From Caldivirga sp. MU80 (GTDB taxonomy: Archaea > Thermoproteota > Thermoprotei > Thermoproteales > Thermocladiaceae), in contig NZ_LCTF01000001.1 of NCBI RefSeq assembly GCF_001663375.1, positions 1 to 64,000 on the forward strand: a stretch of DNA of 64,000 nucleotides, written 5' to 3'. Shown here piece by piece: positions 1 to 64,000 of the stretch. Positions within the stretch are counted from its first letter, which is position 1, and every line of letters begins with the position of its first letter. The notes beneath the pieces are model-generated. The model was not told where the DNA came from and did not search any database. It saw nothing but the letters and a program-made list of their open reading frames with translations. Both the position numbers and the translations under genes were made by a program.

Positions 1-896
1 GGTAGGGTTAAGTGGAGTGGTAAGCAGGGCGTACTCGTAATTAAGCTTGAGGGCAATAGGTGGTTTGCCTATGTGCCAATAAGCATTGGTGAGAAGCCTG
101 CTAGGAGTAACCCGAGGGGTTACGTGATGGGTGTTTACGAGAAGATACGGATTGAGGAGCCTAGGGGTGGTAATAAGGCATTCATAGACATTGGCTTAAA
201 CAACTTGTTTGCTGTAGTGTTTAATCACACTGACGTTGCAATCCTAATCAAGGGTTCGACGATTAAAGCTGAGTACTATTACTGGAAGAGGGAGGTTAAG
301 ACCTACCAAGCCATTAGGGATTGGTTGAGGAACCACGGATTCAAGACATGGCGTAAGTACCATGCATTCTACCTTCATGCTGTTTACAAGAAGAGGGAGA
401 GACTTAGGCATTACTATCGTACAGCCATTAGGTTCCTGGCTAAGGCACTGTGGCAGATGGGCATTGATGAAGTCTTCGTTGGCTACCCATACATGGTGAG
501 TCAAGATGATGGCAATGAGTACAACACCAATGTTTGGTGGTTCAACAAGATCATTAATTGGCTTAAGGATGTTCTTGAGGAGTATGGGATAAGGCTCAAT
601 GTGGTGAATGAGTATGGGACTAGCAAACAATGCTCCATCTGTGATATGAAGCATGAGAATGGTAGAGTGAAGAGGGGACTCTACATATGCCAGACAACTG
701 GCATAGAAATCAACGCCGACCTAAACGCAGCAAGGAATATTGCAAAAAGAGTGGGCTATGAGACGCCTATACCAAAGAAGATACTGAGCTACATAATCAC
801 CACTAACGGCGTAAAACCAATAACCCCCAAAGAGGGGGCAACTGTCGAGACCCCCACAATGAAACCCTCGCCCCCAAAGGGCGAGGAGGGGGTCAT
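1..896 (+). mobile_element. IS200/IS605-type element, right part (left end outside window)
   Basis: The element carries tnpB and ends in a subterminal 8-bp hairpin (CCTCGCCC at 866-873, GGGCGAGG at 879-886) followed by GGGGGTCAT at 888-896. The segment GAGACCCCCACAATGAAA at 847-864 recurs at 31695 in a second copy, which fixes the right end near 896. DNA after the end codes for an interrupted dehydrogenase. Elements of this family insert without target duplication and carry imperfect hairpins at both ends. The left end and any tnpA lie outside the window. The 3' end of tnpB plus the right end is where such elements usually encode the guide RNA. Confidence 0.8.
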
Positions 897-951
897 CATG
901 CCCAACACCCAGCCGGTAGGGTTGGGGATCCGATGGATGTGGCCAACCTAG
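1..951 (+). CDS. tnpB: TnpB/OrfB family RNA-guided nuclease-like protein (5' partial)
   Basis: The frame is open from base 1, so the true start is upstream; the first in-window start codon, GTG at 73, is internal. TnpB is a RuvC-fold protein carried by IS200/IS605 elements and acts as an RNA-guided nuclease. Visible are the RuvC-I aspartate in FIDIGLNNL, the zinc-ribbon entry TSKQCSIC and the RuvC-III aspartate in NADLNAARN. Two oddities: the usual RuvC-II glutamate position reads VGYP, and the second zinc-ribbon pair reads CQTTG, so its last cysteine is missing. The acidic residue just before GTSKQCS might replace the missing glutamate. The last 15-20 codons run past the IS end into flanking DNA. 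Activity is uncertain. Confidence 0.8.
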   Translation, partial: GRVKWSGKQGVLVIKLEGNRWFAYVPISIGEKPARSNPRGYVMGVYEKIRIEEPRGGNKAFIDIGLNNLFAVVFNHTDVAILIKGSTIKAEYYYWKREVKTYQAIRDWLRNHGFKTWRKYHAFYLHAVYKKRERLRHYYRTAIRFLAKALWQMGIDEVFVGYPYMVSQDDGNEYNTNVWWFNKIINWLKDVLEEYGIRLNVVNEYGTSKQCSICDMKHENGRVKRGLYICQTTGIEINADLNAARNIAKRVGYETPIPKKILSYIITTNGVKPITPKEGATVETPTMKPSPPKGEEGVIMPNTQPVGLGIRWMWPT

Positions 952-1181
952 TGGCCTTCCTGGTCTCCGACGAGGCCTCCTGGATAACTGGCGTTAACTT
1001 CACTATAGATGGTGGTATGACGATTAAGATGATTTACATGGACCCAGACGTTATAGGTGGTTCAATAGGCACGTTGGTTCAGGATCCTGAGGTGGGTGAG
1101 TTAATAATGAGGGTGCTGCTCAGTGGGAGGGATAAGGTGCAGGAATTGAAGAGAGTGCTTAAGACACTTACGCAACAGTAG
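909..1181 (+). pseudogene. C-terminal remnant of a short-chain dehydrogenase/reductase
   Basis: Read in the frame of the ATG at 933, codons from 909 give PAGRVGDPMDVANLVAFLVS, the conserved C-terminal part of an SDR after the catalytic helix. It matches the same stretch of the intact SDR at 35954-36703 (PAGRLGKPDDVASAVAFLVS). The match begins a dozen bases after the IS right end, so the gene looks cut by the insertion. The cofactor-binding and YxxxK parts are not in the window. After the usual end (DGGMTIK) there is an extra tail of about 55 residues not found in ordinary SDRs. A new short protein starting at 933 is possible but would lack an active site. Confidence 0.75.
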
Positions 1182-1323
1182 CGCTCATCAATGGTTCATG
1201 GGTCTCATTGAGTAAGCACCATAAGGTTTTATCATCATCAGTATTCATTGTTCATGTTTAAACGGTGATGGCCTATTAATAAGGCTGCGGAAAGTATATT
1301 AAGTTAATAGAGGTCACTGAACT

Positions 1324-1674
1324 ATGGCTGGGTTTAAGGGTTACGTGGTTAGTAAGACACTGGTAATGGATCCCTTCGGTGGGAGGATGTTTAAGATCGA
1401 CATTGTTGAGGAGAGGGAGAATCCTGGGCTTGTTGCCACAACCTCAGGTGAGTCTGCTGGGTTAACTAGGGATATGCTTGAGATGATGCAGAACATATTC
1501 AGGTCCATACCAATGCTAGGCCAGATGGTCAGTGGTAAAATACCCGTACCCAGGGTGACTCTTATGTTAACTGAGGAGGAGATGGAGGAGTTAGGTGGGA
1601 AAATTGACGTGGGTGAGTACGTCTACGTTAAGATACAGGGCGGGAAGATAGAGATACTTAAGGAGGAGCATTAA
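1324..1674 (+). CDS. Conserved-looking small protein of unknown function
   Basis: This is a 116-residue soluble protein without signal peptide or membrane segment. I do not recognise the family. It has an N-terminal segment with alternating beta-like pattern, a middle stretch rich in methionine (about residues 40-65) and a charged C-terminal part with LTEEEMEELGG. Codon use matches its neighbours. A TATA-like AAAGTATATTAAG at about 1290-1302 lies some 25 bases before the ATG, which supports a leaderless transcript starting at this codon. It converges with the S27e gene across a structured intergenic stretch. Confidence 0.7.
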   Translation: MAGFKGYVVSKTLVMDPFGGRMFKIDIVEERENPGLVATTSGESAGLTRDMLEMMQNIFRSIPMLGQMVSGKIPVPRVTLMLTEEEMEELGGKIDVGEYVYVKIQGGKIEILKEEH

Positions 1675-1679
1675 ACCGC

Positions 1680-1782
1680 TAGGGGTAGGGAGTATTTTCC
1701 ACGGTAACCAGCATCCCTGTTCCCTGATATTAGGCTTTCACCTTAGTGGTGAATAGCAATGGAGAGGAGATTCCCTACCCTA
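1680..1782. terminator. Structured intergenic stretch between convergent genes
   Basis: TAGGGGTAGGGA (1680-1691) can pair with TCCCTACCCTA (1772-1782) with a single bulged base. Inside lies a perfect 6-bp hairpin, TTCACC (1737-1742) with GGTGAA (1748-1753). The stretch sits exactly between two convergent stop codons, so a bidirectional terminator or 3' end structure is the simplest reading; a small RNA of about 100 bases is the alternative. Confidence 0.35.
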
Positions 1783-1810
1783 ATGGGTAGTATGAAATGG
1801 AAAGGGCAGG

Positions 1811-2011
1811 TTACTCAAGTACCTTAACCACGGTACCCAGTATCTCAGCCCTACCCCCAGTTGGCCTAGCTAGCAGGTTGCCGCATACTAGACACCTAAC
1901 CTCCACTGTGGCGTGATCAAATATCACCTGCTCGTTGCCGCACTGGTTGCACCTAACCCTGATGAACCTTGACTTGGGTGCCGGTATTAGTACGTTCCTG
2001 AAGTTCGGCAT
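1811..2011 (-). CDS. rps27e: 30S ribosomal protein S27e
   Basis: S27e is a zinc-ribbon protein of the small ribosomal subunit in archaea and eukaryotes. The 66-residue product has the two expected cysteine pairs, VRCNQCGN and VRCLVCGN, spaced as in the family, and normal length. On the minus strand a TATA-like TTTAAAAA at about 2034-2043 lies some 27 bases before the ATG, so it probably has its own promoter even though it follows the L39e-L31e pair on the same strand with a 75-base gap. Confidence 0.95.
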
Positions 2012-2086
2012 ACCCGTGCATGCAACTCATTGGGTTTTTAAAGATTACTTAACAACACACCGGACAATGGCCACGTTTTAATGAAC

Positions 2087-2353
2087 TTAGCCCTGGTACT
2101 CAACGAGGACTGTGCCGTCCTCACGCTTAGTTATCTTAACCTTGATTTTAGACGGTGGCCTTTGTATGCCATTACTCCAGAGCACGTTATTGAGGCTTTC
2201 ACTCAGCTTAACCTTATCCTCATCAACCTTTGCATGCCTAGCCGCAATACTCTTGATTAACCTAGCGGCGTATGGGGCCCTTCTGGTCCTTGAGGCCTTC
2301 TTAACATCCCTCAGGTTTATGGATAACACCACCTCATTACTGGCCATGGCCAT
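2087..2353 (-). CDS. rpl31e: 50S ribosomal protein L31e
   Basis: L31e is a large-subunit protein at the peptide exit region of archaeal and eukaryotic ribosomes. The conserved core (RRAPYAARLIKSIAARH, then NNVLWSNGIQRPPSKI) is complete. The frame is open to GTG at 2356, but ATG at 2353 overlaps the stop of the L39e gene (TGATG) and is the likelier start; ATG at 2347 is also possible. It is translationally linked to L39e in the PDCD5-L39e-L31e operon, an order known from many archaea. Confidence 0.95.
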   Translation of the reverse strand: MAMASNEVVLSINLRDVKKASRTRRAPYAARLIKSIAARHAKVDEDKVKLSESLNNVLWSNGIQRPPSKIKVKITKREDGTVLVEYQG

Positions 2354-2511
2354 CACCCTAGTTCAAGCTTCACCCTCCTCCAATTTCTACGCTTAACGTT
2401 GTACGTGAACCTCCTGTTTGTTTTAACCATAACCCAGGCTGGCGGGTTCCTATTTGACTTCCCCGCTGACGCTAGCCTTAACTTGAATGCCGGTGATTTA
2501 TGGGTTGCCAT
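2353..2511 (-). CDS. rpl39e: 50S ribosomal protein L39e (52 residues)
   Basis: This short gene is missed by usual length cut-offs. The protein starts MATHKSPAFKLRLASAGKSN and carries the L39e signature RNPPAWV and a basic, Trp-containing end (RRNWRRVKLELG). L39e lines the exit tunnel of the large subunit and is normally about 50 residues. Its ATG at 2511 lies five bases after the PDCD5 stop, and its TGA shares a base with the ATG of L31e, so all three genes form one tightly packed operon. Confidence 0.95.
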   Translation of the reverse strand: MATHKSPAFKLRLASAGKSNRNPPAWVMVKTNRRFTYNVKRRNWRRVKLELG

Positions 2512-2515
2512 GCCA

Positions 2516-2866
2516 TCACCTGAACCTAATCCTATACTCCCTCCTGGTTTGGTTATAGACGGCCTCCAGTATCTTTTTAAGTTCTTCGTCCGTTATAGGT
2601 ACCTTAATCCTACCTGACTGGGCGAGTGTAATTAACTGGCTTTCAATGGACTCAACAAGCTCAGGCTTAACAAGCCTAAGGTTATCCAGCCTACTCCTGG
2701 CCTCTGGTGTCAGAATAACCCTAATAATGGCTCTCCTTTGGGCCTCCTCGGCCCTTTTCCTCTCCTCTTCCTCTGCCTTTCTCTGAAGTTCCTCAAGCTT
2801 CCTCCTCCTAGCCTCCTCAAGTTCTTCATCATTAACCGTGTCTTCTTCGTCATCGTAGTAGCTCAT
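2516..2866 (-). CDS. PDCD5/TFAR19 family DNA-binding protein
   Basis: This is the archaeal homologue of human PDCD5, a small helical protein that binds DNA and probably chaperones or ribosomes. The 116-residue product has a very acidic N-terminus ([19 protein letters not shown]), a long charged helix to about residue 45, and the conserved core [20 protein letters not shown]. It is first in the operon with L39e and L31e, as in other archaea. A TATA-like GTTTAAAAACC at about 2889-2899 precedes the ATG by some 27 bases. The exact cell role in archaea is not settled. Confidence 0.92.
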
Positions 2867-3239
2867 ACATCACTAAGCCCACGCATAGGTTTAAAAACCT
2901 ACTGCATCCCGAGATACCTCCGATTCACAGTAGCCGCTAATAGGTTTATTTTCGTATAAACCCGGGAATAACCGTGAATTGGTTCATCTACGTGGTAAAT
3001 AGTCATTAAGGATGGGTACTCATAACGACTGTGTTGGGTGAATCAATAGTTGTAAACATCTCCATATTTTACAAATTAAAAGTATTAATGATAAGTACGA
3101 AGTGATCAGTTCAGTTTAAAGCTACTCACCTTTACACACTCAGGTAATAAAATATATATTATATATCGATATATTGTGTTAAATAAAATAATTAGAAAAA
3201 TTTATAAATGCAGAGCCGCTAGGCTGTTCGGTGAACTAA
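2867..3239. promoter_or_regulatory. AT-rich intergenic region with promoters for PDCD5 and gdhA
   Basis: The region is 373 bases without a gene. On the right, TTTATAAAT at 3201-3209 lies about 31-39 bases before the GTG of the glutamate dehydrogenase. Upstream is an AT block with a perfect 14-bp palindrome ATATATCGATATAT (3161-3174), which could be an operator. On the left is the PDCD5 TATA box and an inverted repeat GGTTTAT/ATAAACC (2943-2962). I see no coding or RNA gene here. Confidence 0.5.
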
Positions 3240-4514
3240 GTGAGCTCCATATTTGGAATGCCCATGCAGTCGGTGTTCCTACAGGACACGTTAAAGATCC
3301 TTAAGAGGGCCGTTGAGATAGGCGGCTTCGATGAGGTAGTCTATGATTACCTATCTAGACCTATGAGGGTTGTGGCTGTGTCAATACCGGTGAAGGTTAA
3401 TGGTTCAGTTAAGTTATTTGAGGGTTACAGGGTTCAGCACAATAATGCCTTGGGGCCATTTAAGGGTGGCATTAGGTTCCACCCCGAGGTAACCCTTGAG
3501 GATGATATAGCTTTGGCTACTTTAATGACACTTAAGAATAGCCTAGCCGGCATACCATACGGTGGTGGTAAGGGTGCTGTTAGGGTTGACCCAAAGGCCC
3601 TTAAGCCAAGTGAACTTGAGGAATTATCCAGGGCCTACGTAAGGGCAATCTACATGGCCATAGGCCCTGAGGTGGATATCCCAGCACCTGACGTAGGAAC
3701 TAACCCCCAAATAATGGCCTGGATGGTTGATGAGTACAGTAAGATAACCGGCAGAAATGTTCCAGCAGTCTTCACAGCCAAGCCAATTGAGCTGTGGGGT
3801 AACCCAGTCAGGGAGTACGCAACTGGCTTTGGCGTTGTGGTTATGGCTAGGGAGGCGTGGAGTAGTCTATTCAACGGTAATTTAAGTGGCGTTAGGGTTA
3901 GTGTGCATGGCTTCGGTAACACGGGCCAGTGGGCAGCCTACTGGGCTAGTAAAATGGGTGCCAAGGTGGTTGCGGTAGCTGATACGTCAGGCACGGTTTA
4001 CGATCCAAATGGCATAGACGTTGGGAAAGCCATGGAGATTAAGAACAAGACAGGTAAGGTTATCAACTACCCAGGTGGGCAGAGGCTAGCCCCCGATGAC
4101 GCACTGTACGTTAATGCCGATGTGCTGATGCCCAGCGCCATAGAGAACACTATTAGAGCTGATAACGTATCCAAGGTTAAGGCCAAGTTGATAGTTGAGG
4201 GTGCCAATGGGCCAACAACACCTGAGGCTGAGGAGTACCTAACGAAGAGGGGTGTCGTTATAGTGCCTGACATATTGGCAAACGCAGGTGGTGTCATAAT
4301 GAGTTACCTTGAGTGGGTTGAGAATCTGCAGTGGATGACTTGGAGCGAGGAGGAGACTAGAAGCAGGCTTGAGAATATACTAATCGGCAACTTCAAGAGG
4401 GTACTAGACGAGTACGGTAAGATTAAGAGGGAGGGAGTCACAATGAGGGATGCAGCAATAGTGCTGGCTGTGAGTAGGGTGGAGAAGGCGATGAGACTTA
4501 GGGGTTGGATCTAG
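3240..4514 (+). CDS. gdhA: Glutamate dehydrogenase
   Basis: The enzyme interconverts glutamate and 2-oxoglutarate plus ammonia with NAD(P). At 424 residues it has the normal length of hexameric archaeal enzymes. Visible are the substrate-binding region [11 protein letters not shown], the catalytic lysine in [11 protein letters not shown] (about residue 110), APDVGTN, and the Rossmann motif [10 protein letters not shown] (about residue 223) followed by ADTSG. Start at GTG 3240 fits a TATA box at 3201-3209. Cofactor preference cannot be told with certainty. It is a single-gene unit with a short T-run (about 4551-4555) after the stop. Confidence 0.96.
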
Positions 4515-4642
4515 GAGCTACGGTGATTGTTTAAACCCACAGTTTTTCCAAACTCTTATAATTATCATTAACCTGATGAAGATGCCTATCTTTCATTTAA
4601 AAATCAACAATAAATGGTAGTACAATTTGCTGAGACCGATCA

Positions 4643-4668
4643 CCGGAGGTTAAGCATTAATACTCCGG
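4643..4668 (+). promoter_or_regulatory. Inverted repeat bracketing the TATA box of the M42 peptidase gene
   Basis: CCGGAG (4643-4648) and CTCCGG (4663-4668) form a perfect 6-bp inverted repeat around the sequence GCATTAATA, which lies about 25 bases before the ATG at 4684 and is the likely TATA box. A protein bound to both arms would block TBP, so a repressor site is plausible; the arms could also form a hairpin, but they would be upstream of the transcript. Confidence 0.4.
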
Positions 4669-4683
4669 CATTATTTAGGCATC

Positions 4684-5736
4684 ATGGATACCTTGAGGTT
4701 ATCGAGACTAACCCTCGAACTAGGCCCCTCTGGTTTTGAGGATAGGGTGGTGAGGTTGATACTAGGCATGGTTAGGGATCACGTCGATAAGGTTAATATC
4801 GACAACATGGGTAATTTAATAGCCAGGGTTGGTAACGGGCCCTTTAAGATAATGGTAAGTGCCCATGTTGATGAGGTTGGGTTCATGGTCTCTCACGTTG
4901 ATCAGAGGGGGTTCATTAGGGTTGTGCCGATTGGTGGTATTGACACGTGGACAATGATTGAGCAGGAGGTGGTTTTCATGGGCCGCAATGGTGATGTCTA
5001 CGGTACGGTGGGCGTTGATCCACCACACCTCAGGAGGGAGAAGCCGCCATCACGGTTTGAGGAGATTTACATCGATGCAGGTTTTTCTTCGGCTGAGGAT
5101 GCGTTTAAGAATGGCATAGCGCCAGGGGTAGCGGGGACCTTCGCCGGGTCGTTTAGGGAGAGGGGTGGTGTGGTTATTGGTAAGGCCCTTGATAATAGGG
5201 TTGGCTGCGGCGTGTTAATAGACATTGCGGAGGATGCTGGGAGGTTGGTAACTGGTGACGTTTCACTTTACATGGTGTGGAACACCCAGGAGGAGGTTGG
5301 TTTAAGGGGCATTAATGCTGCGGTTAACGCAATCAACCCGGATATGGCTATCGTGGTTGAGACCACCGTGGCCGCTGACGTACCGGCAAACCCTGAGAAT
5401 GAGTGGGTCACTAGGGTTGGTGGCGGCGCCGCCATTAGGGCTCTGGATAGGTCAATGGTAACTAATCCACGCCTACTCTCAGCGGTACTGGGGCTTGCAT
5501 CGTCAAGTGGAGTCAAGTATCAGGTTCAGGTTAACCCCTACGGCGGCACTGATGCAGGGGTGGTGCATGTGCATGGGGTTGGTGTTCCAACAGTAGTGAT
5601 TTCAACACCGGCAAGGTACATCCACACGCCTCACTCTGTGGTTAACCTTGATGATGTTAAGCAGGTGGAGTCCCTGGTAAGCCTAGTGATAAGGGAACAC
5701 GGAGAGTTGAGTAAGGCAATTAAGATTACCCTATAA
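4684..5736 (+). CDS. M42 family metallo-aminopeptidase
   Basis: M42 enzymes are large tetrahedral zinc or cobalt aminopeptidases that trim short peptides in the cytoplasm of archaea; older annotations call them endoglucanase M. All metal-binding elements are present in order: SAHVDEVG, KALDNRVG, NTQEEVGLRG with the catalytic glutamate, the ETT segment and YIHTPHS near the C-terminus. The 350 residues match the family length. It is monocistronic, with a likely leaderless start at ATG 4684. Which peptide ends it prefers cannot be read from the sequence. Confidence 0.93.
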   Translation: MDTLRLSRLTLELGPSGFEDRVVRLILGMVRDHVDKVNIDNMGNLIARVGNGPFKIMVSAHVDEVGFMVSHVDQRGFIRVVPIGGIDTWTMIEQEVVFMGRNGDVYGTVGVDPPHLRREKPPSRFEEIYIDAGFSSAEDAFKNGIAPGVAGTFAGSFRERGGVVIGKALDNRVGCGVLIDIAEDAGRLVTGDVSLYMVWNTQEEVGLRGINAAVNAINPDMAIVVETTVAADVPANPENEWVTRVGGGAAIRALDRSMVTNPRLLSAVLGLASSSGVKYQVQVNPYGGTDAGVVHVHGVGVPTVVISTPARYIHTPHSVVNLDDVKQVESLVSLVIREHGELSKAIKITL

Positions 5737-5758
5737 TTTCACTTAACTCGGCTGCGCA

Positions 5759-6940
5759 TTAAAATGATGGTATGATCTTGTGTATTACGAATTCCCTGAA
5801 GCCCAGTAACTCAGCCTTAGTTTGCCTACCCCTGGCAACCTCAAGCATTAGGTTGAATAACCTCTCCCCAGCCTGCTCCACAGTCTCCACACCCCTAACA
5901 ACGGTGCTGGCATCGAAGTCGATGTTCTCCTTCATCTTGTTGTAGGTGTATGGGTTGGCGGTTACCTTTATGACTGGGGCAATTGGGTTACCGGTTGGAG
6001 TCCCTCTACCCGTTGTGAAGATCACCAGTGTTGCGCCGCCTGCCACCATGCCAACCACCGACATTATGTCGTAACCTGGGGTGTCCATTATGAACAGCCC
6101 CTTCCCCTTAACCTCCTCAGCGTAGTCTAGGACACCTTGTATTGTCCTTGAGCCACCCTTAATTATGGCGCCGAGGGACTTCTCCTCTATTGTGGATATG
6201 CCACCAGCTATGTTACCTGGTGCTGGTTGAGTACCCACTAGGTCGACGTTGTATGAGGCCGCTAACCTAACCCACTTACCAACAATCTCGTAAATCCTAT
6301 CAGCCACCTCCTTGGACACGGCCCTCTTAGCCAGTATCTCCTCAGCCCCTATCATTTCCGGGGTCTCGGATAGGATTACCGTGCCCCCGAGGTCAATTAA
6401 CTTATCTGACACGTAACCCACGACTGGGTTTGAGGCTAACCCCGACGTTGCATCTGAGCCGCCGCATTCAACCCCCATGACTAGTGATGATGCATCAACC
6501 TCAGTGGGCCTTTGGGCCAGGGTCTCCTCAGCCATCCTCCTCAACAACGTAACACCCCTCTCTATGGCTGCTGGTGTGCCGCCGTTAACGTCCTGTATTA
6601 CAATCCTCTCAACCGGCTTACCAGTCTTAGCAATCTCATCAGCCACTTCATCTGCCTGAATCTGCTCACACCCAAGTCCAACAACTAGGACGGCGCCAAC
6701 ATTAGGATTCTTCGCCATACCCACCAACGTTCTCTTGGTTACTTGTAGGTCTGGTTCAAGTTGGCCACAGCCGAATGGGTTCTCAATGGCCACAGCCCCA
6801 TTAACCTGCTCAGCTATCCTACGGGTAACCACACTTGAGCATATCACGGTTGACATGACTAGTACGTGGTTTCTAATACCCACCCTACCGTCAGGCCTAA
6901 CGTAACCCATCACAGTTGGAGCATTGGCCATTCCAATCAC
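5759..6940 (-). CDS. UxaA/GarD-family hydro-lyase, large (catalytic) subunit
   Basis: The family includes altronate and galactarate dehydratases and the sulfolactate lyase SuyB. The 393-residue protein has the family blocks NPFGCGQ, GLGCEQIQ, GVECGGSDATSG, SETPEMIGAEEIL and TTGRGTPTGNP. Several of these cysteines and acidic residues are likely metal or cluster ligands. It follows the SAF-domain small subunit with a GTGA stop-start overlap (start GTG 6940; ATG 6931 is possible). In many bacteria the two domains are one protein; here they are separate genes. The divergent beta-hydroxyacid dehydrogenase suggests sugar-acid breakdown. The substrate is not determined. Confidence 0.85.
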   Translation of the reverse strand: MIGMANAPTVMGYVRPDGRVGIRNHVLVMSTVICSSVVTRRIAEQVNGAVAIENPFGCGQLEPDLQVTKRTLVGMAKNPNVGAVLVVGLGCEQIQADEVADEIAKTGKPVERIVIQDVNGGTPAAIERGVTLLRRMAEETLAQRPTEVDASSLVMGVECGGSDATSGLASNPVVGYVSDKLIDLGGTVILSETPEMIGAEEILAKRAVSKEVADRIYEIVGKWVRLAASYNVDLVGTQPAPGNIAGGISTIEEKSLGAIIKGGSRTIQGVLDYAEEVKGKGLFIMDTPGYDIMSVVGMVAGGATLVIFTTGRGTPTGNPIAPVIKVTANPYTYNKMKENIDFDASTVVRGVETVEQAGERLFNLMLEVARGRQTKAELLGFREFVIHKIIPSF

Positions 6941-7257
6941 CCTTTACAGGCGCTGTGAACTGAGGTTAAACTTTCAACGTTATGAACGTGGACATGCTCC
7001 CCAGCCTTAATATCCCTCTTAGCCCTACCAATCACATGCCCATACTTAACCACTAACCCGCACATTGGTATATCCCTCACGGCGAACTTGTGGCCGAAGG
7101 GTATATCATTAAGAAGCCTAATCACCACGGTTGAGGAACCGATGCTTAACTTCACTGCATCTCCAGCCTTTAAATCCCTTAACGCTATGGCCACGTTATC
7201 GCTTGGGTTAAGTAGGGTAGCATCCCTAACGTCAGGTAGGCTTTGCGCAGTCTGCAT
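6937..7257 (-). CDS. UxaA-type lyase, small SAF-domain subunit
   Basis: This about 106-residue protein is a SAF domain, the N-terminal module of altronate-dehydratase-like enzymes and the small subunit in two-subunit forms such as SuyA. It shows NVAIALRDLKAGDAVKL, IPFGHKFAVRDI and VIGRAKRDIKAGEHVHVHN, typical of the family. The frame is open to GTG 7272, but a TATA-like TACTTAAATTC at about 7280-7290 fits a leaderless start at ATG 7257. It overlaps the large-subunit gene by four bases, so the two are made together. Confidence 0.82.
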   Translation of the reverse strand: MQTAQSLPDVRDATLLNPSDNVAIALRDLKAGDAVKLSIGSSTVVIRLLNDIPFGHKFAVRDIPMCGLVVKYGHVIGRAKRDIKAGEHVHVHNVESLTSVHSACKG

Positions 7258-7332
7258 TACCAGGACACCCACGCATTGAATTTAAGTACTCCGGCGTAGA
7301 CGAATCCACCCTGGAAGCTGAGGGAGGTGGCG

Positions 7333-7382
7333 TTTACAATGTTTAGTGTAAATTATGTCTTTCACTAGGCTATAGGGCCTAG
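7333..7382. promoter_or_regulatory. Two operator-like inverted repeats between divergent sugar-acid genes
   Basis: In the gap between the uxaA-type operon and the dehydrogenase gene are TTTACA-N8-TGTAAA (7333-7352) and CTAGGC-N6-GCCTAG (7365-7382), both perfect in their arms. The TATA boxes of the two transcription units lie outside them, near 7285 (minus) and 7427 (plus). The placement fits shared regulation of the divergent genes. No regulator gene is adjacent. Confidence 0.4.
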
Positions 7383-7451
7383 GCTGTATCATCATGAGTG
7401 TTTAAGGGGGTTGTACGAAAATGTTTTAAATGACGGCGAATTTTGTTGCTT

Positions 7452-8336
7452 ATGGTCCTTAGGGTTGGTTTCATAGGGTTGGGAACGATGGGTGCGCCGA
7501 TGGCAATGAATATCTTTAAGGCTGGTTTTCCGTTAATCGTCTATAACAGGACCCGTAGTAAGACTGAGCAGTTCAGTAGGTTAGGTGTGCCAGTCGCCTC
7601 ATCGCCTAAGGAGGTTGCTGAGAAGTCGGATGTAGTGGTATGCATGCTTGTTGATGCTCCAGATTTAATGCAGGTATTGTTTGGGCAGGGTGGTGTGGTT
7701 GAGGGGAGGCATGATGGATTAGTGGTTGTTGATATGAGCACCAACTCACCGGACCATGCTGTTGAGTTCAGTGAGAGGTTGTCTAAGTTTGGCATTGAGT
7801 TCCTTGATGCACCAGTGACTGGTGGTGATAAGGGGGCTAGGGAAGGTACCTTAACAATAATGGTTGGAGGTAGACATGAGGTCTTTGAGAGGGTTAAGCC
7901 CGTCTTCGAGGCGATGGGTAAGGTGATAATATACGCCGGTGACGTTGGGTCAGGGCAACTACTCAAGTTAATCAACCAAGTCGTGGTTGGGTTAAATACA
8001 TTGGCTATGGTTGAGGCGCTTGCCTTAGCTAAGAGGGCTGGGGCTGATATCAATAAGGTTCAGCAGGTACTGATGAGTGGCATGGGTAATTCGGAGGTTA
8101 TTAGGCAATTAATGCCAAGGGTACTTTCAGGTGACTTTAAGCCGGGCTTCAAGTCCTCCCACCTCAGGAAGGACTTGAAATATGTCGTGGATCTGGCCAC
8201 TAGGTTAAACATGCCGATGCCCGGTGTTGGCGTGCTACTGCAGCTCTACAATGCCCTAGTGGCCCTTGGGCTGGGTGAGGAGGGTACCCACGCATTGGTT
8301 AAGTTATACGACCTGTTGATGCAGGGTGGGGCTTAA
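7452..8336 (+). CDS. Beta-hydroxyacid dehydrogenase (3-hydroxyisobutyrate / tartronate-semialdehyde reductase family)
   Basis: It is an NAD(P)-dependent cytoplasmic enzyme of the 6-phosphogluconate-dehydrogenase-like superfamily. Features in order are GFIGLGTMGAPMA (nucleotide binding), DAPVTGGDKGAREGTLTIMV (substrate binding) and the catalytic lysine in GQLLKLINQVV near residue 170, then an all-helical C-terminal domain. The 294-residue length is normal. TTG codons at 7443 and 7446 are open, but GTTTTAAATG at about 7423 supports a leaderless ATG at 7452. Divergence from a UxaA-type lyase suggests a role in a sugar-acid route, for example reduction of tartronate semialdehyde, but the substrate is unproven. 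Confidence 0.87.
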   Translation: MVLRVGFIGLGTMGAPMAMNIFKAGFPLIVYNRTRSKTEQFSRLGVPVASSPKEVAEKSDVVVCMLVDAPDLMQVLFGQGGVVEGRHDGLVVVDMSTNSPDHAVEFSERLSKFGIEFLDAPVTGGDKGAREGTLTIMVGGRHEVFERVKPVFEAMGKVIIYAGDVGSGQLLKLINQVVVGLNTLAMVEALALAKRAGADINKVQQVLMSGMGNSEVIRQLMPRVLSGDFKPGFKSSHLRKDLKYVVDLATRLNMPMPGVGVLLQLYNALVALGLGEEGTHALVKLYDLLMQGGA

Positions 8337-8376
8337 ACTTTTAAAATAAAGCCACTGCCCAGTCGAGTTGAGAGTA

Positions 8377-9006
8377 ATGTCTGTATCGGCGCTTCAAAGG
8401 CCAACTCCATCAAGGCTAATGTTGATTAGGTTAAGGACCCAGGAGGCGCTGTATAGGAGGATTAGGAAGACTATTGAGGACGCCAGGAACGCCACCCTAC
8501 AGAGACTGAGGGCGCTGATACCAACGCTTGAGAGTAAGAGGAAGGTTTCCTATGGTGAGATAGGCAGGGTTGCTGAACTTTACCAGGCGGCTAAAAATAG
8601 GGTTGGCGCGGAGGCGTTGAATCTAATGGCATCATCAACGAGGGTTAGGGTTGATGGCTACGTTGAGGATAGGGTTATTGGTGGGTTAAAGTTCGGTGTA
8701 CTTAACGTCAAGGGCTTTGGCGGCCCAACATACGGCATATACAGCGTGCCCACGGAGCTTGACTCAGCCCTAACGGAATTAGTCTCAATATTACCATCAC
8801 TAATGGAGTTAATTAACCTGGAGAACATATTCTACACCCTCCTATACAGGGTTAGGGAGTACCAAAGGATGATAAACGCCATTGATAACGTAATACTACC
8901 CAGGATAAGGGACTCATTATCGTTCATAAGGCTTGCCCTTGATGAAATAGAGAGGGAGGACTTCATAAGGAGGGTAATAATAAACAGAATAATAGGCACC
9001 ACCTAA
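8377..9006 (+). CDS. atpD: A-type ATP synthase subunit D
   Basis: Subunit D is the central rotor shaft of the archaeal A1Ao ATP synthase. The protein is almost entirely long helices with the characteristic N-terminal TPSRLMLIRLRTQEALYRRI and C-terminal VLPRIRDSLSFIRLALDEIE. About 209 residues is usual. The frame is open to TTG 8368; the ATG at 8377 lies some 30 bases after CTTTTAAAATAAAG and is preferred. No other ATPase subunit genes are next to it, so this subunit gene is separated from the main cluster. Confidence 0.93.
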   Translation: MSVSALQRPTPSRLMLIRLRTQEALYRRIRKTIEDARNATLQRLRALIPTLESKRKVSYGEIGRVAELYQAAKNRVGAEALNLMASSTRVRVDGYVEDRVIGGLKFGVLNVKGFGGPTYGIYSVPTELDSALTELVSILPSLMELINLENIFYTLLYRVREYQRMINAIDNVILPRIRDSLSFIRLALDEIEREDFIRRVIINRIIGTT

Positions 9007-9064
9007 ACTAAACCAGCGGTGAGGCTTGAGAAGGGTTTATAAGTGACCTGGATAATGAGGCCTT

Positions 9065-10099
9065 ATGTCATCTGGAGGTGGTTTATTAACGTCAACGCTG
9101 CTCAACACCACAGGCCTAGAGTTATCCGGTGAGGTGGCTGAGAAGTTTAAGGGTAAGGTACTTGATACCATAATAGTTGGTGGTGGACCAGCTGGGCTCA
9201 ACGCGGCCATATACGCGGCTAGGTTTGGGTTAAGTTCAATAATCATAACTGAGGAGGTTGGTGGGCAGGTTGGTAAGGCTGGTTGGGTTGAGGACTACCT
9301 AGGCTACACTAGGATAACTGGACCTGACCTAGTGAATAAATTTGAGGAGCACGTTAAGTACTACAACGTGCCAATACTGCTTGATTCAGTGGAGAAGGTG
9401 GTTAAGGAGGGTGAATTATTCAGGGTGATCACGGTATCCGGCGACGAATTTACCTCTAGGACCGTTATAATTGCTGTTGGTGAGAAGAGGAGGAAGCTTA
9501 ACGTACCTGGTGAGGATAAGTATAACGGTAGGGGTGTTAGCTACTGCGCACCCTGCGATGCACCATTATTTAAGGATAAGGTGGTCGCCGTGGTTGGCGG
9601 TGGTGACTCGGCGGCATCGGCAGCGTTGCTGCTAACTGAGTACGCAACTAAGGTTTACATGATACATAGGAGGGATAAGTTAAGGGCACAGCCTATATAC
9701 CAGGAACTTTTACTTAAAAATAACAAGATAACCATAATATGGAACACGGTGGTTAAGGAGCTTAAGGGTGACAAGGTGCTTAAATCGGCGGTACTGCAGA
9801 GGGTTGACACTGGGCAGATTACCGAGCTACCCATAGACGGCATATTCGTTGAGATAGGGGCTGAACCACCCATCAATTTCTTTAAGTCAATGGGCCTTGA
9901 ACTTGACGGCAACGGTTACATAGTAGTGAACCACATGATGGAGACCAGTGTTAAGGGCGTATACGCAGCCGGCGACTGCGTGAGCCTAACACCAAGGGGG
10001 TTTAGGCAGATAATAGTGGCCGCGGCCCAAGGTGCCCTAGCAGCCTACTCAGCCTATAACTACATACTCACTAAGTATGGTCAGAACAGGGAAAAGTAA
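9065..10099 (+). CDS. trxB: Thioredoxin reductase
   Basis: This is a flavoprotein that passes electrons from NAD(P)H to thioredoxin-like proteins. It has the FAD motif VGGGPAGLNAAIYAAR, the redox pair CAPC in SYCAPCDAP, the nucleotide motif VVGGGDSAASAALLL and the C-terminal FAD motif GVYAAGDCV. The N-terminus carries about 27 extra residues before the FAD domain. The TATA box GGTTTATAAG near 9034 fits a leaderless start at ATG 9065. HRRDKLRAQ after the second nucleotide motif points to binding of the extra phosphate of NADPH. Confidence 0.94.
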   Translation: MSSGGGLLTSTLLNTTGLELSGEVAEKFKGKVLDTIIVGGGPAGLNAAIYAARFGLSSIIITEEVGGQVGKAGWVEDYLGYTRITGPDLVNKFEEHVKYYNVPILLDSVEKVVKEGELFRVITVSGDEFTSRTVIIAVGEKRRKLNVPGEDKYNGRGVSYCAPCDAPLFKDKVVAVVGGGDSAASAALLLTEYATKVYMIHRRDKLRAQPIYQELLLKNNKITIIWNTVVKELKGDKVLKSAVLQRVDTGQITELPIDGIFVEIGAEPPINFFKSMGLELDGNGYIVVNHMMETSVKGVYAAGDCVSLTPRGFRQIIVAAAQGALAAYSAYNYILTKYGQNREK

Positions 10100-10179
10100 A
10101 AATTTTAAATTAATTCTTTACCGCATTAAATGTTACTTTAACCTAGCCTTAGCGTCAATCATAGTTATACCCCTAACCC

Positions 10180-10206
10180 TATACCCAAGGCATAGCCTTG
10201 GGTATA
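10180..10206. repeat. Perfect 12-bp hairpin downstream of trxB
   Basis: TATACCCAAGGC and GCCTTGGGTATA are separated by ATA only. It lies 80 bases after the trxB stop in a 253-base gap with no gene. The left arm is preceded by a related TATACCCCTAACCC. A transcription terminator, an RNA processing signal or a protein-binding palindrome are all possible; no T-run follows directly. Confidence 0.6.
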
Positions 10207-10352
10207 GTATCTGACAGGGTGAATACACGTAATTTCTAAGGGTAATTATCTGCATACTTCCCACCAAGTATTAGTACTCTAATATGCTTAAAAAACTTAC
10301 GCAGATGTAATATTATGCATCCTTTTCAGACTAAGCTAGAATTATGTCCAAT

Positions 10353-10592
10353 TCAGCCGTGTTTCCTAATGACCATTGCTGTTAAGGTTCTCTCAACACC
10401 ATCAATCGAGTGTATCATTTTTATCAAGTTCTCCAGGTCATCAACCCTATCCACCTCAGCTAGGGCGATTACATCGTAAGGGCCGGTTACTGAGTACGCT
10501 ACCTTAACCCAGTTAATGGCCTTTATCTTCTCCGACACCTCAAACACCTTTCCAACCCTTGTCTGGACCAGGAGGAAAACCTCAAACGCCAT
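10353..10592 (-). CDS. Stand-alone Lrp/AsnC ligand-binding (RAM) domain protein
   Basis: The 79-residue protein is only the effector-binding domain of Lrp/AsnC regulators, without a helix-turn-helix. The pattern is AFEVFLLVQTRVGKVFEV, VTGPYDVIALAEV, then a helix and RTLTAMVIRKHG. Such single-domain proteins form rings, bind amino acids or small metabolites, and may modulate full-length Lrp proteins; one such regulator is encoded nearby at 12029-12526. Length and fold fit the family well; the ligand is unknown. Confidence 0.88.
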   Translation of the reverse strand: MAFEVFLLVQTRVGKVFEVSEKIKAINWVKVAYSVTGPYDVIALAEVDRVDDLENLIKMIHSIDGVERTLTAMVIRKHG

Positions 10593-10665
10593 ATATTACT
10601 TCACCTGGTTTGAATTTATAAATATTTAGCATTGGGTAGGTTTAAATGAATTTAACTAAGAGGAA

Positions 10666-10887
10666 TTAGACACTATTATGAACGTTTTGGCCGTTATAAT
10701 ATAATACATTCCTTATGTACTGCACGGCTTGAAGCCCAGTTAACACGATATTACCGGTTATCACTATTGGCGTGGGGAGTTCATCGCCATAAGCCTTAAT
10801 CAACTTAATGTTGGCGGCACCCCTATTTAACAGGTCCTTAATTAGACTCATGGTTGAGTCATCGTAGATCAGCGTGATCGTGTCCAC
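10666..10887 (-). CDS. Small protein, possibly thioredoxin-fold without CxxC
   Basis: I do not recognise this protein. The open frame reaches ATG 10950, but a TATA-like CTTAAAAATCG near 10910-10920 on the minus strand fits a leaderless start at GTG 10887 (MDTITLIYDDSTM), giving 73 residues. The segment ELPTPIVITGN followed by a short helix resembles the cis-proline half of small thioredoxin-fold proteins, but no redox cysteine pair is present. Location beside redox genes (trxB, sod) is suggestive only. Confidence 0.5.
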   Translation of the reverse strand: MDTITLIYDDSTMSLIKDLLNRGAANIKLIKAYGDELPTPIVITGNIVLTGLQAVQYIRNVLYYNGQNVHNSV

Positions 10888-11068
10888 ACTGTTACCACCT
10901 ATTGAGCGATTTTTAAGTAGCGGATAATATAACCAGAGTCCCCTGCACATAAATAACCACGCACCAAGACTGAAATTTAAGTCTCATGATGCATCACTAA
11001 AAGTTTTAATCCACAGCGAAGGTTAACAGCGGTGAATTATTTATAAAGGGTTAACCGGTGGTTGAGTT

Positions 11069-11695
11069 ATGGCTTCCCAATACCTATTCAAGAGGTATGA
11101 ACTACCCCCACTACCGTACTCGGTGAATGCACTTGAACCACACATAAGCGGGCAAGTCATTGACGTACACTATAACGGCCACCATAAGGCCTATGTAAAT
11201 GGCGCAAACGCCACCATTGAGAGGCTTGAGAAGGTACTTAGAAGCGAGGTCACCAGCTACGACATACAGGGGCTACTTAGGAGCCTATTCTTCAATATAA
11301 ATGGGCATAAGCTACACACCCTGTACTGGCACTCAATGGCCCCCGCTGGGAAGGGTGGGGGTGCTCCAGGTGGTTACCTTGGCGATTTAATAGTTAAGCA
11401 GTTCGGCAGCTTCGATAGGTTTAAGGCCATATTCACGGAGACCATGAGGTCACTACCCGGCTGCGGATGGACAGTGCTCTACTACGATACGGAGACCGGT
11501 AACCTAGAGTTCACCACCTTCGAGAACCACTACAACCAGCACATAGCTGAGTTACCGATACTGCTGATAATTGACGAGTTTGAGCATGCATACTACCTAC
11601 AGTACAAGAATAATAGGAATGGCTACATAGACGCCATTTGGAATGTGGTGAATTGGGAGGAGGCCGAGAACAGGCTGAGGAAGTACACGAAGTAA
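11069..11695 (+). CDS. sodA: Superoxide dismutase (Fe/Mn family)
   Basis: The enzyme removes superoxide in the cytoplasm. The four expected metal ligands can be placed: a histidine in [11 protein letters not shown], a histidine in the LYWHSMAP region, and Asp and His in [18 protein letters not shown]. The 208 residues match archaeal tetrameric enzymes. TATTTATAAAGG near 11040 supports the ATG at 11069. Fe versus Mn use cannot be told from the sequence alone. Confidence 0.95.
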
Positions 11696-11730
11696 ATATG
11701 GCAATTAGCAGTGCAGATTAACATTTAATT

Positions 11731-11961
11731 TCAACTAGTCCTCTTTCCACGAGAACCATGATTCATAATAATATTAATGCTAATTAGGTAGAGGCCAAGT
11801 ATAAAGAGGACCAGTGTTGATGTGTATATTGCTGATGCCAGGCGTTTAAGGAATGGTAAGGTGGCTATTAGTAGCGGCATGAGGATTATCAAGGCACCTA
11901 CCGATACCACGTGGTTAAGGTACCTCCTTATATCCGTGGGTTTGCTTAGGGTTCTTCTCAT
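11731..11961 (-). CDS. Small two-helix membrane protein of unknown function
   Basis: The 76-residue protein has two hydrophobic segments (VSVGALIILMPLLIATLPF and IYTSTLVLFILGLYLISINI) with basic ends. I do not recognise a family. It reads toward sodA (convergent) and lies downstream of, and on the same strand as, the Lrp regulator gene. Codon use is like its neighbours. It could be a small subunit or stress protein, but nothing visible decides this. Confidence 0.5.
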   Translation of the reverse strand: MRRTLSKPTDIRRYLNHVVSVGALIILMPLLIATLPFLKRLASAIYTSTLVLFILGLYLISINIIMNHGSRGKRTS

Positions 11962-12028
11962 AACCTTAAGTTTAAATTATGCTAAATAAATGTTGGTTTT
12001 AAATTAATTTTAAATTGAGTAGTGTTGA

Positions 12029-12526
12029 TTACTCCTTAATTACCTCAAGTGATATGAACGTCCTGGTGTCCTCAATACCCTCCATTTGGCTCATTATCCT
12101 TAAAAGATCGTTTATGTGTATCTCCCTAGCTATTATTACCAAGTCGTAGTCACCTGAAACCCTGTAGGCCTTCTCTATGGGTAGCTCCTTAAGCTTATCG
12201 TAGACCTGTTGCCTATACTTAGGCGCAACCTTAGCCATTACTATGGCCTCAGCCCCACTCATCCTAAGGACCCTAAGCGCCTTCTCCGTAACATCAACGA
12301 ACTCCCTACCCGTCCTTATTAGGCCAAAGTCCTTAAGCTTCTTTAGGTGGACAGAGAGGGCCTGCCTAGTCATTCCTAGTTCCCTGGCTATTTGATCCTG
12401 GTCGGCGTAGACTGTGTAGACCCTCAGTGGTTGAGCCTTCTTCAGGAGGAACTGTAGTATTTGTAACTGCCTTTCCGTTAACTCCCTCCCAATGGTCTCA
12501 GTTTCAACTTGACTTTCCATACTCAT
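12029..12526 (-). CDS. Lrp/AsnC-type transcriptional regulator
   Basis: The 165-residue protein has an N-terminal winged helix-turn-helix (ADQDQIARELGMTRQALSVHLKKL, of which the last half is the recognition helix) and a C-terminal RAM-like ligand domain (YRVSGDYDLVIIAREI). It would bind DNA as a dimer or octamer and respond to a small ligand. The promoter contains AAGTATATATACC near 12548-12560, about 27 bases before the ATG; the partial symmetry around it would allow autoregulation. Confidence 0.88.
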   Translation of the reverse strand: MSMESQVETETIGRELTERQLQILQFLLKKAQPLRVYTVYADQDQIARELGMTRQALSVHLKKLKDFGLIRTGREFVDVTEKALRVLRMSGAEAIVMAKVAPKYRQQVYDKLKELPIEKAYRVSGDYDLVIIAREIHINDLLRIMSQMEGIEDTRTFISLEVIKE

Positions 12527-12658
12527 CGAAAAACTAAAAACGGCACTGGTATATATACTTATTGGTTTATCTACACTATATGCTAAGGAGATAAGGCATT
12601 CTGTTTAAAAATGAGTCCGAATTAGGGATATATCACCTTATTTTATTTAAATCTTTCT

Positions 12659-13807
12659 CTAAGTCTTAACAATTATCCTCCTGCCTAAAGCGTAATGAAT
12701 GATAATGTCGATAAAGGCGGTGTAAAGTGCAAGTAGTGATACGTATAATGCCCATAGGCCGAAGTAGCCATACACCAGTCTGAGTAGTGCGGATGCCTCA
12801 ACCAGTATTGGGGTTTCCCACCCATAACCCCTCGGCCATAGCCAAAGGTAACCGGGTATTAGCATCGGTACACATAGCGACGACATCATGACGGCGATGA
12901 AGCCCACTAGAATCATGTGAACCACGTCCAACTGTGGCGCGTACAACGAGGCCGCTAGGGATACAGCTAGGCTAAATCTACCTAAGACAGCCCCAATTGG
13001 GTACGCTGCAGATAGGCTACTTCGCTTAGGCAATGTTGAGGGTATTCCAATGGCCATTAGCTCAAAAAGAACCAGCAGTGACACGGCTACGTTACTATCA
13101 ATGAAGTACATTAACACTGGTATCGTGAAGAATGGTGCATCAAGGTAACTTGGCTTACGCCTATCCTCAACCCTCCTCATTAAGCTGGTTAATGAGGCAA
13201 GCGGGAAACCCACCAATGAGAGGGGGTTATTAGTGAACACGGCGGTTAACATCGAGGCTAAGCCAATTACCGTGAATGCATTTGGGTAAAGCAGGGGAAT
13301 CCTACCCATCCCCCTCTCGACGAACACCATAATATAAAGAACAACCCACGCAATCAATAGGGCCTTCCAGATAAATGAACCCAAGTTTAAAACATAGGTT
13401 AAGGCCCATGATATTGATAACGTTGCTATTGCCAGTGAAACCAGCCGTGAAGGCATAAACCTAGTGAAGCCAGGGTGTTGACTATACATTACGCTTAGGT
13501 AAAAGAGAACTAGGCCACTCACCATCACCCTCCCATGGGTGATTGTGAGTGGTGACAGTATGGGTCCAGTTATAAGTAATGCTAGGGATGCTATGAGGAT
13601 TACCTGGGATACCCTAACCTGGTACTTAAACAGCCTACTGTATATGCTTGGAGGCAGCCCACTTGTCACGTAACCAAGCATTGCGTTAAGGACTGGGTTA
13701 AGTTTATTAGCATTAAGGCTAGTTGAGTATTGGTGATGAGCACTCCTGATCATGACTGGTGAATGAGCCATGCCCCAGACTGAGGGTAACCATTCACTAC
13801 CATTCAC
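12659..13807 (-). CDS. Polytopic membrane protein of unknown function
   Basis: The 382-residue protein has about ten hydrophobic segments beginning near residue 70, after a polar N-terminal part. I do not recognise the family with confidence. Conserved-looking features include QHPGFTRFMPSR and DVVHMILVGFIAVMM, where a membrane histidine followed by a Gly-rich helix recalls haem-copper or NnrS-type proteins. No signal peptide precedes the polar start, so a shorter start is possible. It stands alone between the Lrp gene and the split tRNA half. Confidence 0.6.
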   Translation of the reverse strand: MNGSEWLPSVWGMAHSPVMIRSAHHQYSTSLNANKLNPVLNAMLGYVTSGLPPSIYSRLFKYQVRVSQVILIASLALLITGPILSPLTITHGRVMVSGLVLFYLSVMYSQHPGFTRFMPSRLVSLAIATLSISWALTYVLNLGSFIWKALLIAWVVLYIMVFVERGMGRIPLLYPNAFTVIGLASMLTAVFTNNPLSLVGFPLASLTSLMRRVEDRRKPSYLDAPFFTIPVLMYFIDSNVAVSLLVLFELMAIGIPSTLPKRSSLSAAYPIGAVLGRFSLAVSLAASLYAPQLDVVHMILVGFIAVMMSSLCVPMLIPGYLWLWPRGYGWETPILVEASALLRLVYGYFGLWALYVSLLALYTAFIDIIIHYALGRRIIVKT

Positions 13808-13888
13808 AGCTAGGCGTTAGGCACCTAAACCATGGTGAATATAACCACCAATGAGCATTACTAATGGGTTTAATCGGCATCATGGGTA

Positions 13889-13901
13889 AAGTTTAAATAA
13901 T
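13889..13901 (+). promoter_or_regulatory. TATA box of the split tRNA half
   Basis: AAGTTTAAATAAT is a good archaeal TATA/BRE sequence. Counting about 25 bases puts the transcript start near 13921, just before the GC-rich leader. This position leaves no room for a complete tRNA, which is a main reason to call the next feature a separate tRNA half. Confidence 0.65.
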
Positions 13902-13920
13902 TGCTGTGGTACATTAGGTT

Positions 13921-13983
13921 AATTGGCCGACGCCCAACCGGCCCGCCGGTGACTCCCGGGTTCAAATCCCGGCGGCCCCACCA
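13921..13983 (+). tRNA. 3' half of a split tRNA (acceptor CGGCCCCA-CCA; Gly-like, Pro possible)
   Basis: Bases 13956-13972 form a perfect T-arm (CCGGG, TTCAAAT loop, CCCGG). They are followed by the 3' acceptor strand CGGCCCC, discriminator A and an encoded CCA (13981-13983). Upstream are a variable loop and GCCGG or CCGGT, the 3' strand of an anticodon stem. The 5' acceptor strand (GGGGCCG), D-arm and anticodon are absent. Instead there is a GC-rich leader, GGCCGACGCCCAACCGGCCC (13925-13944), preceded by its own TATA box. This is the layout of split tRNA genes in Caldivirga, where leaders of separate transcripts pair before splicing by the tRNA endonuclease. The sequence best fits tRNA-Gly; the partner transcript(s) were not seen in the window. 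Confidence 0.8.
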
Positions 13984-14095
13984 GGAATCTTTGTTTCAAC
14001 ACTGCTTAATCAATGTTTGAGTGTTTCCCGTGGGTATAGGATGAATAGTGCAGTGGGGTAGGTTTTTATAAAGGTTTTGTGGGGTGTGGGTTTTG

Positions 14096-15601
14096 ATGGG
14101 TGTGGGTGGGTTGGTTTGGGTTGTTTTGTTGATTGTATTGGCTGTTATCTTGGTGACAGCTCTAATACTCCCCACAGTGCATGTTGCCAGTAAGCAAGGC
14201 ACGCCGGCGAAGGCTAACTCCAATGCACCAACGCCAATAAGCCCACCAATTAACACCAGCCTAAATACGCCAATTTACGTCATCGGCCCACAATCACTAA
14301 CCCAAAGACTAATCAACACCGGCATACCACAATCACTGATTAGGTTCATTACTGTCCACAACTTATCCCTCGTTCCCCCTGGCTCCGTGGTTGTTATTGA
14401 TTGGGGCTACTTACTGAGTTACCTCGGCAACAACGCATCCTTAGTCATAGACTCGCTGAATCCATTACTTAAGGGTGAGGATTTAGTCATTATTGCTGTT
14501 CCAAGCCCAGGCAAGGCACCAATAGCCTTTAACGCATTGGCCATTGCGTGGGCTAGGGCTTACGGTAGTAAATTCACAATGTCTCCAGCAATTGGTGGAT
14601 TATACGTGGCGGCCTTCGGTAATAACCACAGCCTAATATTCACAGCAAGTTATAGTGCCAAGGGAATAATAGGTTTCGTAAACGAGTACGAGAACATTAG
14701 GGAGGCATGGGCTGAGACGGCACAGGAAACTGAGGCAAACCTAAATCTAGGTATTTATGAAGACCAATTAAGCCCAGGCACAAACATGTTAGACCCATGT
14801 TTCGGCTCCAACCTTCAAAATGGTACCTATGAATTAGCGTTTGGCTACGTACCCATGTATGATGGTGTAGATTTGCTGGCTTACAGTGATGGAAACGGAT
14901 CTTTCCTTTATGACACCTGCATTTTCATTCACAAGGATTTAATCAATGCAAGCGGCGTTCTCGAGTATGCCATAAACCCCGCTGTGTGGTTCGCTTACAT
15001 TCCAAGTAATGCAATAATTAGGAATGGTGGTCGTATACAGTATTTCATTGGTACGTTTGATCACGAGAGCGGTTGGATTGATTACGTGTATCATTACGAT
15101 AAATATCTAGGAACACCCATAAACTCATACACTGAGTATACTCCTCCCTCGGCAAGTCCATCGTCTACATATGGTGAAGCATCATCGGTGCATGTGATAC
15201 AGGAAAACACAGGCGGTACTAGTAATTACGCCTTAGTTAATAACACTTGGTATTTCTACTTAAGTGGCCCTGAGATGGTGAATCAACCATACTCGGTTGC
15301 TTACGCAGAAGCTGCTACGTGGGCCTTGCCTCAGGGTAATGAGACCTCCCAGACAGCCATTTTGTTTGAGGAGTTTGGTGTGAAGTTATTAACAGCCCGC
15401 TTGGTTAAGTTTCAGTTCCTATTTATCTGCTACGTGGAATATGACCACGAGTTTGTATGGACGGACTTCGCGTGGGTGCTCCATTACTCACCTAAGTCCG
15501 GCATGAGTGCCAGTGGTTTGATAATTAATCAGCAAAGCCCATACTACGTCAGTGGTATCTCCTCATACAACCAAACTGTGTACGTAGGTTGCCTAACCTA
15601 A
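14096..15601 (+). CDS. Secreted or membrane-anchored protein of unknown function
   Basis: About 501 residues. An N-terminal hydrophobic helix (VWVVLLIVLAVILVTALIL) is followed by a Thr/Pro/Asn linker and then a large extracellular domain with many N-glycosylation-type sites. The part from about residue 60 to 200 alternates strands and helices (PIYVIG, SVVVIDWGYLLSYLGN, DLVIIAVPSPG). The rest is beta-rich with aromatic residues and a few cysteines. The N-terminal half resembles the protein at 34001-35422, suggesting a small paralogous family. ATG 14096 is preferred over GTG 14084 because TTTTTATAAAGG lies near 14063-14073. Confidence 0.75.
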   Translation: MGVGGLVWVVLLIVLAVILVTALILPTVHVASKQGTPAKANSNAPTPISPPINTSLNTPIYVIGPQSLTQRLINTGIPQSLIRFITVHNLSLVPPGSVVVIDWGYLLSYLGNNASLVIDSLNPLLKGEDLVIIAVPSPGKAPIAFNALAIAWARAYGSKFTMSPAIGGLYVAAFGNNHSLIFTASYSAKGIIGFVNEYENIREAWAETAQETEANLNLGIYEDQLSPGTNMLDPCFGSNLQNGTYELAFGYVPMYDGVDLLAYSDGNGSFLYDTCIFIHKDLINASGVLEYAINPAVWFAYIPSNAIIRNGGRIQYFIGTFDHESGWIDYVYHYDKYLGTPINSYTEYTPPSASPSSTYGEASSVHVIQENTGGTSNYALVNNTWYFYLSGPEMVNQPYSVAYAEAATWALPQGNETSQTAILFEEFGVKLLTARLVKFQFLFICYVEYDHEFVWTDFAWVLHYSPKSGMSASGLIINQQSPYYVSGISSYNQTVYVGCLT

Positions 15602-15835
15602 TAAGTAAAACTTAAGATCGAGATGCTTCCTTTCACCTTTACCGCACGGCTCACTGATTATTTAATTCACGCTTACTACCATGACTAGGGCATCGCCATT
15701 AAATCATCAAATAAGCCTAATCAATAACCTCATGAGTAATGGGACTCAAGGAACGGATAAATGATGTTTTACTAAAATCCATAGCTTCTCTCCATTTAGA
15801 TTACCTGCGCTATGGTAATTCATGAAGTGGTTAAG

Positions 15836-16603
15836 CTAATCAGCCTCAACCTTAGTGCACCTCATGGGCTTGATGCCGCTTAGTACGCGGCTTATTGATT
15901 CCCCGTCGTTAATTGAGCATAGGTATGTCTCTACGCCTAGGCTGGATATCTTAATTGCGCTGGTTAACTTATTCGCTAATCCTCCTGTGGCGTCTATGCC
16001 ACTGTTACCATAGGCAACCCTCATGCTTGGCTTAAACACCCTAATCAACTCACCCCTACCAGGTCCCTTCGTGTAGACGCCGTCAACGTCCATTAGGAAT
16101 AATGCCTTACTTGGCTTAAGCGCCCTAGCTAACTCAACCATTATGTCGTCACCACTGAGTATGCTAAAGCCAAGTTCATCGTCAATTATAACGTCACCGT
16201 ACAACATGGGTATGACACTCATGCTAACCAGTCTCCTCATTAGGTGGACTGCGTCGTCACTTAACCTAGGTTCCCGCCCACTACGCATAAACACAGCCCC
16301 TGTCCTTAGGGTGTATGTTGGTAACCCAACGCTTGAGAATATTGATGTTATCCTCCCGTTAAGCATGGTTAAGGTTAGTGAGGTTAAGGCCACCCCTATC
16401 AACTGCCCCTCATCCCTAATACCCCTATCCAACCCATAGGCCTTAGCCACGGGGTGGGCAAATGAACCACCACCATGTACAATCACCGGCACCATGCCGT
16501 GGGACCTTATTAGTAGTGCTAACCTTCGTATTGGTGCCTCGTTGAATGATAGCGGAATAGTCTTATTGCTGAACGCCGACCCCCCAATTTTAATGATGAT
16601 CAT
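15836..16603 (-). CDS. Isopentenyl phosphate kinase
   Basis: The enzyme phosphorylates isopentenyl phosphate to isopentenyl diphosphate in the archaeal mevalonate pathway for membrane lipids. The 255-residue protein belongs to the amino acid kinase fold: IIIKIGGSAFSNK at the start, the glycine-rich VHGGGSFAHPVAKAYG with the histidine typical of this enzyme, the GDVIIDDELGFSILSGDD block, and DVDGVYTKGP plus DATGGLANK for ATP binding. The 'FAHP' histidine separates it from acetylglutamate and aspartate kinases. Confidence 0.93.
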   Translation of the reverse strand: MIIIKIGGSAFSNKTIPLSFNEAPIRRLALLIRSHGMVPVIVHGGGSFAHPVAKAYGLDRGIRDEGQLIGVALTSLTLTMLNGRITSIFSSVGLPTYTLRTGAVFMRSGREPRLSDDAVHLMRRLVSMSVIPMLYGDVIIDDELGFSILSGDDIMVELARALKPSKALFLMDVDGVYTKGPGRGELIRVFKPSMRVAYGNSGIDATGGLANKLTSAIKISSLGVETYLCSINDGESISRVLSGIKPMRCTKVEAD

Positions 16604-16653
16604 TGAGGCTGTTCTAAGGCCTAGCTTTTAAACAATTCACCATGCGCTTCCCG

Positions 16654-17973
16654 TTAATGTTTAACCCCCTTGAGGATTAGGTAAATTGCAATGGCTATGG
16701 CCGCTACTAGTATCAATACTAGGGTTGTTGATGTGGTTAACCACGCCTGAGAAGGCCTAGGCGCCTTAATGGGGGTAAGCGCCGGTTGCTGGGCACCCGC
16801 TATTAGTGAGTATAGTTGAACCATTGCCGCGGTCCATATTTCCACATCATCTGGGTTCACTGAGCTTAGGGGTTGACCCATGGTTATTAGGCCGGTTTCC
16901 TGATCCCTATAGGTTAACCAGGTGTTGTTAACGTACTGAAGTAGAAGGTTCCAGTACATCTTGGCTAACGTATTGTTGTTACTTATGGTAATAACCTTCC
17001 TGATACTTCTGAAGTATATTGCGTTAAATTCAGGTGGCTGGGAGTATATGGCACCTTGGCTGAAGTAGCTTAGTGATGAGTAAGCCGAGTCCTCAGCTAA
17101 CTTCAGGTAAGACTCGTTGTGAGTGGCCTCGTATATTGATACTGCGGCCGCTGCTGTGGTGCCCTGGTTGTAGCTCCAAATGGTCTCGTCAATGGTTCCG
17201 TCTGGGTTTATGTGGTCGTAATAGAGGTGGCTTGGTGAACCTAGACACTTGTTAACCCAGTTGAGTATCCTAATCGCCCACCTAAGGTAACTCTGGTCAC
17301 CAGTTATTAAATACAGCTCAGCCGCAGCCTCGGCTGCCGGTGAGTTTGAGCATGTGTTTCTCGATAGGTCACCAACCCTCCAGTATATACCGCCTGGGCA
17401 TCTTAACGATGAGTTGCTGCTCCACCCGCTGATTATGAAGTTGAATAGCTCCTCAGCCCTATTAAGGTAACTTGTGTTGTTGGTGATCAGGTACATGTCT
17501 ATTAGGGCTAAGGTAACCCACTCATTATCATCGTAATAAGTGTCTCCACCTGGACCCAGTGGTGGTGTTACCGTTGACTCGTACCCTGATAAGGGATTTA
17601 TGGGGTTAGCGTAATGGCTTAAACCCGAGTAGTAACTGCTGAAAAGTGTCGTGAAGTTGCCTAGGCCTGGGGTTAATGCCAGGTAGACCACAGCCGACAT
17701 TACCTGGGAGTATGTCCAAAGACAGCTGTACTTGCCGCATGTTAAGCCTCTGTACAGGTTTAACCCACTTAAGTAGTAATGGGCCTGAAGTGAATTAAAT
17801 GTTTCAACAGCCCTCTTGGCGTATAACTCCCTTAAGCTTGATGGTACATAGGTATTATTAGTTTCGGTAGCCTTAACAAGCCCCATTGATGTGTATGCAG
17901 CTAGCAGCGTCAATATTATTGACGCAACTATCTTTAATGTGAGGGAAGTGTTACGTATCTTGCTGTTACCCAT
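16654..17973 (-). CDS. Secreted, membrane-anchored GH76-like glycoside hydrolase
   Basis: The protein has an N-terminal signal sequence (LKIVASIILTLLAAYTSMGL), an (alpha/alpha)6-barrel-like domain of about 350 residues and a C-terminal membrane anchor (TTLVLILVAAIAIAIYLIL). The motif YYDDNEWVTLALIDMY matches the paired catalytic aspartates of GH76 alpha-1,6-mannanases, and GGIYWRVGD and IWSYNQGTTAAAAVSIYE also fit. It would act outside the cell on mannan-like chains, perhaps those of glycoproteins. Many Asn-x-Ser/Thr sites agree with secretion. Substrate is inferred from family only. Confidence 0.78.
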   Translation of the reverse strand: MGNSKIRNTSLTLKIVASIILTLLAAYTSMGLVKATETNNTYVPSSLRELYAKRAVETFNSLQAHYYLSGLNLYRGLTCGKYSCLWTYSQVMSAVVYLALTPGLGNFTTLFSSYYSGLSHYANPINPLSGYESTVTPPLGPGGDTYYDDNEWVTLALIDMYLITNNTSYLNRAEELFNFIISGWSSNSSLRCPGGIYWRVGDLSRNTCSNSPAAEAAAELYLITGDQSYLRWAIRILNWVNKCLGSPSHLYYDHINPDGTIDETIWSYNQGTTAAAAVSIYEATHNESYLKLAEDSAYSSLSYFSQGAIYSQPPEFNAIYFRSIRKVITISNNNTLAKMYWNLLLQYVNNTWLTYRDQETGLITMGQPLSSVNPDDVEIWTAAMVQLYSLIAGAQQPALTPIKAPRPSQAWLTTSTTLVLILVAAIAIAIYLILKGVKH

Positions 17974-18017
17974 GTGCTGGTTTAGTTAACCCTGCACTTA
18001 AAAATCTGCAACCTAAG

Positions 18018-19286
18018 CTACTCCAGAACCTCACCCACCAGGTTTATTGGTGTGGCGTCGGTCACCTTAACCTTGGTGAAGGAGCCTAGGAAGCCCTTTT
18101 CAACAACCACGGGTCTATAGTCCATTAACCTAACCATTAGGCCCTTACCCCTAAACCCCACCGAGCTTACAATGCCCTCGTAAACCCCACCAACGTACTG
18201 GAGGTTCCTTGAATAAGCCACTTCAAGGGCAACCTTACTGAGGGTGCTGCTCCTCTGCTTCTTAACCTGGTCAGGGATTTGCCTCATATACGCCGCCTCG
18301 GTGAATGGCCTTGGGCTATACCTGGCCACGTGAACCTTATCTATGCTCAAATCTTTAACAAGCCTAACGCTCTCCTCAAAATCCTCCTCAGATTCCCCAG
18401 GGTGCCCAACTATAATGTCGGTGGCTATGAAGGTTGTTGGGAAACTCCTCCTAATCAGGTTAACCTCCCATTTAAACAGATCCACATCGTACTTACGCCT
18501 CATTAACCTAAGAACCCTATTACTGCCGCTTTGGACTGGTATGTGGAAGAACCTGTAGACTCTCCAGTCACTCTTAATAACGTCAATTAGCCTGTGTATT
18601 ATTCTTTCAAGTTCAAGGGGCTCGAGCATGCCAAGCCTAATCAGGTACCTTCCATCCACGCCCTTTAGTATTGACTCAAGTAGGTCGACCAAATCGTAGC
18701 CCTTATCCTTACCGTACGCTGAAACCTCCTGTCCAGTTAGGTAAATTTCCCTAGCACCCCTGGCCACGGCCTTAGCTACGTACTCCTTAACCATGCCTAG
18801 GTCAGCGCTCCTAACCCAACCCATACCACCCCTCGTGTACTTGACCACGCAGTATGTGCAGTTACCTAGGCAACCAACTTGAATGGGCACCACGTAAATG
18901 TGTCCAATCCCATTGAACTGGGGTATCCTAGCCATGGTGCGTTCACTCGGCTCCTCACCACCCTGAAGAACCCTTGCAGCGTTCTCAACAGCGTTAGGCG
19001 TTAGTAGCTGGACGTTGGGGGCTATCTTCACTATCTCACTGGGTCTGGCCTTAGTTAGGCACCCGGCTACCATCAGTCTCTTACCTAACCTGTAGTACCT
19101 CTCAATAGCCTTAAGCTCCCTAGCCTCTGAATCCTCCCTAACTGCGCATGTATTAATCACTATTAAATCAGCCTTAACTGGGTCGTCAACCTTAACGTAC
19201 CCCATCTTACCCAAATCCTCCTCTATCAAGGCTGAGTCGGCCTTGTTAAGCCAGCAGCCGTAGGTCTCGATATAGTACGTGGGCAC
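18018..19286 (-). CDS. tRNA-t6A37 methylthiotransferase (MtaB/CDKAL1 type)
   Basis: This radical-SAM enzyme adds a methylthio group to t6A at tRNA position 37. Domains are the N-terminal MTTase domain with cluster cysteines in ETYGCWLNKAD, NTCAVRE and VAGCLTKA, the radical SAM core with CLGNCTYC, and a C-terminal TRAM RNA-binding domain (about residues 360-422). The 422-residue length is normal. It is monocistronic. The same nucleotide would be modified by the TrmO-family enzyme encoded at 31974-32477. Confidence 0.93.
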   Translation of the reverse strand: MPTYYIETYGCWLNKADSALIEEDLGKMGYVKVDDPVKADLIVINTCAVREDSEARELKAIERYYRLGKRLMVAGCLTKARPSEIVKIAPNVQLLTPNAVENAARVLQGGEEPSERTMARIPQFNGIGHIYVVPIQVGCLGNCTYCVVKYTRGGMGWVRSADLGMVKEYVAKAVARGAREIYLTGQEVSAYGKDKGYDLVDLLESILKGVDGRYLIRLGMLEPLELERIIHRLIDVIKSDWRVYRFFHIPVQSGSNRVLRLMRRKYDVDLFKWEVNLIRRSFPTTFIATDIIVGHPGESEEDFEESVRLVKDLSIDKVHVARYSPRPFTEAAYMRQIPDQVKKQRSSTLSKVALEVAYSRNLQYVGGVYEGIVSSVGFRGKGLMVRLMDYRPVVVEKGFLGSFTKVKVTDATPINLVGEVLE

Positions 19287-19402
19287 GTTACCACATGCCT
19301 AAACCAGCTTTAAAAAACTTGACAGTAGGGTTAACGGCAAGTCGACTCTGACTTAAACAATGGCGTTAAATAGCTTTATTGCCTTTATCCTTACAAGGAG
19401 CA

Positions 19403-19762
19403 TTACTTTATAGACCTTGTAACCTTAACTTCATAAGCCTCCCTGACCACTGCGCCTCCTTTTCTCAACTCGTCCACGGCCTTTTCGAACAAGCCATCCT
19501 TGGCCTCATAGATTAACAGTGCCATTGCTAAGTCTTCGCTCACGGTATATAGGTATGTTAGGACTAGGTTTAGGCCCAGTTCAGCAAGTGAGGAGGCTAG
19601 CCTCGCCAAGGCACCGGGCCTATTGGGAAGGGCTATGAAGAAGATGAAGACACCACTGGGTGAGGCCAAGATACTCCTATACACGTGGCCAAAGACATTA
19701 CTGACCTCGCCAAGGATTGTGCTTAATGATTCTGGGCTATTTGCAAATCTAATAGCCGACAT
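19403..19762 (-). CDS. ACT-domain protein
   Basis: The 119-residue protein holds one ACT-type domain, seen in FFIALPNRPGALARLASSLA with the following LGLNLVLTYLYT and a second helix. ACT domains bind amino acids and regulate enzymes. The first 35 residues are separate and unassigned. No enzyme domain is fused, so it may act as a free regulatory subunit. CCTTAAATTA near 19785-19794 supports the ATG at 19762. Confidence 0.8.
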   Translation of the reverse strand: MSAIRFANSPESLSTILGEVSNVFGHVYRSILASPSGVFIFFIALPNRPGALARLASSLAELGLNLVLTYLYTVSEDLAMALLIYEAKDGLFEKAVDELRKGGAVVREAYEVKVTRSIK

Positions 19763-19910
19763 ACACGTGCCTGTGGTTTATGCTAATTTAAGGTTTTCGC
19801 TGTTTTTATCTTAGGCAAAAATAGTTACTGATTTTATTCTAGGCCTAACAGCAAGCATATTTTTACATTATCTTAGGTTAAATTTTAACATTATAAGGTC
19901 GCTTACTCAG

Positions 19911-20279
19911 CTACCTCAAGTACTTGTCCTCACCCCTAAGCCAATCCTCCCTAATTGGACTATAGACATCTATTACTATTGAGTCTTCAAGTACCTCAAC
20001 CTCGTGCTCCACGTTGGGTGGTATGTAAACCACATCACCATCACTTGCCACGTACTCTTCATCACCAACCCTGAACCTTAACCTACCCGTCAGTACTATC
20101 GAGAATTGCTCATTGATGTGGGAATGCCTCCTCACCCTAGCCCCCTTCTTAAAGGTGAAGTGGGCTATGGTAACCCTCTCACCATTAATATACTTCCTTG
20201 TGGTTAGTTCATTAACCGCCTCCCCCTTAATGCTGCCTAACCTGTACAACGGCATTTTTAGTGGGCCCAGTGCAGGCAA
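19911..20279 (-). CDS. Cupin-domain protein
   Basis: The protein is a single small beta-barrel cupin of 122 residues. Metal-binding motif 1 is RRHSHINEQFSIVLTGRLRF and motif 2 is DGDVVYIPPNVEHEVE, so His, His, Glu and His ligands are all present. It starts at TTG 20279, twelve bases after the stop of the zinc-ribbon gene, with GTGAGGT as a Shine-Dalgarno sequence; the two are one operon. An enzyme (isomerase or dioxygenase) or a sugar-binding role is possible. Confidence 0.82.
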   Translation of the reverse strand: MPALGPLKMPLYRLGSIKGEAVNELTTRKYINGERVTIAHFTFKKGARVRRHSHINEQFSIVLTGRLRFRVGDEEYVASDGDVVYIPPNVEHEVEVLEDSIVIDVYSPIREDWLRGEDKYLR

Positions 20280-20291
20280 TTAAACTTAACC

Positions 20292-20513
20292 TCACAGCTT
20301 CGCTTGGTTGACAATTTCCATGCCCCTACTCACCCTATCCCCAATACTATAGCTCACGTGTCTAACGTCAAGCTGATTAAACCTGTAGCCGCAGTATGGG
20401 CACCTCCCACCCGTCCTCTTAATGAGTAGCTCCCAGACCTCACTATAGGGTCTTAATCTCCTAAAGACCATTACAACCCTGCCGCAGTTTACGCAATACA
20501 GTATTATGGCCAT
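20292..20513 (-). CDS. Small zinc-ribbon protein
   Basis: The 73-residue protein has two cysteine pairs, CVNCGR and CPYCGYR, 33 residues apart, forming one zinc ribbon. The remainder is basic. I do not recognise a more specific family. CCTTAAATATCACC near 20533-20546 fits a leaderless ATG at 20513. It is first in an operon with the cupin gene. Confidence 0.7.
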   Translation of the reverse strand: MAIILYCVNCGRVVMVFRRLRPYSEVWELLIKRTGGRCPYCGYRFNQLDVRHVSYSIGDRVSRGMEIVNQAKL

Positions 20514-20618
20514 GTGTCGGTGACCCTTTGGTGATATTTAAGGCTATCGTCACCATATCTAACAGGAAATACTGAAGTAATATCACATGCATTAACAGTA
20601 CGCTACTTAAGCATCGTT

Positions 20619-21125
20619 TTAATTAACTATGAAGCTTATCGACTCTTTACCACCAACCCTAATGCCACTTCCAACCCTCGCCAGGAGTATGTTGCCCATG
20701 ACGTTAATGTCACCTGGCATGCGAACCTCAACCACCTTACCAGGTAGCCACCAAAGTATGTCGTAGGGGTACTCTGTGACCTCCTCCTCATATTCATCAT
20801 CGTAGGTGTTTAAACCACTCCTTAAAGGACCCCTGAAGGTTATTAGGAATTCTATGAATGGTGTGCTTATGGTCATTAAACCGACGTTAACGTGAATGAC
20901 CCTAGCCCTCACCCTCTCCCCATTAATCCTGATAACCTCCTCATCTAGGAACTGCTGCATGTTACGTCTCAGCATGTTAAGCTCCCTCTTAAGCTCCTCC
21001 TTGGATAAGCCTGCATAGTAGTGGTCAGGGTCTGTGTAGAAGAAGACCGTGTACTGCTTAACAACCCCCTGCGTATCCATGCTGAAGAAACCCTTAGCGT
21101 AAATAGGCTTAACCCTCTCCGACAT
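20619..21125 (-). CDS. Conserved-looking protein of unknown function with long GC-rich leader
   Basis: The 168-residue soluble protein is not one I recognise. It begins with a beta segment (VKQYTVFFYTDPDHYYAGL), has a basic helix around residues 40-60, an acidic patch YDDEYEEEVTEYPYD, and ends in beta strands. Unlike most first genes here, it has a clear Shine-Dalgarno sequence, GGTGAGGT, nine bases before the ATG, and an upstream GC-rich stretch that is probably its 5' leader (21131-21280). That is unusual and suggests post-transcriptional control. Confidence 0.65.
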   Translation of the reverse strand: MSERVKPIYAKGFFSMDTQGVVKQYTVFFYTDPDHYYAGLSKEELKRELNMLRRNMQQFLDEEVIRINGERVRARVIHVNVGLMTISTPFIEFLITFRGPLRSGLNTYDDEYEEEVTEYPYDILWWLPGKVVEVRMPGDINVMGNILLARVGSGIRVGGKESISFIVN

Positions 21126-21130
21126 TAAGT

Positions 21131-21280
21131 TACCTCACCGTCTCTCTGGAGGTGGTGGAGGCTTGATGCCTCTACCGTCCTCTTCTTGGTGGTCTTCCTG
21201 GGGCTGCTTACCGTAGTGGCTCCCCGCCCGTCGCCGAGGGTTCCCAGCCTCTGTGGGTCTTGGGATCCCAGGGGCACAAT
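21131..21280 (-). ncRNA. GC-rich structured leader or small RNA
   Basis: On the minus strand a TATA-like GGTTTTTAACC at about 21297-21307 would start a transcript near 21275. The next 140 bases are much richer in G and C than their surroundings and contain several strong stems, for example GAGGC-ATCAA-GCCTC and the palindrome TGGGATCCCA. The end of the stretch has ACCTC able to pair with the GAGGT of the Shine-Dalgarno sequence of the next gene. I could not match it to SRP RNA, RNase P RNA or a tRNA. It may be a cis-acting leader or an independent RNA. Confidence 0.4.
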
Positions 21281-21426
21281 TAAGAGTGTTAAGGTTAGGT
21301 TAAAAACCTAACCGGAGATTAACCATCAACAGAAATAAACACTACAAAATGATTATGAAAACCGAAACAGCCCAATTCTTAATAAGGATTTAATCGCCCT
21401 AACTTAAGCTCAACCCCTTAGCATTT

Positions 21427-21849
21427 TTAATCCAGGGGCTTTGCCTCAACTATGAAGAACTGCTCGTTGCCGCACTGCCTCCGCTCAATCACCTTAACAA
21501 CCTTAACCTTACTTGGTAATGCCCCAGTGGGGCATGGGTAGCAGGTGCACCATGACTTGTCGAAGGAGGTCACAACCCCCTCAATTACGTAGGGTAACTT
21601 AACTGGTAGTATCAGGTTCTCCTCTTCCACGACCACGGGCACCATTTCATCGCCGTTGAGTAGGCACCTGTATGGTGACGGGTACTTAAGTGGCCTCACC
21701 TCAATTATCCTATAAACCCTACCTGGCTTCAACCTACCCATACATATGTCGTATAACTTGCACCTGCCGCAATCCTCAGGTATCTTAAATACCCTGAAGC
21801 TTCCATTAACCCTGGCCTGTGGTTTACTCACTAATGTAACTATGGCCAC
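21427..21849 (-). CDS. UPF0179 family cysteine-rich protein
   Basis: UPF0179 is a conserved archaeal family of unknown function. The 140-residue protein has CGRCKLYDICMGRLKPG near the start and WCTCYPCPTG in the second half, giving enough cysteines for an Fe-S cluster or zinc sites. The arrangement and length match the family as I know it. It follows the roadblock protein on the same strand with a 35-base gap, so the two may be co-transcribed. Confidence 0.82.
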   Translation of the reverse strand: MAIVTLVSKPQARVNGSFRVFKIPEDCGRCKLYDICMGRLKPGRVYRIIEVRPLKYPSPYRCLLNGDEMVPVVVEEENLILPVKLPYVIEGVVTSFDKSWCTCYPCPTGALPSKVKVVKVIERRQCGNEQFFIVEAKPLD

Positions 21850-21884
21850 TGCGGATTATAGCTGGGTAGATTAAAAAGCGTTAA

Positions 21885-22271
21885 TCACCGTTTACCAGTT
21901 AAGGAACTGGTTATTAACGCCACGGCCATGTTTAACTCATCAGGGTTGTCATCGATGATGGTTACGGCGTAGTCGTTAAGCCTGAAGTTTATTATGAAAC
22001 CTTTATCCGACTGTATTAAGGTGTAAATATGCCTGTGGTTACCTGCCATTAGGTTAGACATCTCCTTAACGTAAGTACTACCCAAGGCAGCCAGGGTGGC
22101 GGTTAAGGCAGCCCACTTATCAGGATCCCCTGCACCAATGTAGCTAACCAGAAGGCCGTCTAGGCTAGCCACGTAGATTCCCACAAGATTCTTAAGCCTG
22201 GCCTTGACACTATTAATTAGGTCAATATCAATGCTGCCGACACCCTGACCAATTATATTCATTGGTGACAT
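21885..22271 (-). CDS. Roadblock/LC7-domain protein
   Basis: Roadblock/LC7 proteins are small alpha/beta proteins that dimerise and often pair with small GTPases or with archaeal cell-polarity and transport systems. The 128-residue product shows the expected pattern: helix, IYVASLDGLLVSYIG, helix (AALTATLAALGSTYVKEM), IYTLIQSDKGFIINFRL and a C-terminal helix. No GTPase gene is adjacent. The downstream UPF0179 gene is probably in the same operon. Confidence 0.8.
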   Translation of the reverse strand: MSPMNIIGQGVGSIDIDLINSVKARLKNLVGIYVASLDGLLVSYIGAGDPDKWAALTATLAALGSTYVKEMSNLMAGNHRHIYTLIQSDKGFIINFRLNDYAVTIIDDNPDELNMAVALITSSLTGKR

Positions 22272-22396
22272 TAATTGCTCGTCAAAAATAGCCTTTTTAA
22301 AGATGCCTCCATGACCTAGTGTGCACCCTAAATTAACCCAACAGTGTTAGTGTTTAATAAGGAGTAACCAGGCTGTACTGGAGTTAGTGAGGTTAA

Positions 22397-23569
22397 ATGG
22401 GGGTTGATGAGGCGATTAAGAGGGCGGTTGAGGCCAACGTACCTAGGACTATGAGTATACTTGAGAAGTACCCCTACGTAACTGAACTAGCCAAAGAGCT
22501 CAGGAGGGCTAAGGAGGAGGTCATTAGAAATCTCGATTACTACGTCGATAAGACCATTAAGTCCCTTGAGGCCATTGGGGCTAGGGCTTACCTGGCTAGG
22601 GATGGTGAGGAGGCCAGGAGTATAATCAGTGGTATTGTGGGTAAGGGTAAGGTGATAGTCCTCGGTAAGACCATGGTTGGGGCTGAGATTGGGCTTAGGG
22701 AGTACTTAACCAGCATTGGTAATGAGGTTTGGGAAACCGACCTAGGTGAATTCCTCCTCCAGTTGACTGGGGATAAGCCAACGCACATAGTAGCCCCGGC
22801 GCTCCACATGACTAGGGAGAGGGCTGCTGAGGTGATTAAAAGGAAACTTGGCATTAACGTTAAGGCTGATCCCTCGGAGATAGCCCAGGCGGCCAGGAGG
22901 TTTCTTAGGGATAAGTTCTTTAGGGCGGACTTCGGGATAACTGGGGCCAATGCGGTTGCTGCTGATACGGGGGCTGTGCTGTTGATTGAGAATGAGGGTA
23001 ACATAAGGTTCACCACCGTGTCACCACCAGTCCATATAGTGCTGACGGGTATTGAGAAGATTGTGCCGACTCTTCACCATGCAATGATGGAGGTCCTTGT
23101 TCAAAGCGCCTACGCCGGCCTATATCCACCAACTTACGTTAACCTGGTGGCTGGCCCATCATCAACCGCTGATGTTGAACAGACCAGGGTATCCCCATCC
23201 CATGGGCCTAGGGAGGTTCACGTTATTCTACTTGACAACGGTAGGTCTAAGGCTGCTAAGGATGAACTGCTCTGGGAGGCCCTACTATGCATAAGGTGCG
23301 GTAGGTGCCACTTCCACTGCCCAGTCTACAGGGCACTGGATGGTTCATGGGGGGAGTCACCCTACGTAGGGCCAATGGGGGTCATGTGGACGGCCATAGT
23401 TTACGGAATAGAGAAGGCAGGTCCACACGCAATGCTCTGCATGCACGCGGGTACATGCCGCGAGGCCTGCCCAATGAAGATAAACATACCTGAAATCATC
23501 CAAGGCATTAAGGCCAGGTACGTGAGACTAATGGGCAATGGGGGGATGGTTCATGAGGATCGCCGGTAA
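22397..23569 (+). CDS. LutB-like LUD-domain iron-sulfur protein
   Basis: LutB is part of an oxidation system for L-lactate in bacteria. The 390-residue protein has an N-terminal LUD domain (about residues 40-260, with [17 protein letters not shown]) and C-terminal cluster motifs: [12 protein letters not shown] and [12 protein letters not shown]. The partners LutA and LutC are not adjacent, so the redox partner is unknown. A GTGAGGT sequence lies just before the ATG. The 3' end overlaps the start of the glycoside hydrolase gene by 17 bases. Confidence 0.85.
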
Positions 23570-25271
23570 GAATGAGATTTCAGGTAACATAATGTCAATA
23601 GTGATGAATAGGGATGGAATAGGGTTAGGTAGGATCTTCTACGGTGAGTATGTTGAGGGTGGATTAATTGGTGAAGCCGGTAAACTACTAAGTAGTGTAT
23701 GGGACTTTGGAGGTGTAAGGAGGCGTTGGGGTAACGGGGCCAGTGAATTCGCCTCAATCTACGGTGACTTAGCAATATACGTGCTGAGGGGTTATAATGG
23801 AACCCTTAAGGGTATGTTTAAGGTTAGGGGCTTCGGTGGTGCTAACGAGCTTAATGATGGGTCGATTGACGTTAAGCATGAGGGTGGCGTATTTAGGATT
23901 AAGCCAAGTCAAGGAGTCGAAGTCAACATAGCCGGCGATGGCTTTGAGATTAAGGTCAACACCAGTGGTGAGTTTAAGGTTGCCTTCGCCGGGGGAGATT
24001 ACGTAAATAGCATTGACAGTGCGCTAAGGGATGAGGGCTACGTTGAGACTAGGAGGAGGTATTGGCTAAATGCACTGATGAACGGCGTTGATGGACGGTA
24101 TTTAAGGACTGATTTAATGAGACTGTGCTGGTACGTTATATTGACCAATAGGTGCGTCGTTAAGAACCACCCAGCGCTAAGGTTGCCATTCAACATGCCC
24201 AGTAAGTACGTTTTTAGGCACCAGTGGCTGTGGGACTCATCATTCCACGCAATAGTGTTGAGGCACTACGACCCGAGAACAGCCATGGAGGAGTTAGAGA
24301 ATCTACTCCTAAACCAGAAGCCTGATGGTAGGATACCGCATGAAATATTCATGTCGAAGGAGGCCTGTAGATCCTTCTGGGGCATTGACGATTACTCACC
24401 CTGGACAACCCAACCCCCAGTCCTGGCCGTTGCGGTTGACGCGGTGCTCTCTAAAGCCTGGAACAGCGAGTTCGCTGAGAGGGCCTTAAAGGTGCTGGTT
24501 AAGTATGATGAGTGGTTTAGGGCTGGTAGGGACGTTGACTCGGATTACCTGTACTCTTACCTTGACCCCTTGGAGAGTGGCTGGGATGATAGCCCCAGGT
24601 GGGATGAGGCTATAGGCATGTTTAAGGCTAACCCTGGGCGTTATGGGAAGTACGGTAAATTAACCATGGCCCCGGTGGAGGCTGTTGATCTAAACAGCCT
24701 GATTTACCTTCAAAGGAGGGTTATCGCAAAGTTGGCTAGAAGGCTTGGTGATCCTGGGCTTGCCGATGAGTACGATGACTTAGCTGATAAGACCGCTGAA
24801 TCCATAAGGAGGGTCATGTGGAGTGATGTGGATGGCTTCTTCTACGACGCCTACGAGGAGGACCACAGGTTGATTAAGGTTAAGACACCTGCGGCTTTCT
24901 TAACCCTATTCGCCGGGGTGGCAACGGCTGAGCAGGCGGAGAGGCTGGTTAGCCACTTGTTCAATGTGAGGGAGTTTTGGACCACATTCCCGTTACCCAG
25001 CGTCAGTGCTGATGAGAAGACCTACGACCCAACAGGCTACTGGAGGGGTAGGGCCTGGTTAAACCTAGTCTGGTTCACCTACCATGGGTTAAGGAACTAC
25101 GGCTACTTCAATGAGGCTTCGAGACTGCTTAATAGGGTTATTGAGGTGATGAGCAGTAGCATGACGTGTAATGAAAATTACAACAGCCGCACCGGTGAGC
25201 CAATGGGTGCAACTGACTTCGGCTGGTCAACGTTAGTGTTAGATATGGTTATTAGCGAGGCGGGTTCCTAG
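23553..25271 (+). CDS. GH63/GH37-like glycoside hydrolase
   Basis: The cytoplasmic (no signal peptide) 572-residue enzyme combines an N-terminal beta-rich domain to about residue 170 and an (alpha/alpha)6 barrel. Barrel motifs are [23 protein letters not shown], the acid residue region [23 protein letters not shown] and ENYNSRTGE with the likely base. These match GH63 and mannosylglycerate hydrolases, and more loosely GH37 trehalases. Mannosylglycerate, a heat-stress solute, is a plausible substrate. ATG 23553 is preferred to ATG 23538; both overlap the LutB-like gene. Confidence 0.83.
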
Positions 25272-25295
25272 AGCTTGGCTTCATCGCTCTTTTTC

Positions 25296-25406
25296 CCTCC
25301 CAGTGCCGTCTACGGGGCTGACTCCCTTCGAGGACACGGGGGAGTTTCATTGGGTGTCTCCCTCTGCCTCGCGACTGCTCATCGGCTTCACAGTGGCACT
25401 CTCCAA
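25296..25406 (-). ncRNA. GC-rich structured RNA candidate
   Basis: The stretch is far richer in G and C than the surrounding intergenic DNA. On the minus strand AGTGCC (25400-25395) pairs perfectly with GGCACT (25307-25302), closing about 90 bases that hold more stems, among them GACAC with GTGTC. A strong TATA box, GGTTTATAATG, at 25428-25437 lies about 27 bases before the closing stem. I could not fit it to tRNA, SRP RNA or RNase P RNA. The plus strand is the 3' flank of the hydrolase gene, with a T-run at 25289-25294, so a 3' end structure is the alternative. Confidence 0.42.
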
Positions 25407-25616
25407 TTAAAAATCCGAAAGAAACACATTATAAACCCTCCGCCACCTACTTAACAGCATTAAAGAGACTTAGAGGTAATCAAAAACAATGATATAGTCA
25501 TGTAAAATGTTACAGGCTGAAATTCCCTTTACTTAAATCGTTATGGCATCTTTGCTAATTTAAAGAAGCTAAATAGGGCTTAATAGATACATACTGAATA
25601 ACCTTTATTAACACCC

Positions 25617-25641
25617 CCTCCTCTGAATTCTAAAGAGGAGG
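25617..25641 (+). promoter_or_regulatory. Hairpin covering the Shine-Dalgarno sequence
   Basis: CCTCCTCT (25617-25624) and AGAGGAGG (25634-25641) form a perfect 8-bp stem with a 9-base loop. The right arm contains GGAGG, eight bases before the GTG start at 25650. If the left arm is in the transcript, the stem would hide the ribosome-binding site. TATA-like stretches near 25580 and 25600 leave the transcript start open. Confidence 0.45.
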
Positions 25642-25649
25642 CGGGAATT

Positions 25650-26270
25650 GTGAGCACCCACACCTGCGATAGGGGTGAACTGGAGAACGCGATTAACCAG
25701 TTGATAATGGATGATTTAGTTAATAATATTCAAAACATAAGCCCTAACGAGATTAGGGTATTAGCATCCTTTGCTAAGGACGACTTCATAATCTACATCA
25801 GGACTCTCCACGGGGGTGGGTCCCTGAACTACCTATGTAGACTTTATAGGAGGGGTAAGCTAAGTGATTTCATTAATGAGTGGGTTAGCCTATGGATAGT
25901 TAAGTGGAGGCAGAGGGTTAAGTTAATGTTCCGTGAGGACCAGGAGATGCAGGAGGCCGCAGACCTAGATGACCTAAAGATGATTGGCAAGAGGGTGGTG
26001 GGTAAAATAAGTAGGATCATTAGGAGGGCCTTAATTGAAAACAACGAAATATGTGGTATTGATGCAGTCTCCAATTACCTAACCGTGCAGTTCCTAAGGG
26101 AGTTAATAGACCTATACGGCGTGACCAAGGTCCGTGAAATGATTAAGACAAGTGACCCCAATGTACTGTCATACGTGGTTTCCAGGGTTAGTGACATTGC
26201 CAGGTCACAGCAGCCACTGGTCATACTGTTCCTCAAGATAGATGAGAGGAGGCAATTATTCATGTATTAG
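25650..26270 (+). CDS. Helical protein of unknown function
   Basis: The 206-residue protein is predicted mostly helical and soluble, with basic and acidic patches (IVKWRQRVKLMFREDQEMQE) and no known motif. I do not recognise it. The GTG start follows a strong Shine-Dalgarno GGAGG, which is uncommon for first genes in this genome, and the site lies in a hairpin. Genes of this kind, alone and with few relatives, are often lineage-specific. Confidence 0.6.
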   Translation: MSTHTCDRGELENAINQLIMDDLVNNIQNISPNEIRVLASFAKDDFIIYIRTLHGGGSLNYLCRLYRRGKLSDFINEWVSLWIVKWRQRVKLMFREDQEMQEAADLDDLKMIGKRVVGKISRIIRRALIENNEICGIDAVSNYLTVQFLRELIDLYGVTKVREMIKTSDPNVLSYVVSRVSDIARSQQPLVILFLKIDERRQLFMY

Positions 26271-26287
26271 TAGGTTCATGGGTTAGG

Positions 26288-26410
26288 TTAGTTTGCGTTT
26301 AACTGCCTGACCTTAACGCCGTAATGCCTAAGGCGCTCTGCATTAGTTGGGTGCTCCCTAATTATGACTATCCATGGGTTATCCCTAAAACTATTAGTGT
26401 ACTTATCCAC
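26288..26410 (-). CDS. Possible small protein (40 residues)
   Basis: A minus-strand frame open from TTG 26494 has codon use like real genes in its last third, encoding MDKYTNSFRDNPWIVIIREH and onward to RQLNAN. The GTG at 26410 lies about 20 bases after GCCTTAATTGC. I do not recognise it. It converges with the preceding gene. It may equally be chance; homologues in related genomes would decide. Confidence 0.3.
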   Translation of the reverse strand: MDKYTNSFRDNPWIVIIREHPTNAERLRHYGVKVRQLNAN

Positions 26411-26493
26411 ATTACTCAGGCAATTAAGGCCTACTTCAGTGTAATGGTTAAAATAACTATTAGCCTGATAATTCTTAACCCAGTTAATAAGCA

Positions 26494-26730
26494 ATGGCCT
26501 TTGAAATTAAACTAACCCTAACCTGCCCCCGTTGCGGTAGTAGGTTAACGTTAAGGGAGTATGGTAAGTACGTTCAGTTGTACTGCAGTGAATGCGGCTT
26601 GAGTGTAGCCATAAGGAAGAGGGTGATTTTAATGAGACATGTTAACTACGATGAGGAGGTCTTGGACTGGTCAAGCGCATTGGACTTCCTGTACTCACTA
26701 CTGAAGGGTAAGGCAACTGCCTCATACTAG
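26494..26730 (+). CDS. Small zinc-ribbon protein
   Basis: The 78-residue protein begins with a zinc ribbon (LTCPRCGSRLTLR, then LYCSECGLSVA), followed by an acidic segment DEEVLDWSSALDFLYSLL that is probably helical. No closer family can be named. It precedes the anion transporter gene by 44 bases on the same strand, but that gene has its own TATA box. Confidence 0.72.
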   Translation: MAFEIKLTLTCPRCGSRLTLREYGKYVQLYCSECGLSVAIRKRVILMRHVNYDEEVLDWSSALDFLYSLLKGKATASY

Positions 26731-26774
26731 CCATGGGCATAGTTTTATAAAGCATATGTCACTTGGGCATTGGC

Positions 26775-28028
26775 ATGATGTATAGGCTCATAGCGGCCTC
26801 AATAGCGTTAATAATCACCTACAGCCTGATAGCGCTTAGGGGGGTTTCAAGGAGGATTGATGTACCCGCCTGGGTAGCGATGCTAATAGGGGCATCAATA
26901 ATGATAGGGACTGGTGTCGTCACCCCCAGCGAGGCCTTGAGTTCAATTAACCTCAACGTCATCCTATTCCTATTCTCCCTATTCACAATAGCCTCAGCCC
27001 TTGAGGTTAGCGGCTTCCTATCCTACGTAGCCTACAGGTTAGTTTCATCAACTAGGAGGATGTACAGCCTAATAGGTAAGGTCTTCCTAACATCAGCCGT
27101 GTTAGGCATGTTCATCTCAAATGATGGCTTAGCCGCCAGCTTCACGCCAATGATAACTGAGAGCAGTAAGGTAGCTAGGAACATTGACGTTAAGCCACTC
27201 CTCTACGCACTGGCCTACGGAGTCACCATAGGCTCCGTAATGCTGCCGATAGGCAACCCGCAGAACCTCCTCATAGCCATCGAGTCGGGTATACCTAAAC
27301 CCTTCATAAACTTCGTGAGGTACCTGGCAATCCCAACTTTAATCAACCTAGCCGCCACATACGCCATAATGCTCCTCCTCTTCAGGAGGAACGCCATGGA
27401 TGACCTTGAGGTTAAGGGGCTTAACGTAAGGATAAGTGACCCCGCCCTATCCAACCTAGCCCTAGTGGTCCTAGCCCTAATAGTCCTAACACTGGTGTTA
27501 ACCGACTTAATGGGGCTTAATCTGGATGCCGCATTGGTCGCTTTAATTGGGGCCACTGTGATTTACACATTAAGCGGTAGGAGGAATGAGGTGTTAAGTA
27601 ACTTGGATTGGCAAACCATAGTGTTCTTCATAGCCCTCTTCATAGTTAGTGAGGGGGCCTACACGTCCGGTGTCTTAAGTTACCTGGCTCACCTACTACC
27701 AGCCCCAACAACACTGTGGGGCATATTCACGGCTAGTATACTACTTAGCCAGGTCATAAGCAATGTACCCATGGTTGCCCTATACCTACCACTAATGAGG
27801 GGGCTGGGCCTTGGGCCAGGCAATGTGGTTGCTTGGGTTGGTTTGGCGGCTGCAAGTACCATAGCCGGCAACTTAACCTTAATAGGGGCTGCCAGCAATA
27901 TAATAATACTACAGGCTAGTGAGAAGAGGGGTGGGCCACGCCTAAGCTACCTCGAGTTCTTGATGTACGGCATACCGGTTACGCTGGTTAACGCCCTAAT
28001 CTACTACGTGTACCTCAACATTATATAG
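26775..28028 (+). CDS. ArsB/SLC13-type anion transporter
   Basis: The protein belongs to the ion transporter superfamily that includes ArsB, NhaD and SLC13 divalent anion transporters. About 417 residues form 11-12 membrane segments in two repeats; the repeat signatures ISNDGLAASFTP and GNPQNLL in the first half and SNVPMVALYLP and GAASNIIIL in the second are visible. ATG 26775 is preferred to TTG 26763, since AGTTTTATAAAG lies near 26741. Next to ferredoxin and siroheme reductase genes it may import sulfate or a related anion, which is an inference. Confidence 0.8.
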   Translation: MMYRLIAASIALIITYSLIALRGVSRRIDVPAWVAMLIGASIMIGTGVVTPSEALSSINLNVILFLFSLFTIASALEVSGFLSYVAYRLVSSTRRMYSLIGKVFLTSAVLGMFISNDGLAASFTPMITESSKVARNIDVKPLLYALAYGVTIGSVMLPIGNPQNLLIAIESGIPKPFINFVRYLAIPTLINLAATYAIMLLLFRRNAMDDLEVKGLNVRISDPALSNLALVVLALIVLTLVLTDLMGLNLDAALVALIGATVIYTLSGRRNEVLSNLDWQTIVFFIALFIVSEGAYTSGVLSYLAHLLPAPTTLWGIFTASILLSQVISNVPMVALYLPLMRGLGLGPGNVVAWVGLAAASTIAGNLTLIGAASNIIILQASEKRGGPRLSYLEFLMYGIPVTLVNALIYYVYLNII

Positions 28029-28125
28029 GCGTGTGAATCTACGTGGACTGTTAAGTAGAATCCACGTAAGGAGTACCTATGGTAAAGTGTATAAGATGTG
28101 TTGGGTGAATCCAGCCGGTGGTGGT

Positions 28126-28488
28126 ATGTCTAGGCGCAGTGAAATACCAACCACACCTGAGGGTTTAAGGAAGTACGTGAGGGTTATTGATGACCAAGAC
28201 ATATGCATTGGCTGCGGCGCCTGCGTCTCCGTATGTCCAACAAATGCGTGGGAGCTTGATGAGAACGGTAAAGCCAGGTTAATATGGGACTGGTGCATTG
28301 ACGACTTCAGCTGCATACCAGTATGCCCAGTGAACTGCATATGGAAGACACCAGAGGCACCTAACACGGCTAAGCCTAAGGATAACTGGTACAGGTTCAG
28401 CCATGAATTAACTCCGGAGGAGCAGAAGGTATTCGAGGAGTGGGCTAAGAAATTCGGCATAACCGGCAAGCCAGCTAGGGCTGCTTAG
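28126..28488 (+). CDS. Ferredoxin with two cluster motifs
   Basis: The protein carries electrons, here probably to the siroheme reductase encoded next. The first motif is canonical, CIGCGACVSVCP. The second is unusual: CIDDFSCIPVCPVNC, with five, three and three residues between cysteines. The frame is open to GTG 28033; ATG 28126 (MSRRSEIPTTPEG) gives 120 residues, the normal size, and lies about 35 bases after AAGTGTATAAG. ATG 28096 is possible. The C-terminal 40 residues form a charged helix beyond the ferredoxin core. Confidence 0.85.
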   Translation: MSRRSEIPTTPEGLRKYVRVIDDQDICIGCGACVSVCPTNAWELDENGKARLIWDWCIDDFSCIPVCPVNCIWKTPEAPNTAKPKDNWYRFSHELTPEEQKVFEEWAKKFGITGKPARAA

Positions 28489-28595
28489 AGGGGATGGTGG
28501 TTAATCAAATATCTTAAATAATCTCCTTGTTACCTAACATTGATTTAAGTTAATTCTCAGAATTGCACCTTACTTATGCATCAACTTTAAGTTAA

Positions 28596-30110
28596 ATGTT
28601 ACTAATCAGTTCCCTAAAAGACATCCACGTAACATGGCATAGGGTTATTAAGATGCCTGACCTAACCTCCCATATGAGTGGGTTCAAGTACTCCGATATT
28701 CATAAAATTATTTATCCAAGGAGACATGAAGGCATCTATAAGAATCGTGGTGATAACCCATGGGTTTCGGTTAGGATTAGGCAGGGTGTTGGTAGAGATC
28801 CCAGCAAGTGGTTCACCGATCAACTGAGGACCTTGGCCGAGGTCTCCAGGAGGTATGGTGATGGGAGGGTTATGCTTGGGACTAGAGGAGACGTGGAGAT
28901 ATTTAAGGTTAATTACAGGCTCTTCGATGAAGTAGTCTCTAGGCTTAAGGCCGTGAACCTAGACCCCAGGGACTCCTGTGGAAATTCCGTGCGGAACCCA
29001 ATCCCATGCCCAAGCAACCACTGCCCCCTCGCCCAGGTAAACGCTGAGGCATTGTCAAAATTCATAGGTGACTACTTTAGGTATAAGGCTGAGTATGAGG
29101 GCCCATCAGCAATGCCCCATAGGTTTAAGATCTCCATATCCGCCTGTGAGAGGGCCTGCGCCATCCCAGTGGCCCAGGACGTGGGTATAGTGGCTAAGGG
29201 CCGCGACACCTTCGACGTCTACGTGGGTGGTGGTATTGGGGAACATGCCTTCTCAGCTAAATTAATGTTCTCAGGAGTTAAGGCGGAGGATCTCCTGCCA
29301 ATAATAGTTGGTGCAATTGAGGTCTTTAAGAGGGAGGGTGAGAGACGTGGGTTTAAGTGGGTTGTGGCTAAGTACGGTATAGATAGGGTTAGGAGCATGA
29401 TACTTGACGTTGCCGGTAAAGTTAAGCAAACACTACCGGCACCAGATCTAAGCCCAAGGTTCATCAACACCAGGTTGATTAAACTCCATTATCCCACTGG
29501 TTGGGTTGAGTCGAGCGAATTGGAGAGGATAGCTGACATTGCTGGTAAACACGGGTTAGGCTACGTCATACTCTTCAATAACCAGACCATATACGTGCCT
29601 GTGAGGGTAATGAGCAGTGAGTTAAATGATGTTGAGGTTAAGGATCCGGGGCCATTCAGCACCGAGGGTCCAACCACAGTGGCTTGCATTGGTAGTGAAC
29701 TATGCCCACCTGGGCTCATTAACACAACAAGCCTCGGTTCAAGGATACATATACACCTTAAGGGCACTAATAGGCCCATTAGAATCGGCATTAGTGGGTG
29801 CACTCACGACTGTGGAATGTCGTGGGTATCCGACATAGGGCTGGAGCCATACGGCTTTAAAACTAGGATTCTCATAACCCTAGGCGGCGGTCCCACTGAG
29901 CTTGGGTATGTGGTGGGTACTATTGATCCCATGGATGCTGAGCAGGCCGTTGATCTAATACTCAACATGTATGTTGAGTCCAATAGCCAAAGTATAACCG
30001 AATTCATCAGTAGGGTTGGTGTCGATAAGGTTAGGGAGGTGCTTGCGATGAGGATACCCTCATTTAAGGCCCCGGATAAAAGCATCTCCTCAGTCTTCGG
30101 ACCCAACTAA
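28596..30110 (+). CDS. Siroheme-dependent sulfite (or nitrite) reductase
   Basis: The enzyme reduces sulfite to sulfide or nitrite to ammonia with six electrons using siroheme coupled to a 4Fe-4S cluster. The 504 residues are two tandem repeats. The C-terminal one has ACIGSELCPPG and SGCTHDCGMSW, the four cluster cysteines. The N-terminal repeat, which usually lacks cysteines, also has several: DSCGNSVRNPIPCPSNHC and SACERACAIP. The start may be ATG 28653 (MPDLTSHMSG). A ferredoxin and an anion transporter lie upstream, and a permease gene overlaps the stop (TAATG). Sulfite is the likelier substrate by context. Confidence 0.87.
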   Translation: MLLISSLKDIHVTWHRVIKMPDLTSHMSGFKYSDIHKIIYPRRHEGIYKNRGDNPWVSVRIRQGVGRDPSKWFTDQLRTLAEVSRRYGDGRVMLGTRGDVEIFKVNYRLFDEVVSRLKAVNLDPRDSCGNSVRNPIPCPSNHCPLAQVNAEALSKFIGDYFRYKAEYEGPSAMPHRFKISISACERACAIPVAQDVGIVAKGRDTFDVYVGGGIGEHAFSAKLMFSGVKAEDLLPIIVGAIEVFKREGERRGFKWVVAKYGIDRVRSMILDVAGKVKQTLPAPDLSPRFINTRLIKLHYPTGWVESSELERIADIAGKHGLGYVILFNNQTIYVPVRVMSSELNDVEVKDPGPFSTEGPTTVACIGSELCPPGLINTTSLGSRIHIHLKGTNRPIRIGISGCTHDCGMSWVSDIGLEPYGFKTRILITLGGGPTELGYVVGTIDPMDAEQAVDLILNMYVESNSQSITEFISRVGVDKVREVLAMRIPSFKAPDKSISSVFGPN

Positions 30111-31015
30111 TGCCATCCCTACTCACCACTAGGGTGGGAGCCTCAAGGTGCCAGGTTTATTTACTGACACAATTAACCATCTCTATGATTATTGATGCTG
30201 CACCGGCACTATCCACGGCGTTCATATGGGCTTGGGCATCTATAACTTACGGGGACTTCATGAGGAGGATTAAGCCTATTACCGTTAACTTCCTTAGAAT
30301 GCTGTACGCATCCACGGCTCTCCTGATCCCGGCCATTTTGCTCAGGTTTAATGTGGGCGCAGTATGGGGTTCATTAAGTGGGTTACTGTCGCTGGCCATC
30401 GGCGACTCCCTTTATTTAATGTCGATAAACTACTCAGGCGTATCGGTGGCTGCGCCGGTATCCTACACCTACATACCCATTACCGTGCTACTGGCGACGC
30501 TGCTGGGTGAACCATTAACAGCGCTTAAGGTTGCCTCGGGCATACTAGTCGTGGTGGGTGTTTACCTGCTTTCCCACGGCGAATCGAGGGTGACCATTAG
30601 GGGTGTTTTACTGGCACTTGGTGCATCATTGGCGTGGGCCATTGGCCAAACACTGATTAAGGTCGCCGACGTCAATGGCCTAAACCCAATAACGCTGGCC
30701 TTCACCAGAGTTGCGGCAGCCTGCATAATACTCCTCATAGTTAACTACATTACGCATAATGATTTAAAGGGCGCCATCAAGTCAACCATACGCACTAGGC
30801 TACCCCTAGTGGCGATACTTGATCTGGGCATTGGTGTAGCCCTATACGCATACTCAATCGACCTAATAGGATTAGGTTTAACAGTCATAATGACCGGCAG
30901 TATGCCACTCATTGCTCAAGCCATGGCTAGCGTAATGGGTAGGGAAAGATTAACAATCAATAGGCTACTGGGCGCGGTGGTGGTAGTACTAGCCATATTG
31001 CTAATATTCCTGTAA
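30110..31015 (+). CDS. EamA-family (DMT) permease
   Basis: The protein has about ten membrane segments arranged as two EamA repeats, the second starting near residue 165 with VLLALGASLAWAIGQTLIK. Such permeases export or import amino acids, nucleotides or other metabolites. ATG 30110 overlaps the reductase stop codon, implying coupled translation, although the first 25 residues are not typical and ATG at residue 26 (MIIDAAPALSTAF) is possible. Coupling to the reductase hints at a sulfur- or nitrogen-containing metabolite. Confidence 0.8.
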   Translation: MPSLLTTRVGASRCQVYLLTQLTISMIIDAAPALSTAFIWAWASITYGDFMRRIKPITVNFLRMLYASTALLIPAILLRFNVGAVWGSLSGLLSLAIGDSLYLMSINYSGVSVAAPVSYTYIPITVLLATLLGEPLTALKVASGILVVVGVYLLSHGESRVTIRGVLLALGASLAWAIGQTLIKVADVNGLNPITLAFTRVAAACIILLIVNYITHNDLKGAIKSTIRTRLPLVAILDLGIGVALYAYSIDLIGLGLTVIMTGSMPLIAQAMASVMGRERLTINRLLGAVVVVLAILLIFL

Positions 31016-31214
31016 CTTATAACTTAACTTGCCTCCACCTGACTAAAGGTAAGCCTGAAGCCACCATGTATCAGCTTAACGCATCACGACTCAACTACGG
31101 CTAATGTTAATGAATTTTGAAACAATGATGAAGAGAGTTTATGCGCCTAATGCCATCCTTATTAACAGCTCTTATGAGTAATAAACATCATTGTTCTTAC
31201 CATCCACGAGAAGT

Positions 31215-31400
31215 CTAAGAGGTGTGTCTCCCGGCTAGTGTTCTTTGCCGTTGGGTTAACGAGGACTTACCAGTCCTCCTAAAACCAAGCACCAACGTTA
31301 TTGGTGAATATAAACCCTCAAGTCCCTTAAGTTTATTCAATTCCTCCTAACTATCAAATAAATCATTCTTATCCTCCTTAGGCAGTAAATCAAAAAACAC
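31215..31400 (-). pseudogene. Remnant of an archaeal ATPase (P-loop, MJ-type DLLPKE family)
   Basis: Translation from GTG 31400 on the minus strand gives MFFDLLPKEDKNDLFDS, then a TAG (31349-31347) where such proteins continue with a charged residue, then EELNKLKGLEGLYSPITLVL and the P-loop GFRRTGKSSL. This is the typical start of archaeal-specific ATPases with the GxRRTGKSS motif. A second stop follows at 31217-31215, and the rest of the domain is missing. A TATA-like GTTTTTAAGC remains near 31432-31441. The gene is dead, and the hairpin seen at 31261-31278 is just the P-loop coding sequence. Confidence 0.75.
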
Positions 31401-31483
31401 TACCACCCCCGGAAGTAGCTTCCGTCCCCAGAAGCTTAAAAACTAATGTTGCCGTGAAGCATGACGGCTATGACAACAACAGC

Positions 31484-31745
31484 AAGCCTCGCCCTTTAGG
31501 GCGGGGTCACCCCACTACGTGGGGTCTTATGCGTCAGGTTATAAGTTCCAGTTTTGCATGGGTGTTTGGTGCTTGGGTTGGTGCCTCCGGGAGGGGGTTT
31601 ACTTCTCTTCATCAGATGGGTCGGTGGGGCGATACCCCACCCTCACCACCACCCCAAGAACAAAACCACCAACCCCGCAGAGGGAGTAACTGACGAGACC
31701 CCCACAATGAAAAACCCCGCCTCCCCGAGACGGGAAGGGGGTCAT
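31484..31745 (+). mobile_element. Internally deleted IS605-type element (non-autonomous copy)
   Basis: The left end has AAGCCTCGCCC and a perfect hairpin ACCCCAC-TAC-GTGGGGT (31509-31525). The right end, GACGAGACCCCCACAATGAAA near 31692 to GGGGGTCAT at 31737-31745, matches the right end of the tnpB element at the window start, including the reading frame for the last TnpB codons (DETPTMK). Only about 260 bases remain, so the transposase genes have been lost. Such elements can still move with enzymes supplied elsewhere. The inner part has a strong GGTGGGG-CGATA-CCCCACC stem. Confidence 0.75.
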
Positions 31746-31807
31746 TTAAACTCCTGAACCTTGTCGAAACTTGAGATACTTTTGCTTAGCCTTTCGTAAA
31801 GCTCAAT

Positions 31808-31915
31808 GTGAAGGTGGAGAGCAGTAGGAGTGTTGAGGATATAGAGGAGAATGCTGATTACAGTTACTGGGTCTCTAAGGTAAGCGAGTTGAAGAGTAAA
31901 TATGGAGTTAAGTGA
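31808..31915 (+). CDS. Possible small protein or gene remnant (35 residues)
   Basis: GTG 31808 opens a frame coding MKVESSRSVEDIEENADYSY and ending SKYGVK. The charged, helix-forming composition and codon use look like a real protein end rather than chance. I do not recognise it. It lies just downstream of the deleted IS copy, so it may be the cut C-terminus of an older gene. Confidence 0.3.
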   Translation: MKVESSRSVEDIEENADYSYWVSKVSELKSKYGVK

Positions 31916-31973
31916 GGGCAAACCCCACTGCGTGCAATGCCAAGTTTATAAAACAATGTAAACCACTTAACCA

Positions 31974-32477
31974 ATGAACGAGTACAGGTTTAAGCCCATT
32001 GGGATTGTTGAAGTTGGTTTCCCAAGGCCTAACGATCCTGAGAGGGGTCGCTATGGAAGTAGGTATGAGTTCGTGGGGGTCATTAGGGTTTACGATGAGT
32101 ATACAGATGGTCTACTAGGCCTTGGCGAATACTCGCACGTAATACTAATCTACGTGCTCCATGAGGCTAGGGAGGTATCGCTAAGGGTTAGGTTGAAGGG
32201 TTTTGATAGGGAGGTTGGCGTATTCGCCACCAGGCATCCCACAAGGCCTAATCCCATTGGTCTATCCATCCTAGAACTCGTTAAACTTGACCCACCTAGG
32301 CTTTGGCTTAGGGGCCTTGACGCGTGGACAGGTACGCCAGTGCTTGATATTAAGCCGTACGATTACTATGACGTTGTTAAGAGGCCAAGGGTGCCTAGGG
32401 AGTTTGAGGAGGAGTGGTTGAGGAGTTACGTGGAGAAGGGGTACGGTGTGCATGCACCTTGGATGGGTCCATGTTAA
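31974..32477 (+). CDS. trmO: TrmO-family tRNA (N6-threonylcarbamoyladenosine) methyltransferase
   Basis: TrmO (formerly TsaA/UPF0066) uses S-adenosylmethionine in a beta-barrel fold to methylate t6A37 in tRNA-Thr. The 167-residue protein shows the signature FATRHPTRPNPIGLSILELV and LDAWTGTPVLDIKPY, nearly the full conserved set, and lacks the long C-terminal domain of bacterial forms. A TATA-like GTTTATAAAAC near 31946 precedes the ATG by some 25 bases. Confidence 0.9.
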   Translation: MNEYRFKPIGIVEVGFPRPNDPERGRYGSRYEFVGVIRVYDEYTDGLLGLGEYSHVILIYVLHEAREVSLRVRLKGFDREVGVFATRHPTRPNPIGLSILELVKLDPPRLWLRGLDAWTGTPVLDIKPYDYYDVVKRPRVPREFEEEWLRSYVEKGYGVHAPWMGPC

Positions 32478-32550
32478 CGATCCCTCAAGTTTATTTCAAA
32501 AGTAAAGCCATCTCAAGGCGCAGTGATGCCTCAGGTCACTTGAAGGGTGG

Positions 32551-33417
32551 GTGGACTGCTTAATGGGGAGAGTAGTTACCATTACCATTGGGGATTGGGT
32601 GCAGGTAACTTGGGTAATGTTAAAGCTCCAAGGGTCCATTAACCATGTGCAGGCTACTGGTGTTAGGCGAAGTGTCCACTTTGATAGTGGCGCTGTCTCA
32701 GCGTTGGCATCCTCATACGTGGCATCCCTAATCACAGTACTGATCCTGGGTCCAGTAAACCTAGTTAGGTTGATCCTGGTGGCTGGCCTATTTGCGCTTA
32801 ATATCACTAGTCTAACTAGGGTTCACCTCAGGTTGGTGTCAAGGCCCAGGTTAACGGACTACGCACTCTTCACGGTTAACGTAGTACCTTACGCATACCT
32901 CCTCTACCCAAGGCCACCGGCATGGTTAACGATATCTGTGGCGCCACTGGTGTTATTCATGCTTGAGGTGGCTAAGGGGAGGGGTAGGGGTGCCTTAGCT
33001 AACGTTGCCGGCACGGTGCTTATCGCCTCAGTTTACCTACCATTCTACGCCCTAATGGGTGGAACAGTGTCAATGCCCGTGCTTTATGCAGCCTTAACCT
33101 GGGTGGCCTATCACGCCTTCTCCGCAGTTTACGTTGAGGGTAAGCTACCCTTTAGAAGCGTTAAGCCTTGGTTATCCAGCGTACTATGGTTCACGGTTAC
33201 GCCTCCTCTGGCTGCATTAGCCATCACCCACCTTAACTGGTACTTCACAATACCCCTCATAGAGCCTAGCATAAGGGCAATTCACGCATTGGGCGAGGGC
33301 AAGATTGATAGGAATGAGTTAAGGGTTAGGATTAGGAGGATTGGCTTCGGTTCCTTAGCCGAATCACTGGCACTGGTTGTAACTCTGCTTGCATTGATCG
33401 CGCTCTATGGACACTAG
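32551..33417 (+). CDS. Polytopic membrane protein of unknown function
   Basis: The 288-residue protein has about seven or eight hydrophobic segments after a polar start of some 50 residues. The end, RIRRIGFGSLAESLALVVTL, with a conserved Glu in the last helix, faintly recalls YwiC-like membrane proteins, but I cannot assign it. Start at GTG 32551 or ATG 32563 is uncertain. It is on the strand of trmO but 73 bases away. Confidence 0.55.
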   Translation: MDCLMGRVVTITIGDWVQVTWVMLKLQGSINHVQATGVRRSVHFDSGAVSALASSYVASLITVLILGPVNLVRLILVAGLFALNITSLTRVHLRLVSRPRLTDYALFTVNVVPYAYLLYPRPPAWLTISVAPLVLFMLEVAKGRGRGALANVAGTVLIASVYLPFYALMGGTVSMPVLYAALTWVAYHAFSAVYVEGKLPFRSVKPWLSSVLWFTVTPPLAALAITHLNWYFTIPLIEPSIRAIHALGEGKIDRNELRVRIRRIGFGSLAESLALVVTLLALIALYGH

Positions 33418-33500
33418 GCATTACGGGCTTGAGGGTCGGTAATGCGTATTAAAACCTCTGTGGTATCTTTCTTACCAGTGCATAATTCAAAGCATTAATA

Positions 33501-33860
33501 TTAAAGCACCATGTATGTGATTATAGCTAGTATTATGGCTAATTCGAAGGATTCGTAAACACCGTAGTACCTCAATGAACTAGGGCTGGCGTAACTGGCT
33601 AAGTAACCCCTCAGGTACATGTAAGTGCCGATTAGGTGGGTAATGAGCATTATTATTACCAATACGGTAAGCCAAATTGGCAATATGGATAGCATCAATG
33701 TTGTGAGTGAAAGGTAGTAGAGAGATTCGTAAATGGAAACGTAAACACCAATCCCCCTCGGCACAGTTAACCCTCTAAAGCCCAGGTAGGCACCAGCCGC
33801 ATGGATCAGCACCATAACCACCGACGCCGCCAGCATAATGAGTGCTGGTAAGGTAAGCAT
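33501..33860 (-). CDS. Small four-helix membrane protein of unknown function
   Basis: The 119 residues form four hydrophobic helices with short loops; SIYESLYYLSLTTLML and GVYESFELAIILAIITY look like two related halves (each with Tyr-Glu-Ser), so it may be an internal duplication of a two-helix unit. I do not recognise the family. It faces the 288-residue membrane protein gene (convergent). Confidence 0.5.
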   Translation of the reverse strand: MLTLPALIMLAASVVMVLIHAAGAYLGFRGLTVPRGIGVYVSIYESLYYLSLTTLMLSILPIWLTVLVIIMLITHLIGTYMYLRGYLASYASPSSLRYYGVYESFELAIILAIITYMVL

Positions 33861-34000
33861 AGGTGGATTAGCCCGAAACCCCTATATATGCTAAACCTAA
33901 GTTACCTAGCCCATTACCAGTATGGTAACGCCACATAATATTATCTTCATAGAGGTAACTAAAGATAATTATATTTTAATGTTATTTTTACCCTAATTTT

Positions 34001-35422
34001 TCATGTATTGGTACTTATCACTGCAACAGATGTTGGGTAAACATCAACAGTGACACTTATTGGACTAGGTGAATTAAAGCAACCAAAGAAATTGCCGAAT
34101 AGGGCTGTGGAATTTATTGTTTCGTATAATGGCGGATACCCACCTGATAGGTTCGGGTTTAGTTGGAAGATGTCGGCAGGCACTAGTGTATAAGTTGTTT
34201 CAGTTGATGGATTGTTAAAGGTCCACGTCAATTCATCCTGCCCCTCAGCTGGGAAGCTAAGGTAGTTCCAATCGACCGAGCCCTGAGTTATTGTCTCACT
34301 TACAGCAACGTAAACTCCACTTCCGACACCTATTTGATAACTTATTGTGACTTGGTTACTTGACGCTCCAGTTGGTGCCGAATCAAATAGTACCTGCCCG
34401 GGCCATATGGAGGTATAGCCATTAATCGCCTCATTAGCTTGACATGGAGTAAATGGTGGAGATAGATCATGGGGATTAAACCCTGTTATATCATGCTTTA
34501 CCAGGTTTAGGAAGAAGTAATAATTATTTGCTGTAGTGTAGTAGAAATCAACTCTAAGGGCTTGCTGGCCCGCCAGGTTACCGTACCAATCGTAGGTATT
34601 TGTTGCATACCAGCCAACATACCCAACGTAGTTAAAGCCCTGTATATTAACTGACAGTGATGACCCAGATTGCTGGAATAGCGCCTTGGCAGTATTCATC
34701 GCCAGTGATGGTACTAGCGCGTAGAGTGGTAGGTTGGTTTTAATTAATGCATTGTTGTGGTTCTTCCAAATACTTAACACGATGTACGTGATGTTTGTTA
34801 GTGGGGTGTTTACATAAACCTCCCAGATAGTGGGGTATCTCGTTGCGTTGCGTATCGGTATCACCGCTATTCCAAGTGCAACAACGTTTACGGGCAGTTC
34901 TGGCCTTAACTGCTTACCATTACCAGTGGGTATCCCTACTATTAAAGCCGCCTTACTGGTTATGAAATTGCCCACAACCATGAGTAATGAGTTACCTGCG
35001 TCAGGCCCTACGGCAACCATGGGTAAGCCCCTCTGCATGGCATTAATTATTACTCCCCTGTACCTATTACCTAAATTCTCTAACCAATCACTGCTAATTA
35101 CTAGGATACTGCACCTAACAATTGACTGATTACTTATACCTATGGTGACCGTGTAAGGCACACCAACCCTACCTAAACCAGTCGTTAAATTGCCTATATA
35201 CGGGTTCGTGGCATAGCCCACTATGCACACGGTTGGTATAGGGACACCACTAAGGAGCTCCTCAATACTGTACGTACCCACTGACCCATGGTAATGAACT
35301 CTAGGCAAAATTACGAGCATTGCAGTGATTACTGCGGTAACCACTAAAGCGAGTACCATATATCTAGTTTTAACCATATTAAAGGTACCTATCACTGGGC
35401 TTTTTTTAACTCGTTTGTTCAT
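34001..35422 (-). CDS. Secreted or membrane-anchored protein related to the one at 14096-15601
   Basis: The 473-residue protein has an N-terminal membrane helix (MVLALVVTAVITAMLVILP) and a large outer domain. Residues about 60-230 show an alpha/beta pattern (TVCIVGYATN, CSILVISSDWLENLGN, GLPMVAVGPDAGNSLLMV) that parallels the protein at 14096-15601. The C-terminal part is beta-rich with aromatic and glycine residues. It has many Asn-x-Ser/Thr sites, a sign of the outer face. No known enzyme motif is visible. The gene stands alone. Confidence 0.72.
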   Translation of the reverse strand: MNKRVKKSPVIGTFNMVKTRYMVLALVVTAVITAMLVILPRVHYHGSVGTYSIEELLSGVPIPTVCIVGYATNPYIGNLTTGLGRVGVPYTVTIGISNQSIVRCSILVISSDWLENLGNRYRGVIINAMQRGLPMVAVGPDAGNSLLMVVGNFITSKAALIVGIPTGNGKQLRPELPVNVVALGIAVIPIRNATRYPTIWEVYVNTPLTNITYIVLSIWKNHNNALIKTNLPLYALVPSLAMNTAKALFQQSGSSLSVNIQGFNYVGYVGWYATNTYDWYGNLAGQQALRVDFYYTTANNYYFFLNLVKHDITGFNPHDLSPPFTPCQANEAINGYTSIWPGQVLFDSAPTGASSNQVTISYQIGVGSGVYVAVSETITQGSVDWNYLSFPAEGQDELTWTFNNPSTETTYTLVPADIFQLNPNLSGGYPPLYETINSTALFGNFFGCFNSPSPISVTVDVYPTSVAVISTNT

Positions 35423-35953
35423 TTAAAACACATAACTGCCATGTGATAATTATGAACTAAGTCATGCAATGAAGAGAAACGTTGTCACGAAATAGCCAAA
35501 GAATTTTCCCCTGATTTAATGTGAGATTTCTAAATTATACGATGATTACTCTCAATGATGAGACGTAACTACTGAGTAATGGTTATTATGGCATATCCTT
35601 TATGCCGCATAGGCATGGGCATAGGAACGTGGTTGTTGCACCGATAGTCATGGTCATAGCCTTCACGTTCCTGTTTAATATGCCACTTAGTGTTTGTGAT
35701 TTAGCAGTCTTTATGGGATTTCTTATTCATGAGTTGATGCATAGGAGGTTACCAGGAGGTTGGGTTACATAGCTTACCTCAGAGCTTAGTTCAATGAATT
35801 CTTCATGGTGGCCATCCCTAGCGTCACCGCTATTGGCTTAAAGGTTTGGGTTACTTAACATGTAATGATGAGTTTAAGATTGCGCTGACAGCACCAGCTA
35901 ATAACATGGTCTTTGCCGTGATTCTCCTACCTCTCTCGCTAGATTAACCGGCC
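35423..35953. other. Intergenic region with a decayed membrane-protein gene
   Basis: 531 bases. The middle holds a 56-codon frame (35602-35772) and further short hydrophobic pieces in other frames up to about 35945 (for example ending VFAVILLPLSLD), consistent with a decayed gene. Two TGATGA...CTGA pairs (35552 and 35865) were tested as box C/D RNAs and do not complete the pattern. Confidence 0.5.
35602..35772 (+). pseudogene. Short hydrophobic frame, probably a gene remnant
   Basis: ATG 35602 opens 56 codons starting MPHRHGHRNVVVAPIVMVIA, with a membrane-like helix, then GFLIHELMHRRLPGGW. The His-rich start and HELMH recall small membrane-bound metal-dependent proteins, but the frame is far shorter than any such family and more hydrophobic pieces follow in other frames. 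A real 56-residue protein cannot be excluded. Confidence 0.35.
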
Positions 35954-36703
35954 TTAGGCTATTGTCCACCCACCATCAATAACAATCACGGCGCCATTGA
36001 TGTAACTGGCCTCATCAGAGACTAGGAATGCGACGGCTGAGGCTACATCATCAGGTTTACCAAGCCTACCGGCTGGTATTACTTTTACGAGCATCTTAAC
36101 CTGCTCCTCATTTACGCCTTGGCTGACGCCAGGTGTTTGAATGGCACCAGGGGCTATCGCATTAACTGTAATACCATAAGGTGCTAGCTCAAGTGCGAGG
36201 GCACGTGTGAAACCAACAATACCAGCCTTTGATGCGCTATAGTGGGTTAGGCCTATGAAACCCTTGACGACGCCGGCTATTGATGCTATGTTTATTATCC
36301 TACCATACCTCTGCTTAACCATGTAAGGCACCACGGCTTTGGTTACGTAGAAAGTCCCATTAAGATTAACATTAATGACCCTGCCCCAATCCTCAATGGT
36401 CATATCTAGGAATGATTTAAATGGATAAATGCCAGCATTATTAACAAGAATGTCCACCCTCCCGTATGCTTCATAAACTCCCCTGGCAACCTCCTCAGCT
36501 GACTTAGGGTCAGTAACATCAAGTCTAAGCGCCATCCCCTTCCCACCCATTGACTCAACCTCATTAATGGTTTCTCTCTCCTTTCCTGTAATATCAGTGG
36601 CAACCACTATAGCCCCCTCCTTAGCCAGGGCAATGGCAATACCCTTACCTATGCCCTGACCAGCCCCAGTAATTATGGCTACCTTACCTGTTAGTTTAGC
36701 CAT
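35954..36703 (-). CDS. Short-chain dehydrogenase/reductase (FabG-like)
   Basis: An NAD(P)-dependent oxidoreductase of 249 residues, the standard classical SDR size. It has the cofactor motif TGAGQGIGKGIA, the NNAG element in LVNNAGIYPF, the catalytic serine in NIASIAG and the YSASKAG catalytic pair. The end, DDVASAVAFLVSDEAS, is closely matched by the interrupted SDR at 909-1181. Residue D in VVATDITG after the second strand suggests NAD rather than NADP. Substrate unknown; archaea lack FabG-dependent fatty acid synthesis, so a sugar or alcohol is likelier. Confidence 0.9.
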   Translation of the reverse strand: MAKLTGKVAIITGAGQGIGKGIAIALAKEGAIVVATDITGKERETINEVESMGGKGMALRLDVTDPKSAEEVARGVYEAYGRVDILVNNAGIYPFKSFLDMTIEDWGRVINVNLNGTFYVTKAVVPYMVKQRYGRIINIASIAGVVKGFIGLTHYSASKAGIVGFTRALALELAPYGITVNAIAPGAIQTPGVSQGVNEEQVKMLVKVIPAGRLGKPDDVASAVAFLVSDEASYINGAVIVIDGGWTIA

Positions 36704-36881
36704 AATTTGCTTGTTGCTTATTGATTCTTAAACTTTACTATTATTCATCTTACCTATGAAAACATTAATGCAATAATTTATAAGAGATCCTTTAATTAAC
36801 ATTCCACAGATACGCCTTTACCTTTCATTTCCTAAAAATAAGAAGTCCATTAAAGTAATCCTTACCTTTACCGCATGTGGA

Positions 36882-37706
36882 TCATGAACTGGTATGATAT
36901 TTAACCTTGTTAAGGCCTATTATGAAGAAGACAATTGATATCACTATTACTGTACTAAAATACGCCATTAAAGTTACCATGAATAATATACCTGTTACTG
37001 TTAACAATTCATAGAGTATGTAATTTAGATATAGGGTGAGGGAATCAGCGTATGTATGGGCGATAATGGTTGCGGCTAAGCCCCTTAAGCCCCTCCCATT
37101 AGCCTGCATGGCTCTTAGAAACATTGATGCACCTGGGTGGAATAGAAATGAGACTAATGGTTGAACGGCAATGCCAACGTACTGGATGGTCAACAATGCC
37201 TGAAGTTGATTTTTAAAGGGTACGATGGGTAAACCCATGCGTGCTACCGCTAAGATGCTAACTAGGCTGAGCACACCCACGGCAATGTCGATGAGGGCGA
37301 AGCCGTAGCCTATGTATAGTGCTGAGGCTGGTTCCCTGTCCTTAACGGCGAAGTACCTTGCAATCTCCTGGCATATACCGGCCATTAAGCCATAGTACAG
37401 TATGAGCCATGGTATGTAGGGCTTCAGTAAACTAAGCAGCAGGGAATTAATCTCCGTGATGCTCTTAACACTTAATATTAACGGCAACTCCCTAATCAAT
37501 ATTACTAATCCTGGGATCTGCTGGAGCACGTATTGAATGATGATGGCTAGTAGCATGTAGCCCACGCCGATGAAGACCCAGCCCCTATTACCCCTCCACA
37601 ATGCTCTATTAAAGGCCACGTAGGCCGCTATTGATGCGGCTACCCAGTAAACAACTGCAATAGCCAGTGCTGAGGCCGCTGAGACTGAGCTGATGACGCT
37701 GGGCAT
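36882..37706 (-). CDS. YhfC-like polytopic membrane protein
   Basis: The 274-residue protein has seven or eight membrane segments. YGLMAGICQEIARYFAVK, followed by YIGYGFALIDIAVG and FHPGASMFLRAMQ, resembles the YhfC family, which is related to intramembrane metalloproteases. Some motif positions that are Glu or His in relatives differ here (QE for EE, GFALID for GHGxxE), so catalytic ability is doubtful. The YbjQ-like gene lies nine bases upstream on the same strand, so the two form an operon. Confidence 0.65.
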   Translation of the reverse strand: MPSVISSVSAASALAIAVVYWVAASIAAYVAFNRALWRGNRGWVFIGVGYMLLAIIIQYVLQQIPGLVILIRELPLILSVKSITEINSLLLSLLKPYIPWLILYYGLMAGICQEIARYFAVKDREPASALYIGYGFALIDIAVGVLSLVSILAVARMGLPIVPFKNQLQALLTIQYVGIAVQPLVSFLFHPGASMFLRAMQANGRGLRGLAATIIAHTYADSLTLYLNYILYELLTVTGILFMVTLMAYFSTVIVISIVFFIIGLNKVKYHTSS

Positions 37707-37715
37707 AATTTTACC

Positions 37716-38084
37716 TTACTCCATTACCACACGGCTACTTCCCTGTTCAGGCTCCACCACGACTGCTGTGCCGTATGCTATTATCTCGTCCATGTACTCG
37801 CTTATTTCGTTTGAATCAAGCCTGAAGCTTATCACTGCATTTGCCCCAAGCTCCTTGGCATGCTTAATCATCCTCTCTATAGCCTGCCTCCTAGCCTGCT
37901 CAGCAAGTTCCGTGAATTCTTGAATCTCCCCACCAACCAGTGACCTGAGTCCGGCCAGAAATCTGCCGCCAAGCCCCCTTGACCTAACCGTGATGCCTAG
38001 CGCAATGCCAATTACCTTAACCACCCTGTAGCCTGGTATGTAGGGTGCTGTTGCAACGATTACATCACCCTCCCTAATGGCCAT
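37716..38084 (-). CDS. YbjQ/UPF0145 family protein
   Basis: The family forms pentameric beta-rich rings and is called heavy-metal binding on weak evidence. The 122-residue protein has the expected core: DVIVATAPYIPGYRVVKVIG, then a long helix and HAKELGANAVISFRLD, followed by AYGTAVVVEP. It precedes the YhfC-like gene by nine bases. Function is unknown; membrane partner proteins are common for this family, which fits the context. Confidence 0.85.
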   Translation of the reverse strand: MAIREGDVIVATAPYIPGYRVVKVIGIALGITVRSRGLGGRFLAGLRSLVGGEIQEFTELAEQARRQAIERMIKHAKELGANAVISFRLDSNEISEYMDEIIAYGTAVVVEPEQGSSRVVME

Positions 38085-38550
38085 ATTAATATTTCATGGC
38101 ATTACCTTTTAAGTATTTATGCAGTTAACTTAGTTAAATCCATAGTGGGCATAACCAGTTATTTACGTTGACTCAGCGTGAGACAAGGTTCGTCACCGTT
38201 CCGTTGCTGCCACGCATCATCACTAGCCAGTTGGTATCTGTTGGAATGCTTAATAACCCTTATGCTGCATACATCACACATGATTAATTACGATTCAGGT
38301 CTACCGTATGTCTCTTATGTAACCTAAGATTTATAGATCCCTAAACAGCCACAATGAAATTGGTTAATTGTAAGATTGTAGTTAATTTAGCCCTAAGGAG
38401 AGGTTAAGATGCTTAAGCTTACCCTCAGGGCCCTCCTTACTTTCAATAATAGCCTTTGTCAAGGCTCTTAGGTAGAGATCTTGCTTAGTCCCTCTTGCTC
38501 TAAGCCTAAGAGGTGATGTGTTAAGTCGGTATGGTAAGCTTAAATCCTGT
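38085..38550. other. Intergenic region downstream of rtcA with a nested stem-loop
   Basis: 466 bases with no convincing gene. Near its right end CTCTTAGG (38465-38472) pairs with CCTAAGAG (38505-38512), enclosing GCTTAG (38483-38488) with CTAAGC (38500-38505). Because rtcA ends at 38551 on the minus strand, the structure lies in its 3' flank and may mark the transcript end. Short frames here have no gene-like content. Confidence 0.45.
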
Positions 38551-39612
38551 TTATCTCAGGCCTAACCCAATACCCTTCACCTTAATTAGGACGTTGCTTG
38601 TACGTTTAATGGCCTCTATCTCCGTCTTTATGAACATCTTGACGACCTCTATGTTTGTTGATAGGTGGGAGGTTAGGTTGGCCACTGTGTATTGGGATTC
38701 ACCGTTAGCTAGGGCTAGGAATGGGACCAGCATATCCCCCATGTGGTCATCGAAGGCTGCGCCGGCCTTAATCACCGCAGCTAACCCCTCAGCCGCCTCC
38801 CTACCCACAGTCTCAGCTGGCTTACCACGCTCACCCAGTGCATCTGAGCCTATCCTCTGTCCATTGGTTGACTCAGCCCACAGTGTTATGCCTGAGCCTG
38901 GGCCCAGGTGTGGGTCACTGCCCTGCTCATAGTATTCAAGCGTTATTTTAGGGCTTAAACCCAATTGAGCTAGGTACTCCTCAGCCGCCTTGGCTTGCCT
39001 AACCGCAACATGGCTTGGTAGCCTAACGGCGTGTGATATACCCCAAACGCCCCTTAACTCGCCCAGTTCAGTTATCCTGATGGGCCTTAACTTGGCTGCG
39101 GGCTCAACAGTCACCTTAACTCTACCACCACCCCTTGGGTAGTGGCCCCTCCTCATGACCTCAATGTTGAGCCTGGGTCCCATTAAGGATAGGTTGTGGG
39201 CTAGGACATGGCGCATGTAGTCTATTGGAGGTGCCTTGGGTACGTCAGTGCCGCCCGTTATCTCCAATGTGACCCTATTGCAATTAGCAATTACCAATAC
39301 GGGTAGTAGCGTCTGGAGGACTAGGCTGATGCTGCCCGCGGTCCCTATGTCAATGGTGTAGTCACCGCACTTAACGCTGTGGGGTTCGAAGGTTATGCTT
39401 GTTGAACCCCTATAGGCACCGTCAACCCTAGCCCCACTGACCTTAGCAGCAGCCATGACGCTTGTTAGGTGTTGTTGCTGCAGCCCTGGGTTACTCCTCC
39501 TAGCCCTTATGTTAATCATCCTGAAGGGCTCACCTGTGACTATGGATAAAGCCAGCGCCGTCCTCAGTATCTGCCCACCACCCTCACCCATTGAGCCATC
39601 TATGGTTATCAC
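38551..39612 (-). CDS. rtcA: RNA 3'-terminal phosphate cyclase
   Basis: RtcA converts a 3'-phosphate at RNA ends to a 2',3'-cyclic phosphate using ATP. The 353-residue protein has the family N-terminus [42 protein letters not shown] and the covalent-catalysis histidine in FDDHMGDML near residue 300. Length and order are complete. GTG 39612 is the start. It stands alone and might serve RNA repair or splicing of split tRNAs, the latter being an inference. Confidence 0.93.
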
Positions 39613-39792
39613 GCCGCATCACCACATGGTTCAGGTTGACCTAAGCTAATATTAACTTTACTGCATTAGCATCAAACATTGATGCACCATTGTGACCCTA
39701 TGGGCGGTGGCTGGGTAGGGTTATTAAGGTGGTGGCTGTGTGCCGATTAGTGATGAGAAGGTTTCCGGAATGATGGGTGATTGGTTCACCCC

Positions 39793-41142
39793 TTACTGAC
39801 CCTGGTTTAGGTTAAGCCTCTTAAATAGGCTGCCTAACCTGCGTTGACTCTTCCTAATGCTGCTCATCATCCTGCTCATCTCGTTGTAGTACCTTAACAG
39901 CTCCCTAACATCCCTTGGCGTAGTCCCTGAACCCTTAGCTATCCTCCTAATCCTTGAGGCGTTGATTATGTTTGGGTTTAGGAGCTCCTCCCTAGTCATT
40001 GACCTTAATATGGATAGCCACCTCCTCATCCTATCCTGGGCGTTGGCCAACTGTTCATCAGATAAACCCTTCAACTGTGGCATTAACCCAATGGGCAGCA
40101 TTTGGAGGATCCTACTGAGGGGTCCAAGCTTACCCATGGCCTCAAGCTGCTTCATCAACGTTAGTAGGGTGAACTTACCGGATTCAATGTCCTCTAGGAC
40201 CTCTTCCTCCTCCTCAATGGCCTTAACCCTATCCAGCAGCGCCTCCACGTCACCCATCCCCATTAGCCTAGACACGAACCTCCTTGGGTTAAAGACCTCA
40301 ATGTCCTCTAAATCCTCCCCATTACCAATGAACTTGATCTTAGCCCCCGTCCTAACGGCTGAAACCAAGGCCCCACCACCCTTGGCGGTGCTGTCCAGCT
40401 TAGTCACGAATATGGAGTTGATGGGTATGTACCTGCTGAACGTCTCCGCCTGGGCCCCAACCTGCTTACCATTGGTTGCATCCACGATTAGCATTACCTC
40501 GTTGGGCTTAACGGCATCGTAAATCCCCTTAACCTCCCTGAGGAGCTCCTCCTCATTCCTATGCCTCCCAGCCGTGTCTACTATGATCAGATCCGCCTTA
40601 CCACTCCTCATCCTCTCTAAGCCAGCCCTTGCAATGCTTATGGCATCGCCTAGACTTGGGTCACCGTAGAACATTGCCTTAACCCTCTCAGCTAACTGTC
40701 TCAATTGGTCGAAGGCCCCCGGCCTAATGGTATCCGTCTCTATTAACCCAACCCTAAGCCCCCTCTTAATGTAGAATAAGGCTAACTTACCGGCTGTGGT
40801 TGTTTTACCGCTACCCTCAACGCCAACGAGCATAATTACGTACGGCTTCACCTTAATCTCAACGTCGGGCTCCTTATCGCCGCCAAGCAGGTCCGTGAGT
40901 CTCCTGTACAGTAGGTAGATTAGGTAGTCCTTTGCCGTTAAGCCCGGTGGCAACTCCTTAGCCTCCTTGAACTCCTGCTCAATGCCCTTGGTTAAGTCGT
41001 AGACTAACTTAACGTCGACGTCAGCCCTTATCAGGGCTCTCTGTAAATCCCTCAGTATGCCCCTAAGCGTCTCCTCATCAATAACCGTGGAGCCCCTAAT
41101 CCTACTTATGATGCCGCCTAACGCATCCATTAAATCCCTCAT
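39793..41142 (-). CDS. srp54: Signal recognition particle protein SRP54
   Basis: SRP54 binds signal sequences and SRP RNA and is a GTPase. The 449-residue protein has an N-terminal helical domain, the G domain with VGVEGSGKTTTAGKLA, DTAGRHRNEEEL and TKLDSTAKGGG, and the methionine-rich M domain (about residues 300-449) with RIRRIAKGSG for RNA binding. It follows the KaiC-like gene by seven bases on the same strand, so the two are co-transcribed. Confidence 0.96.
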   Translation of the reverse strand: MRDLMDALGGIISRIRGSTVIDEETLRGILRDLQRALIRADVDVKLVYDLTKGIEQEFKEAKELPPGLTAKDYLIYLLYRRLTDLLGGDKEPDVEIKVKPYVIMLVGVEGSGKTTTAGKLALFYIKRGLRVGLIETDTIRPGAFDQLRQLAERVKAMFYGDPSLGDAISIARAGLERMRSGKADLIIVDTAGRHRNEEELLREVKGIYDAVKPNEVMLIVDATNGKQVGAQAETFSRYIPINSIFVTKLDSTAKGGGALVSAVRTGAKIKFIGNGEDLEDIEVFNPRRFVSRLMGMGDVEALLDRVKAIEEEEEVLEDIESGKFTLLTLMKQLEAMGKLGPLSRILQMLPIGLMPQLKGLSDEQLANAQDRMRRWLSILRSMTREELLNPNIINASRIRRIAKGSGTTPRDVRELLRYYNEMSRMMSSIRKSQRRLGSLFKRLNLNQGQ

Positions 41143-41149
41143 TACTTAA

Positions 41150-42121
41150 TCACTGGGTTGTGTACGGGTAGTAGCCGTACTGGTACCCCTGTTGAATGTA
41201 CCTAAGCACATCGGGTAGTAGACCCCTTATCACAATGCCCTCACCCCTCTGTATCTCGTAAACCAGCTTAACGGGTGGTATCGGCATCCACCTCATCTTC
41301 CTTATATACATCACCCTGAAGATTTGGTGCATGATGGGTTCCTCGAAGAGTTGAAGCATCAGTACGCCGCCTGCTAAGTACTCCTCAACACCAAACCTAC
41401 TTACCTTAGACTCACCCGTGGGTATCTCTGAGGTTAATAGGGTTGTTGTGTCTTTGTAGCGCTTAAGCTGGAAAACAAGCTCCCTTAGGTACTCCCTAAC
41501 CCATAGTATGTCCTGGTGGCCGGTTATTAGCAGTGGTGCTATTGGGTCAATTACAACCCTCTTAGCCTTATTCCTCTGAATGACGTCAATTATCATCTTA
41601 GCCACGTCCCTGGGGTCGAGGGTTAATGCCGCCCCTTCCTTGGAGTATAGTTTAAAGTGGGTCCTGAAGTCGTATATGATAACCCTACCCTGCTTCTCAT
41701 AGGCATCAAGATCCCAGCCGAGGGCCTCATAAGCCCCCCTCTTAACGTCCTCACTGGGCTCATCAACACTAATGTAGATGCCCGGTTCACCGATATCAGC
41801 CCCAGTCTTAAGGAACTTAAGGCTGAATATCGTCTTACCTAACCCAGCCTCACCGGCAACTAGGTAAACCTCACCCCTTTTAAGTCCACCGTACAGTAAG
41901 GCATCCAGGTAGGCTATGCCGGTGGGTGCCTTATTGGCGTATAGGCTGTATTGCAATTGGGCGGTGTAGTACTGGGTTACATCAAACGGGTATGTTTGGC
42001 TACTATAATTATTACCACCGTAGGTATAATAATTCCCGTAGTCGTAAGGGTAATACTCGTACTGCTGGGGCTGCTGCGAATCCGCAGTAGCAGCATTACT
42101 GCCCTCCCTCCTTAAACTCAT
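41150..42121 (-). CDS. KaiC/RAD55-like ATPase with Tyr/Gln-rich tails
   Basis: A single RecA-like domain: Walker A GEAGLGKTIFSLKFL (about residue 90), Walker B VVIDPIAPLL, and motifs as in archaeal KaiC-like and FlaH proteins. Unusual are the N-terminal about 55 residues, dominated by Tyr, Gln, Asn and Gly (YEYYPYDYGNYYTYGGNNYS), and a similar C-terminal tail YIQQGYQYGYYPYTTQ. ATG 42121 is preferred over GTG 42136 because TATTTATAC lies near 42147-42155. It is upstream of SRP54 in one operon. The role is unknown; such ATPases act as switches. Confidence 0.85.
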   Translation of the reverse strand: MSLRREGSNAATADSQQPQQYEYYPYDYGNYYTYGGNNYSSQTYPFDVTQYYTAQLQYSLYANKAPTGIAYLDALLYGGLKRGEVYLVAGEAGLGKTIFSLKFLKTGADIGEPGIYISVDEPSEDVKRGAYEALGWDLDAYEKQGRVIIYDFRTHFKLYSKEGAALTLDPRDVAKMIIDVIQRNKAKRVVIDPIAPLLITGHQDILWVREYLRELVFQLKRYKDTTTLLTSEIPTGESKVSRFGVEEYLAGGVLMLQLFEEPIMHQIFRVMYIRKMRWMPIPPVKLVYEIQRGEGIVIRGLLPDVLRYIQQGYQYGYYPYTTQ

Positions 42122-42305
42122 ATGCCCTAAACCCACAGTGGATATTTATACTTTTACCTTGCACAGGCTATAATTGAATGTAGATAACTAAAGGCATCCT
42201 CACCCTTAGCAATGGGTTACTTCGGGTTTATTGCAGTTTCTTCAGCCTTAATTACCTCTCGTTACTTCTAAATTCCTAATTATGAGACTTCTCGGTTGAG
42301 GCATA

Positions 42306-43871
42306 TTACTGCCTTGGCTCTATTCTAATATCAACCTTAAACTTCCTCTTAATCCTACCAATCCTAGGCAGGCTCTTCGCCAGCACAACACCGTAGTACT
42401 CCTGGGGCACCTTAATGACCACTGTATCCTCCCTGGGCTCAATAATGACCTGGTTAAGTGGAGCGTACTTACCAATAACCCTGAGGACCTGGTCAACAGC
42501 CCTCTTACTAACCTCAACACTCCTCCTCTTCAATGGGACCACGAAGGTCTCCTCACCGAAGACGTAGATCTCGTACTCGGGCTCCTCTGTTATGAAATCC
42601 CTGACAATGACCACCGGCCTTGTTAAGTCTTCCTCCCTTAGGCCAGCCGGGATCTTAACAGTCATCTCCAGTGAGTAGACCTTACTCACGTTACCCTTAT
42701 CTATGAAGATGACGGTGTCTATTATTGACGGTAACATGCCCAGTTCAACCCTACCTATGAACCTCTGTATGGAGTCTATGGGCGACGTGGCGTGGATAAC
42801 ACCCACCATGCCTATGCCGGCTAGCCTAAGGTCAACGTAAAGCTGTATGTCGGCGGTATCCCTCATCTCATCGAATATCGTGTAGTCGGGCCTTGACAGG
42901 AGCAGTATGTCGTGGAGCTCCTCCGGGGTGGCTAAGTTCTTGGATAATTGCGTCACCTGGTCTGGAAGCACCATGTCCCTGGGCGACTCAATTGTCTTAA
43001 CCACCCTGTTCTTCGAGGCGTAGAACTCGGCTAGGGCCTGGGCGAAGGTCGTCTTACCCGCACCTGGGGCCCCACCTATAAGTATTCCCTCAGCCCCCCT
43101 CTCAAGCCTCTCAACAACCTTCGGGTGTAGGTTATACTCCTCAATGCGCTTCTTAACCAACGGCCTAACGGCTGTTATCTCTATACCATCCGACACGGGT
43201 GGGAACACAGCCACTATCCTAATGTCCCTGTACTGGACTATGAGGGAGTGGCTCCTCATAACCTCAATAACCGCCCCATTACCGCCGCTGTACGCCGTGG
43301 ACAGCACCTCCCTAACAACTCTCTCAAGGTACTCCCTATTCAACACCTTATTATCCAGGTAAACAAGCTCCCAGTTGCCTGGGGAACCCCTCTTAGCCAT
43401 GGGTAGCGTGTTCTCCTTGAGGTGTACCGACATTATGTCTGGGTATCTTTGGAACCACTTCTCAATCTCAAGTAACCCAGCCCCCTTACCTATGTAAACG
43501 TGCCTAATCCCCATGGCCTCGCAAACCCTCTTAATCATCGTATCGCTGGTTATCAGCGTGGCCCCAAGCTCCCTAGCTGTGCTGAGTATCACGTTCTCGG
43601 GGTCCTTTGGGTCAGCTGACCTAGGCACCATGTCCACGTACTCAACAGTAACGTCACCCATCTTAGAGGCCATGTTGTATATGGCGGCAACCTCCTCAAG
43701 ACCCAGGATGCCGAGGGAGGAGCCCAACTTAGCATCATCCTCAAAGCGCCTAATTATGGCTGTGTGAATGAGCAACCTACCCTTAACCCCGCCACCCTGC
43801 AGATACTCCTTTAGGGACCCATCTAGGAAGACTGACATATCCGGTATGTAAATTTCCCCAGCCGCAAGCAT
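42306..43871 (-). CDS. PIN-ATPase-KH protein (PINA family)
   Basis: The 521-residue protein joins a PIN domain (about 1-140; YIPDMSVFLDG, TARELGATLITSD), a secretion-type ATPase domain (Walker A GAPGAGKTTFAQALA near residue 275, TIFDEMRDTADI as Walker B) and a C-terminal KH-like RNA/DNA-binding domain. In Sulfolobales the PINA protein is a hexameric ATPase that promotes Holliday junction branch migration; the same order of domains is seen here. The PIN acidic residues appear kept, so nuclease activity is possible. Its promoter region is shared with the box C/D RNA candidate. Confidence 0.88.
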   Translation of the reverse strand: MLAAGEIYIPDMSVFLDGSLKEYLQGGGVKGRLLIHTAIIRRFEDDAKLGSSLGILGLEEVAAIYNMASKMGDVTVEYVDMVPRSADPKDPENVILSTARELGATLITSDTMIKRVCEAMGIRHVYIGKGAGLLEIEKWFQRYPDIMSVHLKENTLPMAKRGSPGNWELVYLDNKVLNREYLERVVREVLSTAYSGGNGAVIEVMRSHSLIVQYRDIRIVAVFPPVSDGIEITAVRPLVKKRIEEYNLHPKVVERLERGAEGILIGGAPGAGKTTFAQALAEFYASKNRVVKTIESPRDMVLPDQVTQLSKNLATPEELHDILLLSRPDYTIFDEMRDTADIQLYVDLRLAGIGMVGVIHATSPIDSIQRFIGRVELGMLPSIIDTVIFIDKGNVSKVYSLEMTVKIPAGLREEDLTRPVVIVRDFITEEPEYEIYVFGEETFVVPLKRRSVEVSKRAVDQVLRVIGKYAPLNQVIIEPREDTVVIKVPQEYYGVVLAKSLPRIGRIKRKFKVDIRIEPRQ

Positions 43872-43930
43872 TAAATATCAAGAAAAACCATAACCAGGAG
43901 GCTTAAAAACTTATAGCATAGGAACCAGTG

Positions 43931-43981
43931 GTGATGTAGCCACGCAGGCCATGAGGGAATGATGATCGACCTAAAGACTGA
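43931..43981 (+). ncRNA. Box C/D guide sRNA candidate
   Basis: Elements are in order with archaeal spacing: C box GTGATGT (43931-43937), 12-base guide, degenerate D' (ATGA at 43951-43954), four-base spacer, C' box ATGATGA (43959-43965), guide TCGACCTAAAGA (exactly 12 bases, 43966-43977) and D box CTGA (43978-43981). CTTAAAAACTTATA near 43901-43914 lies about 25 bases upstream and can serve as its promoter. The D guide would pair with UCUUUAGGUCGA and direct 2'-O-methylation at the base paired to the fifth position before the D box. The weak D' box lowers confidence. Confidence 0.6.
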
Positions 43982-44065
43982 CCATACAATCAACCTTAAC
44001 TCAGACTCACGCATGAGCCTTTAGGGTAGGGGTACCTTAAATCCACTGATTTTAAAAGGATGGCG

Positions 44066-44092
44066 TTGCGTGTCCAATAATTGGACACGCAA
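44066..44092. repeat. 27-bp palindrome (13-bp arms, 1-base centre)
   Basis: TTGCGTGTCCAAT and ATTGGACACGCAA are perfect inverted repeats around a single A. TATA-like sequences flank it on both sides (TTTTAAAAGG at 44050 and TTTAAAAACC at 44093). Perfection over 26 paired bases is far beyond chance in 64 kb. It may be an operator for divergent transcripts, a hairpin terminator of the upstream sRNA, or a mark left by a mobile element. Confidence 0.75.
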
Positions 44093-44327
44093 TTTAAAAA
44101 CCTTTCTATGCATCCGTTCAATGTTAGTGCTGCGTGGTTTAATTAACCCAACCTCGGACGTTAAGTGCCTTTACCTAACTTAAATTATCATTGGTGTACT
44201 GGGGCATGCGCCAACATGCCGCAATGAAACCAGCAATAGCCTTAATCCATGTTAATACTTTACCGCAACCAGTGGTTAGCATGTAGCTGGGATTATTATT
44301 TTTTATCTATAATAGATTGGCTAGCGT

Positions 44328-47024
44328 TTAAGAGTTAACCTTAACACCATTGGCCGTGAATATGTACTTCCCTGAACCAATCTCAATGATTATGCTGTTT
44401 CCAGCATCTCTAATTGACAGTACTCCAGCTCCTGTTGTCAGTACCTTGCCCTGGCTCCAAATTACCCTATCACCTTCCCTAATCGCCATGGATTCACTGA
44501 TCTTGGGTATGTGAACCTCGGCCGTCGTGTTGACTGGTATGGTTACCACCATGGTTAATTCACCATCGCTCCTACTCCACTCGACGGAAACCAAGCCCCT
44601 GACCGTGTATAGTGAGGCTGAGCAGTGCCTTATGCCACTTGGCATAATTGGCTTTATCATTATCCTGCTGAACCCTGGTTCAAGGGGTATTATGCCCCCT
44701 AGGTTCCTGTAGAACCACGCATCCACGCTACCCAGCATGTGGTGGTTGAGGGAGTTCATGCCACCCCCAGTTATCAACTCCCACCTCTCCCACAGGGTTG
44801 TTGCACCCTCCTTAACCATGAAACCCCAGCTTGGGTATGTTTCCTGTGTTATAGCCTTATAGGCCAGGTCCACGTAGCCGTGTTTAACCAGGACCTCGGG
44901 CACGTACTTGGCTCCGAATATACCCACCACCAGGTGCCTATTCCACTCAACCTCAACATTGTTAACGAGAGCCTTAACAATGTCGTTAACCCTGTTACCG
45001 GGCACCATGTCTAGGTATAGGGGTAGCGCATTGCATGTCTGGGAGCCTCCAAGCACCTTAACTGAGCCATCTGGTGCCGTGTACCTTGAGTAGTAGCCGC
45101 GCTCGGTTAAGAATGCTCTATTGAACGCCTCCCTAATCTCCTCCGCCTTACCCTTGAAGTAACCCTCATCCTCACCCTTACCCAGCACCCTGGCTATTTG
45201 GGCTAGGGTTAAGGCATCCCTGTGGAGTATCCATGTTGAGAGTATTTCAGGTGGGCAATACTCAATGGAGTGTATTCTACCTGGAGGCACCCACTCACCG
45301 TACTTACTGAAGTACAATAAGCCATCCTTAGCCTTGGACCATAGGAAATTCCACCACTTCTTCATTGCGTCATAGGCCTCGGCTAGGATGTCAACATCAC
45401 CGTAGTGCACGTAGAGTAGCCAGGGGATGTAGATTAGGGCAGTCCCCCAGGCTGGGTCGGCTGGGTAAAGGTTCCAGTAGGGTGGCACCACGTCCGGTAT
45501 TGACCCATCATCCTTTTGGGAATCCACCATATCCCTAATGAACTTCTCGTAATACTTAACCATGTTGAAGTTGTAGGCCGCTGAGTCTGAGGATAGCCAA
45601 GCATCCCCAAGCCACCCCATCCTCTCATCCCTCTGGGGGCAGTCGGTGACCACACCGTTCAGTATATTGGCCCTCAGGCTCCACCAGGTTATCCTATGTA
45701 TGTCGTTAACCATCCTGTCAGAGCACGATAACGAACCCACAGGTTCAAGGTCCGAGTGCACTATGACAGCCTCCACGTCGTCAATAGACGGCACGCCTGA
45801 GTAACCAGTGATCTCTGCATACCTGAAACCATGGTACGTGAACCTGGGTTCAAGAACCTCAACACCCCCACCCCTGAGCACGTACGTGTCCGTGGCCTCA
45901 GCACCCCTAATATTCTCAACATTAATAGAGCCGTCTGGGTTTACAACCTCACTATGCCTAACCTTAACCTCCATGCCACTTAACCCCCTAACCCTCAACC
46001 TAACCCAGCCAGTCATGTTCTGGCCGAAGTCAAATACGTAAACCCCAGGCCTTGGGTTATAGTACTCCCTCGGCTTCAAGGTACCCTTAACCTTGACCCC
46101 AGGTACAGTTGCGGTGGACCTAAGCCTAGCACTAGGTGGCTTAACCACGATGCATGGAGCCCAGTTAGAGTCGTTAAAGCCAGGTTCATCCCAGCCAACT
46201 GGTTCAAGCCTTGCATCGTACCTGTAACCATTGTAAATGTCATCGTATATTATGGGTCCCTTGTCCAGGCATCTCCAGGATTCATCAGTGGTTATGGTTA
46301 CTATTGACCCATTCCTCAGCTTAATCCTAATCATTGCGCCTGCCTTAGGTTCATCGTAATACTTGAGGTTCGGTATCTGGGTTCTACTTGGCGAGACTGG
46401 GCTATACCTACCCCTACCGAGTATAAGCCCCACGGCGTTTCCACCATTCCTAACCAGGTTTGTTACGTCGTAAACGCTGTAGTAGACGGTTTTATCGTAC
46501 TCGCTCCAGGGTGGGTCAAGGACCCTATCCCCCACCCTCTCCCCATTAATCCTAAGTTCATAGTAGCCCAAGCCGGTTACGTATGCCCTAGCCTCAAGAA
46601 CCTCGCCATCGATTTTAAAGGTACTCCTCAGCAACTGGCCTCCACCAATCCACTTCGCCGTCCACTCCTCACCGAGGTTGAGGAGGGCTGTCTCAAACCA
46701 CTGAATGCTGCTCCAATCCCCCTCAACACCCCTTGAGTCCCACGCCTTAACCCTCCAGTAGTACCTAGTGAAGCTGCTTAGGGGTGGTCCACCGTATTTA
46801 ACCACCTGATCCCTCGACTCAACCCTACCACTGTCCCAAACATCCCCAATGCCCTTTACCGCGTTTTCTAGGCTACTACTAACGATGATTCTGTATGCAG
46901 TTTGAAATTGACCCCTTTCCTCGTGTTCAAGTACCCAGGAGAACCTAGGCCTTTGTTCATCTATGCCAAGCGGGTTCACAGTGAACTCAACCCTGGCATC
47001 CGAAACCCTTAAACCACCAGCCAC
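44328..47024 (-). CDS. Alpha-L-rhamnosidase (GH78)
   Basis: The enzyme removes terminal rhamnose from oligosaccharides or glycosides. The 898-residue protein has the family N-terminal beta-sandwich parts (RPRFSWVLEH, YYELRINGERVGDRVLDP), the (alpha/alpha)6 barrel with DCPQRDERMGWLGDA carrying catalytic acid residues, and a C-terminal beta domain. There is no signal peptide, so it acts in the cytoplasm on imported rhamnosides. GTG 47024 is supported by a TATA box near 47034-47046. It is divergent from the dehydrogenase and rhamnonate dehydratase genes, and together they form a rhamnose locus. Confidence 0.92.
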   Translation of the reverse strand: MAGGLRVSDARVEFTVNPLGIDEQRPRFSWVLEHEERGQFQTAYRIIVSSSLENAVKGIGDVWDSGRVESRDQVVKYGGPPLSSFTRYYWRVKAWDSRGVEGDWSSIQWFETALLNLGEEWTAKWIGGGQLLRSTFKIDGEVLEARAYVTGLGYYELRINGERVGDRVLDPPWSEYDKTVYYSVYDVTNLVRNGGNAVGLILGRGRYSPVSPSRTQIPNLKYYDEPKAGAMIRIKLRNGSIVTITTDESWRCLDKGPIIYDDIYNGYRYDARLEPVGWDEPGFNDSNWAPCIVVKPPSARLRSTATVPGVKVKGTLKPREYYNPRPGVYVFDFGQNMTGWVRLRVRGLSGMEVKVRHSEVVNPDGSINVENIRGAEATDTYVLRGGGVEVLEPRFTYHGFRYAEITGYSGVPSIDDVEAVIVHSDLEPVGSLSCSDRMVNDIHRITWWSLRANILNGVVTDCPQRDERMGWLGDAWLSSDSAAYNFNMVKYYEKFIRDMVDSQKDDGSIPDVVPPYWNLYPADPAWGTALIYIPWLLYVHYGDVDILAEAYDAMKKWWNFLWSKAKDGLLYFSKYGEWVPPGRIHSIEYCPPEILSTWILHRDALTLAQIARVLGKGEDEGYFKGKAEEIREAFNRAFLTERGYYSRYTAPDGSVKVLGGSQTCNALPLYLDMVPGNRVNDIVKALVNNVEVEWNRHLVVGIFGAKYVPEVLVKHGYVDLAYKAITQETYPSWGFMVKEGATTLWERWELITGGGMNSLNHHMLGSVDAWFYRNLGGIIPLEPGFSRIMIKPIMPSGIRHCSASLYTVRGLVSVEWSRSDGELTMVVTIPVNTTAEVHIPKISESMAIREGDRVIWSQGKVLTTGAGVLSIRDAGNSIIIEIGSGKYIFTANGVKVNS

Positions 47025-47063
47025 GGTGAATGTGGATATAACTTATTTTTTAGTTTTTAACCT

Positions 47064-47134
47064 AACAGGTCAGTCCCACGCCTTAAGCCCAGCCCTTAGG
47101 ACTTAGTCTTATTGAATCGAACAGGTTAGCCCAC
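47064..47134. promoter_or_regulatory. Direct repeats in the divergent rhamnose promoter region
   Basis: AACAGGTCAGTCCCAC (47064-47079) and AACAGGTTAGCCCAC (47120-47134) agree in 14 positions and lie 56 bases apart. Each sits next to one of the two divergent TATA boxes (about 47034-47046 for the rhamnosidase, 47134-47146 for the dehydrogenase). Such placing fits binding sites for one shared regulator. Confidence 0.45.
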
Positions 47135-47167
47135 ATGTTTAAATTCCAACTTAACGCTATTACTGCT

Positions 47168-48181
47168 GTGAAGGCCCTAGTTTGGACTGCGGTTAGGAGG
47201 ATGGAGGTTAAGGATGTTCCTACGCCAACACCACAGCCCGGCTGGGTATTAATGAGGGTTAGGTACGTTGGCGTATGCGGCTCTGATGTTGGAGGCTTCC
47301 TGGGTAAGAATGAGCTACGTAGGCCACCGTTAATAATGGGCCATGAGTTCACGGGCGTTGTTGAGGAGGTTGGGCCAGGTGTTTCAAAGGACTTGATCGG
47401 CAGGTTATTTGCCGTTAACCCAATTATTGGCTGTGGGCATTGTAGGTACTGCAGGAGTGGGTTGAAGAACCTCTGCCTAATGAGGAAGATAATAGGCATA
47501 GATTACCCAGGCGCCTACGCAGAGTACGTTGCCGTGCCAGCCGATAACCTATACCCAGTCAGTGACCCGGTTAGGGGTGCCTTAGCCGAGCCATTAGCCA
47601 CTTCAATGAGGGCTGTTAGGCTATCCGGAGCTGGCCTAGGCGACTCAGTCCTGGTTATTGGAGCTGGGCCCGTTGGGGCATTGGCAGTTAAGTTACTAAG
47701 CATAGGTGGCGTTAAAGACGTAACTGTGATTGATATCAACAGGAATAGGCTTGAATGGGCGGGGAGGTGGGGGGCATCCTCAACGCTGAGCGTGACCGGT
47801 GATGAGGCGCTTAAGAGCCTTAGGGAAACCCACCCCGAAGGTTTCGATGCCGTTATTGATGCGGTTGGATCTGAGGACACCAGGGGACTTGCCATTAACG
47901 CTGTGCGTAGGGGTGGTAGGGTTATTTTCGTTGGGCTCCACGACAATGAGGTTACCATACCGGGGAACCTGATAGTGAGGAGTGAAATCGAGATTAAGGG
48001 CTCCTTCTCCTACACCGATGAGGACTTCCTTAAGGCCGTTAGGGTACTGGAGTCAGGGCTACTGGACCCGAGGGAGGGTTGGGTTGACATCAGGCCCCTT
48101 GAGAGGGGGCAGGAGACCTTCGAGGAGTTGGCCGGTACGGAAACGAAATACGTCAAGGTCATGTTTAACCCAGGTGGGTGA
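47168..48181 (+). CDS. Zinc-dependent medium-chain dehydrogenase
   Basis: An NAD(P)-dependent alcohol/polyol dehydrogenase. It has the catalytic zinc region VCGSDVGGF and GHEFTGVVEE, the structural zinc cysteines in GCGHCRYCRSGLKNLC and the Rossmann motif VIGAGPVGALAVKLL. The open frame reaches ATG 47135, but the TATA box ATGTTTAAATTCC at 47134-47146 would be inside it, so GTG 47168 (MKALVWTAVRRMEV) is the likely start. Coupled to L-rhamnonate dehydratase it may oxidise L-rhamnose, or a later intermediate such as 2-keto-3-deoxyrhamnonate. Confidence 0.88.
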   Translation: MKALVWTAVRRMEVKDVPTPTPQPGWVLMRVRYVGVCGSDVGGFLGKNELRRPPLIMGHEFTGVVEEVGPGVSKDLIGRLFAVNPIIGCGHCRYCRSGLKNLCLMRKIIGIDYPGAYAEYVAVPADNLYPVSDPVRGALAEPLATSMRAVRLSGAGLGDSVLVIGAGPVGALAVKLLSIGGVKDVTVIDINRNRLEWAGRWGASSTLSVTGDEALKSLRETHPEGFDAVIDAVGSEDTRGLAINAVRRGGRVIFVGLHDNEVTIPGNLIVRSEIEIKGSFSYTDEDFLKAVRVLESGLLDPREGWVDIRPLERGQETFEELAGTETKYVKVMFNPGG

Positions 48182-48182
48182 C

Positions 48183-49379
48183 GTGGGTAGGGTTGATGTG
48201 GAGGTTGAGTTGAAGAGGATTAAGGAGGTTAGGGCCTACGTGGTTAAGGGTGGTGGAGCGGATTACCACGACCAGTCAAGTGGACATTGGATACTCGGCT
48301 ACATAGCCACACCCATATCGATTTACCCTGAGTACAGGGCCAGCAGGGCCTCCTGGGGCTTGAATGTACTGGGCTCTGTGGTTGTTGAGGTTGAGACCAG
48401 TGACGGCGAGGTTGGGTTTGGGGTTAGCACCGGTGGTTACCCGGCGGCGTGGATAATTGAGAACCACCTATCCAGGTTTGTGGTTGGTAAGTACGTTGGT
48501 GAGGTTGAGAAGACCTGGGATCAGATGTTTAAGGCAACCATATTCTACGGTAGGAGGGGCATTGTGATGAACGCCATTTCAGCCGTCGACCTAGCCCTAT
48601 GGGACCTCATGGGTAAGGTTAGGGGCCTCCCGGTGTATGACCTATTGGGTGGGCCCGTTAGGGATGAGCTAGTGTTCTACGCCACGGGCCCAAGGCCTGA
48701 TGCGGCAAAGAGACTGGGCTTCATAGGTGGTAAACTGCCCCTCGTCCATGGCCCGGCGGATGGGGTTGAGGGTTTGAGGGATAACGTGAGGATCTTTAAG
48801 GAGGCTAGGGAGAAGGTTGGGGATGACTTCCTCTTAATGTACGACTGCTGGATGAGCCTAGACCTACCCTACGCCCAGAGGCTGCTCAGTGAGCTTAAGC
48901 CCCTTGGGTTATTCTGGATTGAGGAACCCTTCATACCTGACGACTACTGGTCCTATGGCGCATTAGCCAACGTAGCCCCACCAACGTTGGTTGCCAGTGG
49001 CGAACATGAGTCGACGATCCACGGCTTCAGGTTGCTGTTGGAGGTTGGTAAGGTTAATGTTATCCAGCCTGATGTTACTTGGGTTGGTGGAATAACGCCA
49101 ATGATTAAGATAGCTGCCCTAGCCGAGGCCTACGGTGCCTGGGTTATTCCACATGGCTCGAGCGTGTTCGGCTACCACTTCATAATAACCAGGGTTAATA
49201 GCCCATTCGCAGAGTACATAGTTACCTCACCTGACGCCACGGAGGTCACCCCACAATTCCACCCACTGCTTAAGGATGAGCCGGTGCCCCAGAACGGTAA
49301 GGTTAGGTTAAGTAGGAGGCCTGGTTTTGGCGTGGAGTTGAATAGGGACCTGCTGATAAGGCCCTTTAAGGCGGCTTAA
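48183..49379 (+). CDS. L-rhamnonate dehydratase (enolase superfamily)
   Basis: The enzyme dehydrates L-rhamnonate to 2-keto-3-deoxy-L-rhamnonate. The protein matches the rhamnonate dehydratase group closely: WDQMFKATIFYGRRGIVMNA, AVDLALWDLMGK, FYATGPRPDAAKRLGFIGGK, the metal ligands in YDCWMSLD, IEEPF and SGEHEST, and the active-site histidine in PHGSSVFGYHF. Start is GTG 48183 just after the dehydrogenase stop, with GGTGGGTGA before it; GTG 48174 is possible. The frame is open further upstream but that part overlaps the dehydrogenase. The last four bases overlap the convergent NFACT gene. Confidence 0.92.
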   Translation: MGRVDVEVELKRIKEVRAYVVKGGGADYHDQSSGHWILGYIATPISIYPEYRASRASWGLNVLGSVVVEVETSDGEVGFGVSTGGYPAAWIIENHLSRFVVGKYVGEVEKTWDQMFKATIFYGRRGIVMNAISAVDLALWDLMGKVRGLPVYDLLGGPVRDELVFYATGPRPDAAKRLGFIGGKLPLVHGPADGVEGLRDNVRIFKEAREKVGDDFLLMYDCWMSLDLPYAQRLLSELKPLGLFWIEEPFIPDDYWSYGALANVAPPTLVASGEHESTIHGFRLLLEVGKVNVIQPDVTWVGGITPMIKIAALAEAYGAWVIPHGSSVFGYHFIITRVNSPFAEYIVTSPDATEVTPQFHPLLKDEPVPQNGKVRLSRRPGFGVELNRDLLIRPFKAA

Positions 49380-51319
49380 CCGGCAATCCTGTTAAAAACC
49401 TCCTTAACCCTACCCCAATCCACCGGGTTACCCACACCCACGCTTATTATCGTTGAGGGGCCTGGTACATGCTCCATGATGTGCTCCACCGGTATCTGCC
49501 TGACCGCTGGGTGTTTGCCCATTAGCAGCTCCTTAATGTCACTGGCCACCTTGCTCCTCTCAACATTACCCGGCTTAAGTATGATGTAGTAGTTGGCGAG
49601 TGAATTAATTGCACCTGGTGGGGCTGAGACTAACCTAACGACGTCATTATCAATCCTAATGCCCACGCCAATCACCAACTCCACCCCCCTAACCCAACCC
49701 CTCTGGCCGTAGACCATGAAGCCACCCTTGGATACGTACTCACCGCTTGGAGCCCTCTTACTAACCTGCTCACCCTTGGCGTAGTAGACGTCTATTGAAT
49801 TAGCCCCAAGCTTCCACGCCTTAGAGTAGGCAGCGGCGTACTGCGATGCCTCAGCCAAGTCCGCCTGCTTAACCTCCTGGCCCTTACTAACCTTAATGAT
49901 TGTAACTGGGCCCCCTTGGATGTCTGCGTGGAGGAACACGTCCCATGGATTCATGTACCTCTTGACGAGGGTTTCATTCTGATTGGCGTCTTTGCCTGCT
50001 AACACCGGTAAGCCACCGCTGGTTATGAACCACCTAAACCTCTCAAACCACTCCCTACTTGCAATGAACCTTACGTTTGCCTTAGCCTCCTCGCTCTCCT
50101 CCCTAGCCCTACTCCTCAATTCATCTATCCTACTCCTCAACTCATTCAACTTATCCTCGGCTGCCTTCGCTTTCTTCTCAAGCCTCTTAGCCTCATTAAA
50201 GTACCTAGTTGCCGTCTCGCTCGGCTTCTCACCCAGGTTTAATTCAACCTCAGTGTCATTAACCATGACCTTAATCGCCTTCCTCAATGGGTCGTAGTCA
50301 ATAACCTTGATGTCGCCGTGCACCATGCCCTTGACGTTGGACTTGAATGTGTCCTTACTTTTAGCGTACAGGTTGAGTAATTCGCCGTGGAGTTCATTAA
50401 GTTCATAAAGCCTACTCATGATTAACTCACCCCTCCTCCTAAACTCACTTGCCTCGGTCATGTATTTGCCTATGGATTCCTCAAGCTCCCTCACCGATGA
50501 TTCAAGCCTAGCCGCCTCCTCCTCGTAATCCTTAACCTTGTCCTCAGCTGCCTTCTCCACCTCAATGGCGCTGAAGTATTCATCCACGGCCTTATTGAAG
50601 CTGGCCACCTCCCTAAACTCACCATTGATTGTGACAAGTGGTAGTGGTGATACGTATGGGGTGTTTAGGTATATAGTTGGTTTAAGTCTACCGAGGTGAA
50701 GGGCCTCGAGTATACCCCTAATGCTGAACCACGTTGAAGCCAAGTCGCTGCATCCAGACCTACTGCAAACCTCCCTGGCCCAGTCCACGCCGAGGCCAAG
50801 TCTCCTTGACAACGACTCCACGCTTAGACCAGACTCCTCAGCCACCTTGAGTAGGTTATCGAAGAACCTTGGGTCGAGGAACCTCCTTGGTGGTTCAATG
50901 TAAGTTAACCCAACCTTAACCTCCCTATCCTTCCCCCTATACTCATGTAGAACCCACTTGATGGTATCATTAACCGTGAAGATTATGTTGAACGGTGGTA
51001 TTAGCTCAAAGGTGAGTTTACCGCAGTTCATAACCATGCTTATGACCCTATCCAAGTTGGCTTCAATACCATTCACAACACAGCCCTCCACTAGCCTCCT
51101 CAGTGGGCTTGGTGATAGGCCCTGGGGTATCCTCCAGGTTTGGCTAAACCTCCTCGGGTTAGCCACGAGGTACACTATGTCGGTGCGTGTCCTTATCTTG
51201 AAGTAATGCGAGTCACCAAGCCTATAAACCCTAATAACCCTACCACCACCCACCACTGGGTTAAGCTCAGACGCTATCGCAACCAGGTCCAGCGCATTGA
51301 GGGCCTTCTTACCAAGCAC
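49376..51319 (-). CDS. NFACT/Rqc2 (NEMF) family ribosome quality control protein
   Basis: Homologues bind stalled large ribosomal subunits with peptidyl-tRNA. The 647-residue protein has the NFACT-N domain (KKALNALDLVAIASEL at the start, RRLVEGCVVNG), two HhH-like helices, a long coiled coil (about residues 255-430) and the NFACT-R domain (ASREWFERFRWFITSGGLPVL, NQNETLVKRYM, HADIQGGPVTII). These are the conserved blocks of the archaeal form. GTG 51319 fits a TATA box near 51349-51360. It lies next to aIF6 and SBDS on the same strand. Confidence 0.92.
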   Translation of the reverse strand: MLGKKALNALDLVAIASELNPVVGGGRVIRVYRLGDSHYFKIRTRTDIVYLVANPRRFSQTWRIPQGLSPSPLRRLVEGCVVNGIEANLDRVISMVMNCGKLTFELIPPFNIIFTVNDTIKWVLHEYRGKDREVKVGLTYIEPPRRFLDPRFFDNLLKVAEESGLSVESLSRRLGLGVDWAREVCSRSGCSDLASTWFSIRGILEALHLGRLKPTIYLNTPYVSPLPLVTINGEFREVASFNKAVDEYFSAIEVEKAAEDKVKDYEEEAARLESSVRELEESIGKYMTEASEFRRRGELIMSRLYELNELHGELLNLYAKSKDTFKSNVKGMVHGDIKVIDYDPLRKAIKVMVNDTEVELNLGEKPSETATRYFNEAKRLEKKAKAAEDKLNELRSRIDELRSRAREESEEAKANVRFIASREWFERFRWFITSGGLPVLAGKDANQNETLVKRYMNPWDVFLHADIQGGPVTIIKVSKGQEVKQADLAEASQYAAAYSKAWKLGANSIDVYYAKGEQVSKRAPSGEYVSKGGFMVYGQRGWVRGVELVIGVGIRIDNDVVRLVSAPPGAINSLANYYIILKPGNVERSKVASDIKELLMGKHPAVRQIPVEHIMEHVPGPSTIISVGVGNPVDWGRVKEVFNRIAG

Positions 51320-51502
51320 GGGCCTTCCAATTCACCACTGGGTGAGCCTCTATATAAAGCAAATTCATGGCGATGCTCATCATTAAGGCTGAGTAGTAAT
51401 GTACAAGGTGGCGCGGGTCCTGTGGTTGCCTTAGTTAATTATCAAGGTTAAGGTTTATAATACCTTAACCAGACTTGAATGGTGAAGGTTCGCGGTTTTA
51501 AG

Positions 51503-51552
51503 ATGATGAGACGACGGTAACCGGAGTTGATGACGATTAATGGGCGTCCTGA
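51503..51552 (+). ncRNA. Weak box C/D-like RNA candidate
   Basis: ATGATGA (51503-51509), a 12-base guide, CGGA (51522-51525), TTGATGA (51527-51533) and CTGA (51549-51552) occur in the right order. The D' box is degenerate, the spacer to C' is only one base and the second guide is 15 rather than about 12 bases, so the fit is poorer than at 43931. An upstream TATA box at 51450-51462 is some 40 bases too early. Confidence 0.25.
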
Positions 51553-51565
51553 CGAAGTAAGCAGC

Positions 51566-51686
51566 AAACCTCGCCATTCATAGCGTGGCGTCCCCACTGC
51601 ATGGGTCTTATGGTGGATTTATGAAGCCTAGCTGAGGTATCCAGTAGCTCAGGGGGCCCTCGTCTCTCAGGGCGAGGAAGGTGTCA
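51566..51686 (+). mobile_element. Decayed IS605-type element copy
   Basis: The left part AAACCTCGCC...CCCACTGCATGGGTCTTATG mirrors the left end of the copy at 31484 (AAGCCTCGCC...CCCACTACGTGGGGTCTTATG). The right part, CCTCG (51658-51662) with CGAGG (51673-51677) followed by AAGGTGTCA, mirrors the right end of the first copy. Only about 120 bases remain and the ends have drifted, so this is the oldest or most worn of the three copies. Confidence 0.6.
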
Positions 51687-51688
51687 GC

Positions 51689-52369
51689 TTACCCTAGAAC
51701 CTCGGTTATCCTCATCATTTCGAAGCCCGTGGTTGAGTCGCCAACCACCGCGCCCTTGTTATTGGCGACTATACCGCTTCTGATTAGGCTAATACCCCTA
51801 TTCACAGTGCCCACGCCTATCCTTACGCCGAAGAAGCCCTTGAGGAAGTTGATGTCTTCCTCGTCGACCTCTGGTGAGACTAGGATACCCCTGTCGTTGA
51901 CTACGGCTAGGGAGCCGACTATGTAAAGGCCCCTAATATCCCTAACCTCAAGTTCAATGTTTAGGTTATCCCTAACAATGTTGAGGTACTCCCTTTCAAC
52001 TATTGGTGACACTACCCCCCTCTTATTGTTGACGAGTATTAGGTTGGCTATTGCTGTGTACCTTGATGGGAGGACCGCCACGTTTAAGTCGCCAAGGGAC
52101 TTCCTTAACTGTTCAAGTTCCTCATCCCTAATTATTGACGGCACCAGCACCCCACTATTGTTCATTACCGTGAAGACTCCTAGTAGCGGTGACCTACCCA
52201 CCGTCAACTTAATCACCTTAACCTTCAGGGTATCCTCAACATGCCTATCAACCTTCTCCGGTGAGTCAGCTGGGATTAAGGCGTACTCATCATTAGCGGC
52301 CATGTAAACCCCCACGCTGGCGGTTCCGTATATCCTAATGGGGGTTATGTCAAATCTACTTACCGACAC
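51689..52369 (-). CDS. eif6: Translation initiation factor aIF6
   Basis: aIF6 binds the large ribosomal subunit and prevents joining with the small subunit. The 226-residue protein consists of five similar repeats, each with a line such as VNDRGILVSPEV or VNNKRGVVSPIV, as in the family. GTG 52369 lies about 25 bases after GGTTTATAAAACG. It is downstream of SBDS, whose eukaryotic homologue helps release eIF6, so the neighbours are functionally linked. Confidence 0.95.
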   Translation of the reverse strand: MSVSRFDITPIRIYGTASVGVYMAANDEYALIPADSPEKVDRHVEDTLKVKVIKLTVGRSPLLGVFTVMNNSGVLVPSIIRDEELEQLRKSLGDLNVAVLPSRYTAIANLILVNNKRGVVSPIVEREYLNIVRDNLNIELEVRDIRGLYIVGSLAVVNDRGILVSPEVDEEDINFLKGFFGVRIGVGTVNRGISLIRSGIVANNKGAVVGDSTTGFEMMRITEVLG

Positions 52370-52410
52370 TAACGCAGTTTTGACCAGCCGTTTTATAAAC
52401 CATTTCAGAA

Positions 52411-53112
52411 TCAGGTTGAGATACCCAGTAGTTTAACCTCCCCCTCACCATGGGTTATTTCATTGACCTTGCCTATCACTGTATCCTGCAGCCCCGCCGG
52501 TATCTCCAATTGAAGGGTTAGGTTACCTGACTCATCGTACTGCTCCTTAACAACCCTCCCCATCCTGGCGAGCGTTGACTTAACCCTTTGACTGTACTCA
52601 GGTCCCACGGTGATTTCAAGGGTGGCCACGGCCACCTTCACCGGTATGACCCTTTGAATAGCCTTAAGTATGTCGTTCACCTGCTCCTCAACATCCTTAA
52701 ACGGGTCTATGGTGGCGTTGACGCTGTTTAGGGCTAACTCAACCCTCTGGGGTGGTAGGGGGGCCTTGGTCCTTGCGTCTATGCAATTCCTACTAATCCA
52801 CTCAATTATCTGCCTCCTCTTATCCTCAATGAGCCTCCTCCTCTGCTCTGAGGTTAGGGGTATCTCGGCGTTCCTAAGTATTATCTCGGCCGCCTTCCTA
52901 TGGTCCGTGGTTCCGAAGACCTTCTTAAGGGCTATCTCAGACGCCCTCAACCCCCTCTTAGAGTCCCTAAAGACCGTGTCCGTTATCAGCACCCTATCTA
53001 AGCCTATCGGCTTACCTAGCTTAAAGTCGAGCGCGTAATCGGGGTCAACGAGTATTTCGAAGTGCTCACCCTTAGCATCATACTTAACCGTAACCACCCT
53101 CCTACTAGACAT
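52411..53112 (-). CDS. sbds: SBDS/Sdo1 ribosome maturation protein
   Basis: The protein acts in the late maturation of the large subunit. The 233 residues show the three SBDS domains: an N-terminal FYSH domain (VVTVKYDAKGEHFEILVDPD, GTTDHRKAAEII), a central helical domain (EKTK-like stretch replaced by DARTKAPLPPQRVELAL) and a C-terminal ferredoxin-like domain (VAVATLEITVGPEY). It follows enolase by 31 bases and precedes aIF6 on the same strand. Confidence 0.94.
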   Translation of the reverse strand: MSSRRVVTVKYDAKGEHFEILVDPDYALDFKLGKPIGLDRVLITDTVFRDSKRGLRASEIALKKVFGTTDHRKAAEIILRNAEIPLTSEQRRRLIEDKRRQIIEWISRNCIDARTKAPLPPQRVELALNSVNATIDPFKDVEEQVNDILKAIQRVIPVKVAVATLEITVGPEYSQRVKSTLARMGRVVKEQYDESGNLTLQLEIPAGLQDTVIGKVNEITHGEGEVKLLGIST

Positions 53113-53143
53113 GGGTGCTAATTCCTATTCTTAGTTAAAAACA

Positions 53144-54385
53144 TTACTTAATTTTAGCCATCTTAGCTGCTCCACCTAAGTGATCCCATATCCTAAGCAG
53201 CTCATTAGCCTTAGCCACGCGCTCCCCACCCATTATACCAGTCTTGATTATTGGCGACCCGAAGCCAACGGCTATGTGGGCCAGTAGGCCACTTTCAGTG
53301 TCCCCAGACCTGTGAGACACCACTATTCTGTAATTGTTGCTGAGGGCGAGCTTAACGGTTTCATGGGTCCTGGTCACCGTGCCTATTTGATCAACCTTAA
53401 CCAGGATGGCGTTAGCTGCCTTCTCCCTTATGCCAATGGTCAATCTGTCTGGGTTTGTGGTGAATAGGTCGTCACCGACTATTAACCTATCCCTGAACAG
53501 CGCCGTTAACTCGGCGAAGGATTGGAAGTCCTCCTCGTGGAATGGGTCCTCAACGTAGATTAAGTTATACCTCTCGATTATGCTCTTAATTCTTTCAAAG
53601 TGCTCCCTTGGACCAAGCTCTCTACCTTCATTAGCGTATACGTAGGCTTTACCGTTCCACATGTTTGAGGCGGCTGCATCAATACCTATGCCTATCTCAA
53701 TACCAAGCCTCTTTGAGACTGACTTAACGGCCTCTGTTAGTACCTCAAGCGCCTTATCTGTGGATATCTTGGCGGTCCAGGCACCCTCATCATTCTTACC
53801 CCCAGCGAAGGTTGGGTCCTCCTTGGCCAGTAGCCTACCAACCTCCCTATGCACCTCCATGTTTGCGTATATCGCCGTGTATATATCTGGGGCGCCGTAG
53901 GGTAGCACTAGGAATTCCTGGTAATCCGGCCCAAGACCCCTGCTATGCTTACCACCACCTATGGTGTTACCCAGGGGGTAGGGTATTGTATTTGCCAGTG
54001 AGCCACCGATCACTTGATAGGGCCACAGGCCCTTGGCATTGGCAACGGCAACCACGTTAGCCATTGATGTGGCCACGGCCACGGCGCCACCTATCTTTGA
54101 GAAGTCCCAGGTGCCGTCAACCTCCTCAAGCTTCTTATCCACCGCCACCTGGTTAGACGCATCCATGCCTATGAGGCTTGGCTCAACCCACCTATTGAAG
54201 GCGTCAATAGCGGCCTCAATACCCTCATCTGGGAAGTACTTAACCTCATGCCTACCCCTCGAAGCCCCAGCGGGTGCAATTGCCCTACCCCAGCCACCCT
54301 CAAGGTAAACCTCAACTTCAACCGTTAAGTCACCCCTACCCGTGAAAACCTTCCTAATGCCTAGCCTACTTATCCTAGTGTCCAT
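53144..54385 (-). CDS. eno: Enolase
   Basis: Enolase interconverts 2-phosphoglycerate and phosphoenolpyruvate. The 413-residue protein has RGDLTVEVEV, PAGASRGRHE, the metal ligands in IGIDAAASNMWN, VEDPFHEEDF and VGDDLFTTN, the catalytic lysine in LVKVDQIGTVT and SHRSGDTE. The catalytic loop that is usually SGAS reads PAGASRG, which is normal. A TATA-like CATTTTAACA near 54408-54416 supports the ATG at 54385. Confidence 0.95.
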   Translation of the reverse strand: MDTRISRLGIRKVFTGRGDLTVEVEVYLEGGWGRAIAPAGASRGRHEVKYFPDEGIEAAIDAFNRWVEPSLIGMDASNQVAVDKKLEEVDGTWDFSKIGGAVAVATSMANVVAVANAKGLWPYQVIGGSLANTIPYPLGNTIGGGKHSRGLGPDYQEFLVLPYGAPDIYTAIYANMEVHREVGRLLAKEDPTFAGGKNDEGAWTAKISTDKALEVLTEAVKSVSKRLGIEIGIGIDAAASNMWNGKAYVYANEGRELGPREHFERIKSIIERYNLIYVEDPFHEEDFQSFAELTALFRDRLIVGDDLFTTNPDRLTIGIREKAANAILVKVDQIGTVTRTHETVKLALSNNYRIVVSHRSGDTESGLLAHIAVGFGSPIIKTGIMGGERVAKANELLRIWDHLGGAAKMAKIK

Positions 54386-54506
54386 GGGCCAAACACAAGG
54401 GTAGTGTTAAAATGCATTACCCTAAGTTTGATCAACATGCAGCATAGCCCTACCCCTAAGGTAATGGAAACATCTAGGCAAATAATGCCAGGTTACCTTG
54501 CATGAT

Positions 54507-56702
54507 TTAAATAAGGCTGATGGCTAGCAGTATCAGGTAGCCTAGGTGGGTTAGTGGATTCATGGTGCTCATTAGGGCTACTGCTGGGGCAAATACTATG
54601 GATACGGTGTTCACAACCTTTATCAATGGGTTTAATGATGGGCCTGCCGTGTCCTTAAATGGGTCACCAACGACGTCACCAATCACAGCGTTCTTATGGG
54701 CAATGCTACCCTTACCCCCAAGCCCAGGGTCAAGTTCAGCTTCAATAAACTTCTTGGCATTGTCCCAAGCGCCACCTGCATTAGCCATCAGGAGGGCCCT
54801 GGGGAGGCCAACTATAATGGTGCCTAGTATTAGGCCCGCAAGGGCCACCCAACCCAAGGTTAAACCGACAATGACCGGTATGGCGACGGCTAACAGTGCA
54901 GGCGCCATGAATTCCCTCAATGCGTGGCGTGTAACTATGTCAATAGCCTTATTGTAGTCCGGCTTCTCCAAGCCCTCAAGTATTTTCCTGGTACTGAACT
55001 GCCTCCTAATCTCCTCCACCAGCTCTGATGCGGCCTTACCCACAGCTATGAGGAGCCTTGATGAGAAGACGTAAACCAGTATCGCGCCTATTAGTATGCC
55101 GACCAGCAACATCGGGTTAACTATACTGAGGTAGCTTAACGCAGTGCTCAATACATCAGTGTTGGGGTTGTTGTAACTCAACACCTCGTAGATGAAGCCT
55201 ATGAAGAGCACTAAGGCCGCTAACCCAGCGCTAGCTATGGCGTAGCCCTTGGTGGTTGCCTTATACGTGTTGCCTATGGCATCAAGGGCATCGGTAACTC
55301 TCCTCACCTCACCACCTAGGCCAGTCATCTCCGCCAGGCCATTTGCATTATCGCTAACAGGCCCATAAGAGTCGAGGGATATGACAACGCCAGCTAGGCT
55401 AAGTAGGCCCACTGATGCTAATGCGGTACCCATGACTCCACCCTCAATGGGCATTGAGGTAGGTATGTAAGAGTAGCCTAGGTAAAATGATGCCCCAAGG
55501 GCCAGGGCGACTATGGCTATTATTGGCGCGGCGCTTAGTAGGCCGTACGAATACCCGGTTACTATCACGTTTGATGCCGAGAAGACAGCTTGCCTTGCAA
55601 TATCCTTAACTGGGCTGTAGGTGTAATGGGTGAAGTACTGAGTAACGTAAAGCACAGCCACGGCGGTTATGAACCCCATCACCACGCTTAGCGATGACGC
55701 AATGGCCTCAAGTGTATTCCTTAGTGAGACTAGTGAGTAGCCTATGGTGAGTGCTGAGCCGATTAACACGGTCGCCGTTAGGGCATTGCCAAGCTTCCTC
55801 ATTGAGGCTGAGGCCAAGTCCTCACCCTTAACATCACCCCTAACCACCTGAACCCCAAGTAAAGTGGCTAGGAGCACCAGTGAGGTGAGTGCAAGGGTTA
55901 GTGAGGCCAATGCCTCAGGCATGTTAAAGACGGATATGAGTATTAATGTTCCGGTTAACACCACTATGAAACTCTCATACACGTCACTGGCCATACCAGC
56001 TACATCACCCACGTTATCACCAACATTATCAGCTATTACGCCGGGGTTCCTTGGATCATCTTCAGGTATGTTGGACTCGACCTTACCAACCATGTCTGCG
56101 CCCCAGTCAGCGGCCTTAGTGTAGATGCCCCCAGCCACCCTGATGAAGAGTGACATTAAGCTGGCGCCAAGTGCCACAGGCGCCAGTGTAATCGCCCAAT
56201 CCCTAGTTAACGCTGAGTACACTACGTAAAGCGAGGACACGGTCAACACAGCCGCGCTAGCCAGCATAACACCCATGACGCTCCCAGCCCTGAATGAAAC
56301 CTTAAGCGCCTCACCGATGCCCCTCCTAGCCGCTGTAGTTGTCCTGGAGGAGCTTCTCGTGGTTACGTACATGCCCACGTAGCCTGCTAACCCACTACCA
56401 AGGGCACCCAGTGCGAATGAGAGTACTGCGTAGGCTGCCAGTGATGCAGAGTGGAATATTGCGTAGTAAACGAAGCCTATAATCACCATGAGTGCGACAC
56501 CCGTTGGGAGAATGAGACTATATTCCCTCTTAAGGAATGTCTCAGCACCCTTAGCTATCAGGTCGCTTAGCTCACTCAGTTTTTCATTATCCACGCGCCT
56601 TGAAAGGACCCAATGTACGTTGTATAGGGCGTAGGCTAACCCAATTAATGGTATTACTATGGGTAGGCTCAGGGAGACCTCTGGGGTAGTCATTAGTCCC
56701 AT
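54507..56702 (-). CDS. hppA: Membrane proton-pumping pyrophosphatase (K+-independent type)
   Basis: The enzyme couples pyrophosphate hydrolysis to proton export across the membrane. The 731-residue protein has about 16 membrane helices and the pyrophosphate site in KAADWGADMVGKVE, DNVGDNVGDVAGMASD and, near the C-terminus, GDVVGDPFKDTAGPSLN. At the site that decides potassium need, this protein reads GNTYKATTKG, with lysine where K+-dependent forms have alanine, so it is expected to be K+-independent. A TATA box near 56726-56740 fits the ATG. Confidence 0.95.
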   Translation of the reverse strand: MGLMTTPEVSLSLPIVIPLIGLAYALYNVHWVLSRRVDNEKLSELSDLIAKGAETFLKREYSLILPTGVALMVIIGFVYYAIFHSASLAAYAVLSFALGALGSGLAGYVGMYVTTRSSSRTTTAARRGIGEALKVSFRAGSVMGVMLASAAVLTVSSLYVVYSALTRDWAITLAPVALGASLMSLFIRVAGGIYTKAADWGADMVGKVESNIPEDDPRNPGVIADNVGDNVGDVAGMASDVYESFIVVLTGTLILISVFNMPEALASLTLALTSLVLLATLLGVQVVRGDVKGEDLASASMRKLGNALTATVLIGSALTIGYSLVSLRNTLEAIASSLSVVMGFITAVAVLYVTQYFTHYTYSPVKDIARQAVFSASNVIVTGYSYGLLSAAPIIAIVALALGASFYLGYSYIPTSMPIEGGVMGTALASVGLLSLAGVVISLDSYGPVSDNANGLAEMTGLGGEVRRVTDALDAIGNTYKATTKGYAIASAGLAALVLFIGFIYEVLSYNNPNTDVLSTALSYLSIVNPMLLVGILIGAILVYVFSSRLLIAVGKAASELVEEIRRQFSTRKILEGLEKPDYNKAIDIVTRHALREFMAPALLAVAIPVIVGLTLGWVALAGLILGTIIVGLPRALLMANAGGAWDNAKKFIEAELDPGLGGKGSIAHKNAVIGDVVGDPFKDTAGPSLNPLIKVVNTVSIVFAPAVALMSTMNPLTHLGYLILLAISLI

Positions 56703-56847
56703 AGATGAATAGGCTCCTATAAATTTTATTTACAACAATATACTGAGTGCACTATATTCATAATTATAAAAGCGATGCGATATTTCCCATAAGCACCCAT
56801 GAGTTGCCCCACTTAAAACTTTTAAGTAACTAGGGAATATTTGGCTA

Positions 56848-57219
56848 ATGCTACTTGAGGAGAGGCAGAAGAGACCCAGTAAAGAGGCAGGTAGGGTGAT
56901 AGTAATGGACTGGTTTACGCCAGCTGTATTAACCGACAGTGAGGTAGCTTTAGTTAAATTCACCGAGGTGCCCCTTAAGGTATTCGTTAACGAATTCAAT
57001 GATTACGTGGCTCAGGGTATGAAGATCTTTAACATGGTTAACAGTAGGGAGGTGGCATTAGCCCTTAGGGTGGCTGGGGTTAAGCTGCCTAGTGATAGGG
57101 TTGAGATGACCATAGATGACGTTAGGTATATTGCGCCAGGTTCATTAATATTCTACGTGTACGTTGATGATAAGGCCAGTGAACCATTGAAAATCTACAA
57201 AATCGAATTAAAGGGCTAA
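56848..57219 (+). CDS. Small protein of unknown function
   Basis: The 123-residue soluble protein is not one I can assign. Its pattern (TPAVLTD, TEVPLKVFV, then VNSREVALALRVAGVKLPSDR and a final beta pair) loosely parallels the DUF1874 proteins of archaeal viruses and hosts, in which GHxxTA precedes a similar helix and NR. The catalytic histidine of that family would be an asparagine or serine here. The comparison is by eye only. CTTAAAACTTTTAAG at 56812-56826, a palindromic TATA region, lies about 25 bases before the ATG. Confidence 0.6.
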   Translation: MLLEERQKRPSKEAGRVIVMDWFTPAVLTDSEVALVKFTEVPLKVFVNEFNDYVAQGMKIFNMVNSREVALALRVAGVKLPSDRVEMTIDDVRYIAPGSLIFYVYVDDKASEPLKIYKIELKG

Positions 57220-57319
57220 CGGCAATGAAACAGCTAATGAATACCAGCGTTAACCGTCCCTATTTAAGCCCTGTTTAACGTTAAACAATCCTTAACACCA
57301 CCACGCAGTAACCACAGTA

Positions 57320-58474
57320 ATGCTAACAACGGATACGCTCATAGCGACCCCGGGACCCACTGAAATTCCCCATAGGGTTCTGTTGGCGTTAGCGAGACGC
57401 CCAACTAATCCTGACCTTGACCCAGACTTCTTCAAGCGTTACGATGAGGTCAGGGTAATGCTCGCCAGGATGCTGGGTACCAGTAAGGGTAATGTTGTTG
57501 TTTGGGTTGGCGAAGCCATGAGTGGTCTTGAGGCTGCCGTGGCTAACCTAACCGTTAACGGGGATAAGGTTGCCGTTTTAAGCAACGGCGTATTCGGGGA
57601 CGCCTTCGCAGACCTAGTGGTCTCATATGGCGGCGTGCCCATAATCCATAAGGTTGATTATGGTAAGGTACTTGACCCGGATAAGGTTAAGGCATTCTTG
57701 AGGAGTGAGGCTAGGGAAGCTGAGTTGGTCACCATGGTCCACTGTGAGACGCCCAGTGGAACGTTAAATAACCTTAAGGACATAGCTGCCGTGGTTAAGT
57801 CTGAGGGTAAGCTGCTAATCGTCGACGCAGTCTCATCAATGGGTGGCACTGAGGTTAATGCCTCTTGGGGCGTGGACGTGGTTATTGGTGGGAGCCAAAA
57901 GGTGCTTAACTTACCCTCAGGGTTGACAATACTGGCGGTTAGTGATGAGGCCTGGGAACGCATGGAGAAGGTTAGCTACAGGGGCTTTTACCTAAACATT
58001 AGGCTTTGGAGGGATGTTGTCGAGAGGATGGAGTTCCCATACACCCACAGTGAGCCACTAATCAATGGGCTCCTCGAGTCCCTTAGGATGATTGAGGAGG
58101 AGGGGTTAAGCAACGTTTACGCTAGGCATAGGGCGATATCACGTGGTGTTGTGAACGCCGTTGAGGTGATGGGACTTAGGCTAGTGCCCGAATCAGAGGA
58201 GTACTCAAGCCCAACCGTGACAGCATTCTACACGCCAGATGGCATCAGTGAGGCTAAGGTTAGGGAAGGTGCCTTTAAATACGGGGTCCTCATAGCGGGC
58301 TCCTGGGGGCCACTTAAGGGTAGGGTGCTTAGGATTGGCCACATGGGCTACACAGCGTCGCTGAACATGATGACTAATGCCGTTGTTGCCCTAGCCAAGG
58401 CCTTAAATGACGCTGGATATAGGGTTAAGGTTAGTGATGCGGTTGAGGCCTTCCTCAACGGTGTCGGTCTATGA
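57320..58474 (+). CDS. Class V aminotransferase (alanine-glyoxylate / serine-pyruvate type)
   Basis: A pyridoxal-phosphate enzyme of 384 residues. Family features are TPGPTEIPHRVL at the start, HCETPSGTLN, VDAVSSMGGTE with the cofactor-binding aspartate, and the PLP lysine in GGSQKVLNLPSGL near residue 195. It transfers amino groups between small amino acids and glyoxylate or pyruvate. The following amino acid permease gene overlaps it (ATGA), so uptake and breakdown of an amino acid are probably linked. Confidence 0.9.
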   Translation: MLTTDTLIATPGPTEIPHRVLLALARRPTNPDLDPDFFKRYDEVRVMLARMLGTSKGNVVVWVGEAMSGLEAAVANLTVNGDKVAVLSNGVFGDAFADLVVSYGGVPIIHKVDYGKVLDPDKVKAFLRSEAREAELVTMVHCETPSGTLNNLKDIAAVVKSEGKLLIVDAVSSMGGTEVNASWGVDVVIGGSQKVLNLPSGLTILAVSDEAWERMEKVSYRGFYLNIRLWRDVVERMEFPYTHSEPLINGLLESLRMIEEEGLSNVYARHRAISRGVVNAVEVMGLRLVPESEEYSSPTVTAFYTPDGISEAKVREGAFKYGVLIAGSWGPLKGRVLRIGHMGYTASLNMMTNAVVALAKALNDAGYRVKVSDAVEAFLNGVGL

Positions 58475-59985
58475 GTCTCTTCACTAGGGAGAGCACTGGG
58501 CTTGTCAGGGAGGTTGGACCCCTTAAGGCTCTCTTAACTAGCATGGGTTACAACGGCTTCCTAGTGGTCCCCTTCGTCTATCTGACTGGGCTTTACCTCT
58601 ACGGCGGTGGTGGCACCGCCATCATTGCCCTATTCGCCTCCTGGCTCATGTTCATACCGGGCGTGTTCATGTGGTACCTAATCACTAGGCAATACCCGAG
58701 GACTGGTGGGGATTACGTGTACTTCTCCAGGTTGAACCCACCCGTGGGCTTTGCGGCCTGGTTCAACTTCACCGTGGGTGAAATGCTCTATGACGCCGTC
58801 CTAGTTTACTTTGCCGTGGGGCAGTTGGGCATGGTTATGAAGGTCTTGGGTAACCCATGGGCTGGGTTAATCCTTAAACCTGAGTATGAATTCGCCGTAG
58901 CCGTGGCCCTGGTGGCAGTATTGATACTAGTCAACGTAGCGTCGGCTAGGGCTGGCCTAACAATGTTCATGGTTATATCGGCGGTAGCCCTATCAACCTT
59001 CATAGCCTCAGCGGTTTACGTAGCCGCATTGTCCCATAGTGTGGTGAAGTCTGCCTTGGGTTCAGTGTACAGTGAGGCATTAACCTACGCAGGTAAAGCA
59101 ACCCCCATGGGTGGGTTATATGGTGTCCTTGGCATGTCTGCCTTCACCACCGCTGTGTGGGCTTACGTAAACTTCCCAGCCACCATAGGTGGGGAGATTA
59201 GGAGGGATAGGGTAACAGCCATCCTTGGAGTCTTAGGCATGTTCATAATGGGTGGCTTATTCTTCACAGCCTTCATAGCCTCATTCATCCACGCCTTTGG
59301 GTTCAGTTTCTACGTAGGCGCCGGTTACATGAATGCTAACGGTGTTGACAATGGTTACATCCTCATAAACCCCGGGGCTGACTTGGCTTTACTGCGCACG
59401 CCAATAGCCGTAGCCCTGGCCTACTCCTCAGTGCTCTGGTATATAGCCCCAGTCACCGGGGTGATAATCCAAGTGTCAAGGTACCTATTGGCCTTCTCCA
59501 TGGATAGAGTCCTGCCCGAGTTCTTCTCCTACGTCCACCCAAGGACCCATTCACCCATCGCCGCCCACCTATTTGACCTGGCGGTTACCGTGACCCTAAT
59601 GTACATCCTGGCCCTAACCCCCTTTAGCGCAGCTTTATCCTACGCCATAGACCTGGATGCGTTGATACTCCTCGTCTTCACGTTCATAGCATCCGTGCTG
59701 CTTGCCCTAGTCATGTGTATTAAGGGTGTTGTTAAGCTCAATGCCAGCAGATCACTGCTAGTAACATTGACAGCAATATACTTAGCATTACTGCTAGTAT
59801 TCGCCTACTACTGGCTTACCCAGCCGCAGTACTACCTCTCAATAACAGGCAACCCGATTCAACTACTGGCTGAGTCAGCCGTTATATTCGTGGCGGGTTT
59901 GCTGGTTTTCTCACTGGCAAGCTACATTAGGGGTAGGCAGGGTATACCACTGAGCCTCGTTTACGAGGAAATACCACCCGAGTAG
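58471..59985 (+). CDS. APC-family amino acid permease
   Basis: The 504-residue protein has about 12 membrane segments in the APC arrangement, starting with a segment like GYNGFLVVPFVYLTGLYLYG and RQYPRTGGDYVYFSRL, a motif typical for amino acid permeases. Translation is coupled to the aminotransferase gene through an ATGA overlap. The substrate is probably alanine, serine or a related amino acid, by context only. Confidence 0.87.
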   Translation: MSLFTRESTGLVREVGPLKALLTSMGYNGFLVVPFVYLTGLYLYGGGGTAIIALFASWLMFIPGVFMWYLITRQYPRTGGDYVYFSRLNPPVGFAAWFNFTVGEMLYDAVLVYFAVGQLGMVMKVLGNPWAGLILKPEYEFAVAVALVAVLILVNVASARAGLTMFMVISAVALSTFIASAVYVAALSHSVVKSALGSVYSEALTYAGKATPMGGLYGVLGMSAFTTAVWAYVNFPATIGGEIRRDRVTAILGVLGMFIMGGLFFTAFIASFIHAFGFSFYVGAGYMNANGVDNGYILINPGADLALLRTPIAVALAYSSVLWYIAPVTGVIIQVSRYLLAFSMDRVLPEFFSYVHPRTHSPIAAHLFDLAVTVTLMYILALTPFSAALSYAIDLDALILLVFTFIASVLLALVMCIKGVVKLNASRSLLVTLTAIYLALLLVFAYYWLTQPQYYLSITGNPIQLLAESAVIFVAGLLVFSLASYIRGRQGIPLSLVYEEIPPE

Positions 59986-60141
59986 GTTCACGTTAAGGTA
60001 ACGTTACGTAAAACCAGTATTCCTTGGTGCCCTCACTCCATGCAGATTAACCGTAACGTATTGCGAATATAACTCAAGTAGCCTAATAGTTGAATGCCCT
60101 TTGCTTAAAAATCCCAGTCACCTTACGCTATTTTGAACCGT

Positions 60142-60759
60142 ATGTGCCTCTTCGTTGATGTTGAGGGGATTGATGGGGTTGGTAAGTCAACTGTCATTAG
60201 GCGTGTTGCCGACGTATTAAGGGGGTTAGGCTACATGGTTCTCGTCACCAGTGAACCGAGTGATGGCGCAGTTGGGAGGTTCATAAGGGGTAATGTGTTG
60301 ACTGGGGAGGTTGAGGTTGAGCCAAGCGCCCTGGCACTGCTCTTCGCCGCAGATAGGATTGTCCACTTCAACACAGTTATTAAACCTGGACTGCGGGATG
60401 GGTTCATCGTCATCACTGAGCGCTACATAGAGTCCTCAGTGGCCTACCAGGGTGCTCAGGGTGTGCCCATTGACTGGATACTTAGGGTGAACTCCATGGT
60501 TCCTGAACCAGACCTAGTGATAATACTCAATGCACCCCTAGCCGTAATTAGGGAGAGGTTGACCAGTAGGGGTACGTTGGAGTACTTCGAGAGGAGTCTC
60601 AACCTACTAATGAGGGTGCAGGAGATTTACCTAAGGAGGGCTGAGGAGCGTGGTTACCCCGTCATCGATGCCTCAAGGCCTATAGGTAGCGTTGCCGGTG
60701 ATGTACTTACGCTTATTGAGGATAAGGCCAGCGGCAAGTGCAAGGGCAGCCGCCACTGA
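60142..60759 (+). CDS. tmk: Thymidylate kinase
   Basis: The enzyme phosphorylates dTMP to dTDP. The roughly 205-residue protein has the P-loop GIDGVGKST, the dTMP-binding ERYIESSVAYQGAQ and the lid-like RLTSRGTLEYFERS. ATG 60142 (MCLFVDVEGIDG) is preferred to TTG 60133, since GCTTAAAAATCC lies near 60104-60115. The last 87 bases overlap the 3' end of the convergent secreted-protein gene, which is unusual for this genome. Confidence 0.92.
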   Translation: MCLFVDVEGIDGVGKSTVIRRVADVLRGLGYMVLVTSEPSDGAVGRFIRGNVLTGEVEVEPSALALLFAADRIVHFNTVIKPGLRDGFIVITERYIESSVAYQGAQGVPIDWILRVNSMVPEPDLVIILNAPLAVIRERLTSRGTLEYFERSLNLLMRVQEIYLRRAEERGYPVIDASRPIGSVAGDVLTLIEDKASGKCKGSRH

Positions 60760-62769
60760 TGCGTAAAGCCCCAAACCACTGCTCACCCTGTTTGAATCAC
60801 GCCCACTGGTGGTGCTGGGGCTAATGCTTGTTATGTTTGATAAGACCATAGATATGTACTTGGTGTTGAGTATTATCGGTAGGTTAACAATGCTGGTCTG
60901 CTCAACTATAATGTCAACCGTGGGTGTGGGTGATGCGTTAATTATGAGGTTACTGAGGTACTGGTTATACATTCCCCTAGCCACCCCGTAATACGCCTCA
61001 TACCTATACAGTTCACCTAGCACGCTAGCCCTCTGGTATTGCAGGCTTTGGTTAATTGCTGTGCTAAACAGTATGTACTGCCCAGTAACGTTGAAGTAAA
61101 TGTTCATGAGCCTCATTGATGCATTTTGAAGTTGACTGCTGGTTAATAGGAGGCCATTTATTATGCCTGTTAAGTTGCCGTAAAGTGACGTGGGTACTGA
61201 TAAGGCCTCATTAAGCTTACCCAACGTTGAGTTGAGGGTTGTGGTGGTTGAATTAAGGACATTGCCCAGGTAGTTTAATGCGATGTAAAGTGAGTATACG
61301 CTTTGATTAGTCTTAACAAGTGTATTACTTATGTTGGTTAAGGTCACCACTATGGCAGTTCCCCTAGTGTTTAATTGATATGCCACTTCACTTAACTGCC
61401 TACTAGCCGCCACCACCCCCATCTCAGCCTCACTGACGTAACCCTCAAGCTTAAGCACGGTCTCCCTCATGGCCTCCACATCGTTAATTAACTTACTTAA
61501 CTTACCCAGTACATCAGCCTTAACCTTGCCATTAATGTCGAGTGAATTAATTTCATTATACAGGTTGGTTAAATTGCCTTGAACGTAGCCAAGGTATTGG
61601 TAGAACCCGGCCAGTGTCCCATTGGCAGTGTTCAGTATCGGTATCAGTTCCATTAATGTGAGGTTGTACTGCTCAATCTCCCCATAGGCGTACACCACAT
61701 CTGAAATGACCTCATACTGGAGGTTAATGATCTCGTTATTAAGTTGAGTTAGGTTACTCATTATTTGCCTAAGTGACGTCGAAACCATCGGTATCGTCGA
61801 GTTGAGCTTACCTAGGACACCGTACTCAGCCCTTAACGCGTAGTCAACTTCATAAACCTGGAGTAGAAGTAGGCTCTCAATTACCCTTGTTGAGTTAATG
61901 TAGTAGGCTGACTGCCTATACAGGGCGGCGGTCGTGTTTAGCAGGTATGATAATTGATATAGGTCATTGAGGAGTATGGTTGCGTTACCGCTTATTGGCC
62001 TTATGTAAGGTATATTGTTGAGCCTCAGCATGGTGGTGTTTAACTGATTAATCACAGTGCTGAGGTAGCTTAGGTAGTAGTATAGGTCTATCGACGATGA
62101 TAGGGTTAATGTACCTAGATTAATGGCGCTCCAATTACCTGAACCAGTGGTTATGAACGTTATGTTCAACCCAATGGAACCATTCATGGGTATCTCACCG
62201 GACCAGTACACGTAATCCCCAGTACCTATACTAACTAGACCAGTTGGTGGAGGTGAGTAGTAGAAGTTGATATTGTTTTGGAGGGGTAAGTATGCGTTAT
62301 ACGTTAGTGGTAACCCCAGTATGTTTGATGCATTGACCAACAGAGTGAGCCTAATGCCTGAACTCCCGTTAATTACCTGGCTTAACCCAGCAGACCCGTT
62401 GATTAGGTAGTTGAAGTTGATTATGTAGCCGCTGATTAATGGATTCTGGAACTCGACGTTAAGTGTAACCGTTTCAAATGGGTTAATGCTGACGTTCCAG
62501 TACACGTCATAACCCTTCATGAAGTATCCATTTGACGCATATACTATTGTTGAGTATGGTGGCAGTTTAAAACCCACAGTCACCTTCACCGCTGATGCAT
62601 TCTCATTAACCAGGTTAACACTGTAGACTACGTACGACTTAACGCTACTGCTTGTGTAGTAGTTGATGAAGTTGATTGTGTAGGTTACTGATAGGGGGCT
62701 TGAGGCATTAGCCGTATGAACAGCCACTAGCGCCACCAAGGCTACCAACACTAACCCCAGCTTCAACAC
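60673..62769 (-). CDS. Large secreted, C-terminally anchored protein, Asn/Ser/Leu-rich
   Basis: The protein has a signal sequence (LKLGLVLVALVALVAV), a beta-rich first part to about residue 220, a long helical, coiled-coil-like part with many Asn-x-Ser/Thr sites, and a C-terminal membrane anchor (LYASVAAALALAAGLIL) followed by basic residues. The family is not known to me. Start GTG 62769 lies 13 bases after the ABC ATPase stop; the frame is open to ATG 62841, which would overlap that gene. An outer sensor, pilus-like or adhesion role linked to the ABC ATPase is possible. Confidence 0.72.
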   Translation of the reverse strand: MLKLGLVLVALVALVAVHTANASSPLSVTYTINFINYYTSSSVKSYVVYSVNLVNENASAVKVTVGFKLPPYSTIVYASNGYFMKGYDVYWNVSINPFETVTLNVEFQNPLISGYIINFNYLINGSAGLSQVINGSSGIRLTLLVNASNILGLPLTYNAYLPLQNNINFYYSPPPTGLVSIGTGDYVYWSGEIPMNGSIGLNITFITTGSGNWSAINLGTLTLSSSIDLYYYLSYLSTVINQLNTTMLRLNNIPYIRPISGNATILLNDLYQLSYLLNTTAALYRQSAYYINSTRVIESLLLLQVYEVDYALRAEYGVLGKLNSTIPMVSTSLRQIMSNLTQLNNEIINLQYEVISDVVYAYGEIEQYNLTLMELIPILNTANGTLAGFYQYLGYVQGNLTNLYNEINSLDINGKVKADVLGKLSKLINDVEAMRETVLKLEGYVSEAEMGVVAASRQLSEVAYQLNTRGTAIVVTLTNISNTLVKTNQSVYSLYIALNYLGNVLNSTTTTLNSTLGKLNEALSVPTSLYGNLTGIINGLLLTSSQLQNASMRLMNIYFNVTGQYILFSTAINQSLQYQRASVLGELYRYEAYYGVARGMYNQYLSNLIINASPTPTVDIIVEQTSIVNLPIILNTKYISMVLSNITSISPSTTSGRDSNRVSSGLGLYASVAAALALAAGLILNKRKYITGNATYRP

Positions 62770-62782
62770 CTTAACCGGTGGG

Positions 62783-63643
62783 CTAGCCGTTGGTAATCTC
62801 CTCAAGCCTCGATATTTCCTGCTCAATCCTATGCACATCATCTGCTAATCTACTGCTCTTCCTAGCTAATAAATCTATTTTAAGCCCCTCCACGTAAGCC
62901 TTAACCATGTCCTTAACGTTGACGCTACCTATGTTTATCCTCTCCACAACACCTGACTCGTAGATTCTACCACCCCTAATGTTAAGCACCCTACTACCCA
63001 CCTGGGCGACGTCGGGGTTATGGGTGGCTATTATCATTGTTACGCCGATGGCTCTATTAAGCACGTTTATTAGGGCCAGTAACCTTGATGCGCTAACCGG
63101 GTCCAGGGCGCCTGTGGGTTCGTCCATTATTATGAAGCTTGGGTTTAGTGCTAAAGCCCTAGCTAGGGCAACCATCTGCTGTTGGCCACCCGACAGTTGA
63201 TTGGGGAAGTAAGTGGCGTATGGGGTTAACCTAACCAGCTCCAATAGGTACCTAGCCTTGGCCTCGGCCATTGATCTATCGTATAAGCCGCTCATTATCA
63301 TGGGCATCATAACGTTTTCAAGGGCTGTTAGGTTCTGTATCAGGTTGTATTGCTGAAACAGGAACCCAACCTTAAATAGCCTAAACTTAGCTAACTCACC
63401 CTCGCTCATATCTGTAACATCCACGCCGTCTAGGTAAACCCTACCATTGGTTGGCCTATCAAGCATCCCTATTATGTTGAGAAGTGTTGACTTACCTGAA
63501 CCACTAGGGCCCATTATAATGACTACCTCACCTCTATGTATGCTTAGGTTGACGTTAATCAATGCATCAACATACACAGACTCGGATATGTAGTACCTCT
63601 TACTCACGTTAACTAACCTAACCACAAAATCATCATTACTCAT
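62783..63643 (-). CDS. ABC transporter ATPase (MacB/LolD type)
   Basis: The ATP-binding subunit of an ABC system. It has Walker A GPSGSGKST, the Q-loop FLFQQYNL, signature LSGGQQQMVALARAL, Walker B FIIMDEPTGALD and the H-loop IATHNP. The sequence type is that of MacB/LolD/FtsE-like systems, which act on outer or periplasmic substrates. A C-terminal extension of about 60 residues forms a helix (HRIEQEISRLEEI). The permease is not adjacent; the next gene downstream encodes a secreted protein. A TATA-like TTAATAAAG near 63665 fits ATG 63643. Confidence 0.92.
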   Translation of the reverse strand: MSNDDFVVRLVNVSKRYYISESVYVDALINVNLSIHRGEVVIIMGPSGSGKSTLLNIIGMLDRPTNGRVYLDGVDVTDMSEGELAKFRLFKVGFLFQQYNLIQNLTALENVMMPMIMSGLYDRSMAEAKARYLLELVRLTPYATYFPNQLSGGQQQMVALARALALNPSFIIMDEPTGALDPVSASRLLALINVLNRAIGVTMIIATHNPDVAQVGSRVLNIRGGRIYESGVVERINIGSVNVKDMVKAYVEGLKIDLLARKSSRLADDVHRIEQEISRLEEITNG

Positions 63644-63753
63644 TTCGATAAGCTAACTCAACCGCTTTATTAACCCTTTCTATTGTGGGAACCGGAACCT
63701 TTGCGTAAGGTAAAGGGCTAATCTTTAAATACATAAGATTAAGCGACCTAACC

Positions 63754-64000
63754 ATGGGTTACCTGGAGCCTATGGTGCAGATACCGTTCCTGGAGCCTCT
63801 CATAAACTTCCTACTTAAGATACCTGTCATTGGGCCAATAGTGAACTTCCTACTGTGGACACCCATATTTGCCGTGTGGTTTGTCCCAGGGCTAATCGGC
63901 TTGTTCATACCGTTGATATTCGTAATATGGTGGGAGAGGAAGGCGGCCGCCAGGGTTCAGTGGAGGTATGGACCACTTGAAATATCTAAGAGACTTGGTG
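63754..64000 (+). CDS. nuoH: NADH dehydrogenase-like complex subunit H (3' partial)
   Basis: Subunit H (Nqo8) is the membrane subunit of complex I-like enzymes next to the quinone site. The window shows the first 82 codons: amphipathic start, a first membrane helix (PGLIGLFIPLIFVIWW) and the family signature ERKAAARVQWRYGP. TATA box CTTTAAATACATAA near 63723-63736 lies some 25 bases before ATG 63754. The remainder and the other subunit genes would lie to the right. Confidence 0.9.
   Translation, partial: MGYLEPMVQIPFLEPLINFLLKIPVIGPIVNFLLWTPIFAVWFVPGLIGLFIPLIFVIWWERKAAARVQWRYGPLEISKRLG

What the first reader, a model, noticed from the sequence alone, without database searches (positions are those of the whole stretch)
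13889..13983. Stand-alone 3' tRNA half with its own promoter: a split tRNA gene
The sequence holds a perfect T-arm, 3' acceptor strand, discriminator base and encoded CCA, but no D-arm, anticodon or 5' acceptor strand. A TATA box 25-30 bases upstream fixes a transcript too short for a whole tRNA, beginning in a GC-rich leader (13925-13944). This is the architecture of split, including three-piece, tRNA genes described in Caldivirga. The Gly-like acceptor fits the known tri-split tRNA-Gly, but that identity is an inference.
Basis: partly seen in the sequence, partly recalled or inferred. Interest (0 to 1): 0.85.

Follow-up and report, generated by a model that had tools for sequence, protein, structure and literature searches.

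The report
Split proline tRNA gene in Caldivirga
A heat-loving archaeon keeps one of its proline tRNAs as two separate genes on different contigs, whose RNAs can pair through a 15-base perfect match and would be stitched together; its close relatives still carry the same tRNA as one gene with an intron, so the split looks recent.

Summary
The orphan 3' tRNA half is real: exon 13944-13983, leader 13925-13943, BRE/TATA box 13888-13899. It is a split tRNA gene, but not tRNA-Gly and not shown to be three-piece. Its acceptor (CGGCCCC, A73) matches the genome's two intact tRNA-Pro genes; tRNA-Gly here uses CGGCCGC. The missing isoacceptor is tRNA-Pro(GGG). Its 5' half, complete to nucleotide 37 with anticodon GGG, lies on contig C15 (6722-6684, minus strand), followed by a trailer whose 15 nt (C15:6640-6654) are an exact complement of leader 13925-13939. 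Both halves have promoters typical of this genome's tRNA genes. The halves fit a bulge-helix-bulge junction at 37/38, except that the 5' bulge carries about 30 extra nt that resemble the ancestral intron. Three congeners keep an intact tRNA-Pro(GGG) with a 37/38 intron between conserved neighbours. In this genome the upstream neighbours stay beside the 5' half, the downstream ones are gone, and the 3' half sits elsewhere. This is therefore an intron-containing gene that was split within Caldivirga. Split tRNA-Pro is absent from the published lists I could read. Weak points: no RNA data, a draft genome, and a six-nucleotide variable loop.

The parts
13888..13899 (+). BRE/TATA promoter element AAAGTTTAAATA of the 3'-half gene; predicted start of transcription near 13922-13926
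   Evidence: 13.2 bits on a PWM of 40 tRNA promoters of the same genome (median 13.5), 37 nt before the leader (tRNA genes 34-38); 0.04% of window positions as good at that spacing
13925..13939 (+). leader segment GGCCGACGCCCAACC, exact reverse complement of the trailer of the 5' half on contig C15 (6640-6654)
   Evidence: 15/15 match; longest run in 20,000 shuffled pairs was 12
13925..13937 (+). outer trans helix h' of the proposed BHB (13 bp with TTGGGCGTCGGCC of the 5' half)
   Evidence: sequence; model evaluated
13938..13941 (+). central-helix strand CCGG (pairs with CUGG, nucleotides 32-35 of the 5' half); same tetranucleotide as in the cis intron of the intact G001 gene
13942..13944 (+). 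3' bulge CC|C; predicted endonuclease cut between 13943 and 13944
   Evidence: alignment to 29 cis introns with C38 in 27 of 29; cut itself inferred
13944..13983 (+). 3' exon of tRNA-Pro(GGG): nucleotide 38 to CCA (C38, GCCGG, six-nucleotide variable loop TGACTC, T-arm, CGGCCCC, A73, CCA)
13990..13996 (+). TTTGTTT just after the exon, possible termination signal (weak)
   Evidence: sequence only

Best explanation
This is the 3'-half gene of a two-piece split (trans-spliced) tRNA-Pro(GGG) in a Caldivirga species. It is transcribed from its own promoter. Its leader pairs with the trailer of a separately transcribed 5' half (contig C15:6722-6640, minus strand). The paired ends form a bulge-helix-bulge-type junction at position 37/38, which the tRNA splicing endonuclease would cut; a ligase would then join nucleotide 37 to C38 to give tRNA-Pro(GGG) for CCC/CCU codons. 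The gene arose when an intron-containing tRNA-Pro(GGG) gene, still intact in congeners, was broken inside its intron: the 5' half stayed at the ancestral locus and the 3' half with the last intron bases moved. Shown: both halves, the exact complementarity, both promoters, the absence of an intact Pro(GGG) gene in the assembly, intact orthologues and the synteny break. Inferred: transcription, pairing in vivo, cleavage, ligation and aminoacylation.
For: Rfam tRNA search plus ARAGORN on the own genome give intact Pro(TGG) and Pro(CGG) but no Pro(GGG); a 29-base 5'-Pro pattern finds only three GGGGCCG genes, the third being the C15 half. The C15 half has anticodon GGG, then trailer GGTTGGGCGTCGGCC complementary to 13925-13939. 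BLAST of the 3' half and leader in five Caldivirga genomes at E<=1 shows that segment matching nothing else in this genome. No 15-nt run arises in 20,000 shuffled pairs, maximum 12. Duplex energy is -48.4 versus -33.5 +/- 4.2 for shuffles (1 of 2000 as low); Pro5/Pro3 is the best partner in its row and column among four 5' and four 3' pieces. Promoters score like tRNA promoters for both halves, 13.2 and 14.9 bits. 29 distinct introns at 37/38 of tRNA-Pro(GGG) in relatives: the central helix CUGG/NNNN has 3-4 pairs in 26, and C38 in 27; the window half carries CCGG-CC|C-GCCGG, matching G001's CCGG-TG|C-GCCGG. Genes on both sides of the intact gene are conserved in G001, G002 and G003; at C15 only the upstream genes remain. 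CCC+CCT are 270 of 659 Pro codons in window ORFs >=250 aa, so the isoacceptor is needed.
Against: No transcript data. The genome is a 94%-complete draft, so an intact copy in the missing part cannot be wholly excluded. The 5' bulge of the modelled junction is 33 nt instead of 3. The 3' exon has a six-nucleotide variable loop (TGACTC, TGATC in G001), unusual and possibly a sign of decay or a sequencing error. The free-energy minimum of the trans complex differs from the strict BHB fold.
Confidence: 0.91

Rival explanations
1. The 3' piece is an attachment-site or recombination scar: a mobile element that integrates into a tRNA-Pro gene left a copy of its 3' end, with no function.
For: Archaeal elements do integrate at tRNA 3' ends; a contig of this same assembly (C21) carries a tRNA-Arg 3' end at both termini. 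A mobile element has been blamed for tRNA splitting in Caldiarchaeum (PMC3293823).
Against: A scar has no reason to carry a tRNA-type promoter at tRNA spacing nor a leader exactly complementary to the only orphan tRNA-Pro 5' half. No integrase among the flanking ORFs tested, no notable flanking repeats, and no exact match of the half in IMG/VR.
Confidence: 0.03
2. Former split tRNA now decaying: the six-nucleotide variable loop has inactivated it and Pro(GGG) is supplied by an unseen intact copy.
For: One-base insertion in the variable loop relative to intact orthologues; 5.5% of the genome is missing.
Against: Leader, H strand, T-arm, acceptor and promoter are intact; no intact GGGGCCG...GGG gene in the assembly.
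Confidence: 0.05
3. Tri-split tRNA (three transcripts), as the first reader suggested for tRNA-Gly.
For: Tri-split tRNA-Gly exists in C. maquilingensis (PMC4390854), and this genome has orphan Gly 5' and 3' pieces.
Against: The C15 half already contains nucleotides 1-37, and its trailer pairs directly with the window leader; acceptor and A73 are those of Pro here, not Gly.
Confidence: 0.01

Closest known systems
Bi-split tRNAs of Caldivirga maquilingensis (Gly(CCC), Glu(UUC), Ala(CGC), Ala(UGC); Fujishima 2009, listed in PMC4390854)
   Same: Same genus; halves with own promoters, complementary leader/trailer and a BHB-type junction; intervening sequences related to introns of relatives.
   Different: Conversely Ala(CGC) and Ala(UGC) are intact here.
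Recently split tRNA-Asp(GUC) and tRNA-Lys(CUU) of Desulfurococcales (Chan 2011, PMC3218864)
   Same: Recent splits inferred from intact orthologues in relatives; break of synteny at the tRNA-Asp; Asp halves joined at the canonical 37/38 site.
   Different: There the halves are adjacent or 4.5 kb apart; here they lie on different contigs, the 3' half 13.9 kb and the 5' half 6.6 kb from the nearer contig end.
Split tRNAs of Nanoarchaeum equitans (iMet, His, Lys, Gln, Glu x2)
   Same: Trans-spliced halves with complementary leaders.
   Different: No tRNA-Pro in the published set (PMC4390854); N. equitans has a reduced genome, this one does not.
Tri-split tRNA-Gly of C. maquilingensis
   Same: Orphan 3' half in the same genus.
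   Different: Here two pieces suffice, and the isotype is Pro.

Membership tests
split (trans-spliced) tRNA | 5' and 3' halves encoded at separate loci, together giving one complete tRNA | tested here: met
   C15:6722-6684 (nt 1-37) plus window 13944-13983 (nt 38-CCA)
split (trans-spliced) tRNA | complementary trailer/leader next to the exon ends | tested here: met
   15/15 nt complement; none longer than 12 in 20,000 shuffles
split (trans-spliced) tRNA | bulge-helix-bulge (strict or relaxed) at the junction | tested here: inconclusive
   h 5 bp, H CUGG/CCGG 4 bp, 3' bulge 3 nt and h' 13 bp are present; the 5' bulge is 33 nt rather than 3
split (trans-spliced) tRNA | separate promoter for each half | tested here: met
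   13.2 and 14.9 bits, tRNA-like spacing
split (trans-spliced) tRNA | no intact gene for that isoacceptor | tested here: met
   (within a 94%-complete assembly)
split (trans-spliced) tRNA | half transcripts and joined mature tRNA observed | not testable with these tools
   no RNA data
tri-split tRNA-Gly | three transcripts, Gly identity | tested here: not met
   partner holds nt 1-37; acceptor is that of Pro
mobile-element attachment-site remnant | copy of an intact tRNA 3' end beside an integrase or element, with no promoter or leader | tested here: not met
   promoter and complementary leader present; no integrase in the flanking ORFs tested, no notable flanking repeats

The most novel reading that the evidence does not exclude
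The 5' half keeps the whole ancestral cis intron as well as a trans-splicing trailer. Removing exactly 30 nt (CGTCAGCCCCGTTGACTAGCCGACACGGAG) from it leaves a textbook hBHBh' with the 3' half (5 bp, 3-nt bulge, 4 bp, 3-nt bulge, 13 bp). The tRNA would then be made by nested splicing: one cis event inside a half and one trans event at the same 37/38 site.
Probability: 0.2. Interest if true: 0.78.

Novelty: new member of a known kind. Interest (0 to 1): 0.62.

Why it matters
Whether split tRNAs are ancient relics or recent products of broken, intron-containing genes is an old dispute. Here one genus shows both states of the same gene at the same locus: intact with a 37/38 intron in three species, split in a fourth. 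The break lies inside the intron, and the last intron bases are still on the 3' half. This supports 'late' splitting and can be tested with existing DNA and small-RNA methods. It also adds proline to the isotypes known to be trans-spliced (in the literature I could read) and shows that the set of split tRNAs changes between congeners.

Tried and rejected
A strict cloverleaf 5' pattern was too narrow and missed even the intact Pro genes. tRNA-Gly identity rejected by acceptor sequence. Attachment-site scar rejected by promoter plus leader. I looked for the ancestral downstream block (CYTH, MFS) in this genome: only a 29%-identical MFS relative. The window locus was compared with the G001 locus holding the nearest relative of ORF 14084-15601: no shared gene order, so how the 3' half reached its present place is unknown. 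Assembly chimera rejected: the break in C15 lies in unique intron sequence, not in the repeated tRNA part, and a chimera cannot create a leader complementary to another contig. Arg(UCU) was first taken for an orphan 3' piece; its 5' part lies about 190 nt upstream on the same contig.

Full report
What is there. Window 13888-13899 holds AAAGTTTAAATA. At 13925-13943 lies a GC-rich leader, GGCCGACGCCCAACCGGCC, and at 13944-13983 the 3' part of a tRNA: C38, anticodon-stem strand GCCGG, variable loop TGACTC, T-arm CCGGG-TTCAAAT-CCCGG, acceptor CGGCCCC, A73, CCA. Neither ARAGORN nor Rfam reports a tRNA in the window.

Organism. The window is contig C1 of a 2.26-Mb, 86-contig, 94%-complete draft. Another, G001, is one contig of 2,077,567 bp, which by my memory is the size of C. 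maquilingensis IC-167. The window is therefore taken to be a Caldivirga.

Identity. The own genome has intact tRNA-Pro(TGG) on C30 and tRNA-Pro(CGG) on C86, both with GGGGCCG/CGGCCCC and A73 and an intron. The orphan tRNA-Gly 3' piece on C83 ends CGGCCGC. Of the standard archaeal set, Pro(GGG) and the three Gly isoacceptors have no intact gene, and Glu(UUC) is split; Thr(TGT) is intact on C61. The window half is therefore the 3' half of tRNA-Pro(GGG).

Partner. A third GGGGCCGTAGTCTAGCCTGG site lies at C15:6703-6722, minus strand. It reads GGGGCCGTAGTCTAGCCTGGTTAGGATGCCGGCCTGGGG (nt 1-37, anticodon GGG), then CGTCAGCCCCGTTGACTAGCCGACACGGA, then GGTTGGGCGTCGGCC. The last 15 nt are the exact reverse complement of window 13925-13939. 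BLAST over five Caldivirga genomes found that leader segment matching nothing else in this genome. In 20,000 dinucleotide-preserving shuffles of the two flanks the longest complementary run was 12. Duplex energies show each of the Pro, Glu and Arg halves pairing best with its own partner.

Promoters. A PWM from 40 intact tRNA genes of this genome (consensus AAAGCTTAAAAA) gives the window half 13.2 bits and the C15 half 14.9 (tRNA median 13.5), at 37 and 35 nt from the RNA start (tRNA genes 34-38).

Junction. In relatives, tRNA-Pro(GGG) widely carries a 37/38 intron: 29 distinct introns were read, and two further relatives are intronless (L086, L092). Nucleotides 32-35 (CUGG) pair with four bases near the intron's 3' end (4 pairs in 17 introns, 3 in 9, 2 in 3), then two bulge bases, then position 38 (C in 27 of 29). 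The window half has CCGG-CC|C-GCCGG, as G001 has CCGG-TG|C-GCCGG. With the 13-bp trans helix this gives h-B-H plus h'. The 5' bulge is GG|C plus 30 nt that resemble the 5' part of the cis introns (CCCCG motif). Two readings follow. (a) The 30 nt loop out, as the loop does in the relatives' short introns, and cleavage is one-step (preferred, about 0.7 given a split). (b) The 30 nt are a retained cis intron excised separately, which would leave a perfect hBHBh' (about 0.2). The free-energy minimum differs from both; energies at 37 C for a hyperthermophile RNA, without protein, limit that test.

History. In G001, G002 and G003 the intact gene sits between the same genes: upstream a DUF998 gene, a conserved 131-aa gene and a CDP-archaeol-synthase-like gene; downstream CYTH, MFS and more. 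At C15 the upstream genes are in place (75%, 90% and 76% identity to G001), but directly past the 5' half comes a V-type ATPase subunit A gene. The 3' half lies elsewhere (contig C1), 100 nt before an ORF with no recognised family. The G001 MFS gene has only a 29%-identical relative in this genome. The break is thus derived in this lineage and lies inside the intron. What moved the 3' half is unknown; no integrase in the flanking ORFs tested and no notable flanking repeats were found. A mobile-element route was proposed for Caldiarchaeum tRNA-Thr (PMC3293823).

Literature. Split tRNAs listed in PMC3218864, PMC4033280 and PMC4390854 are Gly, Glu and Ala (C. maquilingensis); iMet, His, Lys, Gln and Glu x2 (N. 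equitans); and Asp and Lys (Desulfurococcales). No proline is listed. The 2009 primary paper is not held, and papers outside the library may exist.

Doubts. No RNA evidence; a draft genome; the six-nucleotide variable loop (TGACTC against TGATC); and the oversized 5' bulge. None of them explains the exact complementarity, the promoters and the missing intact gene better than a split tRNA does.

Noticed in passing
L082 751-1017 (contig C2, about 9750-10016): tRNA-Arg(UCU): 5' and 3' parts 189 nt apart; the 3' part has its own TATA-type promoter scoring level with the best intact tRNA gene (17.6 bits) and a leader CCCCGCGGACCGT nearly complementary to the 5' part's trailer ACGGCTCCGCGGGG. Probably a second, adjacent-type split tRNA (like A. 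pernix tRNA-Asp), otherwise a long intron.
   Followed up: partly
L074 (C68, 5' piece on the minus strand near 26060-26080) and L048 (C25:9241): Split tRNA-Glu(UUC): trailer CGGCGCCGACCACCA is the exact complement of leader TGGTGGTCGGCGCCG; split in the D-arm region. Same isoacceptor as the known split in C. maquilingensis.
   Followed up: partly
L079 (C65:10400) and L057/L080 (C83:79059): Orphan tRNA-Gly 5' piece and 3' half as in the tri-split tRNA-Gly of C. maquilingensis; middle pieces were not searched for.
   Followed up: no
L036, L040, L043: All three tRNA-Ala isoacceptors are intact with introns here, whereas Ala(CGC) and Ala(UGC) are split in C. maquilingensis (PMC4390854): the split state differs between congeners in both directions.
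   Followed up: partly
contig C21, 7-80 and 14895-14968 (L051, L052, L084): 15-kb contig whose two ends carry the same tRNA-Arg-like 3' end with a degenerate 5' side: probably a circular or integrating element with a tRNA attachment site.
   Followed up: no
L056 (contig C9:9521): Orphan tRNA-Arg-like 3' piece with a leader like that of the C2 Arg(UCU) gene and a further intron-like insert after the anticodon; no 5' half seen in the roughly 400 nt upstream. The fetched stretch is 54% G+C, possibly a foreign contig.
   Followed up: no
window 14084-15601: 505-aa ORF without a recognised family, 100 nt after the 3' half; its nearest G001 relative lies about 140 nt from tRNA-Gln(CTG), and a fragment lies beside tRNA-Ala in G004. 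Possible gene family that travels with tRNA loci.
   Followed up: partly
window 25297-25360 (minus strand): Rfam match to Sso133 (Sulfolobus sRNA133), 48 bits, above the gathering score.
   Followed up: no
tRNA-Pro(GGG) introns in relatives (e.g. L087, L096, L104, L153, L170, L175): A hairpin pairing anticodon bases GGGG (34-37) with CCCC in the intron recurs widely in Thermoproteales and Desulfurococcales relatives, with some compensating changes in the next pair. It competes with the splicing helix and may hide the anticodon before splicing.
   Followed up: partly
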